From Rossellomorea aquimaris (GTDB taxonomy: Bacteria; Bacillota; Bacilli; Bacillales; Bacillaceae_B): a DNA stretch of 64,000 bases. Every line of letters begins with the position of its first letter. Positions within the stretch are counted from its first letter, which is position 1. The notes beneath the pieces are model-generated. The model saw nothing but the letters and a program-made list of their open reading frames with translations. It searched no databases and had not been told where the DNA came from. This document shows, one piece after another, positions 1-64,000 of this stretch. The translations under genes were made by a program, and so were the position numbers. The DNA lies in NCBI RefSeq assembly GCF_000935355.1, contig NZ_JXZC01000004.1, positions 62,001 through 126,000 on the forward strand, read 5' to 3'.

Positions 1-772
1 ATTGTCGATTACGATTGGAATGATCATTGCTCCGAGTCTCGGAATTTATTTATTCCAGGTAACGACATTCACGAATCTGATCATTACTTCCAGCGCTCTG
101 GGTGTCATTGCCATTATCTTGTTGGGAATCGTTCATTACCATACACCTCAAGTCGTCAAAGAAACGAAAAAGGAAGATTTGAAATTTTCATATCTTGGCT
201 CTTTAGTTGAAAAATCCAGCTGGTTCCCGGCGTTCATTACGATTATGGTGACCTTTGGGTACGGATCGATCGTAACGTTCATCGTCATCTTTGGAGAAGA
301 ACGTGGAATACAGCATATCTTTTTATTCTATTTATGTAATGCGATCATGGCCTCTCTATCAAGACCGATTGCCGGGAAATGGTTCGATGAACGAGGACCT
401 AAAGGTCTTGTGCTCTTTTGTATCGTGATCACCTTTATAGGCATGTGGGTATTATCTTATGCTCATTCTGATTTTCTCATTGTCGTATCAGGTATTTTGT
501 TTGGAGTTGGATTTGGTTCGCTTATACCGACACTGCAATCCTGGACACTGTCGTTAACTCCCGACAATAGAAGGGGAGTAGCGAATGGGATGTTCTTCTC
601 CTCCATTGATCTTGGAATCGGCTTAAGCGGGTTAGTATTCGGCGTGCTGGCTCAATATGTTGAGACGGGTGTTTTATTCCAGATCTCCAGCCTATTCCTG
701 CTCATTGCTTTAGTCGTGGCGCTACTGGAAGGCCGTAAACAAAAAAAGTTTGTTCATCAGACATCCGCCTAG
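1..772 (+). CDS. MFS transporter, C-terminal part (gene begins before the window)
   Basis: The reading frame is open at the left edge and ends with TAG at 770-772, so only about 256 C-terminal residues are visible, roughly half of a typical 400-residue major facilitator protein. The protein is very hydrophobic, with about seven membrane segments and short charged loops. The loop with KWFDERGPKG after a membrane segment fits the conserved cytoplasmic MFS loop, and a Gly-rich LFGVGFGSLIPTLQ segment follows. It should export or import a small solute across the cytoplasmic membrane. The substrate cannot be read from this half. The family call is firm; the function is not. Confidence 0.85.
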   Translation, partial: LSITIGMIIAPSLGIYLFQVTTFTNLIITSSALGVIAIILLGIVHYHTPQVVKETKKEDLKFSYLGSLVEKSSWFPAFITIMVTFGYGSIVTFIVIFGEERGIQHIFLFYLCNAIMASLSRPIAGKWFDERGPKGLVLFCIVITFIGMWVLSYAHSDFLIVVSGILFGVGFGSLIPTLQSWTLSLTPDNRRGVANGMFFSSIDLGIGLSGLVFGVLAQYVETGVLFQISSLFLLIALVVALLEGRKQKKFVHQTSA

Positions 773-801
773 TTTGATGACTGAATAATGGTGGTAAGTA
801 A

Positions 802-860
802 AAAGGACTATTTGTTTTTGAAGGTGCAGACCGCCTTTAGTAACGGATAGTCCTTTCTTC
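802..860 (+). terminator. Possible terminator after the MFS gene
   Basis: AAAGGACTAT (802-811) can pair with ATAGTCCTTT (847-856), and the loop holds a second short AAGG/CCTT helix. The T-rich tail (TTTCTTCT) is weak, so this is only a probable terminator. Confidence 0.4.
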
Positions 861-1018
861 TGTAATGGAAGTGATTCCTATGAATCCCGGCAGAAAGTAT
901 CAATCGGAAATTGAAAAGGAAATGAAATTTTATCCCTATGAAATTCTGTTAGAATGATAGAAATAGACTAGTCTGTGAGGTTTCTCAAAAAGGAGATCCA
1001 CATATAACGGAGGACATT

Positions 1019-3763
1019 ATGACAGAAGAAAAATTACTAATGGAAAAGTCATTCTATGGAACTTTTTTAGTAGACCATGACGTGAACCTTCATCCAATTG
1101 AAGTCCTTGGACAAGCTTTTGTAGAAGAGCAGCAAAACGAACCGTATGATTTATCGTACATTCGATATGCTCAAGGTGAGGTCTACTTTCATAGCAAGGA
1201 CTATGAAGCGGCTATTTTCAAATGGGAAAGCATCCAGAACGAGTTAGAACCTTGGGCCAAGAAGAATATCGCGGATTCTTACTATGAGCTCGGGATGTTA
1301 TCTTCAGCGGAGGATGTATATACAGCGATCCAGTCGGAAAGCTCGATTTTAACGTTGGAAGTATCCCTTCAGTTATTCTCTCTTTATATCGAACGAAACA
1401 AGATCAAGTCAGCCTATCGTACGATTGAAAAAGCGTTGAAGATTGATCCGGACTATCCGAATGTGGCCGAACTTGCCAGGGCTTTTTATGAGGAACAAGA
1501 GGATTGGAATAAGGCTGTGGAACTCGCGGTACAGGAGTCGATTCGGACAAGGGAACCTGCGTGGTTCATGATTCTGAGAGACTATGCGGATCAAGGTCAT
1601 ACAACGTCATTTGCGCCTGACTATTTCTATGATATGTTGATTGCAGTTTATGAAAAGGATCGTAAACAGTTTAAGGACCTCGTGTCTTCCCTATGGACAA
1701 GCTACAGAAGGAATTCTGTGGCCCATATTGAATGGATGCTTACGGTCAATACGATCTTTGAATACGTGGAAGTACTTCCGAACGAATCATGGGAAGACAT
1801 CTTATCACAATTCCAGGAAGCTTACATAGGGTTCTTGGAAGGTCATTACTTAGTGAAAGACCTGGAAGGCTTTATGCCTACTATGCTGAGCAATTGGCTG
1901 AAAGTGAGCAGGGATCATCAACCCCTTTTCCCGGCGGCGGCCGTTTTGGCCTGGAACGATGTCTTTTCTTACAGCATTGAACAGATGGTCACGGATGAGG
2001 CAGAAATGATCCTGCTGGAAGCAGACTCTTCTCAGGCGCGCTTTGAAGACATTATTCTGTTCTTAAATAAAATCATCGATTGGTCAGAACGAAATGATGC
2101 TTCTGTAGGTTATAAAACAAAATGGATTGCGGAGCAGTTAATGGATCTCTCCGAACACCACTTATTAATTGCAGGGAGTGGCTCCAGCGGAAAGTCTTCC
2201 TTTGTTCAATCCGTTCTAGGTGAGAGCGTGGGCGAGGCTGAAGGCTCAACCATCATTTATGGCTATCATGATCAGCAGGTAGAAGTGAAGGAGATTCACG
2301 ATCATGGAGTTCACAAGGTAGAGAGCATCGCTGACTTTGAAGAGCTGATGCAAAGAGAAGCATTCGTAGAGTATAAGCTCCCGTCTGAATTCCTTAAGAA
2401 AAATAGAAGCTCCATCATTGACGTTCAAACAGGCAAAAGGCATCTGGATGATTTGACAGCCTTTTATCCTGTAGCGGATGGTTTACTGTATGTCTTGAAT
2501 GCCGATGCCCCGTTTAATGCAGAGGACCGACAGACTTTAAGGAAATTAACGGAAATCGGCCAGCCTGTGAACGTTCATTTCTTATTGAATAAGATGGACA
2601 AAGTATCTCATTCTGACCGTACAGAAGAGATCATTGAATCAGCCCGAAATAAAGCCCGGGAATGGTTCCCGGACGCAGAGGTATTACCGTATTCATCCCT
2701 GGAAGCCGTTCATCTGCAACGACAGGATGTTCAGGCATTCATAAAGGAACAGTATGAGGTGAAAGGAAGTACGCTCAAAGCGGAACGTGGGGCCAAACTA
2801 TTTTATCTAGTCAGAAAAACATTAAGAGATCTTTACTCAAAGCGTAAGAATCGTGAAAACGAGTTGAAAGATACAATCGAGAAGAATGAAGATATCTTGT
2901 CGCGTTTGAATGGCTTTGAAAACTACCTGGGTGACATGCAAGCAGATAAAGTCTCAGTCATAAAGGACTCCTTCCATCAAAAGAAAGAAGCGATGAAGAA
3001 GGAAATCTCCGAGAAAATCCCTGGTATCCTTAGCGGCTGTTCGGAACTGATCAGTGAAGAAAGTGATTTCAGACAAATCCATACGGAACTGAATGAAGCG
3101 ATGAATACGCGCATTCAAGCCTATATCCAAGAAGATCTCATGCCGCGTTATGTCAAATCTCTTGAGGAATGGCTTGCCTTCTCGAAGCAGGAGCTCCAAG
3201 ACAGCCAGAACTATTTGACTGAAATGAGTGGAACCTTCAACGAGCTGTTCGGTAAAGACAAAGTCGTTCTACAATGTGATTTTCAAGTAATAGATGACTG
3301 GCGTCGGGATGTAAGCCGCATGGGAACGAGGGCTCAGATTGATAAAGAGAATATTTTATTGCGATTCAAACCGGCACAGTTCTTATTAAAGAGTGCAGGG
3401 AAGCTGTTAGGTGTTTTACCTCAGAATAAGTCGTTACTCTACAATCAATACAAACGCTATTTAGAGAACGAAGATTATCAAGATATCACGGCATCTGTTG
3501 TCAATAAATTCTTCCTTCAGTTTGATTTGTTCGAAAAATCACTGCAGCAGGATGTTCACTCTTTCTTCGCGGAGCCATTCAATCAACTGGAAATCACGAT
3601 TAAAGATACAGAAACTGATATTGCATCAGACGAAGAAACACTAAAGAAAATGAAAGCCGATCCGGAACGATATTTCGATCCTATCACTCTATTCGAAGTA
3701 AAATTGCTTCAGCAAGAGTACATGGTGAAAGCCAGCTATAAAGCTTCTCATCATTATTCATAA
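1019..3763 (+). CDS. TPR-repeat protein with dynamin-like GTPase domain
   Basis: A 914-residue protein. Residues ~45-330 are helical TPR-like repeats (for example the ALKIDPDYPNVAELARAFYEEQ region). A GTPase domain follows, with P-loop GSGSSGKSS at about 386-394 and an NKMD guanine-specificity motif near 524. The C-terminal ~300 residues are charged and helical (coiled coil, then an amphipathic region), the arrangement seen in bacterial dynamin-like proteins, which bind and remodel membranes. A clear ribosome site (GGAGGA) precedes the ATG. It is a lone gene closed by a bidirectional terminator. It is smaller than, and built differently from, B. subtilis DynA, so no symbol is given. The GTPase call is firm; membrane remodelling is inference. 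Confidence 0.75.
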   Translation: MTEEKLLMEKSFYGTFLVDHDVNLHPIEVLGQAFVEEQQNEPYDLSYIRYAQGEVYFHSKDYEAAIFKWESIQNELEPWAKKNIADSYYELGMLSSAEDVYTAIQSESSILTLEVSLQLFSLYIERNKIKSAYRTIEKALKIDPDYPNVAELARAFYEEQEDWNKAVELAVQESIRTREPAWFMILRDYADQGHTTSFAPDYFYDMLIAVYEKDRKQFKDLVSSLWTSYRRNSVAHIEWMLTVNTIFEYVEVLPNESWEDILSQFQEAYIGFLEGHYLVKDLEGFMPTMLSNWLKVSRDHQPLFPAAAVLAWNDVFSYSIEQMVTDEAEMILLEADSSQARFEDIILFLNKIIDWSERNDASVGYKTKWIAEQLMDLSEHHLLIAGSGSSGKSSFVQSVLGESVGEAEGSTIIYGYHDQQVEVKEIHDHGVHKVESIADFEELMQREAFVEYKLPSEFLKKNRSSIIDVQTGKRHLDDLTAFYPVADGLLYVLNADAPFNAEDRQTLRKLTEIGQPVNVHFLLNKMDKVSHSDRTEEIIESARNKAREWFPDAEVLPYSSLEAVHLQRQDVQAFIKEQYEVKGSTLKAERGAKLFYLVRKTLRDLYSKRKNRENELKDTIEKNEDILSRLNGFENYLGDMQADKVSVIKDSFHQKKEAMKKEISEKIPGILSGCSELISEESDFRQIHTELNEAMNTRIQAYIQEDLMPRYVKSLEEWLAFSKQELQDSQNYLTEMSGTFNELFGKDKVVLQCDFQVIDDWRRDVSRMGTRAQIDKENILLRFKPAQFLLKSAGKLLGVLPQNKSLLYNQYKRYLENEDYQDITASVVNKFFLQFDLFEKSLQQDVHSFFAEPFNQLEITIKDTETDIASDEETLKKMKADPERYFDPITLFEVKLLQQEYMVKASYKASHHYS

Positions 3764-3765
3764 TA

Positions 3766-3812
3766 AAAAAGACTGATTCCAAGAGGATACCCCTTTTAGA
3801 ATCAGTCTTTTT
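3766..3812. terminator. Bidirectional Rho-independent terminator
   Basis: AAAAAGACTGATTC pairs with GAATCAGTCTTTTT around a short loop. A-rich and T-rich flanks let it serve both the GTPase gene (+) and the convergent RsbR-like gene (-). Confidence 0.85.
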
Positions 3813-3825
3813 ATTTATTACCTTT

Positions 3826-4689
3826 CTAAACCTGCAAGAATTCGCTATTTTCCTGAATCACATCGGCAATGATCCGTTCAAGAGAATTTTCAGTATGAAT
3901 GGTAGAGAAATCTAATCCCAGATGAATGGCTGTCTGAGCTACTTCCGGACGGATGCCGGTGATAACCGATTTTACTCCAAGTAGATTTAAGGCATCGATG
4001 AGGTGGAAGATTTGCTGAGCGACCATGGTATCAACCAATACCACACCTGATAAGTCGATGATCAACATGGATAAATGGGCATCGGCACTTTGTTGAAGGG
4101 TTGCTTCTAATATCGTTCGGGCTCGTGTCGTATCAATATCCCCGATGATAGGCAGAAGTCCTACCTCTGAAGTTAAAGAAATGACCGGTGTACTTAATTC
4201 CTTGATCAGGGTAGACTGTGCCTGGAGCCGATTCATTAGTATGTTCAGGAACGTGGCAGTGAACGTTTCCAACACATAATCCAATGCGTAATTGATCTTT
4301 CGTTCCCACTCAAATACTTCTTTCAACTGGATGTTTACGTCCGATTCTTCCACAAACTTTTCAACATACGTCCAGTACACTCTTCTGAACACACCTGAGT
4401 TACGAACAACCTCATCGAGCGTCGTACTGGATTTACTACGATCTGCAGCTGTTTGTAAAGTCCAGTTATAAATCAATTCCTTTGACTCTTCTTGAGAAAG
4501 TAACAGACACTTGGCGATGATCTTCACATAATTAGAGTTTTGTTCTTTTATTTTGTTCAGTACCTCTGGAGGAGAATCAGGCGAATAATGTGAGCCTGAT
4601 TTAATATTCTGGAACTTTAACCAGTCTTCAGTGAAATCCAAGGCATGATCAACTAAGTATTCATATAAATCAGACGAATGTGTATCCAT
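3826..4689 (-). CDS. RsbR-family stressosome co-antagonist with C-terminal STAS domain
   Basis: A 287-residue protein with a variable helical N-terminal half (residues 1-155) and a STAS domain (~165-280). The two threonines phosphorylated by RsbT in B. subtilis RsbRA can be matched: T187 in the GDIDTTRA motif and T221 in VDTMVA. Their spacing of 34 residues equals that of RsbRA T171/T205. The protein should assemble with RsbS and RsbT into the stressosome that controls SigB. A strong AAAGGGAG site precedes the ATG. The rest of the rsb operon is not nearby, as is usual for the RsbRB/RC/RD paralogues. Which paralogue it is cannot be decided here. Confidence 0.85.
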   Translation of the reverse strand: MDTHSSDLYEYLVDHALDFTEDWLKFQNIKSGSHYSPDSPPEVLNKIKEQNSNYVKIIAKCLLLSQEESKELIYNWTLQTAADRSKSSTTLDEVVRNSGVFRRVYWTYVEKFVEESDVNIQLKEVFEWERKINYALDYVLETFTATFLNILMNRLQAQSTLIKELSTPVISLTSEVGLLPIIGDIDTTRARTILEATLQQSADAHLSMLIIDLSGVVLVDTMVAQQIFHLIDALNLLGVKSVITGIRPEVAQTAIHLGLDFSTIHTENSLERIIADVIQENSEFLQV

Positions 4690-4878
4690 ATATTCTCCCT
4701 TTAAACTTGGCTTATACTCTTATTCTGAAACCTAAAGAGGAGACTGTCAATGTTAAAGGTAGAAATGATAATAAAACTAGTAAATAATATACCTCTTTTA
4801 TTATCCGAAAAAATATACAAAAAAATCCATGATAGCAGAAAGTGATTAGTCTGAATACTAGTAATATTCTAATACTTA

Positions 4879-4907
4879 TTGGTTTTCTAGTAAAATATAT
4901 GTATAAT
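4879..4907 (+). promoter_or_regulatory. Probable SigA promoter of the artPQR-like operon
   Basis: TTGGTT (4879-4884) and TATAAT (4902-4907) are 17 bp apart, just upstream of the binding-protein gene. The -10 lies in an AT-rich run (4898-4916) that loosely resembles an arginine-repressor box, but the match is partial. Confidence 0.5.
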
Positions 4908-4948
4908 TATAATTATTAGAAAATACAAACTATTTTAGGGGGCTTACG

Positions 4949-5764
4949 ATGAAGAAGAAAGTAAGAGGGTTATTTCTAGTATTTATGATTGGTATGGCAG
5001 GAATTATGACTGCCTGCGGAAGTGAAGAAGCGAGCTCAAGCGAAGATAAAAAAGAGAAGCTTGTAGTGGGTACCGATGCAGCCTTTGCTCCATTTGAGTA
5101 TATGGATAAAGGGGAAATTGTCGGATTTGATATCGATTTCTTAGAGGCTGTCATGAAAGAGGCCGGCTATGAGTACGAAGTGAAGAACATTGGATGGGAT
5201 CCATTGTTTGCAGCAGTACAAGGTGGTAAGGAAGTCGATATGGGGATCTCCGGAATTACTATAAATGATGATCGTAAAGAAACGTTTGATTTTTCCAATC
5301 CTTACTTTGAATCCACACACATGATCATGTTTGGTGAAGGTGTGGATATCAAGAGTGCCGATGACCTGAAAGGACTAAAGATCGGGGTCCAGAATGGAAC
5401 GACCGGTCAGGCGGCAGCAGAGAAAATTGTCGGGCAAAACAGCCCTGATATTTCAAAATATGAAAACAATGTAGTTGCCATTACCGCATTAAAGCAAGGT
5501 CAAGTAGATGCTGTGGTAACCGATAATACGGTTGTAAATGAATATGTGAAAAATAATCCGGATGACAATTTCAATACAGTTGAAGATCCTGAAAACTTCG
5601 AATCTGAATTTTATGGCTTAATGTTCCCTAAAGACAGTGAACTGAAAGCTGATTTTGATAAAGCGGTTAAAGAAGTGATTGAAAATGGTACTTATGCTGA
5701 GATTTACAAAGAATGGTTTGGTACAGAACCGAACACTGACGCTTTATTAGAGCAAGCAGAATAA
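4949..5764 (+). CDS. artP: Amino acid ABC transporter substrate-binding lipoprotein (ArtP-like)
   Basis: A 271-residue polar amino acid binding protein. The N-terminus has a lipoprotein signal ending at IMTAC (Cys23), so the mature protein is tethered to the outer face of the membrane. The bacterial solute-binding family 3 fold is evident from GTDAAFAPFEYMD near the mature N-terminus, GFDIDF, and the DMGISGITINDDRKETFDFS stretch. The order binding protein, permease, ATPase and the sizes 271/219/240 match B. subtilis artPQR better than glnQHMP. Arginine is therefore the best guess, but glutamine or histidine is possible. Ribosome site GGGGG lies before the ATG. Confidence 0.75.
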   Translation: MKKKVRGLFLVFMIGMAGIMTACGSEEASSSEDKKEKLVVGTDAAFAPFEYMDKGEIVGFDIDFLEAVMKEAGYEYEVKNIGWDPLFAAVQGGKEVDMGISGITINDDRKETFDFSNPYFESTHMIMFGEGVDIKSADDLKGLKIGVQNGTTGQAAAEKIVGQNSPDISKYENNVVAITALKQGQVDAVVTDNTVVNEYVKNNPDDNFNTVEDPENFESEFYGLMFPKDSELKADFDKAVKEVIENGTYAEIYKEWFGTEPNTDALLEQAE

Positions 5765-5770
5765 GGGAAC

Positions 5771-5855
5771 AAGGGGCGTAGTGAAAGGTATGGAAGATCT
5801 TCTTTATTGGATGTTAAAGAAGATTGTTCCTTCTTCACCTGCCCCTTTTATTATA
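5771..5855 (+). terminator. Partial terminator / attenuator between artP and artQ
   Basis: AAGGGGC (5771-5777) can pair with GCCCCTTTT (5841-5849), followed by a T-rich stretch. Leaky termination here would make more binding protein than membrane components, which is common in ABC operons. Confidence 0.45.
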
Positions 5856-5881
5856 GTCTATTTACTACTATTGAAAAGGGA

Positions 5882-5897
5882 AGCGGCATAAGCCGCT
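5882..5897 (+). repeat. Short hairpin just upstream of the artQ ribosome site
   Basis: AGCGGC, ATAA loop, GCCGCT: a tight 6-bp stem ending about 12 bases before the AAAGGAG site of artQ. It could mark a processed or stabilised mRNA end. Confidence 0.4.
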
Positions 5898-5920
5898 ACC
5901 GAGACAAAAGGAGTTATTAT

Positions 5921-6580
5921 ATGCTGGATTTCAGATGGGACATTATTGGAGAATACTTACCTTTTTTTCTAAAGGGAGCATTGTTAACAATCGGTTTATC
6001 CGTGGGAGCCATCTTTTTAGGCTTAATCTTCGGACTGCTGATGGGGATATTCAGGATTTCGCCCTACCTGCTCGTTCGAACGCCCTTCATTTGGTACATA
6101 AACTTTTTTAGAGGTACGCCATTATTTGTACAGATTCTACTCATTCACTTTGGTGTAATGCCAATGATCATGACGGAAATTAATCCAGCCGTGTCTGCAT
6201 TAGTGGCACTATCGTTGAACGCCACAGCATATATCGCCGAAATATTCCGCGGCGGAATCCAGTCCATTGACCGGGGACAGATGGAAGCTGCCAGGTCATT
6301 GGGGATGACCAATATCCAGGCGATGAGGCATATCATTATCCCTCAAGCATTTAAGCGGATGATTCCTCCACTTGGAAATGAATTTATCGTGTTATTGAAA
6401 GACTCTTCCCTGGCAGCGGTCATTGCTGCTCCTGAGCTAATGTACTGGGGCCGGGCCATGCAGGGGCAGTATTATCGTGTATGGGAACCCTATTTAGCAG
6501 TCGCTATCATCTATTTAATCCTTACTCTATCTCTTACGTATCTACTAAACTATATTGAGCGGAGGATGGCAACCGAATGA
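5921..6580 (+). CDS. artQ: Amino acid ABC transporter permease (ArtQ-like)
   Basis: The start is placed at ATG 5921, which follows a clear AAAGGAG site; the frame is open further upstream but has no ribosome site there. The product has 219 residues, the same length as B. subtilis ArtQ. It is a HisMQ-type permease with about five membrane segments and the EAA loop ([23 protein letters not shown]) that docks with the ATPase. It forms the membrane channel with the neighbouring binding protein and ATPase. Its stop overlaps the next start (ATGA at 6577). Confidence 0.8.
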
Positions 6581-7299
6581 TTAAAGCAGTGAATCTTAAG
6601 AAGTCCTTTGGAGAATTAGAAGTATTGAAAGATATTAACGTTAATATCGAACCGCAAGAAGTGGTTGTAGTAATAGGGCCATCGGGTTCAGGAAAATCAA
6701 CGTTTCTGCGTTGTTTGAATCTTTTAGAAACAATTACCGATGGTCATGTGTATATTAAAGACCGGGATCTAACCGCCAAACAAACAGACATCAATAAAGT
6801 ACGTACGGATGTGGGAATGGTTTTTCAACAATTCAATCTTTTCCCTCATAAAACCGTGATCCAGAACATTATGCTCTCTCCGATGAAGGTAAGAAAGTGG
6901 CAAAAGGATAAGGCGGAAAAGAAAGCATTGGAGTTACTTGATAAGGTGGGACTCAGAGAAAAAGCGTATGTGTACCCGGACTCCTTATCTGGTGGACAGA
7001 AGCAGCGGGTGGCCATTGCACGGGCCCTGGCCATGGAGCCTGAGATCATGCTGTTCGATGAACCTACTTCAGCCCTTGATCCAGAAATGGTAGGAGAGGT
7101 GCTGGAGGTCATGAAACAGCTTGCGAAAGAGGGCATGACCATGGTCGTTGTCACCCATGAAATGGGATTTGCGAGAGAAGTAGGGGATCGTGTCATCTTT
7201 ATGGACGGCGGGTATATCGTGGAAGAAAACAGACCGTCTGAACTCTTTGGGAACCCAAAACACGAAAGAACCCAGGCATTTTTAAGTAAAGTGTTATAA
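6577..7299 (+). CDS. artR: Amino acid ABC transporter ATP-binding protein (ArtR-like)
   Basis: A 240-residue ATPase with Walker [10 protein letters not shown] (residues ~33-41), Q-loop [10 protein letters not shown], signature LSGGQKQR, Walker [15 protein letters not shown] and switch [10 protein letters not shown]. All catalytic residues are intact. It overlaps the permease gene by 4 bp, so the two are translationally coupled. It powers import of a polar amino acid. The gene is followed directly by a strong terminator. Confidence 0.85.
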
Positions 7300-7328
7300 G
7301 GTGGGGTACTAATCCTGAATTCCACAAC

Positions 7329-7358
7329 AAAAGGAGCCTTCTCAACAAGGCTCCTTTT
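7329..7358. terminator. Bidirectional terminator
   Basis: AAAAGGAGCCTT, six-base loop, AAGGCTCCTTTT. It closes artR on the plus strand and the ECF sigma gene on the minus strand. Confidence 0.85.
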
Positions 7359-7359
7359 C

Positions 7360-7890
7360 CTATGCAGTCTTTGCATGAACAATTGAATATAGCTGCTTTC
7401 GTGCACGGTGAAATCGTGTTTTGACCGTGGAGGGAGACAGATTCAGCTTTAAGGCAATTTCCCCATCACTAAGATCCTGCGTCACTTTCAAGGACATGAC
7501 CTCCTGCTGGGTCGGTGGCAGCCTCTTGATGTTTTCCTGGATGCTGTTCTTGAGGAATCGGGCTTCGATCTCCATTTCCAAAGCAATATCATCCTGAATC
7601 GGATTGATTTCTTCATAATCTTCTATGCAGACTTCATTGCGTTTCGATTCTTTACGGATAAAATCGATTGCCGTACATCTTGCGATAGAAGTGAGCCAGG
7701 ACTTTGTTTTGGTCGTATCCAATAAAGTGTCGATTTTGATATACGCTTTAAGAAATGTTTCCTGGACGATGTCCTGTGATAAATGAACGTCCTTCGTCAT
7801 GTTGTAAGCAATATGATAAATCAGCTTGTGAAATTGATCATACATCTCCTCTAAAGAGGGAGGAGATGCTCTGAACTGAAGTGTGTCCAT
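7360..7890 (-). CDS. ECF-family RNA polymerase sigma factor
   Basis: A 176-residue sigma-70 family protein with only regions 2 and 4. Region 2 is at about residues 14-85 (DQFHKLIYHIAYNMT, then DIVQETFLKAY and SWLTSIARCTAIDFIR). Region 4 is at about 115-170 (LPPTQQEVMSLKVTQDLSDGEIALKLNLSPSTVKTRFHRARK, a helix-turn-helix). It lies 19 bp after the ABC permease gene on the same strand and seems to be the last gene of the GntR-ABC operon. No anti-sigma membrane protein is found next to it, which is unusual for an ECF sigma factor. Target promoters are unknown. Confidence 0.85.
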   Translation of the reverse strand: MDTLQFRASPPSLEEMYDQFHKLIYHIAYNMTKDVHLSQDIVQETFLKAYIKIDTLLDTTKTKSWLTSIARCTAIDFIRKESKRNEVCIEDYEEINPIQDDIALEMEIEARFLKNSIQENIKRLPPTQQEVMSLKVTQDLSDGEIALKLNLSPSTVKTRFHRARKQLYSIVHAKTA

Positions 7891-7909
7891 GTGGCTTCAC
7901 CTCGACTTT

Positions 7910-9883
7910 CTATTCTAAATCGTCTAGTTTATTTTTTAGGAATGAAGGTGTATCTTTAGCTTTTAACCCTCGCACTTCGACATTTCCGTGGATTTTATAC
8001 TTGATGATCACCATATATTCATTTGTCATCTGGTTGTATACGAGTTGATCCATGATGGCTTCAACGTGTTTGGAATCCTCTATTTCAATTCCTTTGTTTT
8101 CTTTCTTCAACTCAAGGGCTTCGGTATCTGGATCCATGACGTTGAACAGACGGTTACGGTAACGCTCTTGATCGATCACGTACATCCACTCAATGTCAGA
8201 TGCAGTCACTCTTACATCTTCAAGGTATCCATTCTCCTGTAGCCAAGATTCGAATTTCTTATCGTTATTATGCACGCCGACATGGGTCCATTTGTTCTCT
8301 GAAAGAAGTAATTCAACGTTATAGAGGTTCACTCTATGGCGATCTTTTAACGTATCATTATAGGTTTCTTCTCTTAAAATTCCGATGGCTTCATTGATTT
8401 GTTCCGGGTCGACAATGCTTATACTCTGTCTGTTCCCCATATCAGCATAAATCGACAGCTTGTCTACACTGTTTGAATCTACGGCGAAAATCTCATTCGT
8501 TGTTTCTTTATAACTTTTCATTTTATATAAAGCAGCATATTGAGATTCAAACTCTTCTATATTCATACGGTAGTTCCTAACAAGCTTGCTTCCATCGTGC
8601 ATCTTGTAATAAAAGAAGACCTGTTCACTATCCTCGTCTGGGACGGTACGATCGTGATTGTTGACGATTTCCTTATGAAGGTTAAGGACGGCTTTAATGG
8701 TTTGAGGGTCGTCTATAAAGTGATCCTTGATAAGGCTATCGGGATTGTCTCTCATGGAATAATAGCTGTTACTGACATGGACCTTTTCTATACCCTTCAA
8801 ATCAGGAACCTTCTTTTCATACTGAAATAAATCAAATTGGATGAACACCCCGATAAGAGAAATGGTAATGGCAAACCCTGCATATCCTTTCCAGTGCCGG
8901 AATACTCTCCAATGTTTTTGTAACACCATCTCGGCAATATAGTAGCCAATGAATGATCCAATAAAATATCCGAATATCGTCCAGATTGCCTCCTGATAGA
9001 TCTCATGGAAGTACATCCCCCCAACCAGCATGAAACAAAAAGCGACTCCATATTTGAACAGGGGTCTCAGAACAGGAACCACGATGGCTTGAGATGCTGC
9101 TTCTACTTTTCTCGTTTTATACAAAACATACGACAAAACATAGAGTAGGAGAGTGATAGCTATGAACAGCGTCACATCTAATCCGGAAAAGATTTTATTC
9201 TCAAGATATACGGCCTTGATGACAGGGGAATATTGTTCAATTTGGATATTGAAAAAATAATCTTCTGGAAATCCAAATAAAAGATTTTTCAAGCTAAAGC
9301 ATATCAGCATAAACATGCCCGCCGGCAATAAGAGCAGGATATAGGTAAGAGCACCTTGTACAGCCGTCAACCCCGTTATCATGGCCACAAAGACAGCGGT
9401 TGTGAAGAGAAGAATATTCATCAGAATGGTAATGCCGCACCAGGTGAGAATATCCTGAACTTCAATGTATTGCTGAAGATCTGTCAATGAATAAAGGGAG
9501 AGTAAAATAACTGTATTCAGTACAATCGGAATAATGAGTATTGCGAACCCAACCCCGGTAAAATGGAAAAATAATTTGCTGCGTGTAATAGGGAGACTGT
9601 GCATAAAGTCCGCAGCTTGTTTCACATGTAAATATCGAAACAGAAACAGGGATAAGATGACTGGAATAAACAGCATCAACCCCATTTGGATCGGGTATTG
9701 CATTTTAAACAGATTCTCATAAATGGCTACCGGAAAAGGCTGGTTCTCGTTGGATAGTTTTCCGATAATGTCAATCGGTAAAGAAAAGAGAAGTCCGACA
9801 AAATAGACAATGCCTACCCATCCAACATTCCGAAGGCTTTGTAGGATGACTTCCTTATTGATCCATGATGTTTTGGATGGCAT
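7910..9883 (-). CDS. Large ABC-2 type transporter permease with extracytoplasmic domain
   Basis: The start is placed at ATG 9883, behind a GGAGGA site; the frame is open to 9922. The 657-residue product has about eight hydrophobic segments in its first ~350 residues. A soluble, charged C-terminal domain of ~300 residues follows (from about KKVPDLKGIEKVHVSNSYYS), probably outside the membrane. It overlaps the ATPase gene by 29 bp. With that ATPase it should form an ABC exporter or sensor-like transporter controlled by the adjacent GntR/YtrA-type repressor. Such systems often respond to cell-wall-active peptides; that role is inference. Confidence 0.65.
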   Translation of the reverse strand: MPSKTSWINKEVILQSLRNVGWVGIVYFVGLLFSLPIDIIGKLSNENQPFPVAIYENLFKMQYPIQMGLMLFIPVILSLFLFRYLHVKQAADFMHSLPITRSKLFFHFTGVGFAILIIPIVLNTVILLSLYSLTDLQQYIEVQDILTWCGITILMNILLFTTAVFVAMITGLTAVQGALTYILLLLPAGMFMLICFSLKNLLFGFPEDYFFNIQIEQYSPVIKAVYLENKIFSGLDVTLFIAITLLLYVLSYVLYKTRKVEAASQAIVVPVLRPLFKYGVAFCFMLVGGMYFHEIYQEAIWTIFGYFIGSFIGYYIAEMVLQKHWRVFRHWKGYAGFAITISLIGVFIQFDLFQYEKKVPDLKGIEKVHVSNSYYSMRDNPDSLIKDHFIDDPQTIKAVLNLHKEIVNNHDRTVPDEDSEQVFFYYKMHDGSKLVRNYRMNIEEFESQYAALYKMKSYKETTNEIFAVDSNSVDKLSIYADMGNRQSISIVDPEQINEAIGILREETYNDTLKDRHRVNLYNVELLLSENKWTHVGVHNNDKKFESWLQENGYLEDVRVTASDIEWMYVIDQERYRNRLFNVMDPDTEALELKKENKGIEIEDSKHVEAIMDQLVYNQMTNEYMVIIKYKIHGNVEVRGLKAKDTPSFLKNKLDDLE

Positions 9884-10763
9884 ATCCAATGTCCTCCATT
9901 TCATAAACAAAAATTTCTTCAAGGGTCAACGGCAACAGATCAAAAATCACCGGATGATAAGGCTGGATCATGCTTCTCACCTGTTGTTCGTCACCTCTGA
10001 CGATGCAGAGGGATATACTTCCCCGGGTCTCTTCATGTAGTAGGTCAAGCTCAGTAAAAAGCTTCTGAGGAATCTCACCTCTGAATGCCAGCTGAACTTT
10101 ATGAATCCCGGACTTCAAATCATCAAGCTCTTTCTCAAGCAGAAATCTCCCTTGATGCAAAATTCCGATATGATCACAAATATCTTCCACTTCCCTTAGG
10201 TTGTGAGAGGAAATCAGAATCGTCATCTCCCGGTTGGCAACTTCTGTGATCAGTACGTTTTTTACTTTCTTACGAACGACGGGGTCTAATCCGTCAAGGG
10301 GCTCATCCAGAATGAGTACGTCTGGTTGCGTGGCTAATGCAAGAATAAAAGCTGCCTGACGCTGGACGCCTTTTGAAAATTTATGAAGCTTCTTATGAGG
10401 ATCGACCCCGAAAAGTCTAGTGAGAGATTTATATTGATGAACATCCCACCGGCTATAAGTATGTTGGTAAAATTGAGCCATTTGACTTAACGTATAGTGG
10501 GCAAAGAAAAAAGGTTGATCGGGAATGAAAAACAAGCTTTCCTTCGTCGGGATATTCTCAAATATCGGTTGCTCCCTTAGGAAAATGTCTCCTCTTTCCG
10601 GCTTAAACACTCCAGCGATGGACTTGAGTAATGTCGTCTTTCCTGCACCATTCGATCCGAGCAGTCCATAAATTGAACCTTTTTGAACTGAGAATGAAAT
10701 ATTATGGATGATTTCATTACCCTCAAAGGCTTTACTTACTCCTTTAATCTCTATCATCAGCAC
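9855..10763 (-). CDS. ABC transporter ATP-binding protein of the GntR-linked operon
   Basis: A 302-residue ATPase: Walker A GSNGAGKTT near residue 36, a weakly conserved signature region (KFSKGVQRQAAF), Walker B VLILDEPLDGLDP and switch ILISSHN. A ~80-residue C-terminal extension follows the core. GTG 10763 lies 5 bases after AGGAGG; ATG 10757 is an alternative start 11 bases after it. The 5' end overlaps the GntR gene and the 3' end overlaps the permease gene, so the three are tightly coupled. The signature KFSKG deviates from LSGGQ but is common in ABC-2/YtrB-type ATPases. Confidence 0.8.
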   Translation of the reverse strand: MLMIEIKGVSKAFEGNEIIHNISFSVQKGSIYGLLGSNGAGKTTLLKSIAGVFKPERGDIFLREQPIFENIPTKESLFFIPDQPFFFAHYTLSQMAQFYQHTYSRWDVHQYKSLTRLFGVDPHKKLHKFSKGVQRQAAFILALATQPDVLILDEPLDGLDPVVRKKVKNVLITEVANREMTILISSHNLREVEDICDHIGILHQGRFLLEKELDDLKSGIHKVQLAFRGEIPQKLFTELDLLHEETRGSISLCIVRGDEQQVRSMIQPYHPVIFDLLPLTLEEIFVYEMEDIGYAIQNIMDQ

Positions 10764-11139
10764 TCTTACCTCCTACCGATGCCTCGATATCAGCAATCAT
10801 CTGCTTTAAATCTTCAGGCGTAATTCCTAAATAAAGAGCCTCAGACAAAAGTTTAGACAACTCTTCCTTTACTTTCATGATTTTCTCCGCGTTTTGAATG
10901 TGACTTGAAGGATTAACAAAGCTACCCCGTCCTTTCACCGAATAAATATACCCCTGGGTTTCTAATTCCCTATAAGCTTTTTGGATTGTGTTTGGATTTA
11001 TGGTCAGCTGCTGAGCCAAGGTACGAACAGAAGGCAATTGTTCATCCGGCTTCAACACCTCATTAATGATTAACTCCTTTAATTTCTCGACTAATTGTTC
11101 ATATATGGGCTTCCGACTTCTTAAATCAAGCTCAAACAT
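10744..11139 (-). CDS. GntR-family transcriptional regulator, YtrA type
   Basis: Start at ATG 11139 behind a GGAGGGTGG site, giving 131 residues. The N-terminal winged helix (PIYEQLVEKLKELIINEVL, then LPSVRTLAQQLTINPNTIQKAYRELE) is typical of GntR. The effector part is only ~50 residues, as in the short YtrA subfamily that regulates adjacent ABC transporter genes. It heads the operon with ATPase, permease and ECF sigma. It probably binds the inverted repeats just upstream of its own gene. Confidence 0.8.
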   Translation of the reverse strand: MFELDLRSRKPIYEQLVEKLKELIINEVLKPDEQLPSVRTLAQQLTINPNTIQKAYRELETQGYIYSVKGRGSFVNPSSHIQNAEKIMKVKEELSKLLSEALYLGITPEDLKQMIADIEASVGGKSADDRD

Positions 11140-11151
11140 ATCCACCCTCCC

Positions 11152-11187
11152 AACTGTATAAAGTGTACTATGTGTCTTAATACAGTT
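11152..11187 (-). promoter_or_regulatory. Candidate operator/promoter of the GntR-ABC-sigma operon
   Basis: AACTGTAT (11152-11159) and ATACAGTT (11180-11187) form an 8-bp inverted repeat with a 20-bp spacer. On the minus strand TTAACT and TACACT, 16 bp apart, could serve as -35 and -10 inside this repeat. A GntR-YtrA repressor binding here would block its own operon. Confidence 0.45.
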
Positions 11188-11389
11188 AAAGTATATAACA
11201 AGTTCTACCAGTTTGGAAAGAGGGATGTTGAAAAAAAATTTTGAGAAGCTGGTTGGAGTGATATCCACTTTAACTTTTGTGAATAAGGACTCCCTGGTTT
11301 GGGAGTATAAACAATGATACAAACACAAACTAAAGATGAATAACATATATATAGAAAAATGATCAGGTATGGTAAATATGACATTTCCT

Positions 11390-11419
11390 TTGACAAAGAA
11401 AGTTTCCTTGATGCAAAAT
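11390..11419 (+). promoter_or_regulatory. Possible SigA promoter of the ZIP transporter gene
   Basis: TTGACA at 11390-11395 and CAAAAT at 11414-11419, 18 bp apart. The -35 is perfect and the -10 is poor. The rest of 11190-11389 holds only a small hairpin (ACTCCC/GGGAGT, 11289-11306). Confidence 0.35.
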
Positions 11420-11459
11420 GATGGTATTCAAAATTTTTGATCGGAGGAGAGGGTTGGTT

Positions 11460-12275
11460 ATGTTCTTAGATTGGTTAAGTGGATTCAACCCAGCCGTCCA
11501 GGCACTTTTTGGCGGTACATTGACATGGGGATTAACCGCACTGGGGGCTGCAACGGTTTTTTTCTTTACCAAAATAGAAAAGCATACGTTGAATATGATG
11601 CTCGGGTTTGCTGCAGGTGTCATGATAGCAGCATCGTTTTGGTCACTTCTTGCTCCATCAATAGAGTTCAGTGAACAAAACGGTCAGATTCCATGGCTCG
11701 CTCCTGCAATCGGTTTTTTGCTTGGCGGCCTTTTCATAAGATTATTAGATTTTGTCGTACCTCATTTACACTTAGGGAACTCAGCGGAAAAAGCGGAGGG
11801 ACCTCCGACTAAATTTAAGAAATCAACCCTTTTATTCCTGGCCATTACTCTTCATAATATTCCCGAAGGTCTAGCGATCGGTGTTGCTTTTGGGGCAGCA
11901 TCCCTGGGACTTGGGGACGCAACATTGGTAGGGGCAATCGGACTCGCGATCGGAATTGGTATTCAGAATATGCCTGAAGGGGCAGCACTTTCGATACCAT
12001 TGCGTGGAGAAGGGATGTCACGTTTGAAATCCTTCAACTATGGTCAGCTTTCAGCCATCGTTGAGCCCATTGCTGCCGTGATCGGTGCAGCTGCTGTCCT
12101 ATTAGTGCAGCCACTGCTTCCTTACGCACTTGCTTTTGCTGCGGGGGCCATGATTTTCGTGGTAGTCGAAGAGTTGATCCCAGAGTCTCAATCATCTGGA
12201 AGTACAGACCTGGCCACGCTGGGACTCATGTTGGGGTTTGTTGTAATGATGATTCTGGACGTATCGTTGGGTTAA
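11460..12275 (+). CDS. ZIP-family divalent metal transporter
   Basis: Start at ATG 11460 behind GGAGGAGAG; 271 residues, eight predicted membrane segments. The family motifs HNIPEGLAIGVAFG (membrane segment 4) and QNMPEGAALSIPL (segment 5) are intact, including the His/Glu metal ligands of segment 4. The usual cytoplasmic His-rich loop is short (HLHLGNSAEK). It should move zinc or a related divalent metal into the cytosol. It stands alone, divergent from the GntR operon, and ends at a strong terminator. Metal specificity cannot be read. Confidence 0.85.
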   Translation: MFLDWLSGFNPAVQALFGGTLTWGLTALGAATVFFFTKIEKHTLNMMLGFAAGVMIAASFWSLLAPSIEFSEQNGQIPWLAPAIGFLLGGLFIRLLDFVVPHLHLGNSAEKAEGPPTKFKKSTLLFLAITLHNIPEGLAIGVAFGAASLGLGDATLVGAIGLAIGIGIQNMPEGAALSIPLRGEGMSRLKSFNYGQLSAIVEPIAAVIGAAAVLLVQPLLPYALAFAAGAMIFVVVEELIPESQSSGSTDLATLGLMLGFVVMMILDVSLG

Positions 12276-12281
12276 TATAAG

Positions 12282-12313
12282 AAAGCATGCGGTTTAGATC
12301 GCATGCTTTTTTT
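12282..12313 (+). terminator. Rho-independent terminator
   Basis: AAAGCATGCG and CGCATGC form the stem, followed by seven T. It closes the ZIP gene. Confidence 0.85.
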
Positions 12314-12354
12314 ATTGCCAAAAATAGTATAATGGCAGTGGAGGGGGCGATAGT

Positions 12355-12897
12355 GTGAAGGTTGGTCTCGTGAGACATTTTAAAGTAATAAGAGGATACC
12401 CTGATAGATTTGTGACATCCGAAGAACTGATGAAGTGGGTAGAAGAGTACGATGAGTCAGATGTAGAAGAGAATGAGGTTGATCTTCATGATATTGAATG
12501 GAAGAAGTGCTATGCAAGTGACTTAACCAGGGCAGAAGTAACGGCTCGAAAAGTTTATGCCGGGGATATCGTATCATTGAAGGAGCTACGTGAAATCAGA
12601 CTATCTCCCATATTCAGTTCGAAGAGAAAGCTTCCACTGTTTTTACATTTGTTTATGATCCGGGTAGCCTGGTGGTTTAATCATCGTTCTCAGCCTGAGA
12701 GTAAGAATGAAATCCTTGAAAGAATCAATAGGATTGTCGATGCGATCATACAAGAGGGGGAGGACGTTCTCATTGTAGGCCATGGCGGGATTATGATGTT
12801 TATGAGAAAAGAGCTGATAAAACGAGGATTTAGAGGTCCTAAGTTTAGAAGACCATCAAATGGGGAGCTCTATGTTTTTCAAGACAAAAAAGGATGA
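12355..12897 (+). CDS. Histidine phosphatase family protein
   Basis: GTG start behind GGAGGGGG; 180 residues. The N-terminus VGLVRHFKV carries the phosphohistidine (RHF rather than the common RHG), and VGHGGIMMFM near residue 141 gives the second catalytic His. This is the phosphoglycerate-mutase-like superfamily. The substrate is unknown. A TATAAT at 12328-12333 may be the -10 of its promoter. The stop codon lies inside a hairpin shared with the convergent gene. Confidence 0.75.
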   Translation: MKVGLVRHFKVIRGYPDRFVTSEELMKWVEEYDESDVEENEVDLHDIEWKKCYASDLTRAEVTARKVYAGDIVSLKELREIRLSPIFSSKRKLPLFLHLFMIRVAWWFNHRSQPESKNEILERINRIVDAIIQEGEDVLIVGHGGIMMFMRKELIKRGFRGPKFRRPSNGELYVFQDKKG

Positions 12898-12914
12898 TTC
12901 CGGGGAATCATCCT
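12891..12914 (-). terminator. Terminator, mainly for the minus strand
   Basis: AGGATGATTCC and GGAATCATCCT form a tight stem with a GG loop. An A-run on its left becomes a T-run on the minus strand, so it ends the YflT-like gene. It also overlaps the stop of the plus-strand phosphatase. Confidence 0.75.
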
Positions 12915-12933
12915 AAGCCATTTCTCTTTAAGG

Positions 12934-13257
12934 TCAGTTTTTAACAATCAATAATATCTTTCCTTCGTCGAGCTTTTCTTCGTACTGATCCGCTTCTTCG
13001 TGAGAAAATCCAACTTCCATCAGTTTATTTCGGAGTTCGTCGCCTTTTTTCAGGATCATGTTCCCTACTGCAGTCCCTATGCCTGTTTCCTTGACACCAA
13101 TCTCATTGGCGTCAGCGCGTTCCGCGACTCTGTCCGTCCGGTTATCATCATGGGATAATACATAAAGATTATGTTTGTCCACGCCTCGAGAAGATAGCTT
13201 TTCAACTTCAGTAATTAATTCCTTATCGTCATAAAATTCCTTAACAGTCGGTTTCAA
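12934..13257 (-). CDS. YflT-like general stress protein (GS17M family)
   Basis: TTG start 9 bases after AGGAGG; 107 residues. The sequence fits the heat-induced stress protein YflT domain: an N-terminal ~40-residue alpha/beta part (VEKLSSRGVDKHNLYVLSHDD), then an acidic helical C-terminus (LMEVGFSHEEADQYEEKLDEGKILLIV). The molecular role is not known. The gene has a near-consensus SigB promoter 40 bp upstream, which supports general-stress control. Confidence 0.8.
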   Translation of the reverse strand: MKPTVKEFYDDKELITEVEKLSSRGVDKHNLYVLSHDDNRTDRVAERADANEIGVKETGIGTAVGNMILKKGDELRNKLMEVGFSHEEADQYEEKLDEGKILLIVKN

Positions 13258-13295
13258 TTCAGGTCTCCTCCTTTATAATGTATTGTCGTTTATCT

Positions 13296-13321
13296 TTTCC
13301 CGTGGGTTCAGGGTGGTAAAC
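13296..13321 (-). promoter_or_regulatory. SigB-type promoter of the YflT-like gene
   Basis: On the minus strand GTTTAC (complement of 13316-13321), 14 bases, GGGAAA (complement of 13296-13301). This fits the SigB consensus GTTTAA-N12-15-GGGWAW very well. Confidence 0.75.
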
Positions 13322-13381
13322 CTATGGAGATGTGGGTATACCTATTACTAATGTGTCATCAAAGAAAGGAGGTCTCAAGAT

Positions 13382-13708
13382 ATGGAAGAAGTTCATTCTT
13401 TAGAATCCATAAATGCTACACTTGCTGCAGAAAAGCTGAGTTTACTATACATTTCAAGACCCAATTGCTCTGTTTGTCACGCACTTTTGCCACAAGTGAA
13501 AGAAGTATTGGAAGAGTTTCAAGATGTGAGGTCCATTCATGCCGATGCAGAGGAAATACCGGAAATAGCCGGCGGGTTCTCTATTTTTACTGTGCCGGTC
13601 ATCATCGTATTTGTAGATGGAAAAGAAATGTTCAGGAAGGCCCGATTCGTTCCAATGGATGAGTTGCATACCCAAATGTCCCGTCTCGTGAAGATGTTAG
13701 ACCACTAA
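13382..13708 (+). CDS. Thioredoxin-like protein with CxxC motif
   Basis: A 108-residue single-domain thioredoxin-fold protein. The redox motif CSVC is at about residue 29 (ISRPNCSVCHALLPQV), and the cis-proline follows in FSIFTVPVIIVF. It has no signal peptide, so it acts in the cytosol. A strong AAAGGAGGT precedes the ATG. It is divergent from the SigB-controlled YflT-like gene with about 60 bp between the -35 and this start. The substrate is unknown. Confidence 0.8.
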   Translation: MEEVHSLESINATLAAEKLSLLYISRPNCSVCHALLPQVKEVLEEFQDVRSIHADAEEIPEIAGGFSIFTVPVIIVFVDGKEMFRKARFVPMDELHTQMSRLVKMLDH

Positions 13709-13775
13709 ACAAACGTTTGATTAAGAGAGAAAGTTGTTGGTCTGACAAGGTGGAAAGGGTTAAACGGTTGTTTAA
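13705..13775. promoter_or_regulatory. Two-palindrome element, copy 1
   Basis: CTAAACAAACGTTTGATTAA (13705-13724) and TTAAACGGTTGTTTAA (13760-13775), centres 53 bp apart, with GACAAGGT between them. The same architecture occurs at 43245-43320 upstream of the Cu/Zn SOD gene. It looks like a paired operator. The left palindrome overlaps the thioredoxin-like stop codon. Confidence 0.5.
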
Positions 13776-13832
13776 TACTTTAGAAACTTAATCTTGGGAG
13801 CCGTTTAAAGATGAAATTTTATAGCAATAAAA

Positions 13833-13861
13833 AAAGAGCTGCTAAAAAAAGTAGCTCTTTT
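13833..13861. terminator. Hairpin terminator
   Basis: AAAGAGCT pairs with AGCTCTTTT around an A-rich loop. It lies about 120 bp after the thioredoxin-like gene. Confidence 0.6.
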
Positions 13862-13940
13862 GTCATGGTTCGGTGAATAGGTATATAATAGAGAGTATAC
13901 GAGTATAGTAGTCATGAAGAAATAAAAGGGGGCTTGATGA

Positions 13941-14240
13941 ATGATCAGATTGTCCAGGACAAAGAAAGTCATTTTACTTGGTTTAGCAATCATCCTCATA
14001 ATAGTAGCCAACCGGATTTCCAGTGTACAACAGCTGACAGCAAGAATTGCCACTAACCTGTATATCAGCATGAAGTATCAAGATCTGGATCTCGAATACC
14101 AGAACGTCGAATTCTCACCCCAGTTTGGAGATTATTCTGTAGCGTACAAGGACAAGGATGGAAAAGTCTATGGATTCATGGTTACCCCTAAGTCAATGCC
14201 CGTCATCATACTTCACGATCCTCTTAATGAGTCACCTTAA
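13941..14240 (+). CDS. Small membrane-anchored protein of unknown function
   Basis: A 99-residue protein with one N-terminal hydrophobic helix (residues ~9-24, VILLGLAIILIIVANR) and a small extracytoplasmic domain rich in Tyr, Asp and Lys (YQDLDLEYQNVEFSPQFGDY). It may be a DUF3139-like protein, but I cannot confirm this. The ATG at 13941 follows AGGGGG by 8 bases. It stands alone between two terminators. Confidence 0.6.
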   Translation: MIRLSRTKKVILLGLAIILIIVANRISSVQQLTARIATNLYISMKYQDLDLEYQNVEFSPQFGDYSVAYKDKDGKVYGFMVTPKSMPVIILHDPLNESP

Positions 14241-14351
14241 TCAAGTCAGAAAGAATCACCTTCGTCTCTATTAAAACCTCTTTTTAAGTACAAAACTTAA
14301 AAAGGTATGAACATAGAAATCAGAATAAGCCAGAAGGCATCATAGATCATC

Positions 14352-14387
14352 CGGACCCGCTCCTATAAAGAGGCTGGTCTTTTTTTG
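14352..14387 (+). terminator. Imperfect terminator hairpin
   Basis: GGACC and GGTCT arms with G-T pairs around a CTATAAAG loop, then seven T. It closes the 99-residue gene. Confidence 0.45.
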
Positions 14388-14437
14388 TGAAGGGATCTTT
14401 TCGTAAGGCTTGTTGCTATTGTAGATAAGATAGTACT

Positions 14438-14565
14438 AGTTGATTTCCGCTCCAGGATGCTCGCTTTCCGCGGGGCTGGCGGTGAGCCTCCTCGGCTGCG
14501 CCTCCGGGGTCTCACCTGTCCAGCTATTCCCGCAGGAGTCGATCATCCTTCCGCTCCAATCAACT
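14438..14565. repeat. GC-rich repeat R1 (128 bp)
   Basis: Inverted ends AGTTGATT/AATCAACT. The core reads GACTCCTGCGGGA ... GAGACCCCGGAGGCG ... GCGGAAAGCGAGC on the complementary strand. It differs from the inverted copy at 17440-17567 by one base. Confidence 0.9.
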
Positions 14566-14733
14566 TTCTGAGCATGTATCCTTAATGGTAAACAAAACAA
14601 TTAAAACAAGTATTTTAGCAACCAATTTCATTGCAGGTATGTACAGATAGATTTTCCTTTTATGGGGATTATTTTTTTTAGTTATATTGTTTCCCTTCAC
14701 ACCTTGAAGCTCTGTCACGAAAAAACTATTAAA

Positions 14734-14852
14734 GATGGTGAGGGGAACTGCGCAGACTCCTGCGGAAGTACGGGCGTGCCGAGACCCCGGAAGCGAAGCT
14801 GAGGAGGCTCGGCCGAACGTCCGCGGAAAGCGGAGCAGTTCCCCTCATCATC
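14734..14852. repeat. GC-rich repeat R2 (119 bp)
   Basis: Inverted ends GATGGTGAGGGGAACTGC. The core (GAGACCCCGGAAGCG, GAGGAGGCTC, CCGCGGAAAGCG) is of the same family as R1 but has different flanks. It differs from the inverted copy at 17161-17279 by three bases. Confidence 0.9.
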
Positions 14853-15026
14853 CAGCACACACTAATTGACAGAGCCTTGCAGAACGTATGTTTTAAAAAA
14901 ATCTTTACGAAAAGAGAGTTGGGAAAATACACCCCAGGTCTTAGGAGCAATTACTTCTACGGCTACTGTTTGCATGTTGTCGATTTTTTTATACTTAAGA
15001 TATTCGTACGGATAGGAGTGACCTGG

Positions 15027-15617
15027 ATGGAAGAAATCATGGCAAATTATTCGGCTGAGTGGGGGATATGGGGTGTATTGCTTTCTCTATTTATTGAAGG
15101 AAGTGCTTTCCCTTTTGTGGGTACTTTTTTTATCGTAACAATGGGATTTATTTTAGAATTAACGTGGATGGAGATAGGAGTCATTTCTTTAATAGGAAGT
15201 TTTCTTTATACAGTGGGGAGCTATATTCCTTATTTTATCAGTTTGAAATTAGGTGCGAAGCTGGAGGCAAGGCTCAAGCCTGAAAAACGGAAGAAGCTTA
15301 AAGAAGCCCAGGAAAGGTTCAACCGCTACGGAATCTGGAGCGTAGCGATCGCAAGCCCCCTTCACTTAGGAAATATCATTCCCTTCATGGCAGGCATGGC
15401 AAAAATGAATTTGAAAGTGTATTCCCTCCTAACTATGCTCGGGATTGCTCCGTCTACCTTTTTTTTCTTAGGTATAGGCAAGTTCTATGATGGGGATAAA
15501 GAAATGATCCTTGGAGTGGTAGAAGAATATCAAATGTTGGTTGTGGCAGGGTTTGTTCTGGTCACTGTTTTGTACACTCTTTTAAAAAGGAAGAGAGAAA
15601 AGGGAATAGGAGGATGA
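15027..15617 (+). CDS. DedA-family membrane protein
   Basis: Start at ATG 15027 after a TAGGAG site; 196 residues, with four to five membrane segments. The family signature is visible in EGSAFPFVGTFFIVTMGF near the N-terminus and in the central loop ERFNRYGIWSVAIASPLHLGNIIPFMAGMAKM, the place where DedA proteins carry their conserved R and G/P residues (here NRYG and FMAGMAKM). The family includes undecaprenyl-phosphate and phospholipid flippases and pH-tolerance proteins. The exact role is open. The gene lies just inside the left repeat module. Confidence 0.75.
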   Translation: MEEIMANYSAEWGIWGVLLSLFIEGSAFPFVGTFFIVTMGFILELTWMEIGVISLIGSFLYTVGSYIPYFISLKLGAKLEARLKPEKRKKLKEAQERFNRYGIWSVAIASPLHLGNIIPFMAGMAKMNLKVYSLLTMLGIAPSTFFFLGIGKFYDGDKEMILGVVEEYQMLVVAGFVLVTVLYTLLKRKREKGIGG

Positions 15618-15789
15618 GGTGTGAAGATCCGGAGACTGGAGATTTTTTAACAAGTTGCTCAACATTGGCCCCTAAAACCTTCTACACATATTAAATCTAC
15701 GTAAAATCATCCCATTCCTCATTGCTTACACCCCTTCTTTCCTATAAACTAGACCTATTCAAAAAATAGCACGTGTGGAGAGATTGATA

Positions 15790-16551
15790 TTGGAAGCAAA
15801 AATGATAAGAAGATATGACATTATGGAGGTAAGTCTGCTGGCGGGTAAGATCATGCTGCAGAGTGGTGCAGAAACGTATCGGGTAGAGGATACGATGATG
15901 CGGATCGCTGCTTCTTATGGCATTTCAGAATCTCACAGCTATGTTACCCCGACAGGGATCATCTTCTCAATTGAAACGTCTGAACCAACTAAAACGAAAC
16001 TGATCCGAATAAACGAGAGGTCAACTGATCTTGAAAAAGTAACTCTCGTGAATAGTATTTCAAGGCAAATCAGTAAAGGGCATCTCACTCTTGAAGAAGC
16101 ATACAATGCTTTGGAAAAGCTGGATCAATCTGATCTTTCCTATTCCTTTGTCATTCAAGTATTGGCCGCTTCGATTGCAAGCGGATGTTTTCTCATCATG
16201 TTCCAGGGAATGTGGAATGACTTCATTCCGGCGCTTTTCGCTGGTGGAGTCGGGTTTACGAGCTTGATTTATTTCCATCGACTCGTACCTATTAAATTCT
16301 TCGCCGAGTTTCTTGCTTCCTTTATTATCGGAATGCTTTCCTATGGGTTCGTCCAGCTCGGAGTCGGACAGGAGTTGGATAAGATTATTATCGGATCAGT
16401 GATGCCCCTGGTACCCGGGCTTCTTATAACCAATGCCGTCAGGGACTTAATGGCAGGGCATTTGGTGTCGGGTTTATCGAAGGGAGCAGAAGCTTTTTTA
16501 ACGGCGTTTGCCATCGGGACGGGTATTGCCGTAGTTTTCACTCTGACATAG
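15790..16551 (+). CDS. Threonine/serine exporter family protein, N-terminal-type subunit (YjjP-like)
   Basis: About 253 residues. The soluble N-terminal part (AGKIMLQSGAETYRVEDTMMRIAASYG) and the ~five-helix membrane part match the ThrE/YjjP family, in which the cytoplasmic domain has a hydrolase-like motif. The start is uncertain: TTG 15790 follows TGTGGAGAG at good distance; GTG 15775 and ATG 15802 are in frame. It pairs with the next gene, which supplies the second half of a ThrE-type exporter. Confidence 0.8.
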   Translation: MEAKMIRRYDIMEVSLLAGKIMLQSGAETYRVEDTMMRIAASYGISESHSYVTPTGIIFSIETSEPTKTKLIRINERSTDLEKVTLVNSISRQISKGHLTLEEAYNALEKLDQSDLSYSFVIQVLAASIASGCFLIMFQGMWNDFIPALFAGGVGFTSLIYFHRLVPIKFFAEFLASFIIGMLSYGFVQLGVGQELDKIIIGSVMPLVPGLLITNAVRDLMAGHLVSGLSKGAEAFLTAFAIGTGIAVVFTLT

Positions 16552-16597
16552 GGTGCATTTGATAAGTATCAAGAATAAAGATTGAGGTGAAAAGGGA

Positions 16598-17053
16598 ATG
16601 CTCATCATCGAACAATTAGTGACCAGCTTTATATCCGCAGCTGCATTCGGGATTATCTTCAACGCTCCAAAGCAGTCCCTTTTCAAATGCGGAATTGTTG
16701 GAATGTTAGGCTGGATCATCTACATAGGAATGAGTTTAAATGACGCGGATGCGGTGCTTGCGACGTTACTTGCATCCTTTGTCGTTGCCGTGATTAGTCA
16801 GGTATTCGCGAAAATGTATAGAACCCCGGTCATCATCTTTTCTGTAGCCGGAATTATCCCTCTTGTACCTGGAGGACTTGCGTACGATGCCATGAGGAAT
16901 TTCGTTCAAAACGATTACAATGCCGCCATCAACCTGGCAGCAAAAGCGTTCATGATCTCAGGCTCCATCGCCATCGGACTCATCTTCTCGGAAGTCATCA
17001 ACCAAGTCATCCGAAACGCACGGCTGAATGTAAGTGCAAGACGAATGAGATAG
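16598..17053 (+). CDS. Threonine/serine exporter family protein, C-terminal-type subunit (YjjB-like)
   Basis: A 151-residue protein with four to five membrane segments, ending in a basic tail. The motif FSVAGIIPLVPGGLAYDAMRNF resembles VMPLVPGLLITNAVRDLMAG of the preceding gene, as expected for the internal homology of ThrE halves. Together the two genes make a split exporter of amino acids or small acids. The GAGGTGAAAAGGG site precedes the ATG. Confidence 0.8.
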   Translation: MLIIEQLVTSFISAAAFGIIFNAPKQSLFKCGIVGMLGWIIYIGMSLNDADAVLATLLASFVVAVISQVFAKMYRTPVIIFSVAGIIPLVPGGLAYDAMRNFVQNDYNAAINLAAKAFMISGSIAIGLIFSEVINQVIRNARLNVSARRMR

Positions 17054-17087
17054 AGGGACGGACCTTACTTTTGTGGGGTCTTTTTTT
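17054..17087 (+). terminator. Terminator with a GAGGGACGGACCTT repeat
   Basis: GGACC (17060-17064) can pair with GGGTC (17076-17080), followed by seven T. The 14-base GAGGGACGGACCTT at 17054-17067 recurs right after another gene at 36215-36228. Confidence 0.5.
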
Positions 17088-17160
17088 AAGGCTCTTTTCG
17101 CGAAGATTGCTGTTATCTAGCATAGATTCTGCCAGGGCTCTGTCAATCAGGTTTATGCTG

Positions 17161-17279
17161 GATGGTGTGGGGAACTGCTCCGCTTTCCGCGGACGTTCGG
17201 CCGAGCCTCCTCAGCTTCGCTTCCGGGGTCTCGGCACGACCGTACTTCCGCAGGAGTCTGCGCAGTTCCCCTCACCATC
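17161..17279. repeat. GC-rich repeat R2, inverted copy
   Basis: 119 bp, reverse complement of 14734-14852 with three mismatches, two of them near one end. Confidence 0.9.
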
Positions 17280-17439
17280 TTTAACAGTATTTTCATGACA
17301 GAGCTTCAAGGTGTGCAAGAAAACAATGTAACTAGAAAAAATTCTTTTTCAAAAAAGCAAATCAATCTCTACCCTTGAATAAGGTTGTTTGCTAAAAAGC
17401 TTGTTTTAATTGTTTTCGATTAAGGATACATGCTCAGAA

Positions 17440-17567
17440 AGTTGATTGGAGCGGAAGGATGCTCGACTCCTGCGGGAATAGCTGGACAGGTGAGACCCCG
17501 GAGGCGCAGCCGAGGAGGCTCACCGCCAGCCCCGCGGAAAGCGAGCATCCTGGAGCGGAAATCAACT
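17440..17567. repeat. GC-rich repeat R1, inverted copy
   Basis: 128 bp, reverse complement of 14438-14565 with one mismatch. Confidence 0.9.
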
Positions 17568-17747
17568 AGTACTTTCTCCTCTACAGTAGCAACAAACTTT
17601 ACGAAAAGAGCCTTTTTTAATTCTTTAGCAGAGCTTAGAAACAAAGTTGAACGAAATGAATCCACCTCCTGCAGAATCTGCGCGTTTGTAACATTTTCTC
17701 CCTTCCAACGTCTAATCAACAAATAGAATATATAGGAGGGGCATAGC

Positions 17748-19937
17748 ATGAGTAAGAAATCGTATCTGCTCATTATTGCTGGAATTGTGTTGTTGGTGGC
17801 ACTTGGAACGTTTATGTATAGTCAAAGACCTGTCGTGAAGGCCGAGGGAAAGATGAAGGGCGATCTTCTCGTGATGGAGAATAACTCTTGGAATCTGCAA
17901 TTTTCAACGGCCCTGAATAAGGAAACGGTGACGCCCCGGAACATTTATGTAGAAGACTCCAATGGAGAGAGGATCAATGTCTCCTTGAAGTTGGATGAAA
18001 ATCGAAAGACCCTGCAAATTCAAGCACCGAAAGAAGGATATCCTTCTGATCCACACAAGTATACACTTCATATTTCTCCCAAAGTGAAAACCAAATGGGG
18101 TTTTTCTTATGATGGAGATACAGAAATACCCTTTTCTGTCACCTCTAAACTACCCAGTATTCAATCCAAGGAAGAACTAACGAACTATTTTAAACAAATT
18201 TTAAAGAAAAATAAGGAAGATACGGAGTTTTCTCTGTTCGGAAGAGAAGGGAATATGGAGTCCAAATCATCGGAAGATAGCGCAGCTGGAGAGTCATCTC
18301 AATCGGAATCCATTTTTTCTGAAACGAATAATCAGGTTCAAGGAGTCGATGAAGGGGATATAGTGAAGACTGATGGAAGCTATATTTACCAATTAACAGA
18401 CCGTAAGCTGCTGATTACAAAGGCAAATCCTGTGAAAGAAATGAAAGTGGTATCCTCTACAAGTTATAAAGAAAATATGCAGCCACATCATCTATTTTTA
18501 CAGAATGATAAGCTGCTCGTCATCGGGAATAGCTGGTCGCCTGCACATCTTCAAGAGAATAAGCAAAAATCAATTGCTTCCACTATGCCTGTAGAAGGGA
18601 CGACCGTTGCGATTTTGTATGATATCTCAGATAAAGCAAAACCATCTCTTCTCAGGCATGTTGAGCTAGAAGGTCAATATGTAACGTCCAGGAAGATTGA
18701 TTCCACGGTATATTTGATTTCGAATTTGTATCCAAACTACTGGATGCTTGAACAGGGGGGGAATCCTGATCTGAGACCCCGGGTGAAAGATAGTTTAACA
18801 GGTGATGAAACGACACCACTTCCAATAGAAGATATTAAGTATTTTCCACAGTCCCATTCCCCCAACTATACCTTATTGACGGGAATGAATATGGAAGATC
18901 CCAAGGCTACTCTAAACGTTCAATCCTATCTTGGAAGCGGCGATAAAGTGTATATGTCTAAAAACAACCTTTATGTGGCTGTAGAAAAATACAATGAAGA
19001 TACTATGAAAAGTTGGATCTCTTCAAACACTGAGATTTATAAGTTTTCCGTAAGTGATGGAAAGATTGAATATGCTTCATCAGGTCAGGTAGAAGGAAGA
19101 GCGTTAAATCAATTTTCCATGGATGAACATAAAGGTTACTTTCGGATCGCAACGACGAAAGGGGAGGTGTGGAACAGTGATTCCCCTTCAACCAATGCTC
19201 TCTATATTCTGGATGAGAACATGAAGAATGTTGGGGAAGTAACGGATTTAGCCAGGGGAGAACAAATCTATTCTGTCAGGTTTATGGGAGATAAGGCATA
19301 TATGGTGACATTTAAACAAGTCGATCCTCTTTTTGTCATCGATACGGCAGATCCGGAGGCCCCAAAGGTTTTGGGAGAGCTGAAAATTCCAGGTTTCAGC
19401 ACCTATCTTCACCCTTTAGACGAACACCATCTCATAGGGTTTGGTTTTGATACGAAAGTGGTGGGTGATGACAAAGCAACTAATGAGGAACCCAGAGTCG
19501 TTCGACAGGGGATGAAGATTTCATTATTCGATATTACAGACTTTCAGCATCCAAAGGAAACGGACACTGAAATAATAGGCGGGCAGGGTACGCACTCTTT
19601 TTTGTTAGACGATCACAAAGCGCTGCTCCATGAGCCTTCAAGAAATCTATATGGCTTTCCCGTTTCTGTTTATGATGAAAAAGAGGGAAGCCGGCATGAA
19701 CTGGATTTTGACTATCAAGGTGCCCTCCTGTATGAAATCACACCTGAAAAAGGAATCGTTTTAAAGTCTCAGCTCACAGAAGAAGAAAACAGCAACAAAG
19801 AATATTACGAACAGTGGGAAGACCAGATTCGAAAACTCCTTTATATTGATGATCAGCTTTACACATTATCACATAATAGAGTGACTGCTTACTCATTAGA
19901 TGATTTTAAAAAAGAAAACGCAATTGATCTCCCATGA
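17748..19937 (+). CDS. Secreted/membrane-anchored beta-propeller domain protein
   Basis: A 729-residue protein. The N-terminal hydrophobic segment (LLIIAGIVLLVALGTFMY) is a signal anchor. Residues ~35-130 look like an SbsA-type Ig-like domain (LNKETVTPRNIYVEDSNGERINVSLKLDENRKTL). A Ser/Glu-rich linker (~165-195) leads to a large beta-propeller domain starting at NNQVQGVDEGDIVKTDGSYIYQL, the hallmark of the secreted beta-propeller family (PF09826). It acts outside the cell; its ligand is not known. AGGAGGGG precedes the ATG. It is a monocistronic gene with a strong terminator. Confidence 0.8.
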   Translation: MSKKSYLLIIAGIVLLVALGTFMYSQRPVVKAEGKMKGDLLVMENNSWNLQFSTALNKETVTPRNIYVEDSNGERINVSLKLDENRKTLQIQAPKEGYPSDPHKYTLHISPKVKTKWGFSYDGDTEIPFSVTSKLPSIQSKEELTNYFKQILKKNKEDTEFSLFGREGNMESKSSEDSAAGESSQSESIFSETNNQVQGVDEGDIVKTDGSYIYQLTDRKLLITKANPVKEMKVVSSTSYKENMQPHHLFLQNDKLLVIGNSWSPAHLQENKQKSIASTMPVEGTTVAILYDISDKAKPSLLRHVELEGQYVTSRKIDSTVYLISNLYPNYWMLEQGGNPDLRPRVKDSLTGDETTPLPIEDIKYFPQSHSPNYTLLTGMNMEDPKATLNVQSYLGSGDKVYMSKNNLYVAVEKYNEDTMKSWISSNTEIYKFSVSDGKIEYASSGQVEGRALNQFSMDEHKGYFRIATTKGEVWNSDSPSTNALYILDENMKNVGEVTDLARGEQIYSVRFMGDKAYMVTFKQVDPLFVIDTADPEAPKVLGELKIPGFSTYLHPLDEHHLIGFGFDTKVVGDDKATNEEPRVVRQGMKISLFDITDFQHPKETDTEIIGGQGTHSFLLDDHKALLHEPSRNLYGFPVSVYDEKEGSRHELDFDYQGALLYEITPEKGIVLKSQLTEEENSNKEYYEQWEDQIRKLLYIDDQLYTLSHNRVTAYSLDDFKKENAIDLP

Positions 19938-19939
19938 TG

Positions 19940-19972
19940 AAAACCCTTAAGGTGCTTCGCCTTAAGGGTTTT
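19940..19972 (+). terminator. Rho-independent terminator
   Basis: AAAACCCTTAAGG, TGCTTCG loop, CCTTAAGGGTTTT: a strong 13-bp stem. Confidence 0.9.
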
Positions 19973-20096
19973 CTATTACATAAGACTCCCTGATGAATCA
20001 TTTAGACTATCTTTTTTTGTCAGGTTTTGAAAAAAAATCTTTGGGTAGATAACTATTAGCTTTATACAATTTCCATAATTGAAGGGAGAACATCGA

Positions 20097-21665
20097 ATGA
20101 ACAATGATATAACGCAAGAATGGTACGGGTACTTAGGGAAGCTTCCTGATCTGTTATTAGCTTTATTAGTGTTATTGATCGGGTGGATCATAGCAAAGGC
20201 TGTTGAAAAAGCCGTTTACGGAATTTTAAAACGGGTGAAGATCGATGATAACCTTTATTTTGGCAGCAGGAACGGAGAAAGGAAATGGACATCGGAGAAA
20301 GTCATTAGTAAAATTGTGTACTTTATCCTTCTTGTGTTCGTGTTTATTGCCTTCTTCAATATGCTTGACTTGAACTTTATTGCTTCACCTTTGGTCGGTA
20401 TGTTGAGTACGATGGCAGCAGCGATTCCAAATGTATTAAAAGCAGCACTTATTCTATTATTTGCATGGATAGTTGCTTCTGTGCTGAAGGTATTGATAGA
20501 GAAACTGGGTACGAGACCTGCGGTTAAACACACGCTGGTAAGATCTAAATTAGCGAAAGATGAGAACGATGTACATCGCTATGTCTATACGGCTGCTAGA
20601 ATTGTATTCTATCTCGTGCTTCTCATATTCTTACCGGGAGTGTTAGCGGCTCTTAATATCACAGGGGTTTCAGGGCCTTTCACGGAAATGCTCCAAAACT
20701 TCCTAGGTTTTATTCCTAAATTGTTTGCCGCAGCTATCATTCTCCTTGTCGGCTGGTTTGTGGCCAAAATCGTCAGGGATATCGTCACGAACTTTTTACA
20801 GGCGATCGGAACAGAGAGAGTAGCTGAACGATTCGGCATTGGCAAGCTCTTTCAAGGAACAACGGTTTCATCGGTCATTGGTACGATTGTATTCGTGCTC
20901 ATTATGATTCCGGTTACCATTTCTGCATTGGATCAGCTGGACATTCGCGGGATTTCAGAACCGGCGATAAACATGCTGAATCAGGTCCTGGTGATGCTTC
21001 CGAATATTGCGATTGCGATCTTGCTCATTCTTGCAGGAATCTGGGTTGGTAAATGGGTTGGAGCCATGGTGGCACGTTTATTGAACCGGGTAGGATTCAA
21101 TTCTTTATTACGTAATATGGGTATTGGACGTATGAACGTCAATAAGAATCCGTATGAACCAGCGGGCTCATCCTATATGAATCTATCAGGACTTGTAGGT
21201 AGAGTTGTTCAGATTATCATTGTTTTCCTCTTTGTTGTAGAAGCCCTGGAAATTGTAAGATTGGAATTCCTGGTCGCTCTGGCAACGGGTGTCCTTGCTT
21301 ACTTACCGCATGTATTGGCAGCCATCTTCATTCTTGGGGCAGGCTTATACTTAGGTAACTTGGTCAAGAACATCATATCCAATGTATTGAGTGATAACTT
21401 CCAAGTGCTTTCGACCATTACGAAATATGCAATCATTGCCTTAAGCTTCTTTATGGCCTTGGATCAATTAAAAGTAGCTGATTCCATCGTCAATATTGCA
21501 TTTATGCTGATTCTGGGTGGACTGGCACTAGCCTTCGGTTTGGCATTTGGTCTGGGTGGAAAGGACTTTGCGCAAAAATATCTTTCTAAACTGGATCGGA
21601 AAATTGAAGAAGAAAAGAACAGACCTGATAATGGCGGAACTGATACTCCACCTTTTAATCGATAA
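20097..21665 (+). CDS. Mechanosensitive-channel-like protein with repeated TM-helix units
   Basis: Start at ATG 20097, 7 bases after AAGGGAGA; 522 residues. A repeated pattern of amphipathic plus membrane helix appears several times (LPDLLLALLVLLIGWIIAKAV, IPNVLKAALILLFAWIVASVL, IPKLFAAAIILLVGWFVAKIV, LPNIAIAILLILAGIWVGKWV, LPHVLAAIFILGAGLYLGNLV), which is the conserved TM-helix repeat (PF05552). The C-terminus is Gly-rich and then basic. It may be a channel, but it lacks the classical MscS beta domain, so gating by tension is only inference. It is monocistronic. Confidence 0.75.
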   Translation: MNNDITQEWYGYLGKLPDLLLALLVLLIGWIIAKAVEKAVYGILKRVKIDDNLYFGSRNGERKWTSEKVISKIVYFILLVFVFIAFFNMLDLNFIASPLVGMLSTMAAAIPNVLKAALILLFAWIVASVLKVLIEKLGTRPAVKHTLVRSKLAKDENDVHRYVYTAARIVFYLVLLIFLPGVLAALNITGVSGPFTEMLQNFLGFIPKLFAAAIILLVGWFVAKIVRDIVTNFLQAIGTERVAERFGIGKLFQGTTVSSVIGTIVFVLIMIPVTISALDQLDIRGISEPAINMLNQVLVMLPNIAIAILLILAGIWVGKWVGAMVARLLNRVGFNSLLRNMGIGRMNVNKNPYEPAGSSYMNLSGLVGRVVQIIIVFLFVVEALEIVRLEFLVALATGVLAYLPHVLAAIFILGAGLYLGNLVKNIISNVLSDNFQVLSTITKYAIIALSFFMALDQLKVADSIVNIAFMLILGGLALAFGLAFGLGGKDFAQKYLSKLDRKIEEEKNRPDNGGTDTPPFNR

Positions 21666-21670
21666 TAGTA

Positions 21671-21710
21671 AAACACCACATGGTCCTAATGGGATCATGT
21701 GGTGTTTTTT
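21671..21710. terminator. Rho-independent terminator
   Basis: AAACACCACATG pairs with CATGTGGTGTTT and a T-run follows. The convergent Mn catalase gene ends 28 bp further on and may share it. Confidence 0.85.
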
Positions 21711-21737
21711 ATTCTTGTTGAGGAAGAGGAAATAGCT

Positions 21738-22628
21738 TTATAAGTTCCTCAACAATCTCTTCGCAATGAGTTCATAATCATCCTTCGAGATACCAGGTGC
21801 AAATTCTTCCGGCAGGTCATCCAGGTTAGGGATCGGGGCTCCTTCAGGTGTGCCTTCGATCACCCTTAGTGGCTGCCCGTTTTCAGGATTTGTTCCCTTC
21901 CAGATTTGTGCGATATCCTTGTAGTCGTTGTCACTCCAAGTATAAAGAACATTATTAATCCCTTTTTCTTCGAATTTTACAGCTGTATCGAATTTGGAAT
22001 TATCAAGGTCAGGGATCGGAAGCATCTTGGTAAGGTCCACACCCGTCGCGATTTCCAATGCCTTTGCGTAGGCCAATACATGTGTGCCGCCCCGAACTAG
22101 TAAGTACCCGATCATTTCTCTGGCAGTAGGATGGTCGGTCATCTCGTATACCCGCATTTTATGGGTTCTTGCTCCCACTTCCAAGAAGAAATTATGAAGC
22201 AGATCCAACACTAAATTTCCAGAGCTGAACACATTATCTCCCGTCCATGCCCTTCCCATGGAATCACCGGCTAAAGCCGTTTGGGCAGTGGCAATGTATT
22301 GATACGTGTTTCTGGCATCCAATCCATTTTGGAGAGGGGCGATATTAGGGTCACCGGGGAAGGTATTCCCGACAGACAACAGGTTGATTGTATTGGTTAC
22401 AAGCTCCACATGACCGAATTCTTCCGCGGTAATACTGGCTACAATATCATAAAAGGGTTTAAGCTTCTTTTTCTGCCGGAAATTAAAGGACTGGAACATA
22501 TAATTATTTAAAGTGGACATTTCTCCAAACTTACCACCGAGTAATTCCTGAACGGCAGCCGCGGCATTTTTGTCACCGTGTTCAGGGATGGGGAGTTCAA
22601 TGAGCAGCTTATTCATTCGTTTAAACAT
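21738..22628 (-). CDS. Manganese catalase family protein
   Basis: A 296-residue four-helix-bundle protein of the Mn catalase family. The carboxylate/His ligand pairs are visible in LLGGKFGEMSTLNNYMFQ, TAEEFGHVELVTNTI, FLEVGARTHKMRVYEM and REMIGYLLVRGGTHVLAYAKA. It should break down hydrogen peroxide. In Bacillus, relatives are spore-coat (CotJC) or general-stress (YdbD) proteins; the length and C-terminal extension fit the YdbD/YjqC type better. It follows a small DUF2642-like gene by 22 bp, on the same strand. Confidence 0.8.
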   Translation of the reverse strand: MFKRMNKLLIELPIPEHGDKNAAAAVQELLGGKFGEMSTLNNYMFQSFNFRQKKKLKPFYDIVASITAEEFGHVELVTNTINLLSVGNTFPGDPNIAPLQNGLDARNTYQYIATAQTALAGDSMGRAWTGDNVFSSGNLVLDLLHNFFLEVGARTHKMRVYEMTDHPTAREMIGYLLVRGGTHVLAYAKALEIATGVDLTKMLPIPDLDNSKFDTAVKFEEKGINNVLYTWSDNDYKDIAQIWKGTNPENGQPLRVIEGTPEGAPIPNLDDLPEEFAPGISKDDYELIAKRLLRNL

Positions 22629-22650
22629 GTCTTACCCTCCTTTTCGAATT

Positions 22651-22875
22651 CTATCGGTCAGCATCTTCAGAACTGGGGAAGAACCATACAATTTGTTGAG
22701 ATCGAACATAGAATGGCGTTCCACTCACTTCCATGACAATGTGGTCAGGTAAAACACTTGAAAGCTTACCCCGTACAGAGCCTTCACTTGTCTGTATCAC
22801 CAGAAATTCATCCATCATGCTCATCAATGCTTGATACAAATATGGATCGGTAAAAGTAGACATTTGAATATCCAT
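22651..22875 (-). CDS. Small DUF2642-like (YuzF-like) protein
   Basis: About 74 residues. ATG 22875 lies 8 bases after AAGGAG; GTG 22878 is directly before it. The sequence FLVIQTSEGSVRGKLSSVLPDHIVMEVSGTPFYVRSQQIVWFFP is a small Sm-like beta-barrel pattern, as in DUF2642 spore-associated proteins. It probably forms a two-gene operon with the Mn catalase. Function unknown. Family assignment is from memory and moderate. Confidence 0.6.
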   Translation of the reverse strand: MDIQMSTFTDPYLYQALMSMMDEFLVIQTSEGSVRGKLSSVLPDHIVMEVSGTPFYVRSQQIVWFFPSSEDADR

Positions 22876-23057
22876 CACGTCAACTCCTTATCTTTCGATT
22901 AATCGTCCCCGTCAGTATATGAAAGGGGCTTGGGCATGGTTAATCGTCCAATTGGCAGAGTGTCGAATATAATGCTTCCAACTACCACCCGGCATAAAAA
23001 AACGATATGATGATACATATATACATAATGGAAGCTTTTTGTCAGAGGGGTGTTCAT

Positions 23058-24785
23058 TTGAAGGTCATACATTTTTTAAAGCCTTACCGTGTTGCCATGG
23101 CGGTTGCCTGGAGTTTAATGCTGGTAGAGCTTGCTGTAGAACTATTGAATCCGCTGTTTATGGCGAGGATCATCGATGAAGGTATTATGAATGGAGACTT
23201 GGACGTAGTGATGAAATGGGGCTTCATCATGGTTGGGATGTCGCTCCTTGCGTTTATTTCCGGCTTGACGAATTCATTTTTCGCCGCCCATACGAGTCAG
23301 GGATTTGGCTATGATGTGCGGGAAAGCTTATATAAAAAGGTTCAGTCGTTTTCCTTTGCTAGCTTTCATAAGCTTCCGACATCATCCCTGATCACCAGGA
23401 TGACCAATGACGTGAGGCAGCTGCAGAATACGATCTTCATGAGTTTGCGCATTATGCTGAGAGCTCCGCTGCTAGTTGTGGGATCAACGATCATGGCACT
23501 CATCGTGAATGTTCGTCTTGCCCTTATTCTATTAATCGTGATTCCTTTATTATGGGCGTTCCTGTTATGGGTCTTGAAACGTGGATGGAGCCTTTTTGAA
23601 AGAGTTCAATCCCGACTCGACAAAGTAAACGAGGTCATGAAGGAAAACCTCTCCGGGATGAGACTGATTAAAGCGTATACACGAAGCGAGTATGAAGAAG
23701 GCCGATTTCATGGAGCAAATGAAGATTTGAAGGACCGGACTGTCCGGGCTCTTCGTTTTATGGAAATCATCATGCCCCTTCTGATGCTCGTGATGAATCT
23801 GGCCCTCCTATCCGTTTTGTGGTTCGGAAGTATAGATGTTGCCTCAGGTGGGGCGAGTGTTGGGGAAGTCGTAGCGATCGTGACATATGTTACAAGAATC
23901 TCCTCTGTTTTTTCAATTTTCTCATTTATCATTACGAGTTTTTCTAGAGCAAGGGCGTCCGCCGGCAGGGTAGAAGAGGTTCTGCAAACCGAGATAGATT
24001 TGAAAGACGGAGAGGAAGTACGACAGGAAAACACAGTGGTGAACGGAGAGATTGCATTCAGAGATGTGTCGTTTCAATACCCTTCAACCCGTGGGAAGGT
24101 GCTTGAAGGTGTATCGTTTAAAGTGGAGGCAGGCGAAACGGTTTCGATCCTGGGAGCAACCGGATCCGGCAAAACATCCCTGTTCCAGCTCATTCCCCGC
24201 CTGTATGATACGACGGAAGGATCGGTTGAACTGGACGGTCAATGCATACGGTCCATCCCTTTGACTCATGTAAGGAAAAATATTGGGTACGTGCCCCAGG
24301 AAGCGGTATTGTTTTCCGGGTCAGTATCAGAAAACCTCCTATGGGGAAAAGAAGATGCCACCAGGGAAGAGATGATTCAAGCTGCAAAGGATGCCCAGAT
24401 CCATGATACCATCCTGAATCTTTCCCATGGATATGACACAGTTCTCGGTCAAAAAGGGGTCAACCTTTCAGGAGGACAAAAACAGCGTCTGTCGATTGCA
24501 AGAGCACTCATTCGAAAACCAAAGATTCTATTACTGGACGATAGTACGAGTGCTTTGGATCTGAAAACAGAATCCAAGCTGCTTCAAGCTCTGAAGCAAT
24601 ACGACTGTACGACAATGATCATTACACAAAAAATTAGTACGGCCATGGAATCTGATACGATTCTGCTCCTGGAAGATGGAGTGTTAATCGGAGAGGGGAC
24701 ACATACATCCCTAATAGAAGATTCCTCCCTCTATCAGGCGATTTTCCAATCTCAATTCGGAGAGGAGGAAATACATCATGTCTAG
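23058..24785 (+). CDS. yfiB: Heterodimeric ABC multidrug exporter, degenerate-site half (YfiB-like)
   Basis: TTG start at 23058 after AGAGGGGTG gives 575 residues, close to B. subtilis YfiB. It has six membrane helices (to ~residue 310) and a nucleotide-binding domain with Walker A GATGSGKTS, signature LSGGQKQR and Walker B ILLLDDSTSALD. The catalytic Glu is replaced by Asp, and the switch His is Gln (IITQKIS). This half therefore carries the non-hydrolysing site typical of heterodimeric exporters. It overlaps the partner gene by 8 bp. Confidence 0.8.
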   Translation: MKVIHFLKPYRVAMAVAWSLMLVELAVELLNPLFMARIIDEGIMNGDLDVVMKWGFIMVGMSLLAFISGLTNSFFAAHTSQGFGYDVRESLYKKVQSFSFASFHKLPTSSLITRMTNDVRQLQNTIFMSLRIMLRAPLLVVGSTIMALIVNVRLALILLIVIPLLWAFLLWVLKRGWSLFERVQSRLDKVNEVMKENLSGMRLIKAYTRSEYEEGRFHGANEDLKDRTVRALRFMEIIMPLLMLVMNLALLSVLWFGSIDVASGGASVGEVVAIVTYVTRISSVFSIFSFIITSFSRARASAGRVEEVLQTEIDLKDGEEVRQENTVVNGEIAFRDVSFQYPSTRGKVLEGVSFKVEAGETVSILGATGSGKTSLFQLIPRLYDTTEGSVELDGQCIRSIPLTHVRKNIGYVPQEAVLFSGSVSENLLWGKEDATREEMIQAAKDAQIHDTILNLSHGYDTVLGQKGVNLSGGQKQRLSIARALIRKPKILLLDDSTSALDLKTESKLLQALKQYDCTTMIITQKISTAMESDTILLLEDGVLIGEGTHTSLIEDSSLYQAIFQSQFGEEEIHHV

Positions 24786-26559
24786 GCATGTGCGAAAGAA
24801 ACTGGGGAAAAACGATAAAGCGAAAGATGCAAGAGGGACGCTGCGTCGTCTTTGGAACTATCTTTCCGAAATGAAAGTGATCCTGTATCTCGTCATTCTA
24901 ATGGTGCTCATCAGTTCGGCAGCTTCTTTACTGGGACCATTCCTAGTGGGAAAAGCGATTGATGAATACATCGTCACGAAAGAGATTTCTGGATTGATTG
25001 GGCTTGTATTAGGTTTAATAGTCGTGTACATCTTTCATTCCCTGTCCGTATGGTTCCAAAATTATTGGATGATTGGTGTGGCTCAGGACACGGTCTATCG
25101 CTTGCGGAAGGACCTTTTTCATCAATTGCATCAGCTATCGATCCCCTTCTTTGATAAACGGAAGCATGGGGAGTTAATGAGCAGAGTGACGAATGATATC
25201 GATAATGTGAGTGCCACGTTGAATAGCTCGTTCATTCAAATCATATCCAGTGTTCTGACTTTAGTAGGGACCGTCACGATCATGCTTTGGCTAAGTCCGT
25301 TGCTTACCTTGATCACATTGACCATCGTACCTCTCATGGTTCTCGGCATGAAGTGGATTACGAAAAGGACAGGACGATTGTTTAAACAATATCAGCAAAA
25401 TATCGGAGAGCTGAACGGCTATATCGAAGAGACGATTTCGGGGCATAGCATCATCAAAACCTTCTCCCGTGAGGATACTGCCATAAAGGATTTCGGGGAA
25501 AAAAATCAACGATTGCGAACGGCCGCATATTGGGCGGATACTTATTCCGGGTTCATCCCGAAGCTTATGAATGTGTTGAATAATTTGAGTTTTGCCGTCA
25601 TTGCCGGAGTGGGAGGGATCTTCGCATTAAATGGTATGATAACCATTGGAGTCATTGTGATATTTGCTGAGTATGCCCGTCAGTTCACCCGTCCGCTGAA
25701 TGAACTCGCAAATCAATATAACACGTTATTATCTGCCATTGCCGGTGCTGAGCGTGTCTTTCAAATTTTAGACGAAGAGGAAGAAGCGAAGGATGAGGAG
25801 GATGCCGTGGAAATCAATTCCGTTAAAGGGAAAGTGGAATTCCGTCATGTATCCTTTTCCTATGAAAAAGGGGATCAAACGCTTGAGGATGTATCCTTTA
25901 CGATTACACCGGGTGAGACCGTTGCATTGGTCGGACCCACAGGAGCAGGTAAAACGACGATTACCAATCTGCTCTCTCGTTTCTATGAACTGAATGAAGG
26001 CACCATTGAGATTGACGACCTGAATATACAAACCATCAAACGAAAGAGTCTTCGCCAGCAAATGGGATTTGTCCTGCAGGATAGCTTCCTGTTTCAAGGA
26101 ACGATTGCAGACAATATCCGTTACGGCAGACTCGATGCGGACGATGAAGAAGTAAGGGAAGCGGCGAAATTGGCCAATGCCCATTCCTTCATAGAGAAAA
26201 TGCCTGAGGGCTACGATACTTTATTAAGACATGATGGCAGTGGGATCAGCCAGGGACAGAAACAATTATTATCCATAGCACGAGCAATCCTTTCAAATCC
26301 GTCCATCCTTATTCTTGATGAAGCTACGAGCAGCATCGATACGATTACAGAGCTGAAGATTCAGGAAGCCCTCAAGCGATTGATGAAGGGGAGGACAAGT
26401 GTAGTGGTGGCCCACCGTCTTAACACCATCCGCCAGGCCGATCAAATACTGGTCCTTGATCAAGGAAAGATCATTGAACGGGGGTCTCATGATGAGCTCT
26501 TGAAACAGAAAGGGTTTTATCATGGGTTGTATCATAGTCAGTTGAAGGAAAGCGGCTGA
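24778..26559 (+). CDS. yfiC: Heterodimeric ABC multidrug exporter, catalytic half (YfiC-like)
   Basis: 593 residues: six membrane helices and a nucleotide-binding domain with Walker A GPTGAGKTT, Walker B ILILDEATSSID (catalytic Glu present) and switch VVAHRLN. Its signature is ISQGQKQL instead of LSGGQ. That deviation sits opposite the Asp-type Walker B of the partner, so the two genes together form one normal and one degenerate ATP site. The substrate is unknown; drug or lipid efflux is likely. AGGAGG precedes the ATG. Confidence 0.8.
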   Translation: MSRHVRKKLGKNDKAKDARGTLRRLWNYLSEMKVILYLVILMVLISSAASLLGPFLVGKAIDEYIVTKEISGLIGLVLGLIVVYIFHSLSVWFQNYWMIGVAQDTVYRLRKDLFHQLHQLSIPFFDKRKHGELMSRVTNDIDNVSATLNSSFIQIISSVLTLVGTVTIMLWLSPLLTLITLTIVPLMVLGMKWITKRTGRLFKQYQQNIGELNGYIEETISGHSIIKTFSREDTAIKDFGEKNQRLRTAAYWADTYSGFIPKLMNVLNNLSFAVIAGVGGIFALNGMITIGVIVIFAEYARQFTRPLNELANQYNTLLSAIAGAERVFQILDEEEEAKDEEDAVEINSVKGKVEFRHVSFSYEKGDQTLEDVSFTITPGETVALVGPTGAGKTTITNLLSRFYELNEGTIEIDDLNIQTIKRKSLRQQMGFVLQDSFLFQGTIADNIRYGRLDADDEEVREAAKLANAHSFIEKMPEGYDTLLRHDGSGISQGQKQLLSIARAILSNPSILILDEATSSIDTITELKIQEALKRLMKGRTSVVVAHRLNTIRQADQILVLDQGKIIERGSHDELLKQKGFYHGLYHSQLKESG

Positions 26560-26590
26560 TGGGTTATGTGAATCTTCGCGGGAATTCCGG

Positions 26591-26690
26591 TTTTGAAAAT
26601 AAATCCTGAGATTTGAAAATAAAATCGTGGAATTGAAAATAAAATGCGAGATTTGAAAATAAAAGTAGAGATTTTGAAAATAAAATGAAA
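26591..26690. repeat. Degenerate tandem repeat, ~20-bp period, five copies
   Basis: TGAAAATAAA begins at 26594, 26614, 26634, 26654 and 26675, with units close to GAGATTTGAAAATAAAATCG. It is non-coding and lies just after the YfiC-like gene. No other feature is seen in 26560-26740. Confidence 0.85.
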
Positions 26691-26741
26691 TTCGACTGGG
26701 GAACAGAGGGAAATACGACCATCAATTCATACAGAACATAA

Positions 26742-26779
26742 AAAAACACCTCAAAAGTCAGCACTTTTGAGGTGTTTTT
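26742..26779. terminator. Strong terminator, best on the minus strand
   Basis: AAAAACACCTCAAAAG and CTTTTGAGGTGTTTTT form a 16-bp stem. The minus strand reads seven T after it and the plus strand five, so it ends the candidate ncRNA and can also end the YfiBC-like transcript. Confidence 0.9.
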
Positions 26780-27084
26780 AGCTTGTAGAGGGGCTAAATC
26801 ATCCCGTTAGCGATCCCTCTGGTATTGCCTTAATCGGATAAAGGCAACTCTGTAACTTGCAACATCACAAGTAATATATTTATATCTTGAACGTTGTTTG
26901 CAGATAATAAACAGCCGCGGGCAATTCCTTGAGTCGTTTGATATACCTAAACGACGTAAGCCCTACCTCTCTTACATCCTAACGGCTCCGAAGCCGATCC
27001 AGTGTGAATAAGTTGTTAAATCAAAACAGAATAGAATTACGAATTATCTTCTCTATCGTTTCAATGTATGTTACAAGATTACAA
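26742..27084 (-). ncRNA. Candidate structured non-coding RNA (~345 nt)
   Basis: This stretch has no plausible open frame, yet on the minus strand it starts at a near-perfect SigA promoter and ends at a strong terminator. Many helices can be drawn: GTCGTTT/AAACGAC (26933-26955), TTGCCTT/AAGGCAA (26825-26847), CGGCT/AGCCG (26983-26996), GTAAG/CTTAC (26956-26975), and long-range CCGTTAG (26804-26810) with CTAACGG (26979-26985). AGAGGG (26787-26792) can also pair with CCCTCT (26815-26820). I do not recognise it as tmRNA, RNase P, SRP RNA or a known riboswitch. It may be a known Firmicutes RNA family that I cannot identify by eye. Confidence 0.6.
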
Positions 27085-27090
27085 TAATTA

Positions 27091-27119
27091 AATATAACAT
27101 CCATACTGAAACGTGTCAA
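27091..27119 (-). promoter_or_regulatory. SigA promoter of the candidate ncRNA
   Basis: On the minus strand TTGACA (complement of 27114-27119), 17 bases, TATATT (complement of 27091-27096). It lies 11 bp past the stop of the YdaG-like gene and no protein gene follows it. Confidence 0.7.
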
Positions 27120-27130
27120 GGGAATCTTGA

Positions 27131-27562
27131 TTATAATTCAAGTGACTGCGGCGAATCCTCATCATCGTTCATTAAGCGGATGGCGGTGGGCTGAATTTTT
27201 AAGACGATGTAATTCGGATCGTCCGGCCCTTCAAACCATCTCTTCATATGCTCATTCCATACTTTTTCCTTGTAATGGGCAGAATCCTCTATTGAAGCGC
27301 GCCCTTCGACTTCGACAAAGGTATCCCCGTAGCCTTCTCCTTCATAACCAAGCAGGATATGAACGTTGGGGTTGTCCTCGATTTCATCTGTCTTATGCGT
27401 TTCCTTGCTTGTTGGCGTATACAGGGTCAGATCATCATGAAAAAAGGTCATATAACGGGAATGAGGCTTATTATTTTTAACCGTTGCCAGCGTCCCGACT
27501 TTACTATCCTCAAGGACCTTTAAGATTTGCTGTTTCAGTTCATCTTGTGACACACAATCCAT
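27131..27562 (-). CDS. YdaG-like general stress protein (FMN-binding split barrel)
   Basis: A 143-residue pyridoxamine-phosphate-oxidase-like protein. The split-barrel pattern is visible in VLEDSKVGTLATVKNNKPHSRYMTFFHDDLTLYTPTSKETHKTDEIEDNPNVHILLGYEG, close to general stress protein 26/YdaG. It may bind a flavin or F420-like cofactor; the reaction is unknown. A candidate SigB promoter lies 35-60 bp upstream. AAAGGAG precedes the ATG. Confidence 0.8.
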   Translation of the reverse strand: MDCVSQDELKQQILKVLEDSKVGTLATVKNNKPHSRYMTFFHDDLTLYTPTSKETHKTDEIEDNPNVHILLGYEGEGYGDTFVEVEGRASIEDSAHYKEKVWNEHMKRWFEGPDDPNYIVLKIQPTAIRLMNDDEDSPQSLEL

Positions 27563-27596
27563 CTCCTTTAAATGATCATTTATTTATATCCATACT

Positions 27597-27622
27597 ATTC
27601 CTTTTCTATAGATGAAATAAAC
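27597..27622 (-). promoter_or_regulatory. Candidate SigB promoter of the YdaG-like gene
   Basis: On the minus strand GTTTAT (complement of 27617-27622), 14 bases, AGGAAT (complement of 27597-27602). Each box is one base from the SigB consensus. Confidence 0.5.
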
Positions 27623-27681
27623 ATGGGAATGTGTACTTCTGGTGCTATCCGGGAATAACGGAAATAACAAGGAAACAAAGG

Positions 27682-28344
27682 ATGATGAGCGTGATACCGA
27701 AAGAATTAGTCGACATCTGCAAGAAGAGGATGGAACCATATGCCTGTGAAGGATTTGTCTACGGTCGTGGTCCGGGTCACCCGACGATTATGATTGTGGG
27801 AGAAGCTCCCGGAGAAACCGAGATTCACAATGGAATGCCATTTAGCGGGAGGGCAGGAAAAGTCCTGGATGAGTTCTTTCGTTATTTAGAGGTTCCACGG
27901 GAAGACATTTATTTTACCTCGACGGTCAGAAGCAGACCTTATAAAGTTATCCCTAAGAAAGTAGGGGAGAACGAGGTCATAGAGAAGAAGTACAATAGGG
28001 CCCCGAATATGAAGGAACAGTTGGCTCATGCACCCATTCTGGATTATGAGCTGCAGCATATTAAGCCGAAACAGCTTGTGACATTGGGGAACATCGGGTT
28101 ACAGAGGCTGCTGGGGAAACAATATACCATTTCTCAAGTACACGGCCAACTCATTCAATCGAAAGTCAGACGCTTGAAAAATCTCCAGTACAATGAATGG
28201 ATCATGAGTGATGAAAGCTATTCCATATTTCCAACCTTCCATCCCGCCTCGATTTTCTACAATCGCTCTTTAGAAAAAGAAATATACAAAGACCTGGATA
28301 AATTGAAAGAAGCTCTGTGGGGGAATCATTCAAAAGGAGGCTGA
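27682..28344 (+). CDS. Uracil-DNA glycosylase superfamily protein
   Basis: About 220 residues. Motif A is GEAPGETEIHNGMPFSGRAGKVLDEF and motif B is HPASIFYNR, which match the family 4/5-type glycosylases; TSTVRSRP follows motif A. Four cysteines of an Fe-S cluster are not all evident (C13-like and C20-like residues lie near the N-terminus only), so catalytic details are uncertain. The start could be ATG 27682, ATG 27685 or GTG 27691, the last behind AAAGGATGA. The stop codon is inside the terminator stem. Confidence 0.75.
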   Translation: MMSVIPKELVDICKKRMEPYACEGFVYGRGPGHPTIMIVGEAPGETEIHNGMPFSGRAGKVLDEFFRYLEVPREDIYFTSTVRSRPYKVIPKKVGENEVIEKKYNRAPNMKEQLAHAPILDYELQHIKPKQLVTLGNIGLQRLLGKQYTISQVHGQLIQSKVRRLKNLQYNEWIMSDESYSIFPTFHPASIFYNRSLEKEIYKDLDKLKEALWGNHSKGG

Positions 28345-28368
28345 CATTTCGGAGTGTCAGCCTCCTTT
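28332..28368. terminator. Bidirectional terminator
   Basis: AAAGGAGGCTGACA pairs with TGTCAGCCTCCTTT around an 8-base loop. It overlaps the glycosylase stop codon and also closes the convergent SASP gene. Confidence 0.85.
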
Positions 28369-28371
28369 ACG

Positions 28372-28620
28372 CTACTTCTTGTTTAAATTCTCCTGAGCCA
28401 TTCTCACAAGTTCCTTCACCATATTACCGCCGATCCTTCCGCCTACTTTTCCTGCTTGCTCCGATGTTAACTTTCCGTTATATCCTCTTTGAAGAGGAAT
28501 GCCTTGCTCTCTCGCCATTTCATATTTCGCTTCTTTGGGATCTTGCGTACCAGAAACTTTGGCTTTTAATTGATCCATTGCAGCTCTGGATTCTGGTACA
28601 AGAAGTTTTCGTTTCGACAT
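28372..28620 (-). CDS. Alpha/beta-type small acid-soluble spore protein
   Basis: An 82-residue protein. It has the two conserved segments of the family: MDQLKAKV ... YEMAREQGI (region of GPR protease cleavage) and GGRIGGNMVKELVRMAQ near the C-terminus. It would coat and protect DNA in the dormant spore and be degraded at germination. Its insert between the two segments (QRGYNGKLTSEQAGKV) is family-typical. It proves that the host is a spore former. It is expected to be expressed in the forespore; I did not find an unmistakable SigG promoter. Confidence 0.85.
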   Translation of the reverse strand: MSKRKLLVPESRAAMDQLKAKVSGTQDPKEAKYEMAREQGIPLQRGYNGKLTSEQAGKVGGRIGGNMVKELVRMAQENLNKK

Positions 28621-28724
28621 ATTTTCACCCCTTTTTTAGATTGCCCAAATATTTTTTTATAAGTATAAAGTGTTGGAATATAAGGGTTTTTCCACGATAA
28701 AGAAATTTTCGTCACAAAAAAAGA

Positions 28725-28754
28725 TTGTCTAATTTGTGTCAAATAAAATATAAT
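28725..28754 (+). promoter_or_regulatory. Probable SigA promoter of the alanine symporter gene
   Basis: TTGTCT (28725-28730) and TATAAT (28749-28754), 18 bp apart. Confidence 0.5.
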
Positions 28755-28798
28755 TCTTAATAGTTAGATTATTTTTATAAAGAAAAGGGGGAAATGCC

Positions 28799-30256
28799 AT
28801 GGAAGAATTAGTTGGCAAGTTGGTAGGAATACTTTGGTCTCCGGTCATGATTTACTTTTGTTTGGGTGTAGGCTTATTATTTTCTATTTTAACGAAGTTT
28901 TTACAAGTCAGGCTCTTTAAAGATATGGTTGTTCAAATGTTTAAGGGTGGAAGCTCCAGTGCAGGGGTATCCTCATTCCAGGCCTTGGCGCTTTCGTTAT
29001 CTGGACGTGTCGGGACAGGTAACATCGCCGGTACTGCAACGGCCATCGCTTTCGGTGGTCCAGGGGCGGTATTCTGGATGTGGACGATTGCATTTATCGG
29101 CGCAAGCAGTGCCTTCATTGAGTCCACACTTGCTCAAATTTACAAAGTGAAGCAGGACGGGGAATACCGTGGAGGACCAGCCTACTATATTGAAAAAGGG
29201 ATCGGTTGGAAATGGTATGCCGTACTATTCTCACTTGCTACACTGCTCGCAATGAGTATCTTAATGCCTGGGATTCAATCGAACTCCATCGCATTAGGAC
29301 TTGAAAATGCATTTGGTCTCAGCACAACAGTAACAGGCATCGGTCTTGTGGTGTTAATCGGGGTCATCATTTTCGGTGGGGTCAAACGTATCGCTGGGGT
29401 AGCTTCTTACGTAGTCCCATTTATGGCCATTGCATATATTCTTCTATCTCTTATCATTGTTGGAATGAACATTACTGAAATCCCTGCAGTTTTTGCTCTT
29501 ATTTTCAAGAGTGCCTTCGGTTTTGATTCAGCATTCGGAGGAATCATCGGGATGGCCGTATCTTGGGGAGTAAAACGCGGAATTTATTCCAACGAAGCAG
29601 GTCAGGGTACCGGACCACATGCTGCAGCGGCAGCTGAAGTGTCCCACCCTGCTAAACAAGGGCTGGTTCAAGCCTTTTCCGTTTATATCGATACCCTTCT
29701 TGTTTGTTCGGCAACAGCGTTCATGATTTTGTTTACGGGCTCATTCAATACAGAAGCTCCTGATGGAACGATGCTTGCAAACAACTTGGAAGGAATTGAA
29801 GCCGGTCCTGGTTATACACAGGCAGCCATAGAATCAGTCATTCCTGGATTCGGAGCATCATTCGTCGCGATTGCATTATTTTTCTTTGCCTTTACCACAA
29901 TCATGGCTTACTATTACATGGCTGAAACGAATGTCGCTTACTTAATGAGAGGAAAGAATTCAAAAGTGGCGATGGCCATCTTAAAGGTTGTCCTGCTTGC
30001 GGCCACATTCTATGGAGCAGTAAGAGAAGCCGCTTTAGCATGGGCACTTGGTGATATCGGTCTTGGAATCATGGTCTGGTTGAACTTAATCGCCATCCTT
30101 ATCCTGGCCAAACCTGCCTTGAAAGCCCTCAAGGATTATGAAGAACAGAAGAAACAAGGTCTTGACCCAGTCTTTAACTCTAAAAAGCTTGGTATCAAAA
30201 ATGCAGAGTTCTGGGAGCAAGAGTACAAAGTAGAAGATAAAGAAAATGCATCTTAA
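28799..30256 (+). CDS. Sodium:alanine (AGCS) symporter family protein
   Basis: A 485-residue transporter with about ten membrane helices. The family signatures are SLSGRVGTGNIAGTATAIAFGGPGAVFWMW near residue 65 and GMAVSWGVKRGIYSNEAGQGTGPHAAA near residue 250. It should import alanine or glycine with sodium. AAAGGGGG lies before the ATG. It is monocistronic, between its own promoter and terminator. It is close to B. subtilis AlsT in type, but the true substrate is not proven. Confidence 0.85.
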   Translation: MEELVGKLVGILWSPVMIYFCLGVGLLFSILTKFLQVRLFKDMVVQMFKGGSSSAGVSSFQALALSLSGRVGTGNIAGTATAIAFGGPGAVFWMWTIAFIGASSAFIESTLAQIYKVKQDGEYRGGPAYYIEKGIGWKWYAVLFSLATLLAMSILMPGIQSNSIALGLENAFGLSTTVTGIGLVVLIGVIIFGGVKRIAGVASYVVPFMAIAYILLSLIIVGMNITEIPAVFALIFKSAFGFDSAFGGIIGMAVSWGVKRGIYSNEAGQGTGPHAAAAAEVSHPAKQGLVQAFSVYIDTLLVCSATAFMILFTGSFNTEAPDGTMLANNLEGIEAGPGYTQAAIESVIPGFGASFVAIALFFFAFTTIMAYYYMAETNVAYLMRGKNSKVAMAILKVVLLAATFYGAVREAALAWALGDIGLGIMVWLNLIAILILAKPALKALKDYEEQKKQGLDPVFNSKKLGIKNAEFWEQEYKVEDKENAS

Positions 30257-30266
30257 TCTACAAAAG

Positions 30267-30299
30267 AAACCTGTTGCCTATACGGCAGCAGGTTTTTTT
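30267..30299 (+). terminator. Rho-independent terminator
   Basis: AAACCTGTTGCC and GGCAGCAGGTTT with one mismatch, then a seven-T run. Confidence 0.85.
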
Positions 30300-30317
30300 C
30301 GGCTAATACAGTCCGTA

Positions 30318-30806
30318 TTATTTAGAAACAGGACTCTCAATCCTGGAATAAAGCCGGTCACCGACGTATTTCTGAAATGCATACATAAGCAATGATTTAA
30401 TGAAAAATAGGACAGTTAACTGGTATTGCTTTAAATGGATCATCTTCCACACACCAAGTTTTTTGAATAAGGAGTAAAATGGGTATGTGAAGAACATATC
30501 AACCAGAAAATTGACTAGCACATAAAGATAAAAATTTTTATAGGTGAATTTGAGGATCCAAACAGAACCACTCAAAAAAACCCCAATCACAAAAGGCATG
30601 ATACCATTCACTTTCGGGAAAAGCCTGGTGGTTATGGTCCACCATTTCATCCTTTCTGCAAAAACATTTTCTGAATAAACGAGTAATGACATAAACATAG
30701 AGGCAGGTAAATATTTTTTTAAGCTCTCTTTTCCTGATAATAAGAGGAATACCCAAGAAACGAGCATCAGAATAATTAGATAAAGCTTATTTCTTTTGTT
30801 AACCAC
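30318..30806 (-). CDS. Small integral membrane protein of unknown function
   Basis: 162 residues, GTG start behind AGGAGGG. About five hydrophobic segments and many aromatic residues; the motif TTRLFPKVNGIMPFVIGVF and the segment LVNFLVDMFFTYPFYSLFKKLGVWK resemble a family of ~160-residue Bacillus membrane proteins (CBO0543-type), but I am not sure. No functional residues can be named. It lies alone between a terminator and a divergent promoter. Confidence 0.6.
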   Translation of the reverse strand: MVNKRNKLYLIILMLVSWVFLLLSGKESLKKYLPASMFMSLLVYSENVFAERMKWWTITTRLFPKVNGIMPFVIGVFLSGSVWILKFTYKNFYLYVLVNFLVDMFFTYPFYSLFKKLGVWKMIHLKQYQLTVLFFIKSLLMYAFQKYVGDRLYSRIESPVSK

Positions 30807-30923
30807 AGTGATTCCCTCCTAAAAAGGATGACGAGATATCTTAATATTAGATTGGTTTAGTAAAAACAGATTTATACAGAAAAAAGTAAAAATGTATTCC
30901 CATCTGATTAGTAGACAATATCT

Positions 30924-30952
30924 TTGAGTTAGACTTCTAAATTGATTATGAT
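30924..30952 (+). promoter_or_regulatory. Probable SigA promoter of the acyl-CoA dehydrogenase gene
   Basis: TTGAGT (30924-30929), 17 bp, TATGAT (30947-30952). Confidence 0.5.
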
Positions 30953-31001
30953 AATTAAAAGAAGTGGAAAAAAGTGATCTTTATCTGGAGGTGCTATTTC
31001 A

Positions 31002-32168
31002 ATGGATTTATATGAACCGTATATACAAAGTGACCGGCAAAGAAAGCTGGTAGATTTAGCTGGTGAGCTGGCTGATGCGTTTGATGAACGGGGTGAAGCG
31101 TATGACCGTGAAGATGCCTTTCCTTATGAAAATTTCAACGACCTGAAGAAAAAGGGATTTGGAACATTATCTCTTCCTAAAGAGTACGGAGGGGAAGAAA
31201 TCAGCTTATATGAGCTGGTGATGATTCAAGAAAGGCTTGGTACAGGGGACGCAGCAACGGCTTTGTCCATTGGCTGGCATCTCGGGGGATTGATGGAACT
31301 GACGGAAACCCGGACGTGGAATGAAGAGGTGTTTAAGGAGCTTTGTGAGGAGATTGTAGTAAACAATGCTCTCATTAACAGGGCAGCATCTGAACCGGCA
31401 ACGGGTAGCCCCACTCGTGGAGGACTTCCCGAAACCAAAGCCGTGAAAACGGAAGGGGGATGGAAAGTAAGCGGAAGGAAATCCTTTACTTCTATGGCGA
31501 GAGTTCTGGATTATTCTTTAGTATCAGCAACAATCGGTGACACAGAAGAGAAAGGATTCTTCCTGGTGCAACATGACCTGGAAGGAGTAAGCGTTGAGGA
31601 AACATGGGATACGATTTCAATGAAGGGAACGGGCAGTGATGATCTCGTTCTGACAGATGTCCAACTCCCATCTTCTGCCCTTGTAGAGCGTGATAGTGAA
31701 AATCCAAGAGGGAAGAATGACCTTCCTAAAGCATGGCTCCTGCACATACCGGCATGCTATATAGGAGTTGCGATTGCAGCACGCAACCATGCCATCCAAT
31801 TTGCAAAGGACTACTCACCAAACAGTTTACCGGGGCCTATCAAGGATGTACCTGAAGTTCAACGGAAAATCGGTGAAATCGAATTAGAACTATTTAAGGC
31901 AAGGCAGATTCTTTATTCAGTAGCTGATAAGTGGGTAAGGGAGCCTGAAAAACGGGTAGATATGGGGCCGGAGCTTGCTTCTGTAAAACATGTTGTGACG
32001 AACAGTGCATTCCACATTGTCGACATCGCCATGAGAATCGTTGGAGCAAAAAGCCTTTTTCGTTCCAATCCAATGCAGCGTTATTATCGTGATGTCAGGG
32101 CCGGCCTTCACAATCCACCCATGGATGATATGGTGATTGGAATGTTAGCGAACAACGCATTGAAATAG
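31002..32168 (+). CDS. Acyl-CoA dehydrogenase family protein
   Basis: A 388-residue FAD enzyme with the three-domain order of the family: N-terminal helices, a central beta domain (NRAASEPATGSPTRGG ... GWKVSGRKSFTSMA) and C-terminal helices (PEVQRKIGEIELELFKARQILYSVADKW). It should oxidise an acyl-CoA or a related thioester. The usual catalytic Glu is not evident near the end of the helical domain, so the substrate is open. GAGGTG precedes the ATG. It resembles B. subtilis YdbM in size. It is not linked to the paa operon. Confidence 0.8.
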   Translation: MDLYEPYIQSDRQRKLVDLAGELADAFDERGEAYDREDAFPYENFNDLKKKGFGTLSLPKEYGGEEISLYELVMIQERLGTGDAATALSIGWHLGGLMELTETRTWNEEVFKELCEEIVVNNALINRAASEPATGSPTRGGLPETKAVKTEGGWKVSGRKSFTSMARVLDYSLVSATIGDTEEKGFFLVQHDLEGVSVEETWDTISMKGTGSDDLVLTDVQLPSSALVERDSENPRGKNDLPKAWLLHIPACYIGVAIAARNHAIQFAKDYSPNSLPGPIKDVPEVQRKIGEIELELFKARQILYSVADKWVREPEKRVDMGPELASVKHVVTNSAFHIVDIAMRIVGAKSLFRSNPMQRYYRDVRAGLHNPPMDDMVIGMLANNALK

Positions 32169-32180
32169 GTTTTCAATAGA

Positions 32181-32212
32181 AAAGGTATAGACAGAATTCT
32201 GTCTATACCTTT
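32181..32212. terminator. Bidirectional terminator, perfect 32-bp palindrome
   Basis: AAAGGTATAGACAGAA and its exact reverse complement. It separates the convergent acyl-CoA dehydrogenase and exporter genes. Confidence 0.8.
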
Positions 32213-32220
32213 ATTTGTAT

Positions 32221-33294
32221 CTATGGGTGTAACGTTTTCTCCAAGACGGTTTGATGTTGAGCTTCTAACACATGTATTTCACTTAGCTCCTCTATCAGGT
32301 CATGAATGGATAGTAGCTCGTATAGCATGACTGTTTCACAGGAAAAATGATGCTTCATGGATTGAAAAGGTTTCGTATGAAGCTCCTCTTGATCTTCCCA
32401 GAATTCCTCCAGGAGGTCTTTCATGAGGGTGAAATGCTGCTCAGGTATGTGGAACGATGGGTGATGCATGATTCCTTTCAACGATTGAGTCGCATGCAGG
32501 ATCCGATCTTTTTCCTCTTCACTGAATGTGTACTGAACAGGTAGATAAATCAGGTTTCCTATATGAAAAAGGATTTGTCTCAACAGGTTAAGCTTTTTGT
32601 ACTCATAATGGAAATACCTCAACTCCTGACGACTGGAGCGGTGAAGCTTCCATTCTTCCTTTTGGTATTCGCAAAGAGTTTCCGTCGATTCGATATCTCT
32701 CAAAATATCATTGAAGATTAATTTTGTATCCCGGTGAAGAGAGTGGTTCTGAAGAACTTCAGATCCTCTTTTTTCTAATAAATTGCCCGTTTTGAAATAG
32801 AGATTATGAATCTTGTTTGTAATCGTGTTCGAGTATTTTGGTGGAAGGATCCACAAGTTCACTAGTGTAGACACAATCAGCCCGATGGTAGTCGTGCCCA
32901 GACGAATGAAAAAGGTAGCTACATAGTGATCATGTATGGTGGGAATCATGGCAATCCCTGTTAATGTGGCGACCAGGATGCCTGCCCCTAAATGAAGTTT
33001 GTGGCAGGTGATGATTGTGAGCAGTGCGACCAGTGCATATGTAATGGGGTGATCCCCGAACGTGGAAGCAATGATCACTGCAAATAGTGCTCCTATCGCC
33101 GAAGCGGGAAAACGAATGAATGCTTTTTTGATTGAATTGGCTGCTGTTGGCTCGATGGTGACTATGGCTGTAATGACGGCAAAGGTCGCTGGCCAATTTA
33201 AAAGTTCGCAAACAATAGCCGTTAAAAAAACGGCGATACCGGTTTTGGCTATTCTTCCTCCGACAAATTGAAATTTTTTCAGAAACTCCATCAT
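32221..33294 (-). CDS. Aromatic acid exporter (ArAE/FUSC-like) family membrane protein
   Basis: A 357-residue protein: four to five membrane helices in the first ~150 residues (TGIAVFLTAIVCELLNWPATFAVITAIVTIEPTAANSIKKAFIRFPASAIGA is the family signature) and a ~200-residue cytoplasmic helical domain rich in His, Glu and Lys. This matches the Bacillus YqjA-like aromatic acid exporter family. It may export aromatic or other organic acids; the substrate is unproven. Confidence 0.75.
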   Translation of the reverse strand: MMEFLKKFQFVGGRIAKTGIAVFLTAIVCELLNWPATFAVITAIVTIEPTAANSIKKAFIRFPASAIGALFAVIIASTFGDHPITYALVALLTIITCHKLHLGAGILVATLTGIAMIPTIHDHYVATFFIRLGTTTIGLIVSTLVNLWILPPKYSNTITNKIHNLYFKTGNLLEKRGSEVLQNHSLHRDTKLIFNDILRDIESTETLCEYQKEEWKLHRSSRQELRYFHYEYKKLNLLRQILFHIGNLIYLPVQYTFSEEEKDRILHATQSLKGIMHHPSFHIPEQHFTLMKDLLEEFWEDQEELHTKPFQSMKHHFSCETVMLYELLSIHDLIEELSEIHVLEAQHQTVLEKTLHP

Positions 33295-33365
33295 TTAACC
33301 CTCTTTTTTAAATTACTGTCGCCTTCATTATAAAGTAAGAAAAACCCAATTGAAATGAATGGACA

Positions 33366-33398
33366 AAAAAAGAACTGTTCGGGGAACAGTTCTTTTTT
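33366..33398. terminator. Rho-independent terminator
   Basis: AAAAAAGAACTGTTC and GAACAGTTCTTTTTT, GGG loop. It closes the cREC gene on the minus strand. Confidence 0.9.
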
Positions 33399-33408
33399 AT
33401 ATGATAAC

Positions 33409-33735
33409 TCATCTGAGAGGTAAAGGACGTAATAAAATCTTAATTGATTTAGGCATCTTGTGTTCACTCTGAGCCTCTTTTAAATACTTGAACATTGCTT
33501 TGCCTGCAACAGAGTTAGCGGAATGAATCGTGATCCGTTCTGCGAACAGCTGTTTTTCCACCATGTAGTGAACGAGCATTAATCCATTACGGGTCTTACT
33601 TTCTAAGTCATGATCTAATGAAAGATGAGCGATAGAAAAATTCAGAAGCAGGTCAATACATTCATCGATGTCTTTCGCGAGAATGTACCCTTGTGGACAG
33701 TGGCGATAATCGTCTAAAAATACATTTACTGTCAT
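33409..33735 (-). CDS. Cyclic-phosphate-processing receiver (cREC) domain protein
   Basis: A 108-residue stand-alone domain. It keeps the conserved pieces of the family: VFLDDYRHCP at the N-terminus, HLSLDHDL in the middle and ITIHSANSVAGKAM near residue 75. The cREC fold resembles a response-regulator receiver but has His/Asp residues proposed to act on cyclic phosphates. No partner gene is adjacent. The biochemical role is predicted from the family only. Confidence 0.65.
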   Translation of the reverse strand: MTVNVFLDDYRHCPQGYILAKDIDECIDLLLNFSIAHLSLDHDLESKTRNGLMLVHYMVEKQLFAERITIHSANSVAGKAMFKYLKEAQSEHKMPKSIKILLRPLPLR

Positions 33736-33917
33736 ATTAATTCTTCTTTCGTCATTTGACTTAATTTAAGCCTAACAGAGATTGACTTTTTTCTATATAG
33801 GTAAATAGTATGATTAATACAAATATATTTGTAATTTTTTTGTTGGTTTATGGGGGTTAATCTTTATGCGTTTTATGAATGATAGAGGGAAATGACTATT
33901 TTCCGTTAATGGAATAT

Positions 33918-34859
33918 TCACCTTTTATCTAGTACTTCCATCAAAAGATCCGGGCGATCTGTGATTATACCGTCTGCTCCCCTTGTTACGAGCATTTTCA
34001 TGGTTTCTTTGTCATTAATCGTCCAATAATGAATGTGAATGCCCTTACGGTGAGCTCCCTGGATCAGTGTTGACCGGGTCAAGTCAATATTCCGTTCTTG
34101 AAGAGGAAGCTGGAAGGCATCGACAGTGGGCTTGTAAAGATTCCTAAGAAAAAAAGTATGAAGGAGGACGAATTTTTTCGCTTCTTGTTTTCCTCCTTCA
34201 GTGGCCACTCTTCCTTTTGAATATGTTTCAAATAGATTAATAATGTTCTGATCGAAAGAAGCGATAAGAACTTTATCTTCCATATCATATTCTTCGATGA
34301 GCCCCATTAACTTTTGTACGATTTCCTCCATCCTTGTATCAGGATTGTCGTCTTTAATTTCAATGTTCATTCTCATGTTGGGGAATCTTTGAAACACTTC
34401 TTCAAGAGTAGGAACGTATACATTCTTTCCGCGGAATGAGTATCCACCATTTAAGTCTTGAAAGGTGTAAGCAGCATCAAGTCTCTGAAGCTCTTTCAGC
34501 GTATAATCTTTAACAAATCCACGGCCGTCCGTTGTGGCATCAACGGTCGGATCATGAATCGTCACCAAATGACCGTCTTTCGTAATATGTATATCGGTTT
34601 CGATTACGTCCACTCCCAAATTTACGGCAGTCTGAAATGCCTCGATTGTGTTTCCGGGAGCTAGATGTTTTCCTCCCTGGTGAGCAATTACAAGGGGCAC
34701 GCCATTTTCTTTTTGTAGGAATGGGGGTGGATTCACTTTTTTGACTGGGAGCCAGTACACAAAAGTAGAAAACATCATAAGGAAAGCAATGACCATCGCG
34801 ATCATCATCAGCCGTTGTTTTCTGGGAGGTTTCGATACTTCGAGATTTGAATTTTTCAT
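33918..34859 (-). CDS. Membrane-anchored glycerophosphodiester phosphodiesterase
   Basis: 313 residues with an N-terminal membrane helix (MMIAMVIAFLMMFSTFVYWL) and an extracytoplasmic GDPD TIM-barrel. Catalytic elements: VIAHQGGKHLAPGNT (the usual HRG is HQG here), VIETDIHITKDGHLVTIHDP with the metal-binding Glu/Asp and the second His, IEIKDD, and IIDTRPD-like IITDRPDLL at the end. It should split glycerophosphodiesters or lipoteichoic-acid-type polymers at the cell surface. The Arg to Gln change in HRG may alter phosphate binding. Confidence 0.8.
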   Translation of the reverse strand: MKNSNLEVSKPPRKQRLMMIAMVIAFLMMFSTFVYWLPVKKVNPPPFLQKENGVPLVIAHQGGKHLAPGNTIEAFQTAVNLGVDVIETDIHITKDGHLVTIHDPTVDATTDGRGFVKDYTLKELQRLDAAYTFQDLNGGYSFRGKNVYVPTLEEVFQRFPNMRMNIEIKDDNPDTRMEEIVQKLMGLIEEYDMEDKVLIASFDQNIINLFETYSKGRVATEGGKQEAKKFVLLHTFFLRNLYKPTVDAFQLPLQERNIDLTRSTLIQGAHRKGIHIHYWTINDKETMKMLVTRGADGIITDRPDLLMEVLDKR

Positions 34860-35065
34860 GGACTGTCATCCTTTTATAGGGAAGATTCTTATCTTCTATT
34901 ATAATTATGACTTTGTTTATTTAGGACAATAAATTAGGGTATTTTTGTTCGAGTTTCCTGGAGCGTGAATGAACCACTGCTTTTTTCCTTAAGGTAGCCA
35001 AAAACTTTGAAAGAGAGCCGTACGAAAAGAGGAATCTTTAGAAGGGAAGGGTCGAGATTATGAGT

Positions 35066-35138
35066 TTTTTACCTTTTGAAGTAAAAAGATTACGTTTGAA
35101 TGATAAAATATATTGCTTTTAGAAGTAAAATGGATTAC
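35066..35138 (+). promoter_or_regulatory. Repeated motifs upstream of the HTH/F1-beta-like gene
   Basis: TTTTTAC-N8-GTAAAAA (35066-35087) is an inverted repeat. GAAGTAAAAAGATTAC (35078-35093) and GAAGTAAAATGGATTAC (35122-35138) are direct repeats with centres about 44 bp apart. They could be self-binding sites of the HTH protein. Confidence 0.4.
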
Positions 35139-35166
35139 TCTATAAAGTAAGGAGGGGATATTTACC

Positions 35167-36216
35167 ATGGAAAATAATATAAGGTTGAATGTATCTTTGC
35201 TGCGCCGCCGTGTACCCAATCTCACGTCAGCTGCCAAAACGGTGGGGCTAAGGCCTGCGACGGTATCAAACTTGTGTACCGGAAAAATTTCTGTAGGTCG
35301 CGCCGAAGTGAAAACGATGGTAACGTTAGCGAATTTGGCCAACTGTACGCTGGATGAACTAATTATTCAAGGAGGGAAATTAAGTATGATTGAAACGGGG
35401 ATTAAATCGCTTGATTTGTTTGCTCCAATTGTTCAAGGTGGTACGAATGGATTCGTGGCCAGATCACAAGTTGGTCAATTTGTTGTACTGGCAGAATTGA
35501 CGAAAGTACTAAAAGACAAAGGCTACCAATCGATTTTATTGACATCAAATAAGACGTTCCCTGGGGTGAGTGATCTTGAGGTTTTTGTCGATTCGAAATG
35601 CCATACGATAGAAGATGCATTTGCAGAAGTTGCCCTTGTTGAGAACAAAGAGAGTATTCTTCTATATGTTGATCGTTCCTTTATCTTGTCAGGTGACCTG
35701 TATGAATTAAGAGAACGATTCGAAGCAGAGAGTTACCCTGAAATCACCACCATTTTGTTTGACCCAAGTGGAGAAGCGGTTGATGAAGATGACCCGTTCG
35801 GTCCACTCGATACCTTATGCTACTTCGACATTGATCTGGCTACCCGGGGCATTTACCCAGCCATACATCCCGTGCAATCTACATCGATTTTAATTGAAGA
35901 CGATACTCTGGACGCAACCCACACGACTATTCACAAGAAAGCAAAGAAACTACTAAGGCGTTACAAAGAAATACGCGTACTGATGAACACGATTGGTAAA
36001 GACAAAATACCTGAAGCAGATCTCGAACTATTTCATATCGGAGAACGATTGGAAGCCTACTTGAGTCAGCCATTCTACGTAGCAGAAGAATTCACCAAAA
36101 CCAAAGGTCAAACAGTCCATATCCAACACACCATCCAAGACATCCAAAAGATACTCCAAGGCAACTACAACCATATCAAACCAACAGATATGACCTACAA
36201 AGGGAAACTGAACTGA
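35167..36216 (+). CDS. HTH domain fused to a degenerate F1-ATPase-beta-like domain
   Basis: 349 residues. Residues ~1-66 form a Cro/XRE-like helix-turn-helix (LTSAAKTVGLRPATVSNLCTG). Residues ~76-340 align by eye with ATP synthase subunit beta: ETGIKSLDLFAPIVQGG (76-92), YVDRS at the Walker B site (168-172), RGIYPAIHPVQSTS (228-240), LLRRYKEI and SQPFYVAEEFT (300-310). The P-loop GGAGVGKT is replaced by ARSQVGQF (98-105), losing the Lys and Thr, so ATP hydrolysis is unlikely. The N-terminal beta barrel of AtpD is missing and the HTH stands in its place. AAGGAGGGG precedes the ATG. A role as DNA-binding regulator with a pseudo-ATPase sensor is inference. Confidence 0.75.
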   Translation: MENNIRLNVSLLRRRVPNLTSAAKTVGLRPATVSNLCTGKISVGRAEVKTMVTLANLANCTLDELIIQGGKLSMIETGIKSLDLFAPIVQGGTNGFVARSQVGQFVVLAELTKVLKDKGYQSILLTSNKTFPGVSDLEVFVDSKCHTIEDAFAEVALVENKESILLYVDRSFILSGDLYELRERFEAESYPEITTILFDPSGEAVDEDDPFGPLDTLCYFDIDLATRGIYPAIHPVQSTSILIEDDTLDATHTTIHKKAKKLLRRYKEIRVLMNTIGKDKIPEADLELFHIGERLEAYLSQPFYVAEEFTKTKGQTVHIQHTIQDIQKILQGNYNHIKPTDMTYKGKLN

Positions 36217-36296
36217 GGGACGGACCTTCAAATCACCTTAATGTAAATACAAATCGGATAGGGGCGGGCCACGACAGAAAGTCGAGGTCCGTCCCT
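36216..36296. repeat. Long-loop inverted repeat AGGGACGGACCT / AGGTCCGTCCCT
   Basis: Perfect 12-bp arms (36216-36227, 36285-36296) with a 57-bp loop that holds a smaller GGGCGGGCC segment. The left arm overlaps the stop codon of the HTH gene. The arm sequence recurs at 17054-17067. It may act as a terminator or be a dispersed repeat. Confidence 0.75.
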
Positions 36297-36398
36297 TGAC
36301 CGTTACTTTTTTCTTAATTTTGTGTAAGGTGAAAGAGGATTTCCGAGGAATTTGTCGTATGTGTAAAGTAATGACTTTATTTAGTAGGAGACAATTCG

Positions 36399-37709
36399 AT
36401 GATTATCGAGAAATTATTATTACATGTGTTGATTATATTGGCTCCTGTTCTTATTCAAACCTCACTTCTTGAAAACCATAGGTTAGGTAAATCTCCTGTT
36501 TTTATCGGTGTATTACACGGGGTCGCCGCGTTTATGTGCTTGATTTTTGCTTATGAAAGCTTCGGATTGTACTGGGATTTCCGTTACATTCCATTGGTTC
36601 TTTCGATGTTATATGGAGGGCGAAAAGCCGGGGTCATTGTTCTCTTCTTTATTTTAACCGCACGGGTGATTAACGGCGGAGATGCCATCGTTTTCGGTTT
36701 TGTCAGTGCATTTTTAGCAGGAACCCTGCCTTTTCTTATTTCAAACCGCTTCTGGACGTTTCCTCCAAAGAAACGGGTGACTTTTGCCGTGTTACTTGGA
36801 TTCTGGCCTGCCCTGGTAATGTTAGGGATTCTTCTTTCCTTCGCTTTCATCTCTGGTGTTCCTGTTTCGGGTAATAAAGAAATGGGCATCTATGTTCTTA
36901 TATTCGGTGGGATTCAGGTGTTAGGGGTAGGAGTTGCAGCGCAGCTCAATGAGTGGATGATCGAGAAAAGATTGCTGCGAGAAGAAATTTTGAAATCTGA
37001 AAAGCTCAATACATTGGGAGAGCTCGCTGCTTCGATTGCTCATGAAGTCAGGAACCCTCTAACCGTCGTCAAGGGGTTTCTACAATTAATGAAGAAACAG
37101 GTGACAGGGGATCATGATGAATATTTGAAGATTGTATTAAGTGAGTTAGGCAGGGCAGAAGAGATCATTAATGATTACTTGAATTTTGCAAAGCCTGAGT
37201 TCGAAAAGTTAGAGAAAGTAAATGTGAAAGACGTTCTCTCGGATGTCACAGTTCTCCTGAATGCCTATGCCCTGAAGGATGGTGTATACCTTGAGGCTTG
37301 CCTGAAAGAGGATGGTTTTCTATTAACGGATCGGAATAAATTAAAGCAGGCATTCGTCAACATCATAAAGAATGCCATTGAGGCCACTCCACCTCAAGGA
37401 AAAGTAACCGTAAATTTGGAAGTCACCCATACCCAAGCGGTCATTACGGTAGAAGACACAGGAAAAGGGATGACAAAAGAACAAATCGCCAGACTTGGAA
37501 CGCTATTCTTTACAACAAAAGACCATGGTACCGGTTTAGGAACCTCAGTGTCCCTGAGGATAATTGAAGCCATGGGTGGTCATATTCATTATTCAAGCAT
37601 TGTGAAAAAGGGAACAGTCGTCACAATCAATCTTCCTTTGAACAAAGACAAGGTTGCAAAATTCGATTCGAATCTTGCAAACACGCATATGAATAATCAA
37701 AACGCTTAG
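36399..37709 (+). CDS. Sensor histidine kinase, KinB-like (5TM-LYT sensor)
   Basis: A 436-residue membrane kinase. The first ~195 residues form about six membrane segments of the 5TMR-LYT type. A HisKA domain follows (LGELAASIAHEVRNPLTVVKGFLQLM, phospho-His in AHEVRNP), then a HATPase domain with N box KQAFVNIIKNAIEAT, G1 VEDTGKGM and G2 GTGLGTSVS. The H-box is of the sporulation-kinase type that phosphorylates Spo0F in B. subtilis. No response regulator lies next to it, as for orphan sporulation kinases. Function as a phosphorelay kinase is inference. Confidence 0.8.
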   Translation: MIIEKLLLHVLIILAPVLIQTSLLENHRLGKSPVFIGVLHGVAAFMCLIFAYESFGLYWDFRYIPLVLSMLYGGRKAGVIVLFFILTARVINGGDAIVFGFVSAFLAGTLPFLISNRFWTFPPKKRVTFAVLLGFWPALVMLGILLSFAFISGVPVSGNKEMGIYVLIFGGIQVLGVGVAAQLNEWMIEKRLLREEILKSEKLNTLGELAASIAHEVRNPLTVVKGFLQLMKKQVTGDHDEYLKIVLSELGRAEEIINDYLNFAKPEFEKLEKVNVKDVLSDVTVLLNAYALKDGVYLEACLKEDGFLLTDRNKLKQAFVNIIKNAIEATPPQGKVTVNLEVTHTQAVITVEDTGKGMTKEQIARLGTLFFTTKDHGTGLGTSVSLRIIEAMGGHIHYSSIVKKGTVVTINLPLNKDKVAKFDSNLANTHMNNQNA

Positions 37710-37730
37710 GTGATTGTCTAAGTGTTTTTT
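37699..37730 (+). terminator. Rho-independent terminator
   Basis: AAAACGCTTAG pairs with CTAAGTGTTTT (one G-T pair) and a T-run follows. It overlaps the end of the kinase gene. Confidence 0.8.
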
Positions 37731-37763
37731 ATTTTATCTAGAAAGTGGAGAAAATAAAATCAC

Positions 37764-38363
37764 TCAACTCCATTTCCCGTACATACGTTCCATGATAGGA
37801 TAGAAGATATGAATGATAAAACCTAACGTACAGGCGACAATCACCGTTCCAATGCCAACAGCCCCATGAAACACCATGGCGAGAGTGATGGCGATCGCTT
37901 CGTTTAATAAGCGTGAATTGCGTAAATTCAAACCGAATCTGCGGTGAATCGCCACCATGAAGGTATCCATCGGACTTGAAGGAAGCTTGGCTTGAAGGTA
38001 AATGGATATTCCGATACCTAATAGCAAAATGCCAGTCAGAACGAGAGACAACTGTTGAATAAACCCTACCGGTTCAAGTGTTTTAAGACCGACCGAAATC
38101 CAATAATCAACCATCATTCCAATCACAAAGATCGAGAGGGCAGCTAACCATTGAATGGGTTCTTTTAATAACAATGCGTTTATACAAATGAGAATACATC
38201 CATTGATAAATATGCATGTCCCGATCGAGAGGTGGAACAAGGCAGACTCCCCTACAGCAAGTGCATCCCACGGAGCCGCTCCCATATCTCCTTTAATAAT
38301 CAGTGAAACACCTAATGATAGTGATAGTAATCCTATACAGTAAAAGATGAATCTTGCCTTCAT
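37764..38363 (-). CDS. YczE/YyaS-family membrane protein
   Basis: 199 residues with about five membrane helices. The family pattern is GLLSLSLGVSLIIKGDMGAAPWDALAVG at the N-terminus, then LGIGISIYLQAKLPSSPMDTFMVAI in the middle. The first motif has the internal repeat typical of this family (GMAAPWD-like and SPMDTF). The role is unknown in most species; in B. amyloliquefaciens-type strains a relative affects lipopeptide production. Convergent with the kinase gene. Confidence 0.8.
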   Translation of the reverse strand: MKARFIFYCIGLLSLSLGVSLIIKGDMGAAPWDALAVGESALFHLSIGTCIFINGCILICINALLLKEPIQWLAALSIFVIGMMVDYWISVGLKTLEPVGFIQQLSLVLTGILLLGIGISIYLQAKLPSSPMDTFMVAIHRRFGLNLRNSRLLNEAIAITLAMVFHGAVGIGTVIVACTLGFIIHIFYPIMERMYGKWS

Positions 38364-38463
38364 TCCCGAATCCTCCGTTCAAAAAAGCTTGTCTAATATA
38401 TATGTTCACTGAAAAAAAGTTAGAATGATAATTTATGCGGGAAAGCCCGAGGTGGAACGTTAC

Positions 38464-40725
38464 ATGATGAAAATCGTCAAGATCTCAATCAGGGAATTAG
38501 TTGAGTTTGTGTATAAAGAAGGGAGCATAGATGCCAGGTTTCAAGCCCGCTCCTCCATGACCATCGGAACGAAGCTTCATCAAAAACTGCAGAAAGAATA
38601 CAAAGAAGGTGATGAGAAAGAAGTCTTTCTGAAGGGAGAAAGAGTGGTTGAAGATATTCTCTATCAACTGGAGGGCCGGTGTGATGGAATCCATTATGAA
38701 AATGAAGAAGTCATTGTCGAAGAAATAAAGTCAACAGCAAGAAGACTGTCCCAGATGGAGGAAGGATCCCGTGTTCACTGGGCACAGGGAGAATGCTACG
38801 CATACTTATTGGCGAAAGAAAAGCAGCTTACCCATATTAGCGTTCAGCTCACGTACATAGAGGTTGAATCGGAAAAAACGAAGTCATTCATCCGCACTTA
38901 CACCCTTGAAGAGCTGGAACATATGGTTGACGAGACCCTGTCTGCCTATAATCCATTCGCCTACGTGATACTGGCAAACCAGGATAGTCGACTAAAGAGC
39001 ATTCCAGACCTGGGTTTTCCGTATCCTGTGTATCGAAAAGGCCAGAAAAAGCTTGCTGGTGCTGTTTATAAAACGGTCACTGAATCCAAATCCCTGTATG
39101 CGAATGCACCGACGGGAACAGGGAAAACCATTTCAACCTTATTCCCGACCATTAAAGCAATGAGGGGCAAATGGTTTTATGTCACAGCAAAAACGATTAC
39201 CCGTACGGTGGCAGAAGAAGCGCTACTCCTATTAGAAAGGAAAGGTTTGTCGCAGCGTACCATTACGATTACGGCAAAAGACAAAATCTGCTTTAAAGAA
39301 GAAACGATTTGTCAGAAAGAGTACTGTGAATTTGCCAATGGCTATTATGATCGAATTAATGGGGCGCTCCTTGATATATTGACCCATGAGACCACCATCA
39401 CACGTCCAATCGTTGAATCCTATGCCAGGAAGCACAAGGTGTGCCCATTCGAATATTCTATCGATCTCTCCTATTTGGTAGACGGTGTCATATGTGATTA
39501 TAACTACATCTTCGACCCTAAGGTTTCGTTAAAAAGAATGAGCGGGGAAAGTAAGAAAAAGACGACTCTTCTTATTGATGAAGCACATAATCTTGTTGGG
39601 CGGGGACGGGAAATGTATTCAGCCATCCTGAAAAAATCCGCTTTTTTAGAAATAAAAAGAATGTATCCTGAGCAATCTGTATTAAAGAAAAGCTTGGCAG
39701 CGGTTAACAAACAATTTCTCCGCCTGAAAAAAGAACAAGAAGGAGATATGCGGATTGAACTGGATGCACAATTAGTTGATGCGGTGGAAGGTTTTGTTGA
39801 GGCAGCCGAAAAAAGCTTGGGAGAAGCAGATGGAGATTGGTCTGAAGGCTTTCTTCAGTTATACTTTGATGCGTTAAGCTTTATGAGAATCGCCAACATC
39901 TATTCTGACGAGCACCGCTTTGTAATTACTCAAAGCTCTAATGAAATAGAAGTGAAACTCTTTTGCATCGATCCTTCAAAGCTTATTAAACATATAACCA
40001 AATCTTTTCAATCATCGGTATTTTTCTCAGCTACCCTTCATCCTTTTTCATATTATTTTCAGCAATTAGGTGGAAGTGAAGACGATTATCGGTTTCTCAT
40101 TCCTTCCCCATTTGAAAGAGAACAATGGCAGGTGGGGATCCATCCGATTTCAACTCGATTTAAGGATAGAAATCGGACCCTTTCCTCGATTACACGTTCC
40201 ATTACAGAAGCGTTCAATGAATATAGAGGTAATTACCTGGTCTTCTTTTCATCTTACATCTATATGCAGGAAGCATTTGAGGAGATGAAGCAGGAATCAA
40301 TGAACGCAGATTTCATCATCCAGGAACCCAATATGAAAGAAGCAGCCAGAGAGGAGTTTCTTAACCACTATCAAGGTGATAGAGAGCGTCCGGTCATTGG
40401 ATTTGCCGTGTTGGGAGGGATTTTCTCAGAGGGGATCGATCTTAAAGGTGATCGACTAAAGGGTGTGATCGTTGTAGGGGTGGGGTTGCCTCAACTGAAT
40501 AGGCAACAGGAAATCATAAAGGACTATTTTAATGAACGGGGGTTGAATGGATTTGACTATGCCTATGTATACCCGGGTTTAAATAAAGTATTTCAATCCG
40601 GAGGGAGACTCATCCGTTCAGAGGAGGATACGGGGGTCATCAGATTGATTGATGACCGTTATCTATCACCAAAATATCAGTCATTACTGCTTGAGGAATG
40701 GATGGATTATCTAATCATCACATGA
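38464..40725 (+). CDS. PD-(D/E)XK nuclease domain fused to XPD/DinG-type helicase
   Basis: ATG 38464 follows GAGGTGG by 8 bases, giving 753 residues; an earlier in-frame ATG at 38425 has no ribosome site. Residues ~1-160 resemble a Cas4/RecB-like nuclease (GRCDGIHYENEEVIVEEIKST, with the D-ExK pattern). The helicase part has Walker A APTGTGKT, four cysteines for a 4Fe-4S cluster (KICFKEETICQKEYCEF ... VCPFEY), DEAH as LLIDEAHNL, and the C-terminal motifs SEGIDLKGDRLKGVIVVGVGLPQ and SGGRLIRSEED. It should unwind and process DNA during repair. It is a lone gene. Confidence 0.8.
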   Translation: MMKIVKISIRELVEFVYKEGSIDARFQARSSMTIGTKLHQKLQKEYKEGDEKEVFLKGERVVEDILYQLEGRCDGIHYENEEVIVEEIKSTARRLSQMEEGSRVHWAQGECYAYLLAKEKQLTHISVQLTYIEVESEKTKSFIRTYTLEELEHMVDETLSAYNPFAYVILANQDSRLKSIPDLGFPYPVYRKGQKKLAGAVYKTVTESKSLYANAPTGTGKTISTLFPTIKAMRGKWFYVTAKTITRTVAEEALLLLERKGLSQRTITITAKDKICFKEETICQKEYCEFANGYYDRINGALLDILTHETTITRPIVESYARKHKVCPFEYSIDLSYLVDGVICDYNYIFDPKVSLKRMSGESKKKTTLLIDEAHNLVGRGREMYSAILKKSAFLEIKRMYPEQSVLKKSLAAVNKQFLRLKKEQEGDMRIELDAQLVDAVEGFVEAAEKSLGEADGDWSEGFLQLYFDALSFMRIANIYSDEHRFVITQSSNEIEVKLFCIDPSKLIKHITKSFQSSVFFSATLHPFSYYFQQLGGSEDDYRFLIPSPFEREQWQVGIHPISTRFKDRNRTLSSITRSITEAFNEYRGNYLVFFSSYIYMQEAFEEMKQESMNADFIIQEPNMKEAAREEFLNHYQGDRERPVIGFAVLGGIFSEGIDLKGDRLKGVIVVGVGLPQLNRQQEIIKDYFNERGLNGFDYAYVYPGLNKVFQSGGRLIRSEEDTGVIRLIDDRYLSPKYQSLLLEEWMDYLIIT

Positions 40726-40754
40726 AAAAAGACCGCTCATACAGCGGCCTTTTT
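40725..40754. terminator. Rho-independent terminator
   Basis: AAAAAAGACCGCT and AGCGGCCTTTTT with one A-C mismatch. Shared by the convergent helicase and ferritin-like genes. Confidence 0.8.
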
Positions 40755-40760
40755 CGTATA

Positions 40761-41198
40761 TTAGTTAAAAGAAGGATCTTTGAGTAAGCGATCGAATTCT
40801 TCAAGATGATGGGTTTCATCTGCAATCATATCGTCAAGCTTGATGCTAAGCTCGACGAGACCCAACTCTTCTGCTTGTTCTTTACGCTTCTTATAACGCT
40901 CGATTGTATCAGCCTCAGCTTTACGGCCTTCCTCTAACATTTCCTTCACATTATCTGTTTGCTTAACAGAAGCCGGAGTTGTTGTAGGCTCTCCGCCTAA
41001 TGTTTTAATTTTTTCAGCTAAGTATAATGCGTGTCCCTGCTCATCAGGGATTTCCTCTTCAAAGAACGGTTTTAGGATTTGACGATATAAACCGCTCACA
41101 ACAGCAGCGTAGTTTGTATATAGAATAACTGCAGCATACTCATTAGCTAAATCTTCATTTAATCCATCGATTAACTCTTTTAATTTTGCTTCATCCAT
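40761..41198 (-). CDS. Ferritin-like / bacterioferritin-type protein
   Basis: Start at ATG 41198, giving 145 residues of four-helix bundle. Metal-binding Glu/His residues can be seen in LNEDLANEYAAVILYTNYAA, FEEEIPDEQGHALYLAEKI, AEADTIERYKKR and DDMIADETHHLEEFDRLL, the spacing of the ferritin-like di-iron family. It could store or oxidise iron, or scavenge peroxide. No heme-binding Met is clear. It is divergent from the small plus-strand gene that follows. Confidence 0.8.
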   Translation of the reverse strand: MDEAKLKELIDGLNEDLANEYAAVILYTNYAAVVSGLYRQILKPFFEEEIPDEQGHALYLAEKIKTLGGEPTTTPASVKQTDNVKEMLEEGRKAEADTIERYKKRKEQAEELGLVELSIKLDDMIADETHHLEEFDRLLKDPSFN

Positions 41199-41346
41199 TA
41201 AAATACCACCCTTTTGTTTGTTGTTATATAGACTATTTACCCAGGAAAGAGTAAAAATAAACATTCATAAAGGAATCGAATGCTCTTCAAATATTTTGCC
41301 TGGGAATGGGGATTCTAATTCTATAAAAGTCAGAGGAGGGATGAGA

Positions 41347-41502
41347 ATGTCTAAACAAGGAAAGAAGAGCATGGACCAAACATCTGAACAGTTGGCTAAG
41401 CAAAAGGCTAAGAATGACGTGGAGTTCGGATCCGATATCCAGGTAGGGAATTCAAAAAGTCAAAGTCAGAAAAAAAGTGGCAAACAAGTAAATAAAAAAT
41501 AA
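41347..41502 (+). CDS. Small basic Gln/Lys/Ser-rich protein
   Basis: 51 residues, start at ATG 41347 behind GAGGAGGG. Composition is Lys-, Gln- and Ser-rich with a central VEFGSDIQVG that weakly recalls the EFGTEFASE motif of gamma-type spore proteins. That likeness is too short to name it. The gene is followed by the UPF0180 gene. Likely a small spore or stress protein; low certainty. Confidence 0.5.
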   Translation: MSKQGKKSMDQTSEQLAKQKAKNDVEFGSDIQVGNSKSQSQKKSGKQVNKK

Positions 41503-41563
41503 ATGACGAATATCTTTTTCCCTGAAAGAAAAACCTATATGTAGAACCAGGAGGTGTAAAGGC

Positions 41564-41809
41564 ATGACAAGAAGAATTGGTGTTGAACAATCCCTTCAGA
41601 ACGTTGTACAAGCCTTACGTGAAAAGGGGCATGACGTTGTAGAACTTAAGCAGGAATCAGATGCAAATGGCTGTGACTGCTGCGTAGTGACAGGAATGGA
41701 TTCCAATGTAATGGGTATTCAAAACGTGGCTACCCAAGGATCTGTTATTGAAGCTAGCGGATTAAGTGCTGATGAAGTGTGTCAGCAAGTTGAAAGCAGA
41801 CTACAATAG
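41564..41809 (+). CDS. UPF0180 (YkuS-like) protein
   Basis: 81 residues with the conserved [17 protein letters not shown] motif in the middle and [25 protein letters not shown] at the start, as in B. subtilis YkuS. Three cysteines in NGCDCCVV may bind metal or form disulfides. Function unknown. AGGAGGTG precedes the ATG. Confidence 0.85.
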
Positions 41810-41828
41810 TAGAAAAGCTGTGTAGCAC

Positions 41829-41860
41829 AAAAAGAACAGTCATTGATGACTGTTCTTTTT
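41829..41860 (+). terminator. Rho-independent terminator
   Basis: AAAAAGAACAGTCA, TTGA loop, TGACTGTTCTTTTT: perfect 14-bp stem. Confidence 0.9.
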
Positions 41861-41955
41861 CTGTAGAATAATAAGAAGAAAAGTGAGTGACGATTTTTGC
41901 CTCATTCGATTGAAATAACGTTTCATTTGCTTTCAGAAAAGCTGAAAGGTCCCGT

Positions 41956-42009
41956 GATTGGAAAGAACCCCCTGCTCAAATGCATTTTGAGCAGGGGGTT
42001 CTTCCAATC
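41956..42009. repeat. Very long hairpin without a T-run
   Basis: GATTGGA-A-AGAACCCCCTGCTCAAA (41956-41980), TGCA, TTTGAGCAGGGGGTTCT-TCCAATC. About 25 paired bases with a single bulged A. Neither side has a T-run, so it is not a typical terminator. It lies between the UPF0180 terminator and the ispA stop. Confidence 0.75.
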
Positions 42010-42048
42010 ATGCAGAAATGAACCGAAAATCAACTAGTCGAAAATCCA

Positions 42049-43011
42049 TCACCCAATCTGAGCAAGCGGCTGATTTCTTAAATGTTCCCTCAGGAGGTCG
42101 GGTGCAGTTAAAAACAACAATCCATTTCCCTCTAGTGTTTTCGGGAATCCAAGTGGAACGGTACGCTTAATAAGTTGTGCATACACTTCAGCTTCCGATA
42201 GTTTACGGTCAAAGGCTGCCTGTTCGAATTCTTTAATGAGGGCCAGTGCTCCGGACACATGGGGCGCAGACATGGAGGTACCGCTGAGCTTAGCGTATTT
42301 TTCACCAGGGATGGTCGACAAGATTTGTTCGCCTGGTGCGACTAAGTCAACTTCATTATTGGAGTTAGTAAAGTAAGAAGACTTCCTCTGAAGGTCGATG
42401 GCTCCAACAGAAATCACTTCATTGTAGCAAGCTGGAAAAGAGAACTCATCGGTGCTGCTGTTTGAGTCACCTTCATTTCCTGCAGCGCAAACCACTAATA
42501 TATTTGCATCTACCGCTTTCTGAATCGCTTCGTGCAGGGGTTTGTGGTCTGTGGGGCCTCCCAATGACATGGAAATGATGTCCACCTTTTGTTCAATCGC
42601 ATACAAGATGCCGTTCACAATCCAATCGTATTTTCCACTTCCACGGCTTCCTGCCAGTACTTTAATAACCAATAAATCAGCCAGGGGAGCAACCCCGATA
42701 ACCCCATCACCATTTTCACTTGCAGCAATCGTCCCTGCAACATGGGTACCGTGCCCGCTGTAATCAGTAACGTTATCTTCAGCACCGTTGTCATCATCCG
42801 TAAAATTGCGGAACCCCTTCACTTTCCCTGTAAGATCCGGATGGTTCATATCGCAGCCTGTATCCAGGACGGCAATCGTCGTACCTTTTCCTTTGTACCC
42901 ATTCTTCCACATACTAGGAGCTTGGATTAAATCAACGCCTTTAGGAATTTCATTTGCATCAACAACCATTTCGTCCATGAAATATGGAATTAACCTAATT
43001 TCACCTTGCAT
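42049..43011 (-). CDS. ispA: Intracellular subtilisin-type serine protease
   Basis: Start at ATG 43011 behind TAGGAGGG gives 320 residues, the length of B. subtilis IspA. No signal peptide; the short N-terminal propeptide with LIPY (residues 7-10) is the intracellular subtilisin marker. The catalytic triad is D50 (VLDTGCD), H87 (GHGTHVAG) and S246 (GTSMSAPH), with oxyanion N179. It degrades cytosolic proteins in stationary phase. It is divergent from the Cu/Zn SOD gene, with a pair of palindromes between them. Confidence 0.9.
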   Translation of the reverse strand: MQGEIRLIPYFMDEMVVDANEIPKGVDLIQAPSMWKNGYKGKGTTIAVLDTGCDMNHPDLTGKVKGFRNFTDDDNGAEDNVTDYSGHGTHVAGTIAASENGDGVIGVAPLADLLVIKVLAGSRGSGKYDWIVNGILYAIEQKVDIISMSLGGPTDHKPLHEAIQKAVDANILVVCAAGNEGDSNSSTDEFSFPACYNEVISVGAIDLQRKSSYFTNSNNEVDLVAPGEQILSTIPGEKYAKLSGTSMSAPHVSGALALIKEFEQAAFDRKLSEAEVYAQLIKRTVPLGFPKTLEGNGLLFLTAPDLLREHLRNQPLAQIG

Positions 43012-43244
43012 ATCAATCCCTCCTAAAATGGTACTGCATATTAGAAATCTGAAGTTTCTGAAAATATAACATTTTTTGGACAAAATGAAAAGTGATAATA
43101 GTAATAGGAAAATAAAACCAATCATATTTCCGCTTTCTTCAGCATAGGTGAGAAGATTTTTTGATCTTCAAAGGTGGTTTCCAATGGAAGAATGGGGGAA
43201 ACCCGCGTAAAGGCGGTAAGTGTATCAATCTCATTGGCAGAAAT

Positions 43245-43320
43245 TTAAACAAACGTTTGACTGATAGGATGAACCATTGAATAGACAAGGTTTTCAAAGG
43301 TTAAACAAACGTTTGTTTAA
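43245..43320. promoter_or_regulatory. Two-palindrome element, copy 2
   Basis: TTAAACAAACGTTTGACTGA (43245-43264) and the perfect 20-bp palindrome TTAAACAAACGTTTGTTTAA (43301-43320), with GACAAGGT between them. Centres are 56 bp apart. It is homologous to 13705-13775. It sits 76 bp before the SOD start and 234 bp before the ispA start; no other feature is seen in this 384-bp gap. Confidence 0.6.
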
Positions 43321-43395
43321 AAAGTGAAGTTCTTTTTTTCATCATGTCAACCAGACTATCAACATAAAATGTCTTGAAGGAAGGGGGGACTGCTG

Positions 43396-43917
43396 ATGAA
43401 TTATTATCAATATGGCTATCCTGCTTATTCATATTATCGTAATGCTCCTGCCATGGCATACGCTCATATACAGGGAGGTCCATTAGCACAAGGATTGCAG
43501 GGATATGTTTTTTTTCGTGAAGTGCAAAATGGGGTGGAAGTTTATGCAGAGATAACAGGTTTACCGGCATATAAGGAAGGCAAAGGAGATCAAAATCCGA
43601 TCGGTCCACATGGGTTTCACTTACACGAAAAGGGAGTCTGTGAAATTGGCGATCCAAAGGAACCCTTCTCTACTGCGGGAGGTCATTGGAATCCGACGAA
43701 TCAGCCTCATGGAAATCATGCGGGGGACTTTCCTGTACTATTTTCCAATGATGGATATGCTAAAATGTCTTTTTTTACAAATAAATTTAAAGTGAAAGAT
43801 GTGATCGGCAAAGGGGTCATCATCCATCAAAGCCCGGATGACTACAGGTCCCAGCCCTCAGGAGATGCAGGGAAACGGCTGGCATGCGGAGTGGTCATGG
43901 GGTACGGGATGTCATGA
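43396..43917 (+). CDS. Cu/Zn-type superoxide dismutase, no signal peptide
   Basis: 173 residues. All metal ligands are present: copper H75, H77, H97, H144; zinc H97, H105, H108 and D111; the disulfide pair C82 and C164; active-site Arg R161. B. subtilis YojM is known to lack copper ligands, so this one should be a true Cu/Zn enzyme. There is no signal peptide; the first 16 residues are Tyr-rich (MNYYQYGYPAYSYYRN), which recalls spore-coat proteins. A location in the coat is inference. AGGAAGGGGGG precedes the ATG. Confidence 0.8.
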   Translation: MNYYQYGYPAYSYYRNAPAMAYAHIQGGPLAQGLQGYVFFREVQNGVEVYAEITGLPAYKEGKGDQNPIGPHGFHLHEKGVCEIGDPKEPFSTAGGHWNPTNQPHGNHAGDFPVLFSNDGYAKMSFFTNKFKVKDVIGKGVIIHQSPDDYRSQPSGDAGKRLACGVVMGYGMS

Positions 43918-43926
43918 TCCAAAATG

Positions 43927-43961
43927 AAAAGGTTGACCTAATGGGTAAGGTCAACCTTTTT
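43927..43961. terminator. Rho-independent terminator
   Basis: AAAAGGTTGACCT and AGGTCAACCTTTTT, separating the SOD gene and the convergent symporter gene. Confidence 0.9.
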
Positions 43962-43966
43962 ATCGT

Positions 43967-45316
43967 TTATATGACTCCTAAGACATCCAGCATAACCGCA
44001 AGTATTAACAATGGTGCCACAAAGCGAATCAAAAAGAACCACGTTTCAAACAATCCACGCTTCAATCCGCTTCCTTGCTTCAGCTCTTCATAAAGGGCTG
44101 TTTTCTTCATTTTCATAGGTACGAATAGTGAAATCAGTAATGACCCAATCGGAAGTAATACATTGCTGACAGCAAAATCAGCCAAGTCAAAAATGGTCTT
44201 ATCGAATAGCGTGATATCCCCTAGTATTCCAAATGATAATGCCGATGGAATACCGAAAACAAAGATGGCAAGTCCGATGATCCAGGACCATTTTCTGCGC
44301 TTTTCAGGTTCTCCTTTAGAAATGACCGAAACAATGATTTCGAGCATGGAGAACGCGGATGTTAATGCTGCGAACAAGAACAGAATAAGGAACGCAATAA
44401 AGAAGAACATCCCAAAAGGAAGTTGGCTGAAAACGGTTGGTAAAACATTAAACAGTAGTACAGGGCCTGCCCCAGGCTCTAAATCAAAGGCAAAGACTGC
44501 CGGAAAAATGGCCAAGCCCGCTAACAGTACAATGAAAATATTCATAGCCACAATCGAAATGGCCGATCTTGGAAGACTTTGTGTTTTCGGCAGGTAGGAA
44601 CTATATGTCACCATCACCGATACACCTACACTTAGTGTGAAGAACGATTGTCCCATCGCTTCCAAAATCGTTTGTGATGTCACCTTTGAAAAATCAGGTT
44701 GCAGCAGGAATGTGATTCCATCCATGGCATTATCAAGGGTTACAGCACGTACGACCAAGAGAATAAATAAAATAAATAAAGCCGGCATCATAATTTTACT
44801 GGCCAGTTCAATACCCTTTTGAACCCCTTTAGCAACCACGATGATGGTCATCAAGATGAAAAGGAATTGAACAAATACACTTGTAACAGGATTAGAGATC
44901 GTTGCACCAAATACTTCTGCATACTGGTCAGAGGAAAGATTGTTCAATTGACCCGTAATGGCTTTGAATAGATAAACAACTATCCACCCGCCAATCACGC
45001 TGTAGAAGGAAAGTAAGATAAAGGATGTGATCATCCCAAGAATTCCGACCCAGTGCCAGCGTGTACCTGGAGCGATTTTCCGATACGAATCAACGGCGTT
45101 ACTTTGTGCCGTTCGTCCGATGGAGAATTCTGCTAATAATAATGGAAGTCCGAGTAATAAAGTAAATAGAATGAAGATCAGGAAGAATGCTCCGCCTCCA
45201 TTTTGCCCAGCGATATAAGGGAATTTCCAAATTGCCCCCAATCCAATCGCAGACCCTGCTGCCGCTAAAATAAAGCCAATCTTTGATGACCATTGTTCGC
45301 GTTGACTCATACTCAT
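43967..45316 (-). CDS. Sodium-dependent (NSS/SNF family) amino acid transporter
   Basis: 449 residues and about eleven membrane helices. The family signature is at the N-terminus: [39 protein letters not shown], with the sodium-binding unwound helix 1. It is close in size to B. subtilis YhdH/YocR. A T-box leader with a Phe-type specifier precedes it, so uptake of phenylalanine or another aromatic amino acid is likely. AGAAAGGAG precedes the ATG. Confidence 0.85.
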
Positions 45317-45370
45317 TCTCCTTTCTGTTTATTATTGACGTGTGGAGGGCCGCTTTTTAAACAAAATAAA

Positions 45371-45609
45371 AAAATCGCCCCTACATATCGTAGGGACGAT
45401 TTGGATATCGCGGTACCACCCTAGTTATGAGAAAACGATTCTCATCACTCTTCACACATAACGGCCTTAACCGTCTTTTGATCTCGTCAAAAGAAGCTCC
45501 GGAATCGAAATTCGCTTAACCTTTGTACCGGTTCACACCAACCACCGGCTCTCTTTAACAGGGAAATGTCCGCTACTTGTTTCCATCAAAGCTTATTCAA
45601 TATTAGGTT
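45371..45609 (-). promoter_or_regulatory. T-box riboswitch, probable phenylalanine specificity
   Basis: On the minus strand the T-box AGGGTGGTACCGCG (45409-45422) is followed by a terminator AAATCGTCCCTAC/GTAGGGGCGATTT with a T-run (45372-45402). Upstream are a stem I with AGTA, AGAGAG and GGTGTGAACCGG elements. The specifier-loop segment GCGAATTTCGA puts the codon TTC (Phe) after GAAT. The TGGT bulge would pair with discriminator base A, as in tRNA-Phe. Uncharged tRNA-Phe would switch on the downstream NSS transporter. Confidence 0.85.
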
Positions 45610-45615
45610 ATACAA

Positions 45616-45645
45616 TTTTTATCATGAAACAAAACAACTTGTCAA
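45616..45645 (-). promoter_or_regulatory. SigA promoter of the T-box transcript
   Basis: Minus-strand TTGACA (complement of 45640-45645), 18 bp, TAAAAA (complement of 45616-45621) with an upstream TG. 45646-45807 holds no other feature I can name. Confidence 0.6.
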
Positions 45646-45807
45646 TCTATTTTGAAAAAAGTAGTGAGAATTGTCTGGAATTGTTGGTGGTATTTGGTGT
45701 TGTACCAGGTAAAAACAAGATCACCTTCCTTGAAAACCGCACCTCCATTGAGTTCCATTTACTTCTCAAGTAAAATAAAGAAAAAATGAAATGAAAAGGT
45801 GTTTTAA

Positions 45808-46965
45808 ATGAAATCATATATTGTTGTCGGAGCTGGGATTCTTGGTGCTTCTACGGCGTATCATCTTGCTAAGGCCGGGGCAGAGGTCACAGTAGTAGAC
45901 CGGCAGGATCCTGGACAAGCAACGGATGCAGCGGCGGGGATTGTTTGTCCATGGCTGTCGCAGCGTCGGAATAAAGTGTGGTATCGACTGGCGAGAGGTG
46001 GGGCGAAGTATTATCCGAGTATCATTCAGCAGCTGGAAGCAGACGGAGAATCAGAAACAGGGTATAAGCGTGTAGGAGCGATCAGTCTGCATACAGATGA
46101 AAATAAGCTTCGGAAAATGGTGGAGAGAGCGGAAAAACGCAGGGAGGATGCACCTGAAATCGGTGAACTCACCATTCTTACTGCTGAGGAAACACGTCAA
46201 CGTTTCCCGCTTTTATCTGAAGAGTATCAAGCTGTTCATGTAAGTGGGGCTGCACGAGTTGATGGAAGAGCGATGCGTAAGGCGCTTATTAATGGAGCCA
46301 AAAAGAACGGGGCGATATTCCGGCAAGGGGATGCCCGGCTTCTGAAAGAACATAACAGGATCACAGGCGTCACAATAGATGAAGAAAAGCTTGGAGCAGA
46401 TGAAGTGATTGTCACGGCAGGTGTCTGGGCGAAGGCGCTTTTTGAACCCCTGGGAATAGACTTCTTAGTATCTTCACAAAAAGCGCAAATTCTTCATTTA
46501 GAAGTAAAGGGGGAAGGAACGAGTGAATGGCCTGTCGTCATGCCTCCGAACGACCAATACCTTCTCGCGTTTCCTGAGGGAAGAGTTGTCGCAGGTGCGA
46601 CCCATGAAAATGAAGTCGGCTTCGACCGCCGGGTGACGGCAGGTGGTTTACATGAAGTCCTTCACAAGGCGATGGAAGTAGCACCGGGCATTCATGATGG
46701 TACGGTGATTGAAACGAGAGTGGGGTTTCGTCCCTTCACCCCTGGATTCCTCCCTGTTTTCGGTGCTATGCCGGGAGTAGATGGGGTGCTGGTGGCGAAT
46801 GGACTTGGGGCTTCGGGCCTGACGCTCGGTCCATATCTTGGATCTGAGCTTGCGAAGCTCGCCCTCGGTGAACCTACTGAACTGGATCCTGCCGACTACG
46901 ATGTAGCGGGTGCCACCCGAGTAAAGGAAGAAAAAAACACCAGCTCATTTCCCTCTATCTTCTAA
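45808..46965 (+). CDS. FAD-dependent oxidoreductase of the D-amino-acid/glycine oxidase (DAO) family
   Basis: 385 residues. The dinucleotide-binding motif VVGAGILGASTAYHLAKAGAEVTVVD starts at residue 4. The family elements AAAGIVCPWLSQRRN and GFRPFTPGFLPVFGAMPGVDGVLVANGLGASGLTLGPYLG near the C-terminus are intact. It oxidises an amino-type substrate with FAD; the substrate is not given by sequence. It is a single gene before the ABC-F gene. Confidence 0.8.
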   Translation: MKSYIVVGAGILGASTAYHLAKAGAEVTVVDRQDPGQATDAAAGIVCPWLSQRRNKVWYRLARGGAKYYPSIIQQLEADGESETGYKRVGAISLHTDENKLRKMVERAEKRREDAPEIGELTILTAEETRQRFPLLSEEYQAVHVSGAARVDGRAMRKALINGAKKNGAIFRQGDARLLKEHNRITGVTIDEEKLGADEVIVTAGVWAKALFEPLGIDFLVSSQKAQILHLEVKGEGTSEWPVVMPPNDQYLLAFPEGRVVAGATHENEVGFDRRVTAGGLHEVLHKAMEVAPGIHDGTVIETRVGFRPFTPGFLPVFGAMPGVDGVLVANGLGASGLTLGPYLGSELAKLALGEPTELDPADYDVAGATRVKEEKNTSSFPSIF

Positions 46966-47027
46966 GCAAAATGACCCTTATAATAGAGAGAGCGAATTTT
47001 AGTATATAAAGAAAAGGTGTTTACTAT

Positions 47028-48584
47028 ATGAGTTTATTAACAGTCAAAAATTTAACTCACGGGTTCGGTGACCGTGCGATTTTTAATGACGTTTCTTTCC
47101 GCTTGTTAAAGGGTGAGCATATCGGCTTGATCGGTGCCAATGGAGAAGGAAAGTCTACATTTATGAATATTATTACAGGTAAGCTTGAGCCCGATGAAGG
47201 AAAAGTGGAGTGGGCGAAGCGGATCCGTATCGGTTATCTGGATCAACATGCACAGTTGAAGCAGGGCATGACGATCCGGGATGTGTTGAAGACAGCCTTT
47301 CAATACCTTTTTGATATGGAAACAGAAATGAATGAACTGTTTGCCAAGATGGGGGAGGCATCTCCTGAAGAACTGGAAGAACTGCTTGAGGAAACAGGGA
47401 CACTCCAGGATGCCCTGACAAATAATGATTTTTATATCATTGACGCAAAAGTAGAAGAAATCGGCCGCGGCCTTGGATTAGATGATATAGGGTTGGATAA
47501 GGATGTACACGATTTAAGTGGAGGACAACGGACGAAAGTCTTACTGGCCAAGCTATTACTTGAAAAGCCGGACATCCTGTTACTCGATGAGCCTACCAAC
47601 TACCTTGATGAGCAGCATATCAATTGGTTGAGACGCTACCTTCAGGAATATGAAAATGCGTTTATATTGATCTCACATGATATTCCATTCTTAAATAGTG
47701 TCATTAATCTTATTTATCATATGGAAAACCAGGAACTGAATCGTTACGCCGGAGATTATCATGAATTCAAACGGGTTCATGAAATGAAGAAGCAGCAGCT
47801 TGAGTCAGCTTTTAAGAGGCAGCAGCAGGAAATTTCCGAGCTGAAGGATTTCGTTGCCCGCAATAAAGCACGTGTGTCGACTCGTAACATGGCGATGTCA
47901 CGTCAGAAGAAGCTGGATAAGATGGATATGATTGAACTGGCTGCCGAAAAGCCGAAGCCGGAGTTTCATTTTAAACAAGCGAGAACCGCAGGCAGGGTCA
48001 TTTTTGAAACGAAAGATCTTGTAATTGGATATGACGAACCACTGTCGAAGCCACTTAATCTCAAGATGGAGCGCGGTCAGAAGATTGCCCTATCTGGAGC
48101 GAACGGGATCGGAAAGACGACTCTTCTACGCAGTATTTTAGGAGAAATCAAACCAATATCAGGTTCAGTGGAATTGGGAGACTATCTTCATATTGGTTAT
48201 TTTGAGCAGGAAATCAAGTCAAAGAATAATAATACGTGCATCGAAGAGGTGTGGAATGAGTTCCCATCCTATAATCAAGCGGAAGTGCGTGCCGCCCTGG
48301 CGAAATGCGGCCTGACGACAAAGCATATCGAAAGCAAGGTAGAAGTGCTGAGCGGGGGAGAAAAAGCGAAGGTCCGCCTATGTAAATTGATGAACAAAGA
48401 ATCGAACGTCCTTGTATTCGACGAACCGACCAACCACTTGGACGTCGAGGCTAAAGAAGAATTGAAACGAGCCCTTAAAGAATATAAAGGCACCGTTCTC
48501 TTAATCAGTCACGAACCTGATTTCTATCAGGATGTGGCGACGGAAGTATGGAATTGCGAAAACTGGACGACGAAATTATTCTAA
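47028..48584 (+). CDS. ykpA: ABC-F family ATPase (YkpA/YbiT-like)
   Basis: 518 residues with two nucleotide-binding domains and no membrane part. Domain 1: GANGEGKST (near 36), DLSGGQRTK, LLLLDEPTNYLD. Domain 2: GANGIGKTT, VLSGGEKAK, VLVFDEPTNHLD. The linker between them is charged and helical (ESAFKRQQQEISELKDFVARNKARV). ABC-F proteins act on the ribosome in translation. The N-terminus MSLLTVKNLTHGFGDRAIF fits YkpA of Bacillus. Ribosome site AAAAGGTG. Confidence 0.85.
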   Translation: MSLLTVKNLTHGFGDRAIFNDVSFRLLKGEHIGLIGANGEGKSTFMNIITGKLEPDEGKVEWAKRIRIGYLDQHAQLKQGMTIRDVLKTAFQYLFDMETEMNELFAKMGEASPEELEELLEETGTLQDALTNNDFYIIDAKVEEIGRGLGLDDIGLDKDVHDLSGGQRTKVLLAKLLLEKPDILLLDEPTNYLDEQHINWLRRYLQEYENAFILISHDIPFLNSVINLIYHMENQELNRYAGDYHEFKRVHEMKKQQLESAFKRQQQEISELKDFVARNKARVSTRNMAMSRQKKLDKMDMIELAAEKPKPEFHFKQARTAGRVIFETKDLVIGYDEPLSKPLNLKMERGQKIALSGANGIGKTTLLRSILGEIKPISGSVELGDYLHIGYFEQEIKSKNNNTCIEEVWNEFPSYNQAEVRAALAKCGLTTKHIESKVEVLSGGEKAKVRLCKLMNKESNVLVFDEPTNHLDVEAKEELKRALKEYKGTVLLISHEPDFYQDVATEVWNCENWTTKLF

Positions 48585-48587
48585 ATG

Positions 48588-48633
48588 AAAAAGCGGATTC
48601 ACAAGCATTAAAAGCTTGAGAATCCGCTTTTTT
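48588..48633. terminator. Bidirectional terminator
   Basis: AAAAAGCGGATTC and GAATCCGCTTTTT with an inner AAGC/GCTT helix. It serves the ABC-F and the convergent GntR gene. Confidence 0.9.
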
Positions 48634-48636
48634 ATA

Positions 48637-49329
48637 TTAGTCCTCCAAAACATCTTCCAACGACGAATATCCATTATCCTCTAAACGTAAGTCATCAAAA
48701 CTATGCTTCATATGAAGGTCGATTAATTCCAGCAGGGTTTGTTGATCGCGGTTTTCAATGGCATTGACCATTTCTTCGTGTTCTCTGAAACGGACATTTT
48801 CACCGGGTTCCACGTGATAAAATACATCAAATAAGAATAGATAGACGTTGGACTGAGTAAGCATTTCATCCATGTACCGCATCAGGAATTTATTTCCGCT
48901 GACTTCGGCAAGGAATAAATGAAACTGCTTATTGAGCTCTACATATTTTAACAGGTCCTTTTGTCTATAGGTTTCCTGTTCTTCCTTAAGAAAGGTATAG
49001 AGCCTCGGCATGTCGTTTTTTTTAACCTTAGGCAGACCATACTTAACAGTAAGGTATTCAAGTTCTTTCCTTAACTCAAAAAAAGAGGTGATTTCTTCTC
49101 TTGTGGGATGGACGACAAAAGCTCCCCGGTTTGGGATGATTTGAACCAGTCCTTCTAATTCAAGTCTTTTCAACGCATGCCGAATGGGGGTTCTACTAAC
49201 AGTCAACTTTTCAGAGATGACTTGTTCGACAAGCTGGGTTCCCGGAGCGATCTTTCTGGCCAGTAAGGCATCCTTCAGTTGCCTATATACTCTAAACTCT
49301 GCGGTTTGTCTCTTCTTCACGATCATCAT
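48637..49329 (-). CDS. GntR-family regulator, FadR/FCD subfamily
   Basis: 230 residues. The N-terminal winged helix (FRVYRQLKDALLARKIAPGTQLVEQVISEKLTVSRTPIRHALKRLELEGLVQIIPNRGAFV) is followed by an all-helical FCD ligand domain (~85-220) with the metal/ligand residues of the family (ELNKQFHLFLAEVSGN, HEEMVNAIENRD). It should repress or activate a small-acid metabolic gene set in response to a carboxylate. Targets are not evident from context. The start could be ATG 49329 or 49326; the ribosome site is weak. Confidence 0.8.
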   Translation of the reverse strand: MMIVKKRQTAEFRVYRQLKDALLARKIAPGTQLVEQVISEKLTVSRTPIRHALKRLELEGLVQIIPNRGAFVVHPTREEITSFFELRKELEYLTVKYGLPKVKKNDMPRLYTFLKEEQETYRQKDLLKYVELNKQFHLFLAEVSGNKFLMRYMDEMLTQSNVYLFLFDVFYHVEPGENVRFREHEEMVNAIENRDQQTLLELIDLHMKHSFDDLRLEDNGYSSLEDVLED

Positions 49330-49370
49330 CCATTCAATCTAATAGTTCATAATGTCTATCATATACGAAA

Positions 49371-49445
49371 AAGAGGCTGATCCAAAATCAGGTGTCTTCA
49401 AAATCTCATCAGATTTGTGAAAACGCCTGACTGGATCATCCTCTT
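49371..49445 (-). terminator. Long imperfect hairpin, terminator of the YitT-like gene
   Basis: GAGGCTGATCCA and TGGATCATCCTC mark the ends of a ~36-bp imperfect stem; the minus strand has CTCTTTTT after it. It is longer than the other terminators in the window and overlaps the YitT stop codon. Confidence 0.7.
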
Positions 49446-50289
49446 AAGCGAATGATTTAAAATTCTGTCCCCATATTTCGTTCATGCTGTGTACGGTGAT
49501 GAATGCTTTTTCATCGGTTAATTGAATATATGATTTTAATTTCGAGAAGTCTTTGCGATCAAGGATGGTTGTGATGACTTCTTTTTGATCATCTGAAAAT
49601 GCGCCTTTGGCTGAATGCAGTGTTGCACCTTTTTCCAGGTCTCCTACGATAAACTGCTTAATTTCCTCACTGTGCTCGCTGATGATCACCACTTCTTTGT
49701 TTTCATGGAAAAACTGGAGGGTCCGGTCAATCATCATCCCCTTTAATAACAATCCAAAGAATGCATACAAACCGATCTGCAGTCCGAAGAACCAGGCAGA
49801 CGAAATGACGATCAGAATATCAGAAGCGAGGACTGCCCGTCCCAGCTCAAGACCAGTGAACTTGTGAATGATCTTGGCAAGAACCCCCGTTCCACCGGCA
49901 GAAGCTTCTTGATTAAAGATCATTGCGACTCCAATCGCCCCAATGAGCGTACCAATCACAATTTGAATGAGAACGTCATGACCGATGGGACCATGGAGGG
50001 GGTGATACACCTCTAAGGCCCATACCATGCCACTTAGTGAGAGGCTTGCAAAGACCGACTTCAGACCGAAGCTTGGACCAATGAGAAGTAAGCCGAGAAT
50101 AAATAGAAGCATATCGAGTGCAAACATAATCACTCCAACAGGTAAGTCCATGAATTGCGATAGAACGATGCCCGCCCCGCTGGTCCCCCCTGTGCCGACC
50201 ATATTCGGTGATAAGAAAAAATGAATATTCAACGCAATCAATAAAGCGCCCAACGTTATATTTAGTAAGGATTGAACTTGTTTCATCAT
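49444..50289 (-). CDS. YitT-family membrane protein
   Basis: ATG 50289 lies 7 bases after AAAGGAGC, giving 281 residues. Five to six membrane helices are followed by a ~90-residue C-terminal DUF2179 domain (GATLHSAKGAFSDDQKEVITTILDRKDFSKLKSYIQLTDEKAFITVHSMNEIWG). The N-terminal GTGGTSGAGIVLSQFMDLPVGVIMFALDM is family-typical. Function is unknown. Confidence 0.85.
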   Translation of the reverse strand: MMKQVQSLLNITLGALLIALNIHFFLSPNMVGTGGTSGAGIVLSQFMDLPVGVIMFALDMLLFILGLLLIGPSFGLKSVFASLSLSGMVWALEVYHPLHGPIGHDVLIQIVIGTLIGAIGVAMIFNQEASAGGTGVLAKIIHKFTGLELGRAVLASDILIVISSAWFFGLQIGLYAFFGLLLKGMMIDRTLQFFHENKEVVIISEHSEEIKQFIVGDLEKGATLHSAKGAFSDDQKEVITTILDRKDFSKLKSYIQLTDEKAFITVHSMNEIWGQNFKSFA

Positions 50290-50456
50290 GGAGCAAGCTC
50301 CTTTCAGTAACGGTAGTTTAAAAAACAATCAACCCGATTATAAAGAGTGAATACTGGGATGTAAATGGTAAATCCCTATGAAAGCATTTACTTATAAAAG
50401 TTTTTATTATGGATTTTTTCTGACATTTTTTGAGTGGGATTGGGGAGAAAAATAGA

Positions 50457-50507
50457 TTGACTTTTTTATATAACCTCATTAATATTTAAATAGGTTAAAT
50501 ATTAATG
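50457..50507 (+). promoter_or_regulatory. Promoter and overlapping MarR-type operator
   Basis: TTGACT (50457-50462), 17 bp, TAATAT (50480-50485). CATTAATATTTAA (50477-50489) and TTAAATATTAATG (50495-50507) are perfect 13-bp inverted arms covering the -10 and start site. A MarR dimer here would repress the regulator-efflux operon. Confidence 0.75.
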
Positions 50508-50526
50508 AAGTGAAAAGAGGGACGAA

Positions 50527-50982
50527 GTGGACTTAGAACATATTAAACACTCCTATATAGATCGTTTATTTACAGCTTTTCAAATTTCAAATCGGCATAT
50601 TCAACAAGATCTGACTACTTCATTAAAAGAAATGAACTTAACAGGTCCCCAGTTTTATATTCTTTATCTTCTTTCCACATCGGAAGGAACAAAATCGACG
50701 GAACTGGCGGATAAGCTCGATGTAAAACCTAGTGCGATCACGGTGATGATCGACCGTTTACTTAAAAACAATTTTGTCCTCCGGGAAAGAGATGAGAAGG
50801 ATCGCAGAATTGTGAAGTTAGAACTAACCTCTGAAGGACGCGAGGTTTTTGAAAGAGGAAAAGCTAAAAGAAGAGAAATTTTTTCAAAGTATCTCGCTTA
50901 TCTAGATGAAGAAGATGTAGATCAACTGGTAACGATTTACGAGAAGCTGGCTGCAGCTGTTGAGAACAATACAGAAGAATAA
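50527..50982 (+). CDS. MarR-family transcriptional regulator
   Basis: GTG start behind AAAAGAGGGA; 151 residues. The winged helix is clear: LTGPQFYILYLLSTSEGTKSTELADKLDVKPSAITVMIDRLLKNNFVLRERDEKDRRIVKLELTSEG, with the D-RR wing. It should bind the perfect inverted repeat just upstream and be released by a drug or phenolic ligand. The efflux gene follows after a 13-bp gap. Confidence 0.85.
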   Translation: MDLEHIKHSYIDRLFTAFQISNRHIQQDLTTSLKEMNLTGPQFYILYLLSTSEGTKSTELADKLDVKPSAITVMIDRLLKNNFVLRERDEKDRRIVKLELTSEGREVFERGKAKRREIFSKYLAYLDEEDVDQLVTIYEKLAAAVENNTEE

Positions 50983-50995
50983 GGAGAGAACGCAT

Positions 50996-52594
50996 ATGTC
51001 AGTACAACCAGGGATTAATAAACGCTTAGTGCTTACCGGTTTAATCATCGGGATGTTCTTTAGTGCCCTTGAACAAACCGTAGTAGGAACAGCGATGCCG
51101 ACTATTATCGCTGAGCTTAACGGTTTTTCTATTTTTGCGTGGGTGACCACGGCTTATTTAATTACTTCCACCACTGTTACACCGATCGTGGGGAAACTAT
51201 CGGATTTATATGGTAGGCGTTTATTGTATTTGATCGGGGTCATCATTTTCATTATCGGATCAGGCTTGTGTGCAACGGCCACTTCCATGGAGCAGCTCGT
51301 TCTATATCGCGGTCTTCAAGGGATTGGCGGAGGGATGATCATGCCCCTGTCCCAAACGATTATTGGGGATATCTTCACAGCTGAACAGCGTGCAAAGTGG
51401 CAAGGGGTATTTGGGGCATTATTCGGATTAAGCTCAGTGATCGGCCCATTTATCGGCGGTTTCATTGTAGATACCATCAGCTGGCACTGGATTTTCTTAA
51501 TTAACGTACCATTTGGTTTATTATCGGCACTCCTATTGTTCATCGGTTTAAAGTATGAAAATGCAGGACGCCCGACAGATAAGGTAAGCATTGATTACTT
51601 AGGGATCATCACGCTGATTCCGGCGTTAGTGCTTTTACTGATAGGATTGAATTTTGGAGGAGACAAATTCGAGTGGGAGTCAGGAACAAGCTTTCTGATT
51701 TTTGGTGGTTCCATCGTGTTACTGCTTCTGTTTGGTTTCATCGAAAACAAAGCAAAGGAACCAATCCTGGATCTGAGCCTGTTCAAGAATAGAGTGTTTG
51801 CGACAACGAATGCGTTAGGTTTCCTGCTTGGTCTTGGAATGTTCGGAGCGATTATGTTTGTACCGATGTTCATGCAGGGGATTCTTGGGGTTACACCAAC
51901 CCAGGCAGGTTCTACGATGACCCCAATGATGATCGCGATGATTACGGCAAGTATCATCGGAGGTAGATTATTACTGAAACTGAAATACCGCACCGTCCTT
52001 ACGGCAGGTATGCTCACTACTGTAGTCGGCTTTTTCTTGATGAGTACGATGGGGCCGGATTCTCAAGAATATACAGCATACTTTTTTATGGTGGTCATGG
52101 GATTTGGAATGGGACTGGTGATGCCAACACTTATGATTGCTGTCCAAAATGAATTCCCTAAGTCACGATTAGGGGCTGTCACATCATCGGCCACCTTCTT
52201 CCGTTCAATCGGTGGAACGATTGGGATTACAGTATTGAACGCCGTAATGAATCAATCACTTCAAGAGAATATGAAGGAAGTGACGGCACAGCAGGATAAT
52301 CCAGCTGCAAGTCAAATCCTTGCAGGGTTAAGCGATAAAACAGATGCCCTGTTCGGACTGCTTGTCACACCAGGTTTACTGGATGTCCCGAAAGAGGTAG
52401 GCAGTATCGTGATTGCTTCCATTGAAACAGCATGGTCTGATGCCTTCACAACTGTATTCTTAACAGGTTTAATCTTTATCTCCATTGGTGTTGGAGTAGC
52501 CCTTTCAGTCGGAAATGGAAGAATCAAACGAGATAAAGAGTTGCAGGAAGAAGCGGTCAAAGAGGAATCAACGCTTAAACCGGCTACTGAATAA
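50996..52594 (+). CDS. MFS multidrug efflux transporter, DHA2 (14-TM) type
   Basis: ATG 50996 follows AAGGAGAG; 532 residues, fourteen membrane helices. Antiporter motifs are visible: LEQTVVGTAMPTIIAELNG in helix 1, GKLSDLYGRRLLYLIG in loop 2-3, and GLSSVIGPFIGGFIVDTISWHWIFLINVPFG in helix 5. It belongs with EmrB/QacA/LmrB-like drug:H+ antiporters. It is co-transcribed with the MarR regulator, so expression is likely drug-inducible. The substrate is unknown. Confidence 0.85.
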   Translation: MSVQPGINKRLVLTGLIIGMFFSALEQTVVGTAMPTIIAELNGFSIFAWVTTAYLITSTTVTPIVGKLSDLYGRRLLYLIGVIIFIIGSGLCATATSMEQLVLYRGLQGIGGGMIMPLSQTIIGDIFTAEQRAKWQGVFGALFGLSSVIGPFIGGFIVDTISWHWIFLINVPFGLLSALLLFIGLKYENAGRPTDKVSIDYLGIITLIPALVLLLIGLNFGGDKFEWESGTSFLIFGGSIVLLLLFGFIENKAKEPILDLSLFKNRVFATTNALGFLLGLGMFGAIMFVPMFMQGILGVTPTQAGSTMTPMMIAMITASIIGGRLLLKLKYRTVLTAGMLTTVVGFFLMSTMGPDSQEYTAYFFMVVMGFGMGLVMPTLMIAVQNEFPKSRLGAVTSSATFFRSIGGTIGITVLNAVMNQSLQENMKEVTAQQDNPAASQILAGLSDKTDALFGLLVTPGLLDVPKEVGSIVIASIETAWSDAFTTVFLTGLIFISIGVGVALSVGNGRIKRDKELQEEAVKEESTLKPATE

Positions 52595-52600
52595 TAATAT

Positions 52601-52638
52601 AAGCCTGCTTTGAAAAGTGATTTCAAAGCAGGCTTTTT
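52601..52638 (+). terminator. Rho-independent terminator
   Basis: AAGCCTGCTTTGAAA and TTTCAAAGCAGGCTTTTT. Confidence 0.9.
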
Positions 52639-52781
52639 GTTGTTTTTTCCGGCCTCGGTTGGCATAAGTAAGAATCCTATGCGAGAAAATCGTTATTTTT
52701 ATAGAAAATGACATAAACTTTTTACTCACTTATCAAATAAAAGCTATATTTTACTTGGTTCATAGAAACCTCCGATAGGAT

Positions 52782-52862
52782 AACGGCGAAATTTTCATTT
52801 TAACGGCCGAAATCTCACTTTTAACGGCGAAATTCCAAATATAACGGCGAAACGGATTCTCA
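52782..52862. repeat. Degenerate tandem repeat, ~20-bp period, four copies
   Basis: TAACGGC begins at 52782, 52802, 52823 and 52843; units are close to TTAACGGCGAAATTTCACTT. Non-coding. The rest of 52640-52962 holds nothing else I can name. Confidence 0.85.
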
Positions 52863-52962
52863 CGCCCTCTCTATGCCAAGCATCAGAAAGATACCTTTCC
52901 CCAAGACATCTTCTCACTCAGCAGCCTGTAAATTCACTTTGGTGAAATTTTCTGAAAATATA

Positions 52963-52991
52963 TTGACAATTTCCAACAGACACGGTATCTT
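52963..52991 (+). promoter_or_regulatory. Probable promoter of the paa operon
   Basis: TTGACA (52963-52968), 17 bp, TATCTT (52986-52991), about 90 bp before paaK. A TTCAC-N4-GTGAA inverted repeat lies upstream at 52933-52946. Confidence 0.6.
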
Positions 52992-53003
52992 TTGAGTAGA
53001 TAA

Positions 53004-53043
53004 ATATAACGAATAATTATATAAACGAATTAATAACGTTATA
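53004..53043 (+). promoter_or_regulatory. Candidate PaaX operator in front of paaK
   Basis: Repeated ACGAAT/AACGTT half-sites: ATAACGAATAATTATAT, TAAACGAATTAATAACGTTA. The latter resembles TAAACGTAAATTAAACGTCA upstream of paaX. Binding downstream of the start site would block transcription. Confidence 0.45.
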
Positions 53044-53080
53044 TAAATATATTTTTATATAGTGACAGGAGGCCGATGCT

Positions 53081-54406
53081 TTGATTTTGCATGAGATTGA
53101 AACTGCCAGTCGATCGCAAATGGAACGCCTTCAACTAGAGAGATTACAACATATTGCTGCTTATGTGTATGAAAGAGTCCCTTTTTATCGTGAGCAATTT
53201 GACTTGAGAGGTCTGAAGCCACAGGATATAAAGTCTTTGTCAAACCTTAAAATGTTACCGCTTACAATAAAAAAGGATTTACGTGAACATTACCCTTTTG
53301 GCCTGTTCGCGGTCAAGCGTGAAGAAATGGTAAGGGTCCATGCATCTTCCGGAACAAGTGGAAAGCCAACGGTTGTAGGGTATACCCAGAACGACATCAA
53401 CATGTGGGGAGAAATTGTGGCCAGGGCCATTGCCATGTCAGGCGGGAAACCGGGGGACGTCCTGCATAATGCATATGGGTACGGACTATTCACAGGTGGT
53501 TTGGGCCTTCATTATGGAAGTGAGAAGCTTGGGATGATCACGGTGCCGGTATCAGGTGGAAACATGTCCAGACAAATTACATTATTAGAAGATTTTCAGC
53601 CAACGGTCATATGCGGCACGCCATCTTACGTTCTCAATTTAGCAGAAGCGATGGAGGCCCAGGGGAAGGATCCGGCTTCACTATCCTTGCGATATGGGAT
53701 ATTCGGCGCGGAGCCTTGGTCTAACGCGATGAGAGAAACGTTGGAGAGAAAGATGGATATTAAAGCGTGCGACATTTATGGCTTAAGTGAAGTCATTGGA
53801 CCAGGGGTTGCCATGGAATGTCACGAAGCCCGGGATGGTCTACATATTGCAGAGGATCATTTCCTTGTGGAAGTCATAGACCCTGATACGTTAGAGCCTC
53901 TCCCGGAAGGGGAAATCGGGGAGCTTGTCTTTACGAGTTTAACGAAAGAAGCCTTTCCGATCATCCGCTATAGAACCGGTGATATTGCTTCGATTCAGTA
54001 CGGAACTTGCTTGTGTGGACGAACAACGGTGAAGATGTCCAGAGTGAAAGGTAGAGTGGATGACATGCTCATCATTAGAGGGGTAAACGTGTTTCCATCT
54101 GAAATGGAACACTTCCTTCTTCAAATAAGTGAGCTTGCACCACATTATCAGGTTCACTTAAAGAAAAAAGGGGCACTCGATTTGGTGGAGCTTCAGGTTG
54201 AAGTCACAGATGAATGCTTTCAAGGAGTGTCTAACGATTTAAATCATGAACACTTGAATCAGTTGGAAGCAAAAGTGAAGAGCCTCATGAAAGACCGTTG
54301 CTACGTTTCCATGGATGTGAAAATCAGGGGACCGAAAGAAATCCCCCGTTCAGAAGGGAAAGCCATCCGGATTGTGGATCTTAGAGGAGAAGGAATGCTT
54401 CAGTGA
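53081..54406 (+). CDS. paaK: Phenylacetate-CoA ligase
   Basis: TTG start 8 bases after AGGAGG; 441 residues. AMP-forming ligase motifs: VRVHASSGTSGKPTVVGYTQND (P-loop), YGIFGAEPWSNAMRE, IYGLSEVIGPGVAMEC, YRTGDIASI and the C-terminal swivel-domain motif GRVDDMLIIRGVNVFPSEME. It activates phenylacetate with ATP and CoA, the first step of the pathway, in the cytosol. It heads the paa operon and is separated from paaA by a hairpin. Confidence 0.9.
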   Translation: MILHEIETASRSQMERLQLERLQHIAAYVYERVPFYREQFDLRGLKPQDIKSLSNLKMLPLTIKKDLREHYPFGLFAVKREEMVRVHASSGTSGKPTVVGYTQNDINMWGEIVARAIAMSGGKPGDVLHNAYGYGLFTGGLGLHYGSEKLGMITVPVSGGNMSRQITLLEDFQPTVICGTPSYVLNLAEAMEAQGKDPASLSLRYGIFGAEPWSNAMRETLERKMDIKACDIYGLSEVIGPGVAMECHEARDGLHIAEDHFLVEVIDPDTLEPLPEGEIGELVFTSLTKEAFPIIRYRTGDIASIQYGTCLCGRTTVKMSRVKGRVDDMLIIRGVNVFPSEMEHFLLQISELAPHYQVHLKKKGALDLVELQVEVTDECFQGVSNDLNHEHLNQLEAKVKSLMKDRCYVSMDVKIRGPKEIPRSEGKAIRIVDLRGEGMLQ

Positions 54407-54427
54407 AATTTTTTTTGAGGAAAATAG

Positions 54428-54468
54428 TTATCACACAATATGGTCATCACGTAGGAACTGTGTGATAA
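54428..54468 (+). repeat. Hairpin between paaK and paaA
   Basis: TTATCACACA and TGTGTGATAA (10 bp) with a 21-base loop. The stem ends just before the paaA ribosome site. It may be an mRNA-processing or stabilising element, or an operator. Confidence 0.55.
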
Positions 54469-54480
54469 AGGAGGGTTACA

Positions 54481-55449
54481 ATGAGTGATTTATTGTCTAA
54501 TCAACAGATGACGGAAGAAGAGCATATGGCTCATTTTATGAGAAAGATCGAAAACGATGAAAAGATTGAAGCAGATGATTGGATGCCGGATGAATACAGG
54601 AATGCTTTGATCAAGCTGATTTCCATGCATGGGATCAGTGAAATCATGGGGGCTCTTCCCGAGAAGGAATGGGTTCCGAAAGCACCTACACTAAGAAGGA
54701 AGCTTGGCATCATGGCGAAGGTTCAGGACGAGATGGGCCACGGACAGCTTTTGCTTCGTGTAGCGGAAGACTTAATGAAGCCTTACGGGAAAACACGTGA
54801 GCATATTATGAGAGATTTGTTTTCAGGGGATTTGAAGTTTCATAACGTCTTCCACATGGAAGCACCTACCTGGGGAGACGCTGGGTTGATCGGCTGGCTT
54901 GTTGATGGGGCGGCAATCATCACACAGACGAATATGCTCCATGCCTCATACGGGCCATATGCCCGGGCGCTTAAACGAATTTGTGCGGAAGAAGTGTTCC
55001 ACGCACAGCATGGTGAAGCTATCATCATGGCTCTGGCAGAAGGAACTCCCGATCAAAGGGCGTTAGTTCAGGATGCAGTGGACCGCTGGTGGGAATCGCT
55101 TCTTATGTTCTTTGGACCGGGTGATGCGAAAACGACAGGTTCCTCTAAACAGGACATCACTATTAAATACAACATCCGGACGAAAACAAATGAACAGCTG
55201 AGACAGGACTTTTTCACGAAATATGTTCCAAGGATGCTGTCGTTAGGACTGACACTTCCCGATGAGACAATGTATTTCGATGAAGAGCAGGATTTATGGA
55301 TCTATAAGCAGCCCGATTGGGACCGCTTCAAGGAAATCATTCGGAACAAGGGTCCGAAATCAAAGGATCGCCTTCGTTTAAGAGAACTATCCTACGACAA
55401 TAATGCGTGGGTTCGGGAAGCATTAAGCCCTAGTGACCAAGTAAGCTAG
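54481..55449 (+). CDS. paaA: Phenylacetyl-CoA epoxidase catalytic subunit
   Basis: 322 residues. Di-iron ligands lie in ferritin-like helices: VQDEMGHGQLLLR and CAEEVFHAQHGEAI, with other Glu residues before them. The subunit adds one oxygen to the aromatic ring of phenylacetyl-CoA within the PaaABC(D) complex. AAAGGAGGG precedes the ATG. It is followed by paaB after 15 bp. Confidence 0.9.
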   Translation: MSDLLSNQQMTEEEHMAHFMRKIENDEKIEADDWMPDEYRNALIKLISMHGISEIMGALPEKEWVPKAPTLRRKLGIMAKVQDEMGHGQLLLRVAEDLMKPYGKTREHIMRDLFSGDLKFHNVFHMEAPTWGDAGLIGWLVDGAAIITQTNMLHASYGPYARALKRICAEEVFHAQHGEAIIMALAEGTPDQRALVQDAVDRWWESLLMFFGPGDAKTTGSSKQDITIKYNIRTKTNEQLRQDFFTKYVPRMLSLGLTLPDETMYFDEEQDLWIYKQPDWDRFKEIIRNKGPKSKDRLRLRELSYDNNAWVREALSPSDQVS

Positions 55450-55464
55450 AAGGGAATGAGAAGG

Positions 55465-55821
55465 ATGTCTGACAAGGGGCAGAATTTTTATCAGGAATTT
55501 GAAGTATTTAGTAAAAGGTCGGACGGGGCACAGATGCAGCATCAATTCAGCTTGTTAGCCCCGAATCATGAGCTGGCCATGGTGATGGCCCAAGAGAATT
55601 TCATGAGAAGAGAGCCGGTCTCGGATATATGGGTTGTGAAGCGGTCGGACGTCCGGATGATGACACCCGAGGAAAGAGAGAGTGTCGGTCGTCTTGATAA
55701 TAAAGATTACCGGAACGCCAAAGGCTACGGTTATCTCAAGAAGAAGTGGAGACAGTACGAACAGGAAATGCTCGATGAGAAAGAAATCATGTCATGGGGA
55801 GAGTTGGTGAAGAAGAAATGA
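55465..55821 (+). CDS. paaB: Phenylacetyl-CoA epoxidase small subunit
   Basis: ATG 55465 is placed 9 bases after AAGGGA; ATG 55456 is too close to that site. 118 residues, longer than the ~95 of E. coli PaaB. The core FEVFSKRSDGAQMQHQFSLLAPNHELAMVMAQENFMRREPVSDIWVVKRSDV is family-typical. It bridges PaaAC heterodimers in the complex. Its stop overlaps the paaC start (ATGATGA). Confidence 0.85.
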   Translation: MSDKGQNFYQEFEVFSKRSDGAQMQHQFSLLAPNHELAMVMAQENFMRREPVSDIWVVKRSDVRMMTPEERESVGRLDNKDYRNAKGYGYLKKKWRQYEQEMLDEKEIMSWGELVKKK

Positions 55822-56639
55822 TGAAAGTGAAAAGTCCTAATGACATTCCGAACGCAGATTATAAAGAAGCGCTTCTGAGCCTGCTCTATCAACTGGCCGA
55901 CGATGATTTCATCCTTGCTTACCGTGGGTCTGAATGGCTGGGGCTCGCTCCTCATATTGAAGAGGACGTCGCGTTTTCATCCATTAATCAAGACACGATG
56001 GGGCATGCCACCATGTTCTACCAGCTCCTTGAAGAGTTAGGGGAAGGGGATCAGGACCATCTGGCACATGGAAGGAAGGCTTCTGAACGAAGGAATGCCA
56101 TCTTATTGGAAGAAGTGAATGGACCCGGACACTACTTACAAGAACCCCGCTACGACTGGGCCTTTGCTGTTGTAAGACATTATTTCTACAGCGTCGCCAA
56201 AAAGGTGCGAATTGACTCATTAAAGAACTCCTCCTACGAACCACTTGCCGAAATGGCGATCAAAATCAACACAGAATTATATTATCACCTGCTGCACTGG
56301 AAAACCTGGTTCATTCAATTAATGAGTGCCGGCGGCGAAGCAAGGGAGCGAATGAATAAGGCGATTGAAAGAGTGCTGGATGAATTCCAGGGAGTTCTGA
56401 CCTTAGGGCCTAAAGGAAAAGAAATGGCACTTATGGCGCTGATCGAAGGAGAAGAGAATCTATCGAAGCGATGGGAGCTTGCCCTTCAGCCGGTCTTCCA
56501 ATCGACTCAACTATCCTTTCCTCCGAATGTACGCATGAAAAAAGGGAATGGACGCTTAGGTGAACACACTCCTGAACTTGATACGGCACTTTCCACATTA
56601 AGCGAAGTCTATAACACAAATCCCGCAGCTAGCTGGTAA
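55818..56639 (+). CDS. paaC: Phenylacetyl-CoA epoxidase structural subunit
   Basis: 273 residues. A ferritin-like fold related to PaaA (LADDDFILAYRGSEWLGLAPHIEEDVAFSSINQDTMGHATMFYQLL), but the diiron site is not complete, as in known PaaC. It pairs with PaaA and keeps the catalytic subunit stable. Translationally coupled to paaB. Confidence 0.85.
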   Translation: MMKVKSPNDIPNADYKEALLSLLYQLADDDFILAYRGSEWLGLAPHIEEDVAFSSINQDTMGHATMFYQLLEELGEGDQDHLAHGRKASERRNAILLEEVNGPGHYLQEPRYDWAFAVVRHYFYSVAKKVRIDSLKNSSYEPLAEMAIKINTELYYHLLHWKTWFIQLMSAGGEARERMNKAIERVLDEFQGVLTLGPKGKEMALMALIEGEENLSKRWELALQPVFQSTQLSFPPNVRMKKGNGRLGEHTPELDTALSTLSEVYNTNPAASW

Positions 56640-56653
56640 AGGATGAAGGAAAA

Positions 56654-57133
56654 ATGACTACAACCGTTTTAGATGTTCTTCAAACTGTGAAAGATCCTGA
56701 AATTGATTCCATCAGCATTGTGGATCTAGGTATGGTCAATCGTATAAACCATCACGAAGATTCTCTCATGATTGAACTTCTCCCAACCTTTGTAGGCTGT
56801 CCTGCCTTGGACATTATTAAAGGGAATGTGGAGAAGGCGTGTCGGGAGCAGCTGGGAATTCAATCCGTACAGGTTCATTTCGTGTATTCTCCTCCCTGGA
56901 CATCCGACAGGTTAACCGAAAATGGCCGGGAAAGATTGAAGGAATTCGGCATCGCACCCCCGCCTGAACAGTTCACAGGGGAAGAAGATTGGGAGATTCA
57001 CTGCCCGTATTGCGATTCCCCCTATACTTCAATGGAGAATCTGTTCGGTCCAACCGCCTGCAGAAGCATCCTCTACTGCAAGCAATGCCGCAACCCGTTT
57101 GAGGCCATGAAGCCGATATCCACCATGATGTGA
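56654..57133 (+). CDS. paaD: Phenylacetate degradation protein PaaD (MIP18-like with Zn ribbon)
   Basis: 159 residues: a DUF59/MIP18 domain (VLDVLQTVKDPEIDSISIVDLGMVNRI, then LLPTFVGCPALDIIKGNVEKAC) and a C-terminal Zn-ribbon with CPYCDSPYTSMENLFGPTACRSILYCKQCRNPFEA (Cys-x2-Cys pairs). PaaD is thought to help mature the iron sites of the epoxidase system. Length and domains match E. coli PaaD. Confidence 0.85.
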   Translation: MTTTVLDVLQTVKDPEIDSISIVDLGMVNRINHHEDSLMIELLPTFVGCPALDIIKGNVEKACREQLGIQSVQVHFVYSPPWTSDRLTENGRERLKEFGIAPPPEQFTGEEDWEIHCPYCDSPYTSMENLFGPTACRSILYCKQCRNPFEAMKPISTMM

Positions 57134-57175
57134 AAAATCTATTAAACTATTGAAAATCAAAGGAGAGATTCCACT

Positions 57176-57484
57176 ATGGTAAAACTGATCGCATTGTATA
57201 AACACCCTGAAAACAAAGAGAAATTTGATGAGCATTACTTCAATACCCACGCTCCGATCACAGCAAAAATTCCAGGACTTAAGAAGATGGATGTTACGAA
57301 AATCGTCGGCTCACCTATGGGTGGAGAAGGCAAATACTACTTAATGTGCGAAATGTATTATGACAATCATGAAGAGCTGAAAGCAGCCATGAAATCCGAT
57401 GAAGGCAAAGCCTCCGGAAAGGACCTTATGGGCTTCGCCGCAGAGTTAGTCACTCTCATGATCGGTGAAGAAGTGAATGAATAA
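57176..57484 (+). CDS. EthD-family small protein
   Basis: 102 residues with the ferredoxin-like EthD dimer fold: KLIALYKHPENKEKFDEHYFNTHAPITAKIPGLKKM at the start and MGGEGKYYLMCEMYYDNHEELKAAMKSDEGKASGKDLMGFA after it. EthD proteins occur beside ring-oxidising enzymes; their reaction is unproven. It sits inside the paa operon and overlaps paaF by 8 bp, so a role in the pathway is likely, for example protecting or isomerising the epoxide. Confidence 0.75.
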   Translation: MVKLIALYKHPENKEKFDEHYFNTHAPITAKIPGLKKMDVTKIVGSPMGGEGKYYLMCEMYYDNHEELKAAMKSDEGKASGKDLMGFAAELVTLMIGEEVNE

Positions 57485-58256
57485 AGAGTACGAATATATC
57501 GTAGTGAGCGAAAGGGACGGACTTGGTTTCATTGAATTGAATAGACCCAAAGTTCTGAACGCCATCAATCGTCCTATGGTATCGGAGTTAGTTCATGCAT
57601 TCGAGGCATTCGACCGGAACGACAGTGTGAAAGCAATTGTCTTATCCGGCAGGGGCAGAGCCTTCGCTGCAGGAGCAGACATCGATGAAATGGCGGAAGA
57701 CGGGGCCATTGATTTAGAGCTCTTAAATCAATTTACCGAATGGGACCGCCTTGCCTGGATCAAGAAACCGATCATTGGAGCGGTCCAGGGATTTGCACTG
57801 GGAGGCGGATTTGAGTTAGCCCTTTGCTGCGACATTCTATTCGCTTCTGAGGATGCGGGCTTCGGTTTCCCGGAAGTGAATCTTGGGGTCATGCCGGGAG
57901 CGGGCGGTACCCAGAGGCTCACAAAGCTGATAGGGAAATCACGGGCAATGGAATGGCTGTTATCGGGAGACATGTTTACAGCAACGCAAGCCCTTGAATG
58001 GGGAGTCATCAACCGCGCCATTCCGAAAGAGCTATTAATAGAAGAAACCGAGAAATTCGCCAGAAAATTAGCTGCAAAGCCACCGCTTTCCCTTCGTTTG
58101 ATCAAAGAATCAGTTCATAAAGCCGTTGATTCCTCGATTTATGAAGGGATGCAATATGAGCGGAAGAACTTCTATCTTCTCTTTGCCTCTGAAGATCAGA
58201 AAGAAGGCATGAAGGCTTTTGTGGAAAAACGGAAACCGAATTTCAAAGGGAAATAA
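57477..58256 (+). CDS. paaF: Enoyl-CoA hydratase (PaaF type)
   Basis: 259 residues of the crotonase fold. Both catalytic Glu are present: GGFELALCCDIL and FPEVNLGVMPGAGGTQRL, so it should hydrate 2,3-dehydroadipyl-CoA or a related enoyl-CoA. The oxyanion hole is set by GRAFAAGADI and QGFALGGGFE. It overlaps the EthD gene by 8 bp. Confidence 0.8.
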   Translation: MNKEYEYIVVSERDGLGFIELNRPKVLNAINRPMVSELVHAFEAFDRNDSVKAIVLSGRGRAFAAGADIDEMAEDGAIDLELLNQFTEWDRLAWIKKPIIGAVQGFALGGGFELALCCDILFASEDAGFGFPEVNLGVMPGAGGTQRLTKLIGKSRAMEWLLSGDMFTATQALEWGVINRAIPKELLIEETEKFARKLAAKPPLSLRLIKESVHKAVDSSIYEGMQYERKNFYLLFASEDQKEGMKAFVEKRKPNFKGK

Positions 58257-58268
58257 GGAGGCTGCCGC

Positions 58269-59042
58269 ATGTTTGAAACGATTAAGTACGAAGTGAAGAA
58301 TAATGTAGCCTGGATTACCTTGAATCGCCCGGATAAACTGAATGCTTTCATTCGTCAACTCAATCTGGAAATCCAAAAGGCCGTGAAGGACTCCTCTCGA
58401 AATGAAGAAGTGAGAGCCATCGTTATCACAGGTGAAGGTCGGGCTTTTTGCTCGGGGCAGGATTTGAGTGAAGTAGATGAATCCATGGATCATGGAGAGG
58501 TGCTTCGAAATAATTACGGACCTATGGTGAAAGAAATCGAGCAGTGTGAAAAGCCGGTGATTGCAGCCGTCAATGGAGTGGCTGCAGGAGCGGGATTCAG
58601 CCTGGCCCTTGCCTGTGATTTCAGGCTCGTATCAGAGAAAGCGAGCTTTGTGCAGGCATTTGTTCATGTTGGATTAGTCCCGGATTCAGGTAATCTCTAT
58701 TACTTATCGAAGATTGTTGGCTATGCCAAAGCACTGGAACTGGCTGTTTTTGGAGAAAAATTAAAAGCAGAAGAGGCTGAAAAGCTTGGCCTGGTCACAA
58801 AAATTATCTCTCTCGACCAGTGGCAAGAAGAAACAGCTGCATTTGCCGAAAGAATCGCCTCCATGCCAACGAAGGCAATCGGTTTGATGAAGCGTTTATT
58901 AAAGGGAAGCGCAGATCTATCCTTCAACGAATACTTAGAAAAAGAAGCCTGTGCCCAGCGGATCGCAGGAATGACACAAGATCATCGCGAAGGTGTAACG
59001 GCTTTTATGGAAAAAAGAAGGCCAGCCTTTCACGGAAAATAA
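58269..59042 (+). CDS. paaG: Epoxide/enoyl-CoA isomerase (PaaG type)
   Basis: 257 residues of the crotonase fold. The first Glu of hydratases is replaced by Ser (GAGFSLALACDF), and the second site is VGLVPDSGNLYYL with an Asp, as in PaaG isomerases. It would turn the ring epoxide into the oxepin form. AAGGAGG precedes the ATG. Confidence 0.8.
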   Translation: MFETIKYEVKNNVAWITLNRPDKLNAFIRQLNLEIQKAVKDSSRNEEVRAIVITGEGRAFCSGQDLSEVDESMDHGEVLRNNYGPMVKEIEQCEKPVIAAVNGVAAGAGFSLALACDFRLVSEKASFVQAFVHVGLVPDSGNLYYLSKIVGYAKALELAVFGEKLKAEEAEKLGLVTKIISLDQWQEETAAFAERIASMPTKAIGLMKRLLKGSADLSFNEYLEKEACAQRIAGMTQDHREGVTAFMEKRRPAFHGK

Positions 59043-59066
59043 TTCAATCAAAAAGGAGATGGAGTT

Positions 59067-60584
59067 ATGTCTACAGTAAAAGAGCAAAGCTTTGAAGTCC
59101 TTGAAATGAAAAGAGAACATTATTCATTGGTTATCAACGGTCAACGTATGGAAAGTGGTTCAGGTGAAACCTTTACGACGTACAATCCAGCGACAGGTGA
59201 AGCGATTGCCACTGTCTCACTGGCATCTGTAGAAGATGCTGAAAAAGCGGTTGAAGCAGCACGAAATGCTTTTGATTACGGCAAGTGGAAGAAGTTCCCG
59301 ATCAATAAACGATCCCGCGTGCTTAATAAAATTGCAGGCATTATGAGATCACGCTTTAATGAACTTGTCACTCTTGAAATCATGGATAGCGGGAAATCAC
59401 TATCAGCTGCACAAGGTCAAGTGATGCAAGCGATCGAAGACTTTGAATTCTATGCAGGAGCGATTGTGGGCCATCGTGGCACGGTCAATAATGTACCAGG
59501 TCAATTCATGAATGTTGCGGAGAAAGAGCCGGTCGGTGTATGTGCTCAGATCATTCCGTGGAATTATCCATTGATGATGGCAGCGTGGAAAATTGCGCCG
59601 GCGATTGCGGTAGGCTGCTCGGTTGTCGTAAAACCTGCAACTCTTACACCGCTGACAGCCATCGTACTTGGTGAAATCTGTATTGAAGCCGGAGTTCCTG
59701 AAGGTGTTGTAAACGTCATTCCTGGTGCAGGTTCTTCTGTCGGCAATTACTTAGTCGAGCATGAAAAGGTTGATAAGGTTGCCTTCACAGGTTCAACACC
59801 TATCGGTAAAAACATTATGGAAAAAGCGTCCCAAACGTTAAAGAGAGTGACTCTCGAATTAGGAGGGAAATCACCTAATATCGTTTTTGAAGACGCAGAT
59901 GTTGATGCAGCAGTGGATGGATCCCTGTTCGGAATCTTCTATAACACAGGTCAATCCTGTGAAGCGCGCTCAAGATTATACGTACACGAAGATATTTACG
60001 ATGAGTTCATGGAAAAGTTCGTTGAAAAGACGAAGAAGCTGAAATTGGCTGACCCACATGATAAAGGCACTCACATCGGGGCGATCATCAACCAGGATCA
60101 GCTTGATACGATCGATGGATATGTTCAGTCTGCCAAAGAAGAGGGAGCAACGATCCTGGTCGGGGGAAGCCCTGCGAAGGTAGAAGGGTTCGAAAAAGGC
60201 TACTGGTATGAGCCAACCATCATTACGGATGTAAATCACGACATGAAGGTTGTAAAAGAAGAAATCTTCGGCCCTGTAGTGGTGGTAATGAAATTCAAGG
60301 ATGAAAAAGAAGCGATCAAAATGGCCAACGATAGCGAATATGGTCTCGGTTCAGCTGTTTGGACTCAAAACCACGGGCGTGCGACAAGAGTATCGAAAGC
60401 GATCCAAGCCGGAATCGTGATGGTGAATTGCCCGTTCTCTGCATTCCCGGGTACTCCATTCGGAGGCTACAAGCAGTCGGGATTCGGACGTGAGCTTTGC
60501 GTTGAAACGCTTGATCTTTACACAGAAACAAAGAGTATCATTTCTTACTTCGGAAATCGACCGTTAAATCCATTTGGTGTGTAA
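59067..60584 (+). CDS. Aldehyde dehydrogenase of the paa operon
   Basis: 505 residues. NAD-binding motif [11 protein letters not shown], catalytic Glu in [16 protein letters not shown] and catalytic Cys in [14 protein letters not shown]. It looks like a general aldehyde dehydrogenase and not the N-terminal half of PaaZ; no hydratase domain is attached. It most likely oxidises the semialdehyde from ring opening. AAAGGAGATGG precedes the ATG. Confidence 0.8.
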
Positions 60585-60655
60585 GAAGACATAAACAAGC
60601 AGGGGGGGTGTCCTATCAGGGTCAACCCCTTATTGCAAGAAAGGGGAAGACAGAC

Positions 60656-61531
60656 ATGACACAGCATATCGTAGTTGTAGGTTCCGGCGTAATGGGAAGA
60701 GGGATCGCCTATGTAAGTGCAGTAGGAGGCTTCAGGACCACACTGGTGGATATAAATCAAGAACAGTTGGATCACGCCAGGAATGAAATTCAACATATCT
60801 TTCAAAAAGGAATCGAAAGAAACAAGCTCACTCAACAGCAGTACGTAGAAGCAAAAGAACTTATGAGCTATTCAACGAATCTTTCGATTGCCGTACGGGA
60901 TGCCGATGTGGTCATCGAAGCCGTCCCGGAAAAGACAGATATCAAGCGTGGCGTATTCGAAGTACTGGATGCCCATGCCCCGGAGTATTGTTATCTGGCG
61001 ACGAATACCTCCACCATGAGCCCGACTGAAATCGGCTCCTTTACGAAACGGCCAGACAAAGTGATTGCCATGCACTTTTTCAATCCTGTACATAAAATGC
61101 CTCTCGTGGAGATCGTAAAGGGATTGGAAACAAGTGATGAAACGACAGAAGTCATTCAGCAGGTTGCCCGCCTGATGGGGAAGGAAACGGTAGTCATCAA
61201 TGAGTTCCCCGGTTTTGTCACAAGCAGAATCTCTGCCCTTGTCGGCAATGAAGCCTTTTACATGCTGCAGGAAGGACTGGGGTCACCTGAGGAAATTGAT
61301 AAGGCGATCAAGCTTGGACTCAATTATCCAATGGGTCCGTTTGAACTCGGCGATTTAGTCGGGTTGGATACACGATTGAATAACCTTAAATACCTTCATG
61401 AAAAGCTTGGTGAAAAATATCGTCCGGCTCCTCTTTTAGAAAAATATGTGAAGGCCGGGCGCCTTGGCCGAAAAACGGGTAAAGGCGTTTATGATTATTC
61501 TGAGGCAATGGAAAAGGAGCATCAATCATGA
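60656..61531 (+). CDS. paaH: 3-hydroxyacyl-CoA dehydrogenase
   Basis: ATG 60656 behind AAAGGGGAA; 291 residues. Rossmann motif [20 protein letters not shown], catalytic [17 protein letters not shown], and the C-terminal helical domain with [16 protein letters not shown] and [19 protein letters not shown]. It oxidises 3-hydroxyadipyl-CoA to the 3-oxo form. Its stop overlaps the paaJ start (ATGA). Confidence 0.85.
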
Positions 61532-62733
61532 GAGAGGTTGTCATTGTCGATGCCGTCCGGACTCCCATTGGAAAATACAAAGGCTCCTTAAAAGAGGTGC
61601 GTCCCGATGACTTAGGAGCTCATGTCATAAAAGCCCTGGTGGAACGAAATCCTCTAGTGCCGGTTCATACCATCGAAGAGGTGGTTCTTGGAAATGCTAA
61701 TGGTGCCGGGGAAGATAATCGGAATGTAGCCCGGATGTCGACACTTCTCGCTGACCTCCCAGTTGAAGTCGGTGCAACCACCATCAATCGCTTGTGCGGA
61801 TCAGGACTGGATGCCGTGAACTATGCAGCGAGAGCCATATCGGCGAATGAAGGGGATGTTTTCATTGCAGGCGGGACTGAAAGTATGACGCGTGCTCCTT
61901 ACGTCATGGCAAAGCCTTCAAAGGATTTCCCAAGAGGCAATATGGAGATGTTCGATACGACAATCGGATGGCGCTTCGTTAATTCCCGTCTGGAAGAAAA
62001 GTTCGGAACTCATTCTATGCCGGAAACAGCCGAGAATGTGGCGAAGCAGTTCGGCATTTCAAGGGAAGAGCAGGACCACTTTGCTTACTGGAGCCAAATG
62101 AAAGCGAAGCGTGCCATGGATGAAGAACGGTTCAAAGAGGAAATCGTGCCCGTCGAGTTACGTGACCGTAAAGGGAACCTATCTACGTTCCATCTCGATG
62201 AGCACCCAAGGCCCGATACCAATAGTGAGAAACTGCAGAAGCTTAAGCCGTTATTCCAAGGAGGAACGGTGACGGCCGGGAATGCATCAGGAGTCAATGA
62301 TGGTGCATCTGCCCTATTATTAATGAGCAGGGAGAAGGCAGAAGAATTAGGCGTTACACCGCTGGCACGCTACATGACATCGGCCACTTCAGGACTTGAA
62401 CCTTCAGTGATGGGGCTGGGACCGATCTATGCCACACAGAAGGTACTGAAGAGGTCAGGGCTTGCCCTTGACCAAATCGGCCTAGTGGAGCTGAATGAAG
62501 CATTCGCTGCACAATCCATTGCCTGCATCCGTGAGCTTGGATTGAATGAAGAGATCGTCAATGTCAATGGAGGAGCCATCGCATTCGGGCATCCATTGGG
62601 AGCCAGTGGAGCACGTATCCTCACCACCCTTTTATATGAAATGAAAAAGAGAAAGGTACGCTACGGCTTGTCCACCATGTGCATCGGTGTAGGTCAGGGA
62701 ATTGCGACTTTAGTAGAGAACATCGAAACTTAA
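61528..62733 (+). CDS. paaJ: 3-oxoadipyl-CoA thiolase (PaaJ-type)
   Basis: 401 residues. Catalytic residues are in place: nucleophilic Cys in [10 protein letters not shown] (near residue 90), His in [17 protein letters not shown] and second Cys in [10 protein letters not shown]. It splits 3-oxoadipyl-CoA to succinyl-CoA and acetyl-CoA. It is the last pathway gene before a terminator. Confidence 0.85.
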
Positions 62734-62739
62734 TAGCTC

Positions 62740-62766
62740 GAGTCCTGTATGTGCAGGGCTCTTTTT
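62740..62766 (+). terminator. Rho-independent terminator after paaJ
   Basis: GAGTCCTG and CAGGGCTC (one G-T pair), then five T. Confidence 0.75.
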
Positions 62767-62815
62767 GTGATTAGAATGGCCACTTTTTAGAAAAGATAGA
62801 AGTGAGGTGAGTAAG

Positions 62816-63037
62816 ATGGAATTTGAAATCATGACAAAAGAAAGCGAGATTCCTTGTCTGGTAGTTGCGGATGAGGACAACGGAAGGTATTTGATAAGAA
62901 ATGCCGATACCAGCGGGGAAGTGTTCAATAGTCAGGAAGAGCTCGTGAGATGGATCGAGGCGAATTGGTCGAAGGAGCAGGTTGTCAATACGTATGATTA
63001 TGTTAAAATGCTTGAGATGTTGAGGGTATATCATTGA
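62816..63037 (+). CDS. Small orphan protein between paaJ and paaX
   Basis: 73 residues, start at ATG 62816 behind GAGGTGAG. Acidic, with FEIMTKESEIPCLVVADEDNGRYLIRNADTSGEVFNSQEELVRWIEANW. The pattern of a short beta part and C-terminal helix is unlike any family I know. It has its own terminator and lies between two terminators, so it is probably a separate transcript. Confidence 0.6.
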   Translation: MEFEIMTKESEIPCLVVADEDNGRYLIRNADTSGEVFNSQEELVRWIEANWSKEQVVNTYDYVKMLEMLRVYH

Positions 63038-63042
63038 GGATC

Positions 63043-63068
63043 AGGCTCTGTAGATGAGCCTTTTTTTT
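63043..63068 (+). terminator. Rho-independent terminator
   Basis: AGGCTC and GAGCCT with seven-base loop, then eight T. Confidence 0.75.
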
Positions 63069-63143
63069 GTGTGAGAAATTCCCGGTAAAAGATGAAAAAT
63101 CAAGAATATTCATTTATTTTAATCGATTGTTTATGATAATATA

Positions 63144-63178
63144 TAAACTAAACGTAAATTAAACGTCATAAACAAACG
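63144..63178 (+). promoter_or_regulatory. Candidate PaaX autoregulatory site
   Basis: Repeated AAACG half-sites: TAAACGTAAATTAAACGTCA (63149-63168), then AAACAAACGG. The pattern is close to the site upstream of paaK. Confidence 0.4.
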
Positions 63179-63203
63179 GAATATATCTAAAGGAGAGGCA
63201 CCG

Positions 63204-64000
63204 ATGAATACACGATCAATGATCTTTACACTATATGGGGATTACATACGGCACTATGGCAATAAGATATGGATTGGCAGTTTGATTCGCTTGCTCAATG
63301 AATTTGGTCACAATGATCAAGCTGTTCGTGCAGCGATTTCAAGAATGAATAAGCAGGGGTGGGTCCAGGCGGAAAAACAGGGAAACAAAAGCTACTATTC
63401 CCTGACTGAACGCGGTGTGACTCGCATGGAAGAAGCGGCAAATAGGATTTTTAAGCTGAAGCCCGAGCAATGGGATGGTAAATGGAGAATCCTTATGTAC
63501 TCGATTCCTGAAGAGATTAGGAGTATTCGGGATGAGTTGAGAAAAGAGCTGGTATGGAGTGGATTCGGAACCCTCTCAACAAGCACGTGGATTTCTCCAA
63601 ACAATCTTGAAAAACAGGTACAGTCCCTAATTGGAAAATACGACATTAAAGAATACGTCGATTTCTTCATTGCTGAATATGAAGGGCCCAATGAGAATAA
63701 ACGACTGATCGAGAAAAGTTGGGACCTGAACGAAATCAATGACCGCTATCAGGAATTCATTTCTCACTATAGTCAACAATACATGATCGACAAAAGTAAG
63801 ATAGGAAAAGGGCAAATGAGCGATGCAGAATGCTTCGTCGAACGAACCAAACTTGTGCATGAATACCGCAAATTCCTGTTCGTCGATCCCGGCTTACCGG
63901 AAGAGCTTCTGCCTGGGAAATGGCTGGGGTCACACGCTGCCACACTGTTCGGTGAATACTACAAAGAACTTGCAGAACCAGCATCACGCTTCTTTGAAAG
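63204..64000 (+). CDS. paaX: Phenylacetic acid degradation regulator, PaaX family (cut off by the window end)
   Basis: About 265 residues are visible, with no stop before the window ends. ATG 63204 follows AGGAGAGG. The N-terminal winged helix (SMIFTLYGDYIRHYGNKIWIGSLIRLLNEFGHNDQAVRAAISRMNKQGWVQAEKQGNKSYYSLTERG) and the central domain (WDGKWRILMYSIPEEIRSIRDELRKELVWSGFGTLSTSTWISP) are typical of PaaX. It represses the paa genes until phenylacetyl-CoA binds. Its place just after the operon supports the assignment. Confidence 0.85.
   Translation, partial: MNTRSMIFTLYGDYIRHYGNKIWIGSLIRLLNEFGHNDQAVRAAISRMNKQGWVQAEKQGNKSYYSLTERGVTRMEEAANRIFKLKPEQWDGKWRILMYSIPEEIRSIRDELRKELVWSGFGTLSTSTWISPNNLEKQVQSLIGKYDIKEYVDFFIAEYEGPNENKRLIEKSWDLNEINDRYQEFISHYSQQYMIDKSKIGKGQMSDAECFVERTKLVHEYRKFLFVDPGLPEELLPGKWLGSHAATLFGEYYKELAEPASRFFE

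Follow-up and report, generated by a model that had tools for sequence, protein, structure and literature searches.

The sensor domain of BlaR1 and MecR1 is akin to beta-lactamases. These proteins resemble the gene described here as an idea, that of a resistance switch with an enzyme-descended sensor; they differ in that a membrane receptor reportedly works there with a separate repressor, whereas here sensor and helix-turn-helix (HTH) are in one protein (PMC9834060). In the TipA system two start codons are reported to give a regulator, TipAL, and a short drug-sequestering form, TipAS (PMC7762955). TipA shares with the present regulator an HTH joined to a ligand-binding domain and its own gene among the targets, ligand binding and autoregulation being predicted in our case; TipA is an activator with a MerR-type HTH, whereas here the HTH is of the Cro type, the operator position is repressor-like and the sensor fold is unrelated. 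Neither a MerR HTH nor the TipAS domain PF07739 is found among the Pfam matches of the regulator up to E 1. The F1-like/G1 ATPases of mycoplasmas (NF045858, NF045934; PDB 9io5) also feature an F1-beta that diverged from ATP synthase, but they are motor ATPase complexes. No transcription factor that senses through a rotary-ATPase subunit is described in titles and abstract openings, with few subscription journals covered; the author of an earlier note on this DNA knew of no regulator of HTH/F1-beta build. To our knowledge no HTH or operator is associated with the mycoplasma enzymes.

The regulator is encoded in a window of 64,000 nucleotides, the whole stretch of Rossellomorea aquimaris DNA that was analysed. 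Its open reading frame, coordinates and motifs are as the earlier note gave them (Table 1). We favour, with a probability of roughly 0.6, a one-component autorepressor whose dead F1-beta domain binds a ligand and releases detoxification-type genes.

Table 1. Features of the regulator locus (window positions) and genes found behind its operators in other genomes
Feature	Position	Strand	Basis or remark
Operator site TTACCTTTTGAAGTAA (predicted)	35069..35084	+	palindrome match
Degenerate operator site TTACGTTTGAATGATA	35090..35105	+	by eye, sub-threshold; in phase with the other sites
Operator site TTGCTTTTAGAAGTAA (predicted)	35113..35128	+	palindrome match
Operator site TTACTCTATAAAGTAA (predicted)	35135..35150	+	runs into AAGGAGG ribosome-binding site 35149-35155
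Regulator CDS, HTH/F1-beta-like	35167..36216	+	349 aa, stop included
Cro/C1-type HTH domain, residues 1-67	35167..35367	+	Pfam HTH_26 below cut-off; conservation in 77 sequences
AAGGAGG (35369-35375) and in-frame ATG of Met74 (35386-35388)	35369..35388	+	candidate internal start, 276 aa
F1-ATPase beta-like region, residues 74-349	35386..36213	+	RecA-like part and C-terminal helical domain; no barrel
Degenerate P-loop ARSQVGQF, residues 98-105	35458..35481	+	alignment of 77 members
Inverted repeat GGGACGGACC ... GGTCCGTCCC	36217-36300		3' of the gene; may be a dispersed repeat of these genomes
Terminator-like hairpin after the gene	36281..36300	+	consensus match only
M3 oligoendopeptidase targets			G009, G028, G030, G011, G033, G038, G222, G111, G197; G388 fragment
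TPR/alpha-beta-hydrolase-like targets			G028, G033, G006, G008, G030, G011
Acetamidase targets			G197, G234; FmdA_AmdA match in both
ABC exporter target			G224; triple operator

The kinship of residues 76-340 to the ATP synthase beta subunit, proposed in the earlier note, is borne out by Pfam, NCBIfam, PDB, profile-profile and Foldseek comparisons. Pfam ATP-synt_ab matches with 30.6 bits (cut-off 29.5), best at residues 78-116, and ATP-synt_VA_C, marking the C-terminal helical domain, at residues 246-325 with 32.2 bits (cut-off 24.7). The top NCBIfam model is atpD (TIGR01039; 118.8 bits, E 2.6e-34), the FliI, V/A-type and type-III ATPase models scoring far lower; this is a quarter of the 462.85-bit cut-off and the regulator is not an AtpD equivalog. 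AtpD chains are the closest PDB relatives (E 6e-29) and the profile-profile alignment with three AtpD sequences has 99.9% probability (E 7e-32). The AlphaFold model, made from 21 sequences, is poor (mean pLDDT 62.6, pTM 0.42); F1-beta chains rank top in the Foldseek search with it and in the VIA re-examination of the matches, and the structural matches listed consist entirely of F1-beta and its close kin. A small tree of 17 of the 77 family sequences, one HTH-less copy, three AtpD and three AtpA, with long branches and a tool warning, sets the regulator family apart from AtpD and AtpA, with AtpD as its neighbour.

The regulator shares with AtpD the RecA-like and C-terminal helical domains and the ETGIK, YPA..P..STS and SQPFxVAExFT motifs. 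It differs by its HTH in place of the barrel, its P-loop and deleted catalytic loop and its score far below the family cut-off, and no atp genes adjoin its gene at the loci examined. No N-terminal beta-barrel domain is found among the Pfam and PDB matches. The Cro-like HTH that the earlier note had placed there occupies residues 1-67, though under the Pfam cut-offs (HTH_26, E 0.006, 17.3 bits, cut-off 22; HTH_3, 13.9 bits, cut-off 23). Residues 27-40 are nearly invariant in the 77 sequences, G27, R29, A31-L36, G39 and K40 being the same in all of them, and the recognition-helix region reads GLRPATVSNLCTGK.

Matches at E<=1e-32 occur in 87 of 397 genomes of the order (one of them, G276, with a match of 135 residues only) and in 30 of 135 genera; a phylum-wide sample has matches in 3 of 398 genomes, source genome included. 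Named members come from Rossellomorea, strains filed as Bacillus, and Paenibacillus. Full-length relatives with 44-94% identity are spread across many genera, which excludes a chance or chimeric ORF. The 77-member set derives from 111 loci, leaving out L038, L105 and L106 as too short and repeats of identical proteins; 24 members form the close clade of the R. aquimaris gene. A C-terminal remnant with stops is all that is present in genome G002 (L038). In genome G573, which belongs to another class, a 46%-identical full-length relative (L104/L115) with a paired operator (E 0.004) is found in a fragmented assembly and may result from transfer or contamination. A phage or plasmid origin was considered and rejected: one relative stands out among the best 15 of 110 plasmid matches, on an 897-kb plasmid of Paenibacillus cellulositrophicus (50% identity, the next 29% or less; annotated 'hypothetical protein', with two operator sites 22 bp apart), and the phage matches (15 of 19 listed) are partial, with less than 80% query coverage, on the F1 part.

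Purifying selection is evident from dN/dS, whose median is ~0.07 across 48 close-relative pairs with dS 0.1 to 1.2. The HTH has the lowest dN/dS of the domains (0.03) and a mean identity of 0.78. The loss of the catalytic site could be taken as the mark of an ATP-synthase duplicate that moonlights or is decaying and has no part in regulation; such a reading is hardly credible against this selection, strongest on the HTH, and against the 44-57% identity that is kept over the full length beyond the close clade.

The P-loop GGAGVGKT of AtpD aligns with ARSQVGQF in the regulator. Its Lys is replaced by Gln in 77/77 non-redundant members and its Thr by Leu, Phe, Val or Ile in 76/77; the first Gly is Ala and the second Arg, each in 76/77. 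The earlier note's description of this site as catalytically dead is confirmed, and no intact nucleotide site is restored on better alignment. The Walker B Asp is retained in 75/77 and is followed by Arg in 76/77, versus Asn in AtpD. About 24 residues of AtpD after Walker B, the catalytic loop, are deleted in the profile-profile alignment, and the catalytic Glu and Arg positions are variable across the 77 members. Aromatic residues are found at positions 230 (Tyr or Phe in 77/77), 303 (Phe in 75, Tyr in 1) and 309 (Phe in 59, Tyr in 13, Trp in 1), which we take to be those of the adenine pocket. Nucleotide sensing, raised in the earlier note as a possibility, may or may not occur in this domain, with these aromatics kept and the phosphate site gone. 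The near-invariant new polar residues R99, Q104, E110, R170, D199, D206, R227, R264, R265, E268 and E296 suggest a remodelled pocket, not decay. Conservation of the aurovertin site, presumably at Q411/R412, was rejected as a clue since the site is altered, with Glu in 77/77 and Ala in 74/77.

A 16-bp palindrome, TTACTTTWWAAAGTAA, is localized directly upstream of the gene in 73/77 members. At least two copies are present in 68/77, mostly 2-4, and they are spaced by 22 bp (78 times), 21 bp (25 times) or 23 bp (22 times). Two sites 20-24 bp apart occur in 63/77 real promoters vs 0/1540 dinucleotide shuffles. To limit circularity, a matrix was derived from the 24 close-clade promoters and applied to the remaining 53, of which 46/53 score above the 99th shuffle percentile. 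The upstream repeats that the earlier note had seen at 35066-35138 are confirmed as part of a conserved array (35069-35150), in which the position of the degenerate site scores as operator in many close relatives. It can be stated with considerable confidence that the regulator binds these palindromes. The running of operator sites into the ribosome-binding site argues for repression, which we regard as probable. A series of 2-4 palindromes at intervals of about two helical turns speaks for cooperative side-by-side dimers. The ring on DNA imagined in the earlier note finds no support: the barrel, which we take to be the crown that holds the hexamer together, is absent, and the operators form a linear array every ~22 bp. 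A paralogue of ATP synthase turned into a regulator, as that note had proposed, is supported by the position nearer AtpD than AtpA in the small tree, the lost phosphate-binding site and the presence of operators where the note had pointed.

Four members (L058, L091, L096 and L108) have no site directly upstream. In three of them, L058, L096 and L108, the regulator follows an FmdA/AmdA acetamidase gene, and it is before this gene that the operator is found; in the genome of L091 the array (L277) is ~350 bp farther upstream. Loci L274 and L277 (genomes G365 and G219) carry the array ~350 bp upstream of the regulator and beside a divergent TetR-like gene (TetR_N 20.9 bits, cut-off 24), so a second regulator may share it. 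Lone operator sites were discarded as evidence, their counts being no higher than those of a reversed control: in the source genome a single-site pattern with two mismatches has 99/102 matches vs 137/135, and a stricter one 8/7 vs 11/17. A sigma-70 promoter scan of the region gives none on the + strand and two on the - strand, vs a shuffle mean of 3.5; terminator-like hairpins number 3 vs a shuffle mean of 1.2. Genes for small multidrug-resistance proteins are divergent and just upstream of the regulator in L031 and L039, an assignment made by a Multi_Drug_Res match for one protein in L031 and by eye for the others.

A two-site operator profile, modelled on 38 of 57 paired promoters with the near-copies L002-L021 and L061 left out, was run on 36 genomes of the genus, 199 genomes of the order and 40 further regulator-positive genomes. 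Thirty of the 199 genomes have a match at E<=1e-3 and the regulator is present in 30/30, most of these matches being the regulator's own promoter, the source of the model. The first regulator-negative genomes (G170, G195) match at E 0.0014, and the 1e-3 limit was chosen in knowledge of these lists. It might be that the palindromes are read by another transcription factor, of which the HTH/F1-beta gene is merely one target: binding of regulator to operator is predicted from sequence, the HTH falls below its Pfam cut-off and the TetR-like gene shares the array in two genomes. This is most improbable given the presence of the regulator in all 30 genomes with a match at E<=1e-3, the result in the genus genomes that lack a copy (G026, G027 and G034: no match or E >= 0.43), a best match of E 0.03 in G002, where the remnant alone is left, and the near-invariance of both HTH and operator.

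Nineteen further sites at E<=1e-3 (11 in the genus set, 6 in the 199 genomes, 2 in the set of 40) were found, all in regulator-carrying genomes. They precede genes coding for M3 oligoendopeptidases (10), alpha/beta-hydrolase-like proteins (6), acetamidases (2) and an ABC exporter (1). Independent co-occurrence amounts to 6 off-site places in 5 of the 199 genomes, because the other two sets are all or nearly all regulator-positive (32/36 genus genomes have an intact regulator and the 40 were chosen for it). The regulator very probably controls the hydrolase genes. The earlier note mentioned neither these targets nor the possible Met74 start codon.

All nine intact M3 proteins pass the TIGR02289 cut-off; Pfam Peptidase_M3 (E 0.001) misses L197 and L203, both named as M3 by NCBIfam. 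Among the M3 genes of the genus returned as loci, those of the target clade (48-100% identity) have a paired operator in 6/6 cases, with scores of 24.6 to 36.9, and the paralogues of ~41% identity in 0/24, with all scores at -0.4 or lower. The six TPR/hydrolases are one family, with ABhydrolase-like_N in three scanned; their gene is present in 6/36 genus genomes, all regulator-positive, and has a paired operator in 6/6 (scores 22.1 to 25.8). Pair scores of random windows have a 95th percentile of -2.1 and a 99th of 30.8, an upper tail that is contaminated since the windows were drawn from loci with true operators. In L084 and L103 the gene directly 3' of the regulator encodes an alpha/beta hydrolase. 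Among the weaker sites, one is before an alpha/beta hydrolase gene in G224 (L199, E 0.003), one before the HTH-less copy in G068 (L106, E 0.001) and one, a weak pair 22 bp apart, before an adenine-deaminase-like amidohydrolase gene in G012 (L196 5069-6883, E 0.003) that may or may not be a target. No gene of this kind follows the sites in G203, G219 (C1), G321 and G365 (C3:201108), at E 0.002 to 0.02, which resemble chance. In genome G388 a 111-aa N-terminal M3 piece (L272 3623-3958), matching M3 with 55% identity over 97 residues, is found beside an operator array, its gene seemingly broken.

The M3 peptidase, acetamidase and alpha/beta hydrolase are of catabolic type, as expected of a nutrient regulator that responds to some ordinary amide, ester or peptide on which the hydrolases feed and whose pocket is of F1-beta origin only incidentally. 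We consider this unlikely: an exporter-type ABC protein is encoded behind the triple operator, and the target set varies by species and is often empty, yet the regulator is strongly selected. Most genomes of the dN/dS pairs have no strong operator site except the regulator's own. Several unrelated enzyme families, mostly amide- or ester-cutting, behind one operator argue for removal of a compound.

The hydrolase link rests on other species, as the source genome shows only the autoregulatory array among the matches listed: paired sites occur there in the regulator's own promoter only, and four of its five profile matches are listed, three in that promoter and one, with E 0.095, on C41. True sites can escape the profile search, as the source genome's own promoter reaches only E 0.019. 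This genome is devoid of the TPR/hydrolase gene and its M3 protein is a paralogue of ~40% identity. Neighbourhood was dropped as a functional guide, since flanking genes differ outside close relatives among the loci listed.

Control of the atp operon was also rejected. The stretch C43:136000-147195 of the source genome, with atpA and atpD and up to the contig end, has no paired operator, its best pair score being 0.1 vs 22 to 37 for true hydrolase pairs. This bears on a sensor of energy or ATP-synthase state, in which the F1-beta remnant would couple transcription to ATP synthase assembly or activity by binding nucleotide or one of the alpha, gamma and epsilon subunits of that enzyme. The retained C-terminal domain, the aromatics of the presumed adenine pocket and the list of structural matches, all F1-beta or close kin, are in its favour. 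It is nevertheless quite unlikely: besides the missing operator, the P-loop Lys is lost throughout, the catalytic Glu and Arg are variable, the catalytic loop is deleted and the barrel absent, and the operators found elsewhere precede genes for hydrolases and an exporter.

Codon 74, where the HTH and the F1 part meet, is ATG in 72/77 members, and L095 and L097 have an ATG two codons before it; the residue is Ile in the three AtpD compared. A Shine-Dalgarno-like duplex of -6 kcal/mol or lower precedes codon 74 in 66/77, true starts in 77/77 and 24% of all codons; the internal site is weak in 11/77 members, L026-L031 among them. On average 23% of synonymous codon shuffles are as strong, so part of the signal follows from amino-acid choice. 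Genome G068 has a stand-alone gene for an HTH-less dead F1-beta protein (L106 4422-5231, 269 aa) behind three operator sites; it starts at the Met aligned with Met74, and the long gene of that genome (L081) has ATA at codon 74. A Met conserved where the two domains join is suggestive of a second product that lacks the HTH; the candidate Met74 start and the separate gene of G068 resemble the short form TipAS of the TipA system. That such a product is made and sequesters the ligand is a tentative proposal.

In the favoured reading, HTH dimers would sit on the palindrome repeated 2-4 times on one helix face upstream of the regulator's own gene and, in other species, on the same operators upstream of the M3 oligoendopeptidase, alpha/beta hydrolase and acetamidase genes. 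The sensor would be the F1-beta domain without P-loop and catalytic loop, with its C-terminal domain, aromatics and new invariant polar residues. Ligand in the remodelled pocket would weaken the affinity for DNA and release the genes, whose enzymes or exporter would then remove the ligand. There is about an even chance that the inducer is a small molecule of xenobiotic or antibiotic type.

The sensor being a copy of F1-beta suggests that the compound may bind F1. The F1-beta duplicate could then be an alarm that mimics the target of natural products attacking ATP synthase and also a sponge for them, a possibility we judge rather doubtful. The long form would repress until inhibitor binding releases the genes; the extra protein, part of it lacking the HTH (made from Met74 or, as in G068, from a gene of its own), would soak up the inhibitor; and in some species the co-controlled peptidases, esterases and amidases would destroy it. 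No such target-mimic sensor is described in titles and abstract openings of a literature with few subscription journals covered.

One annotated record of the family bears the name 'hypothetical protein'. If the sensor reads F1 inhibitors, the regulator would be a natural biosensor for compounds targeting ATP synthase, and the M3 peptidase, hydrolases and amidase would form an unrecognised resistance regulon. Whatever the inducer, the question lends itself to direct testing, as the regulator/operator pair is conserved across many families.
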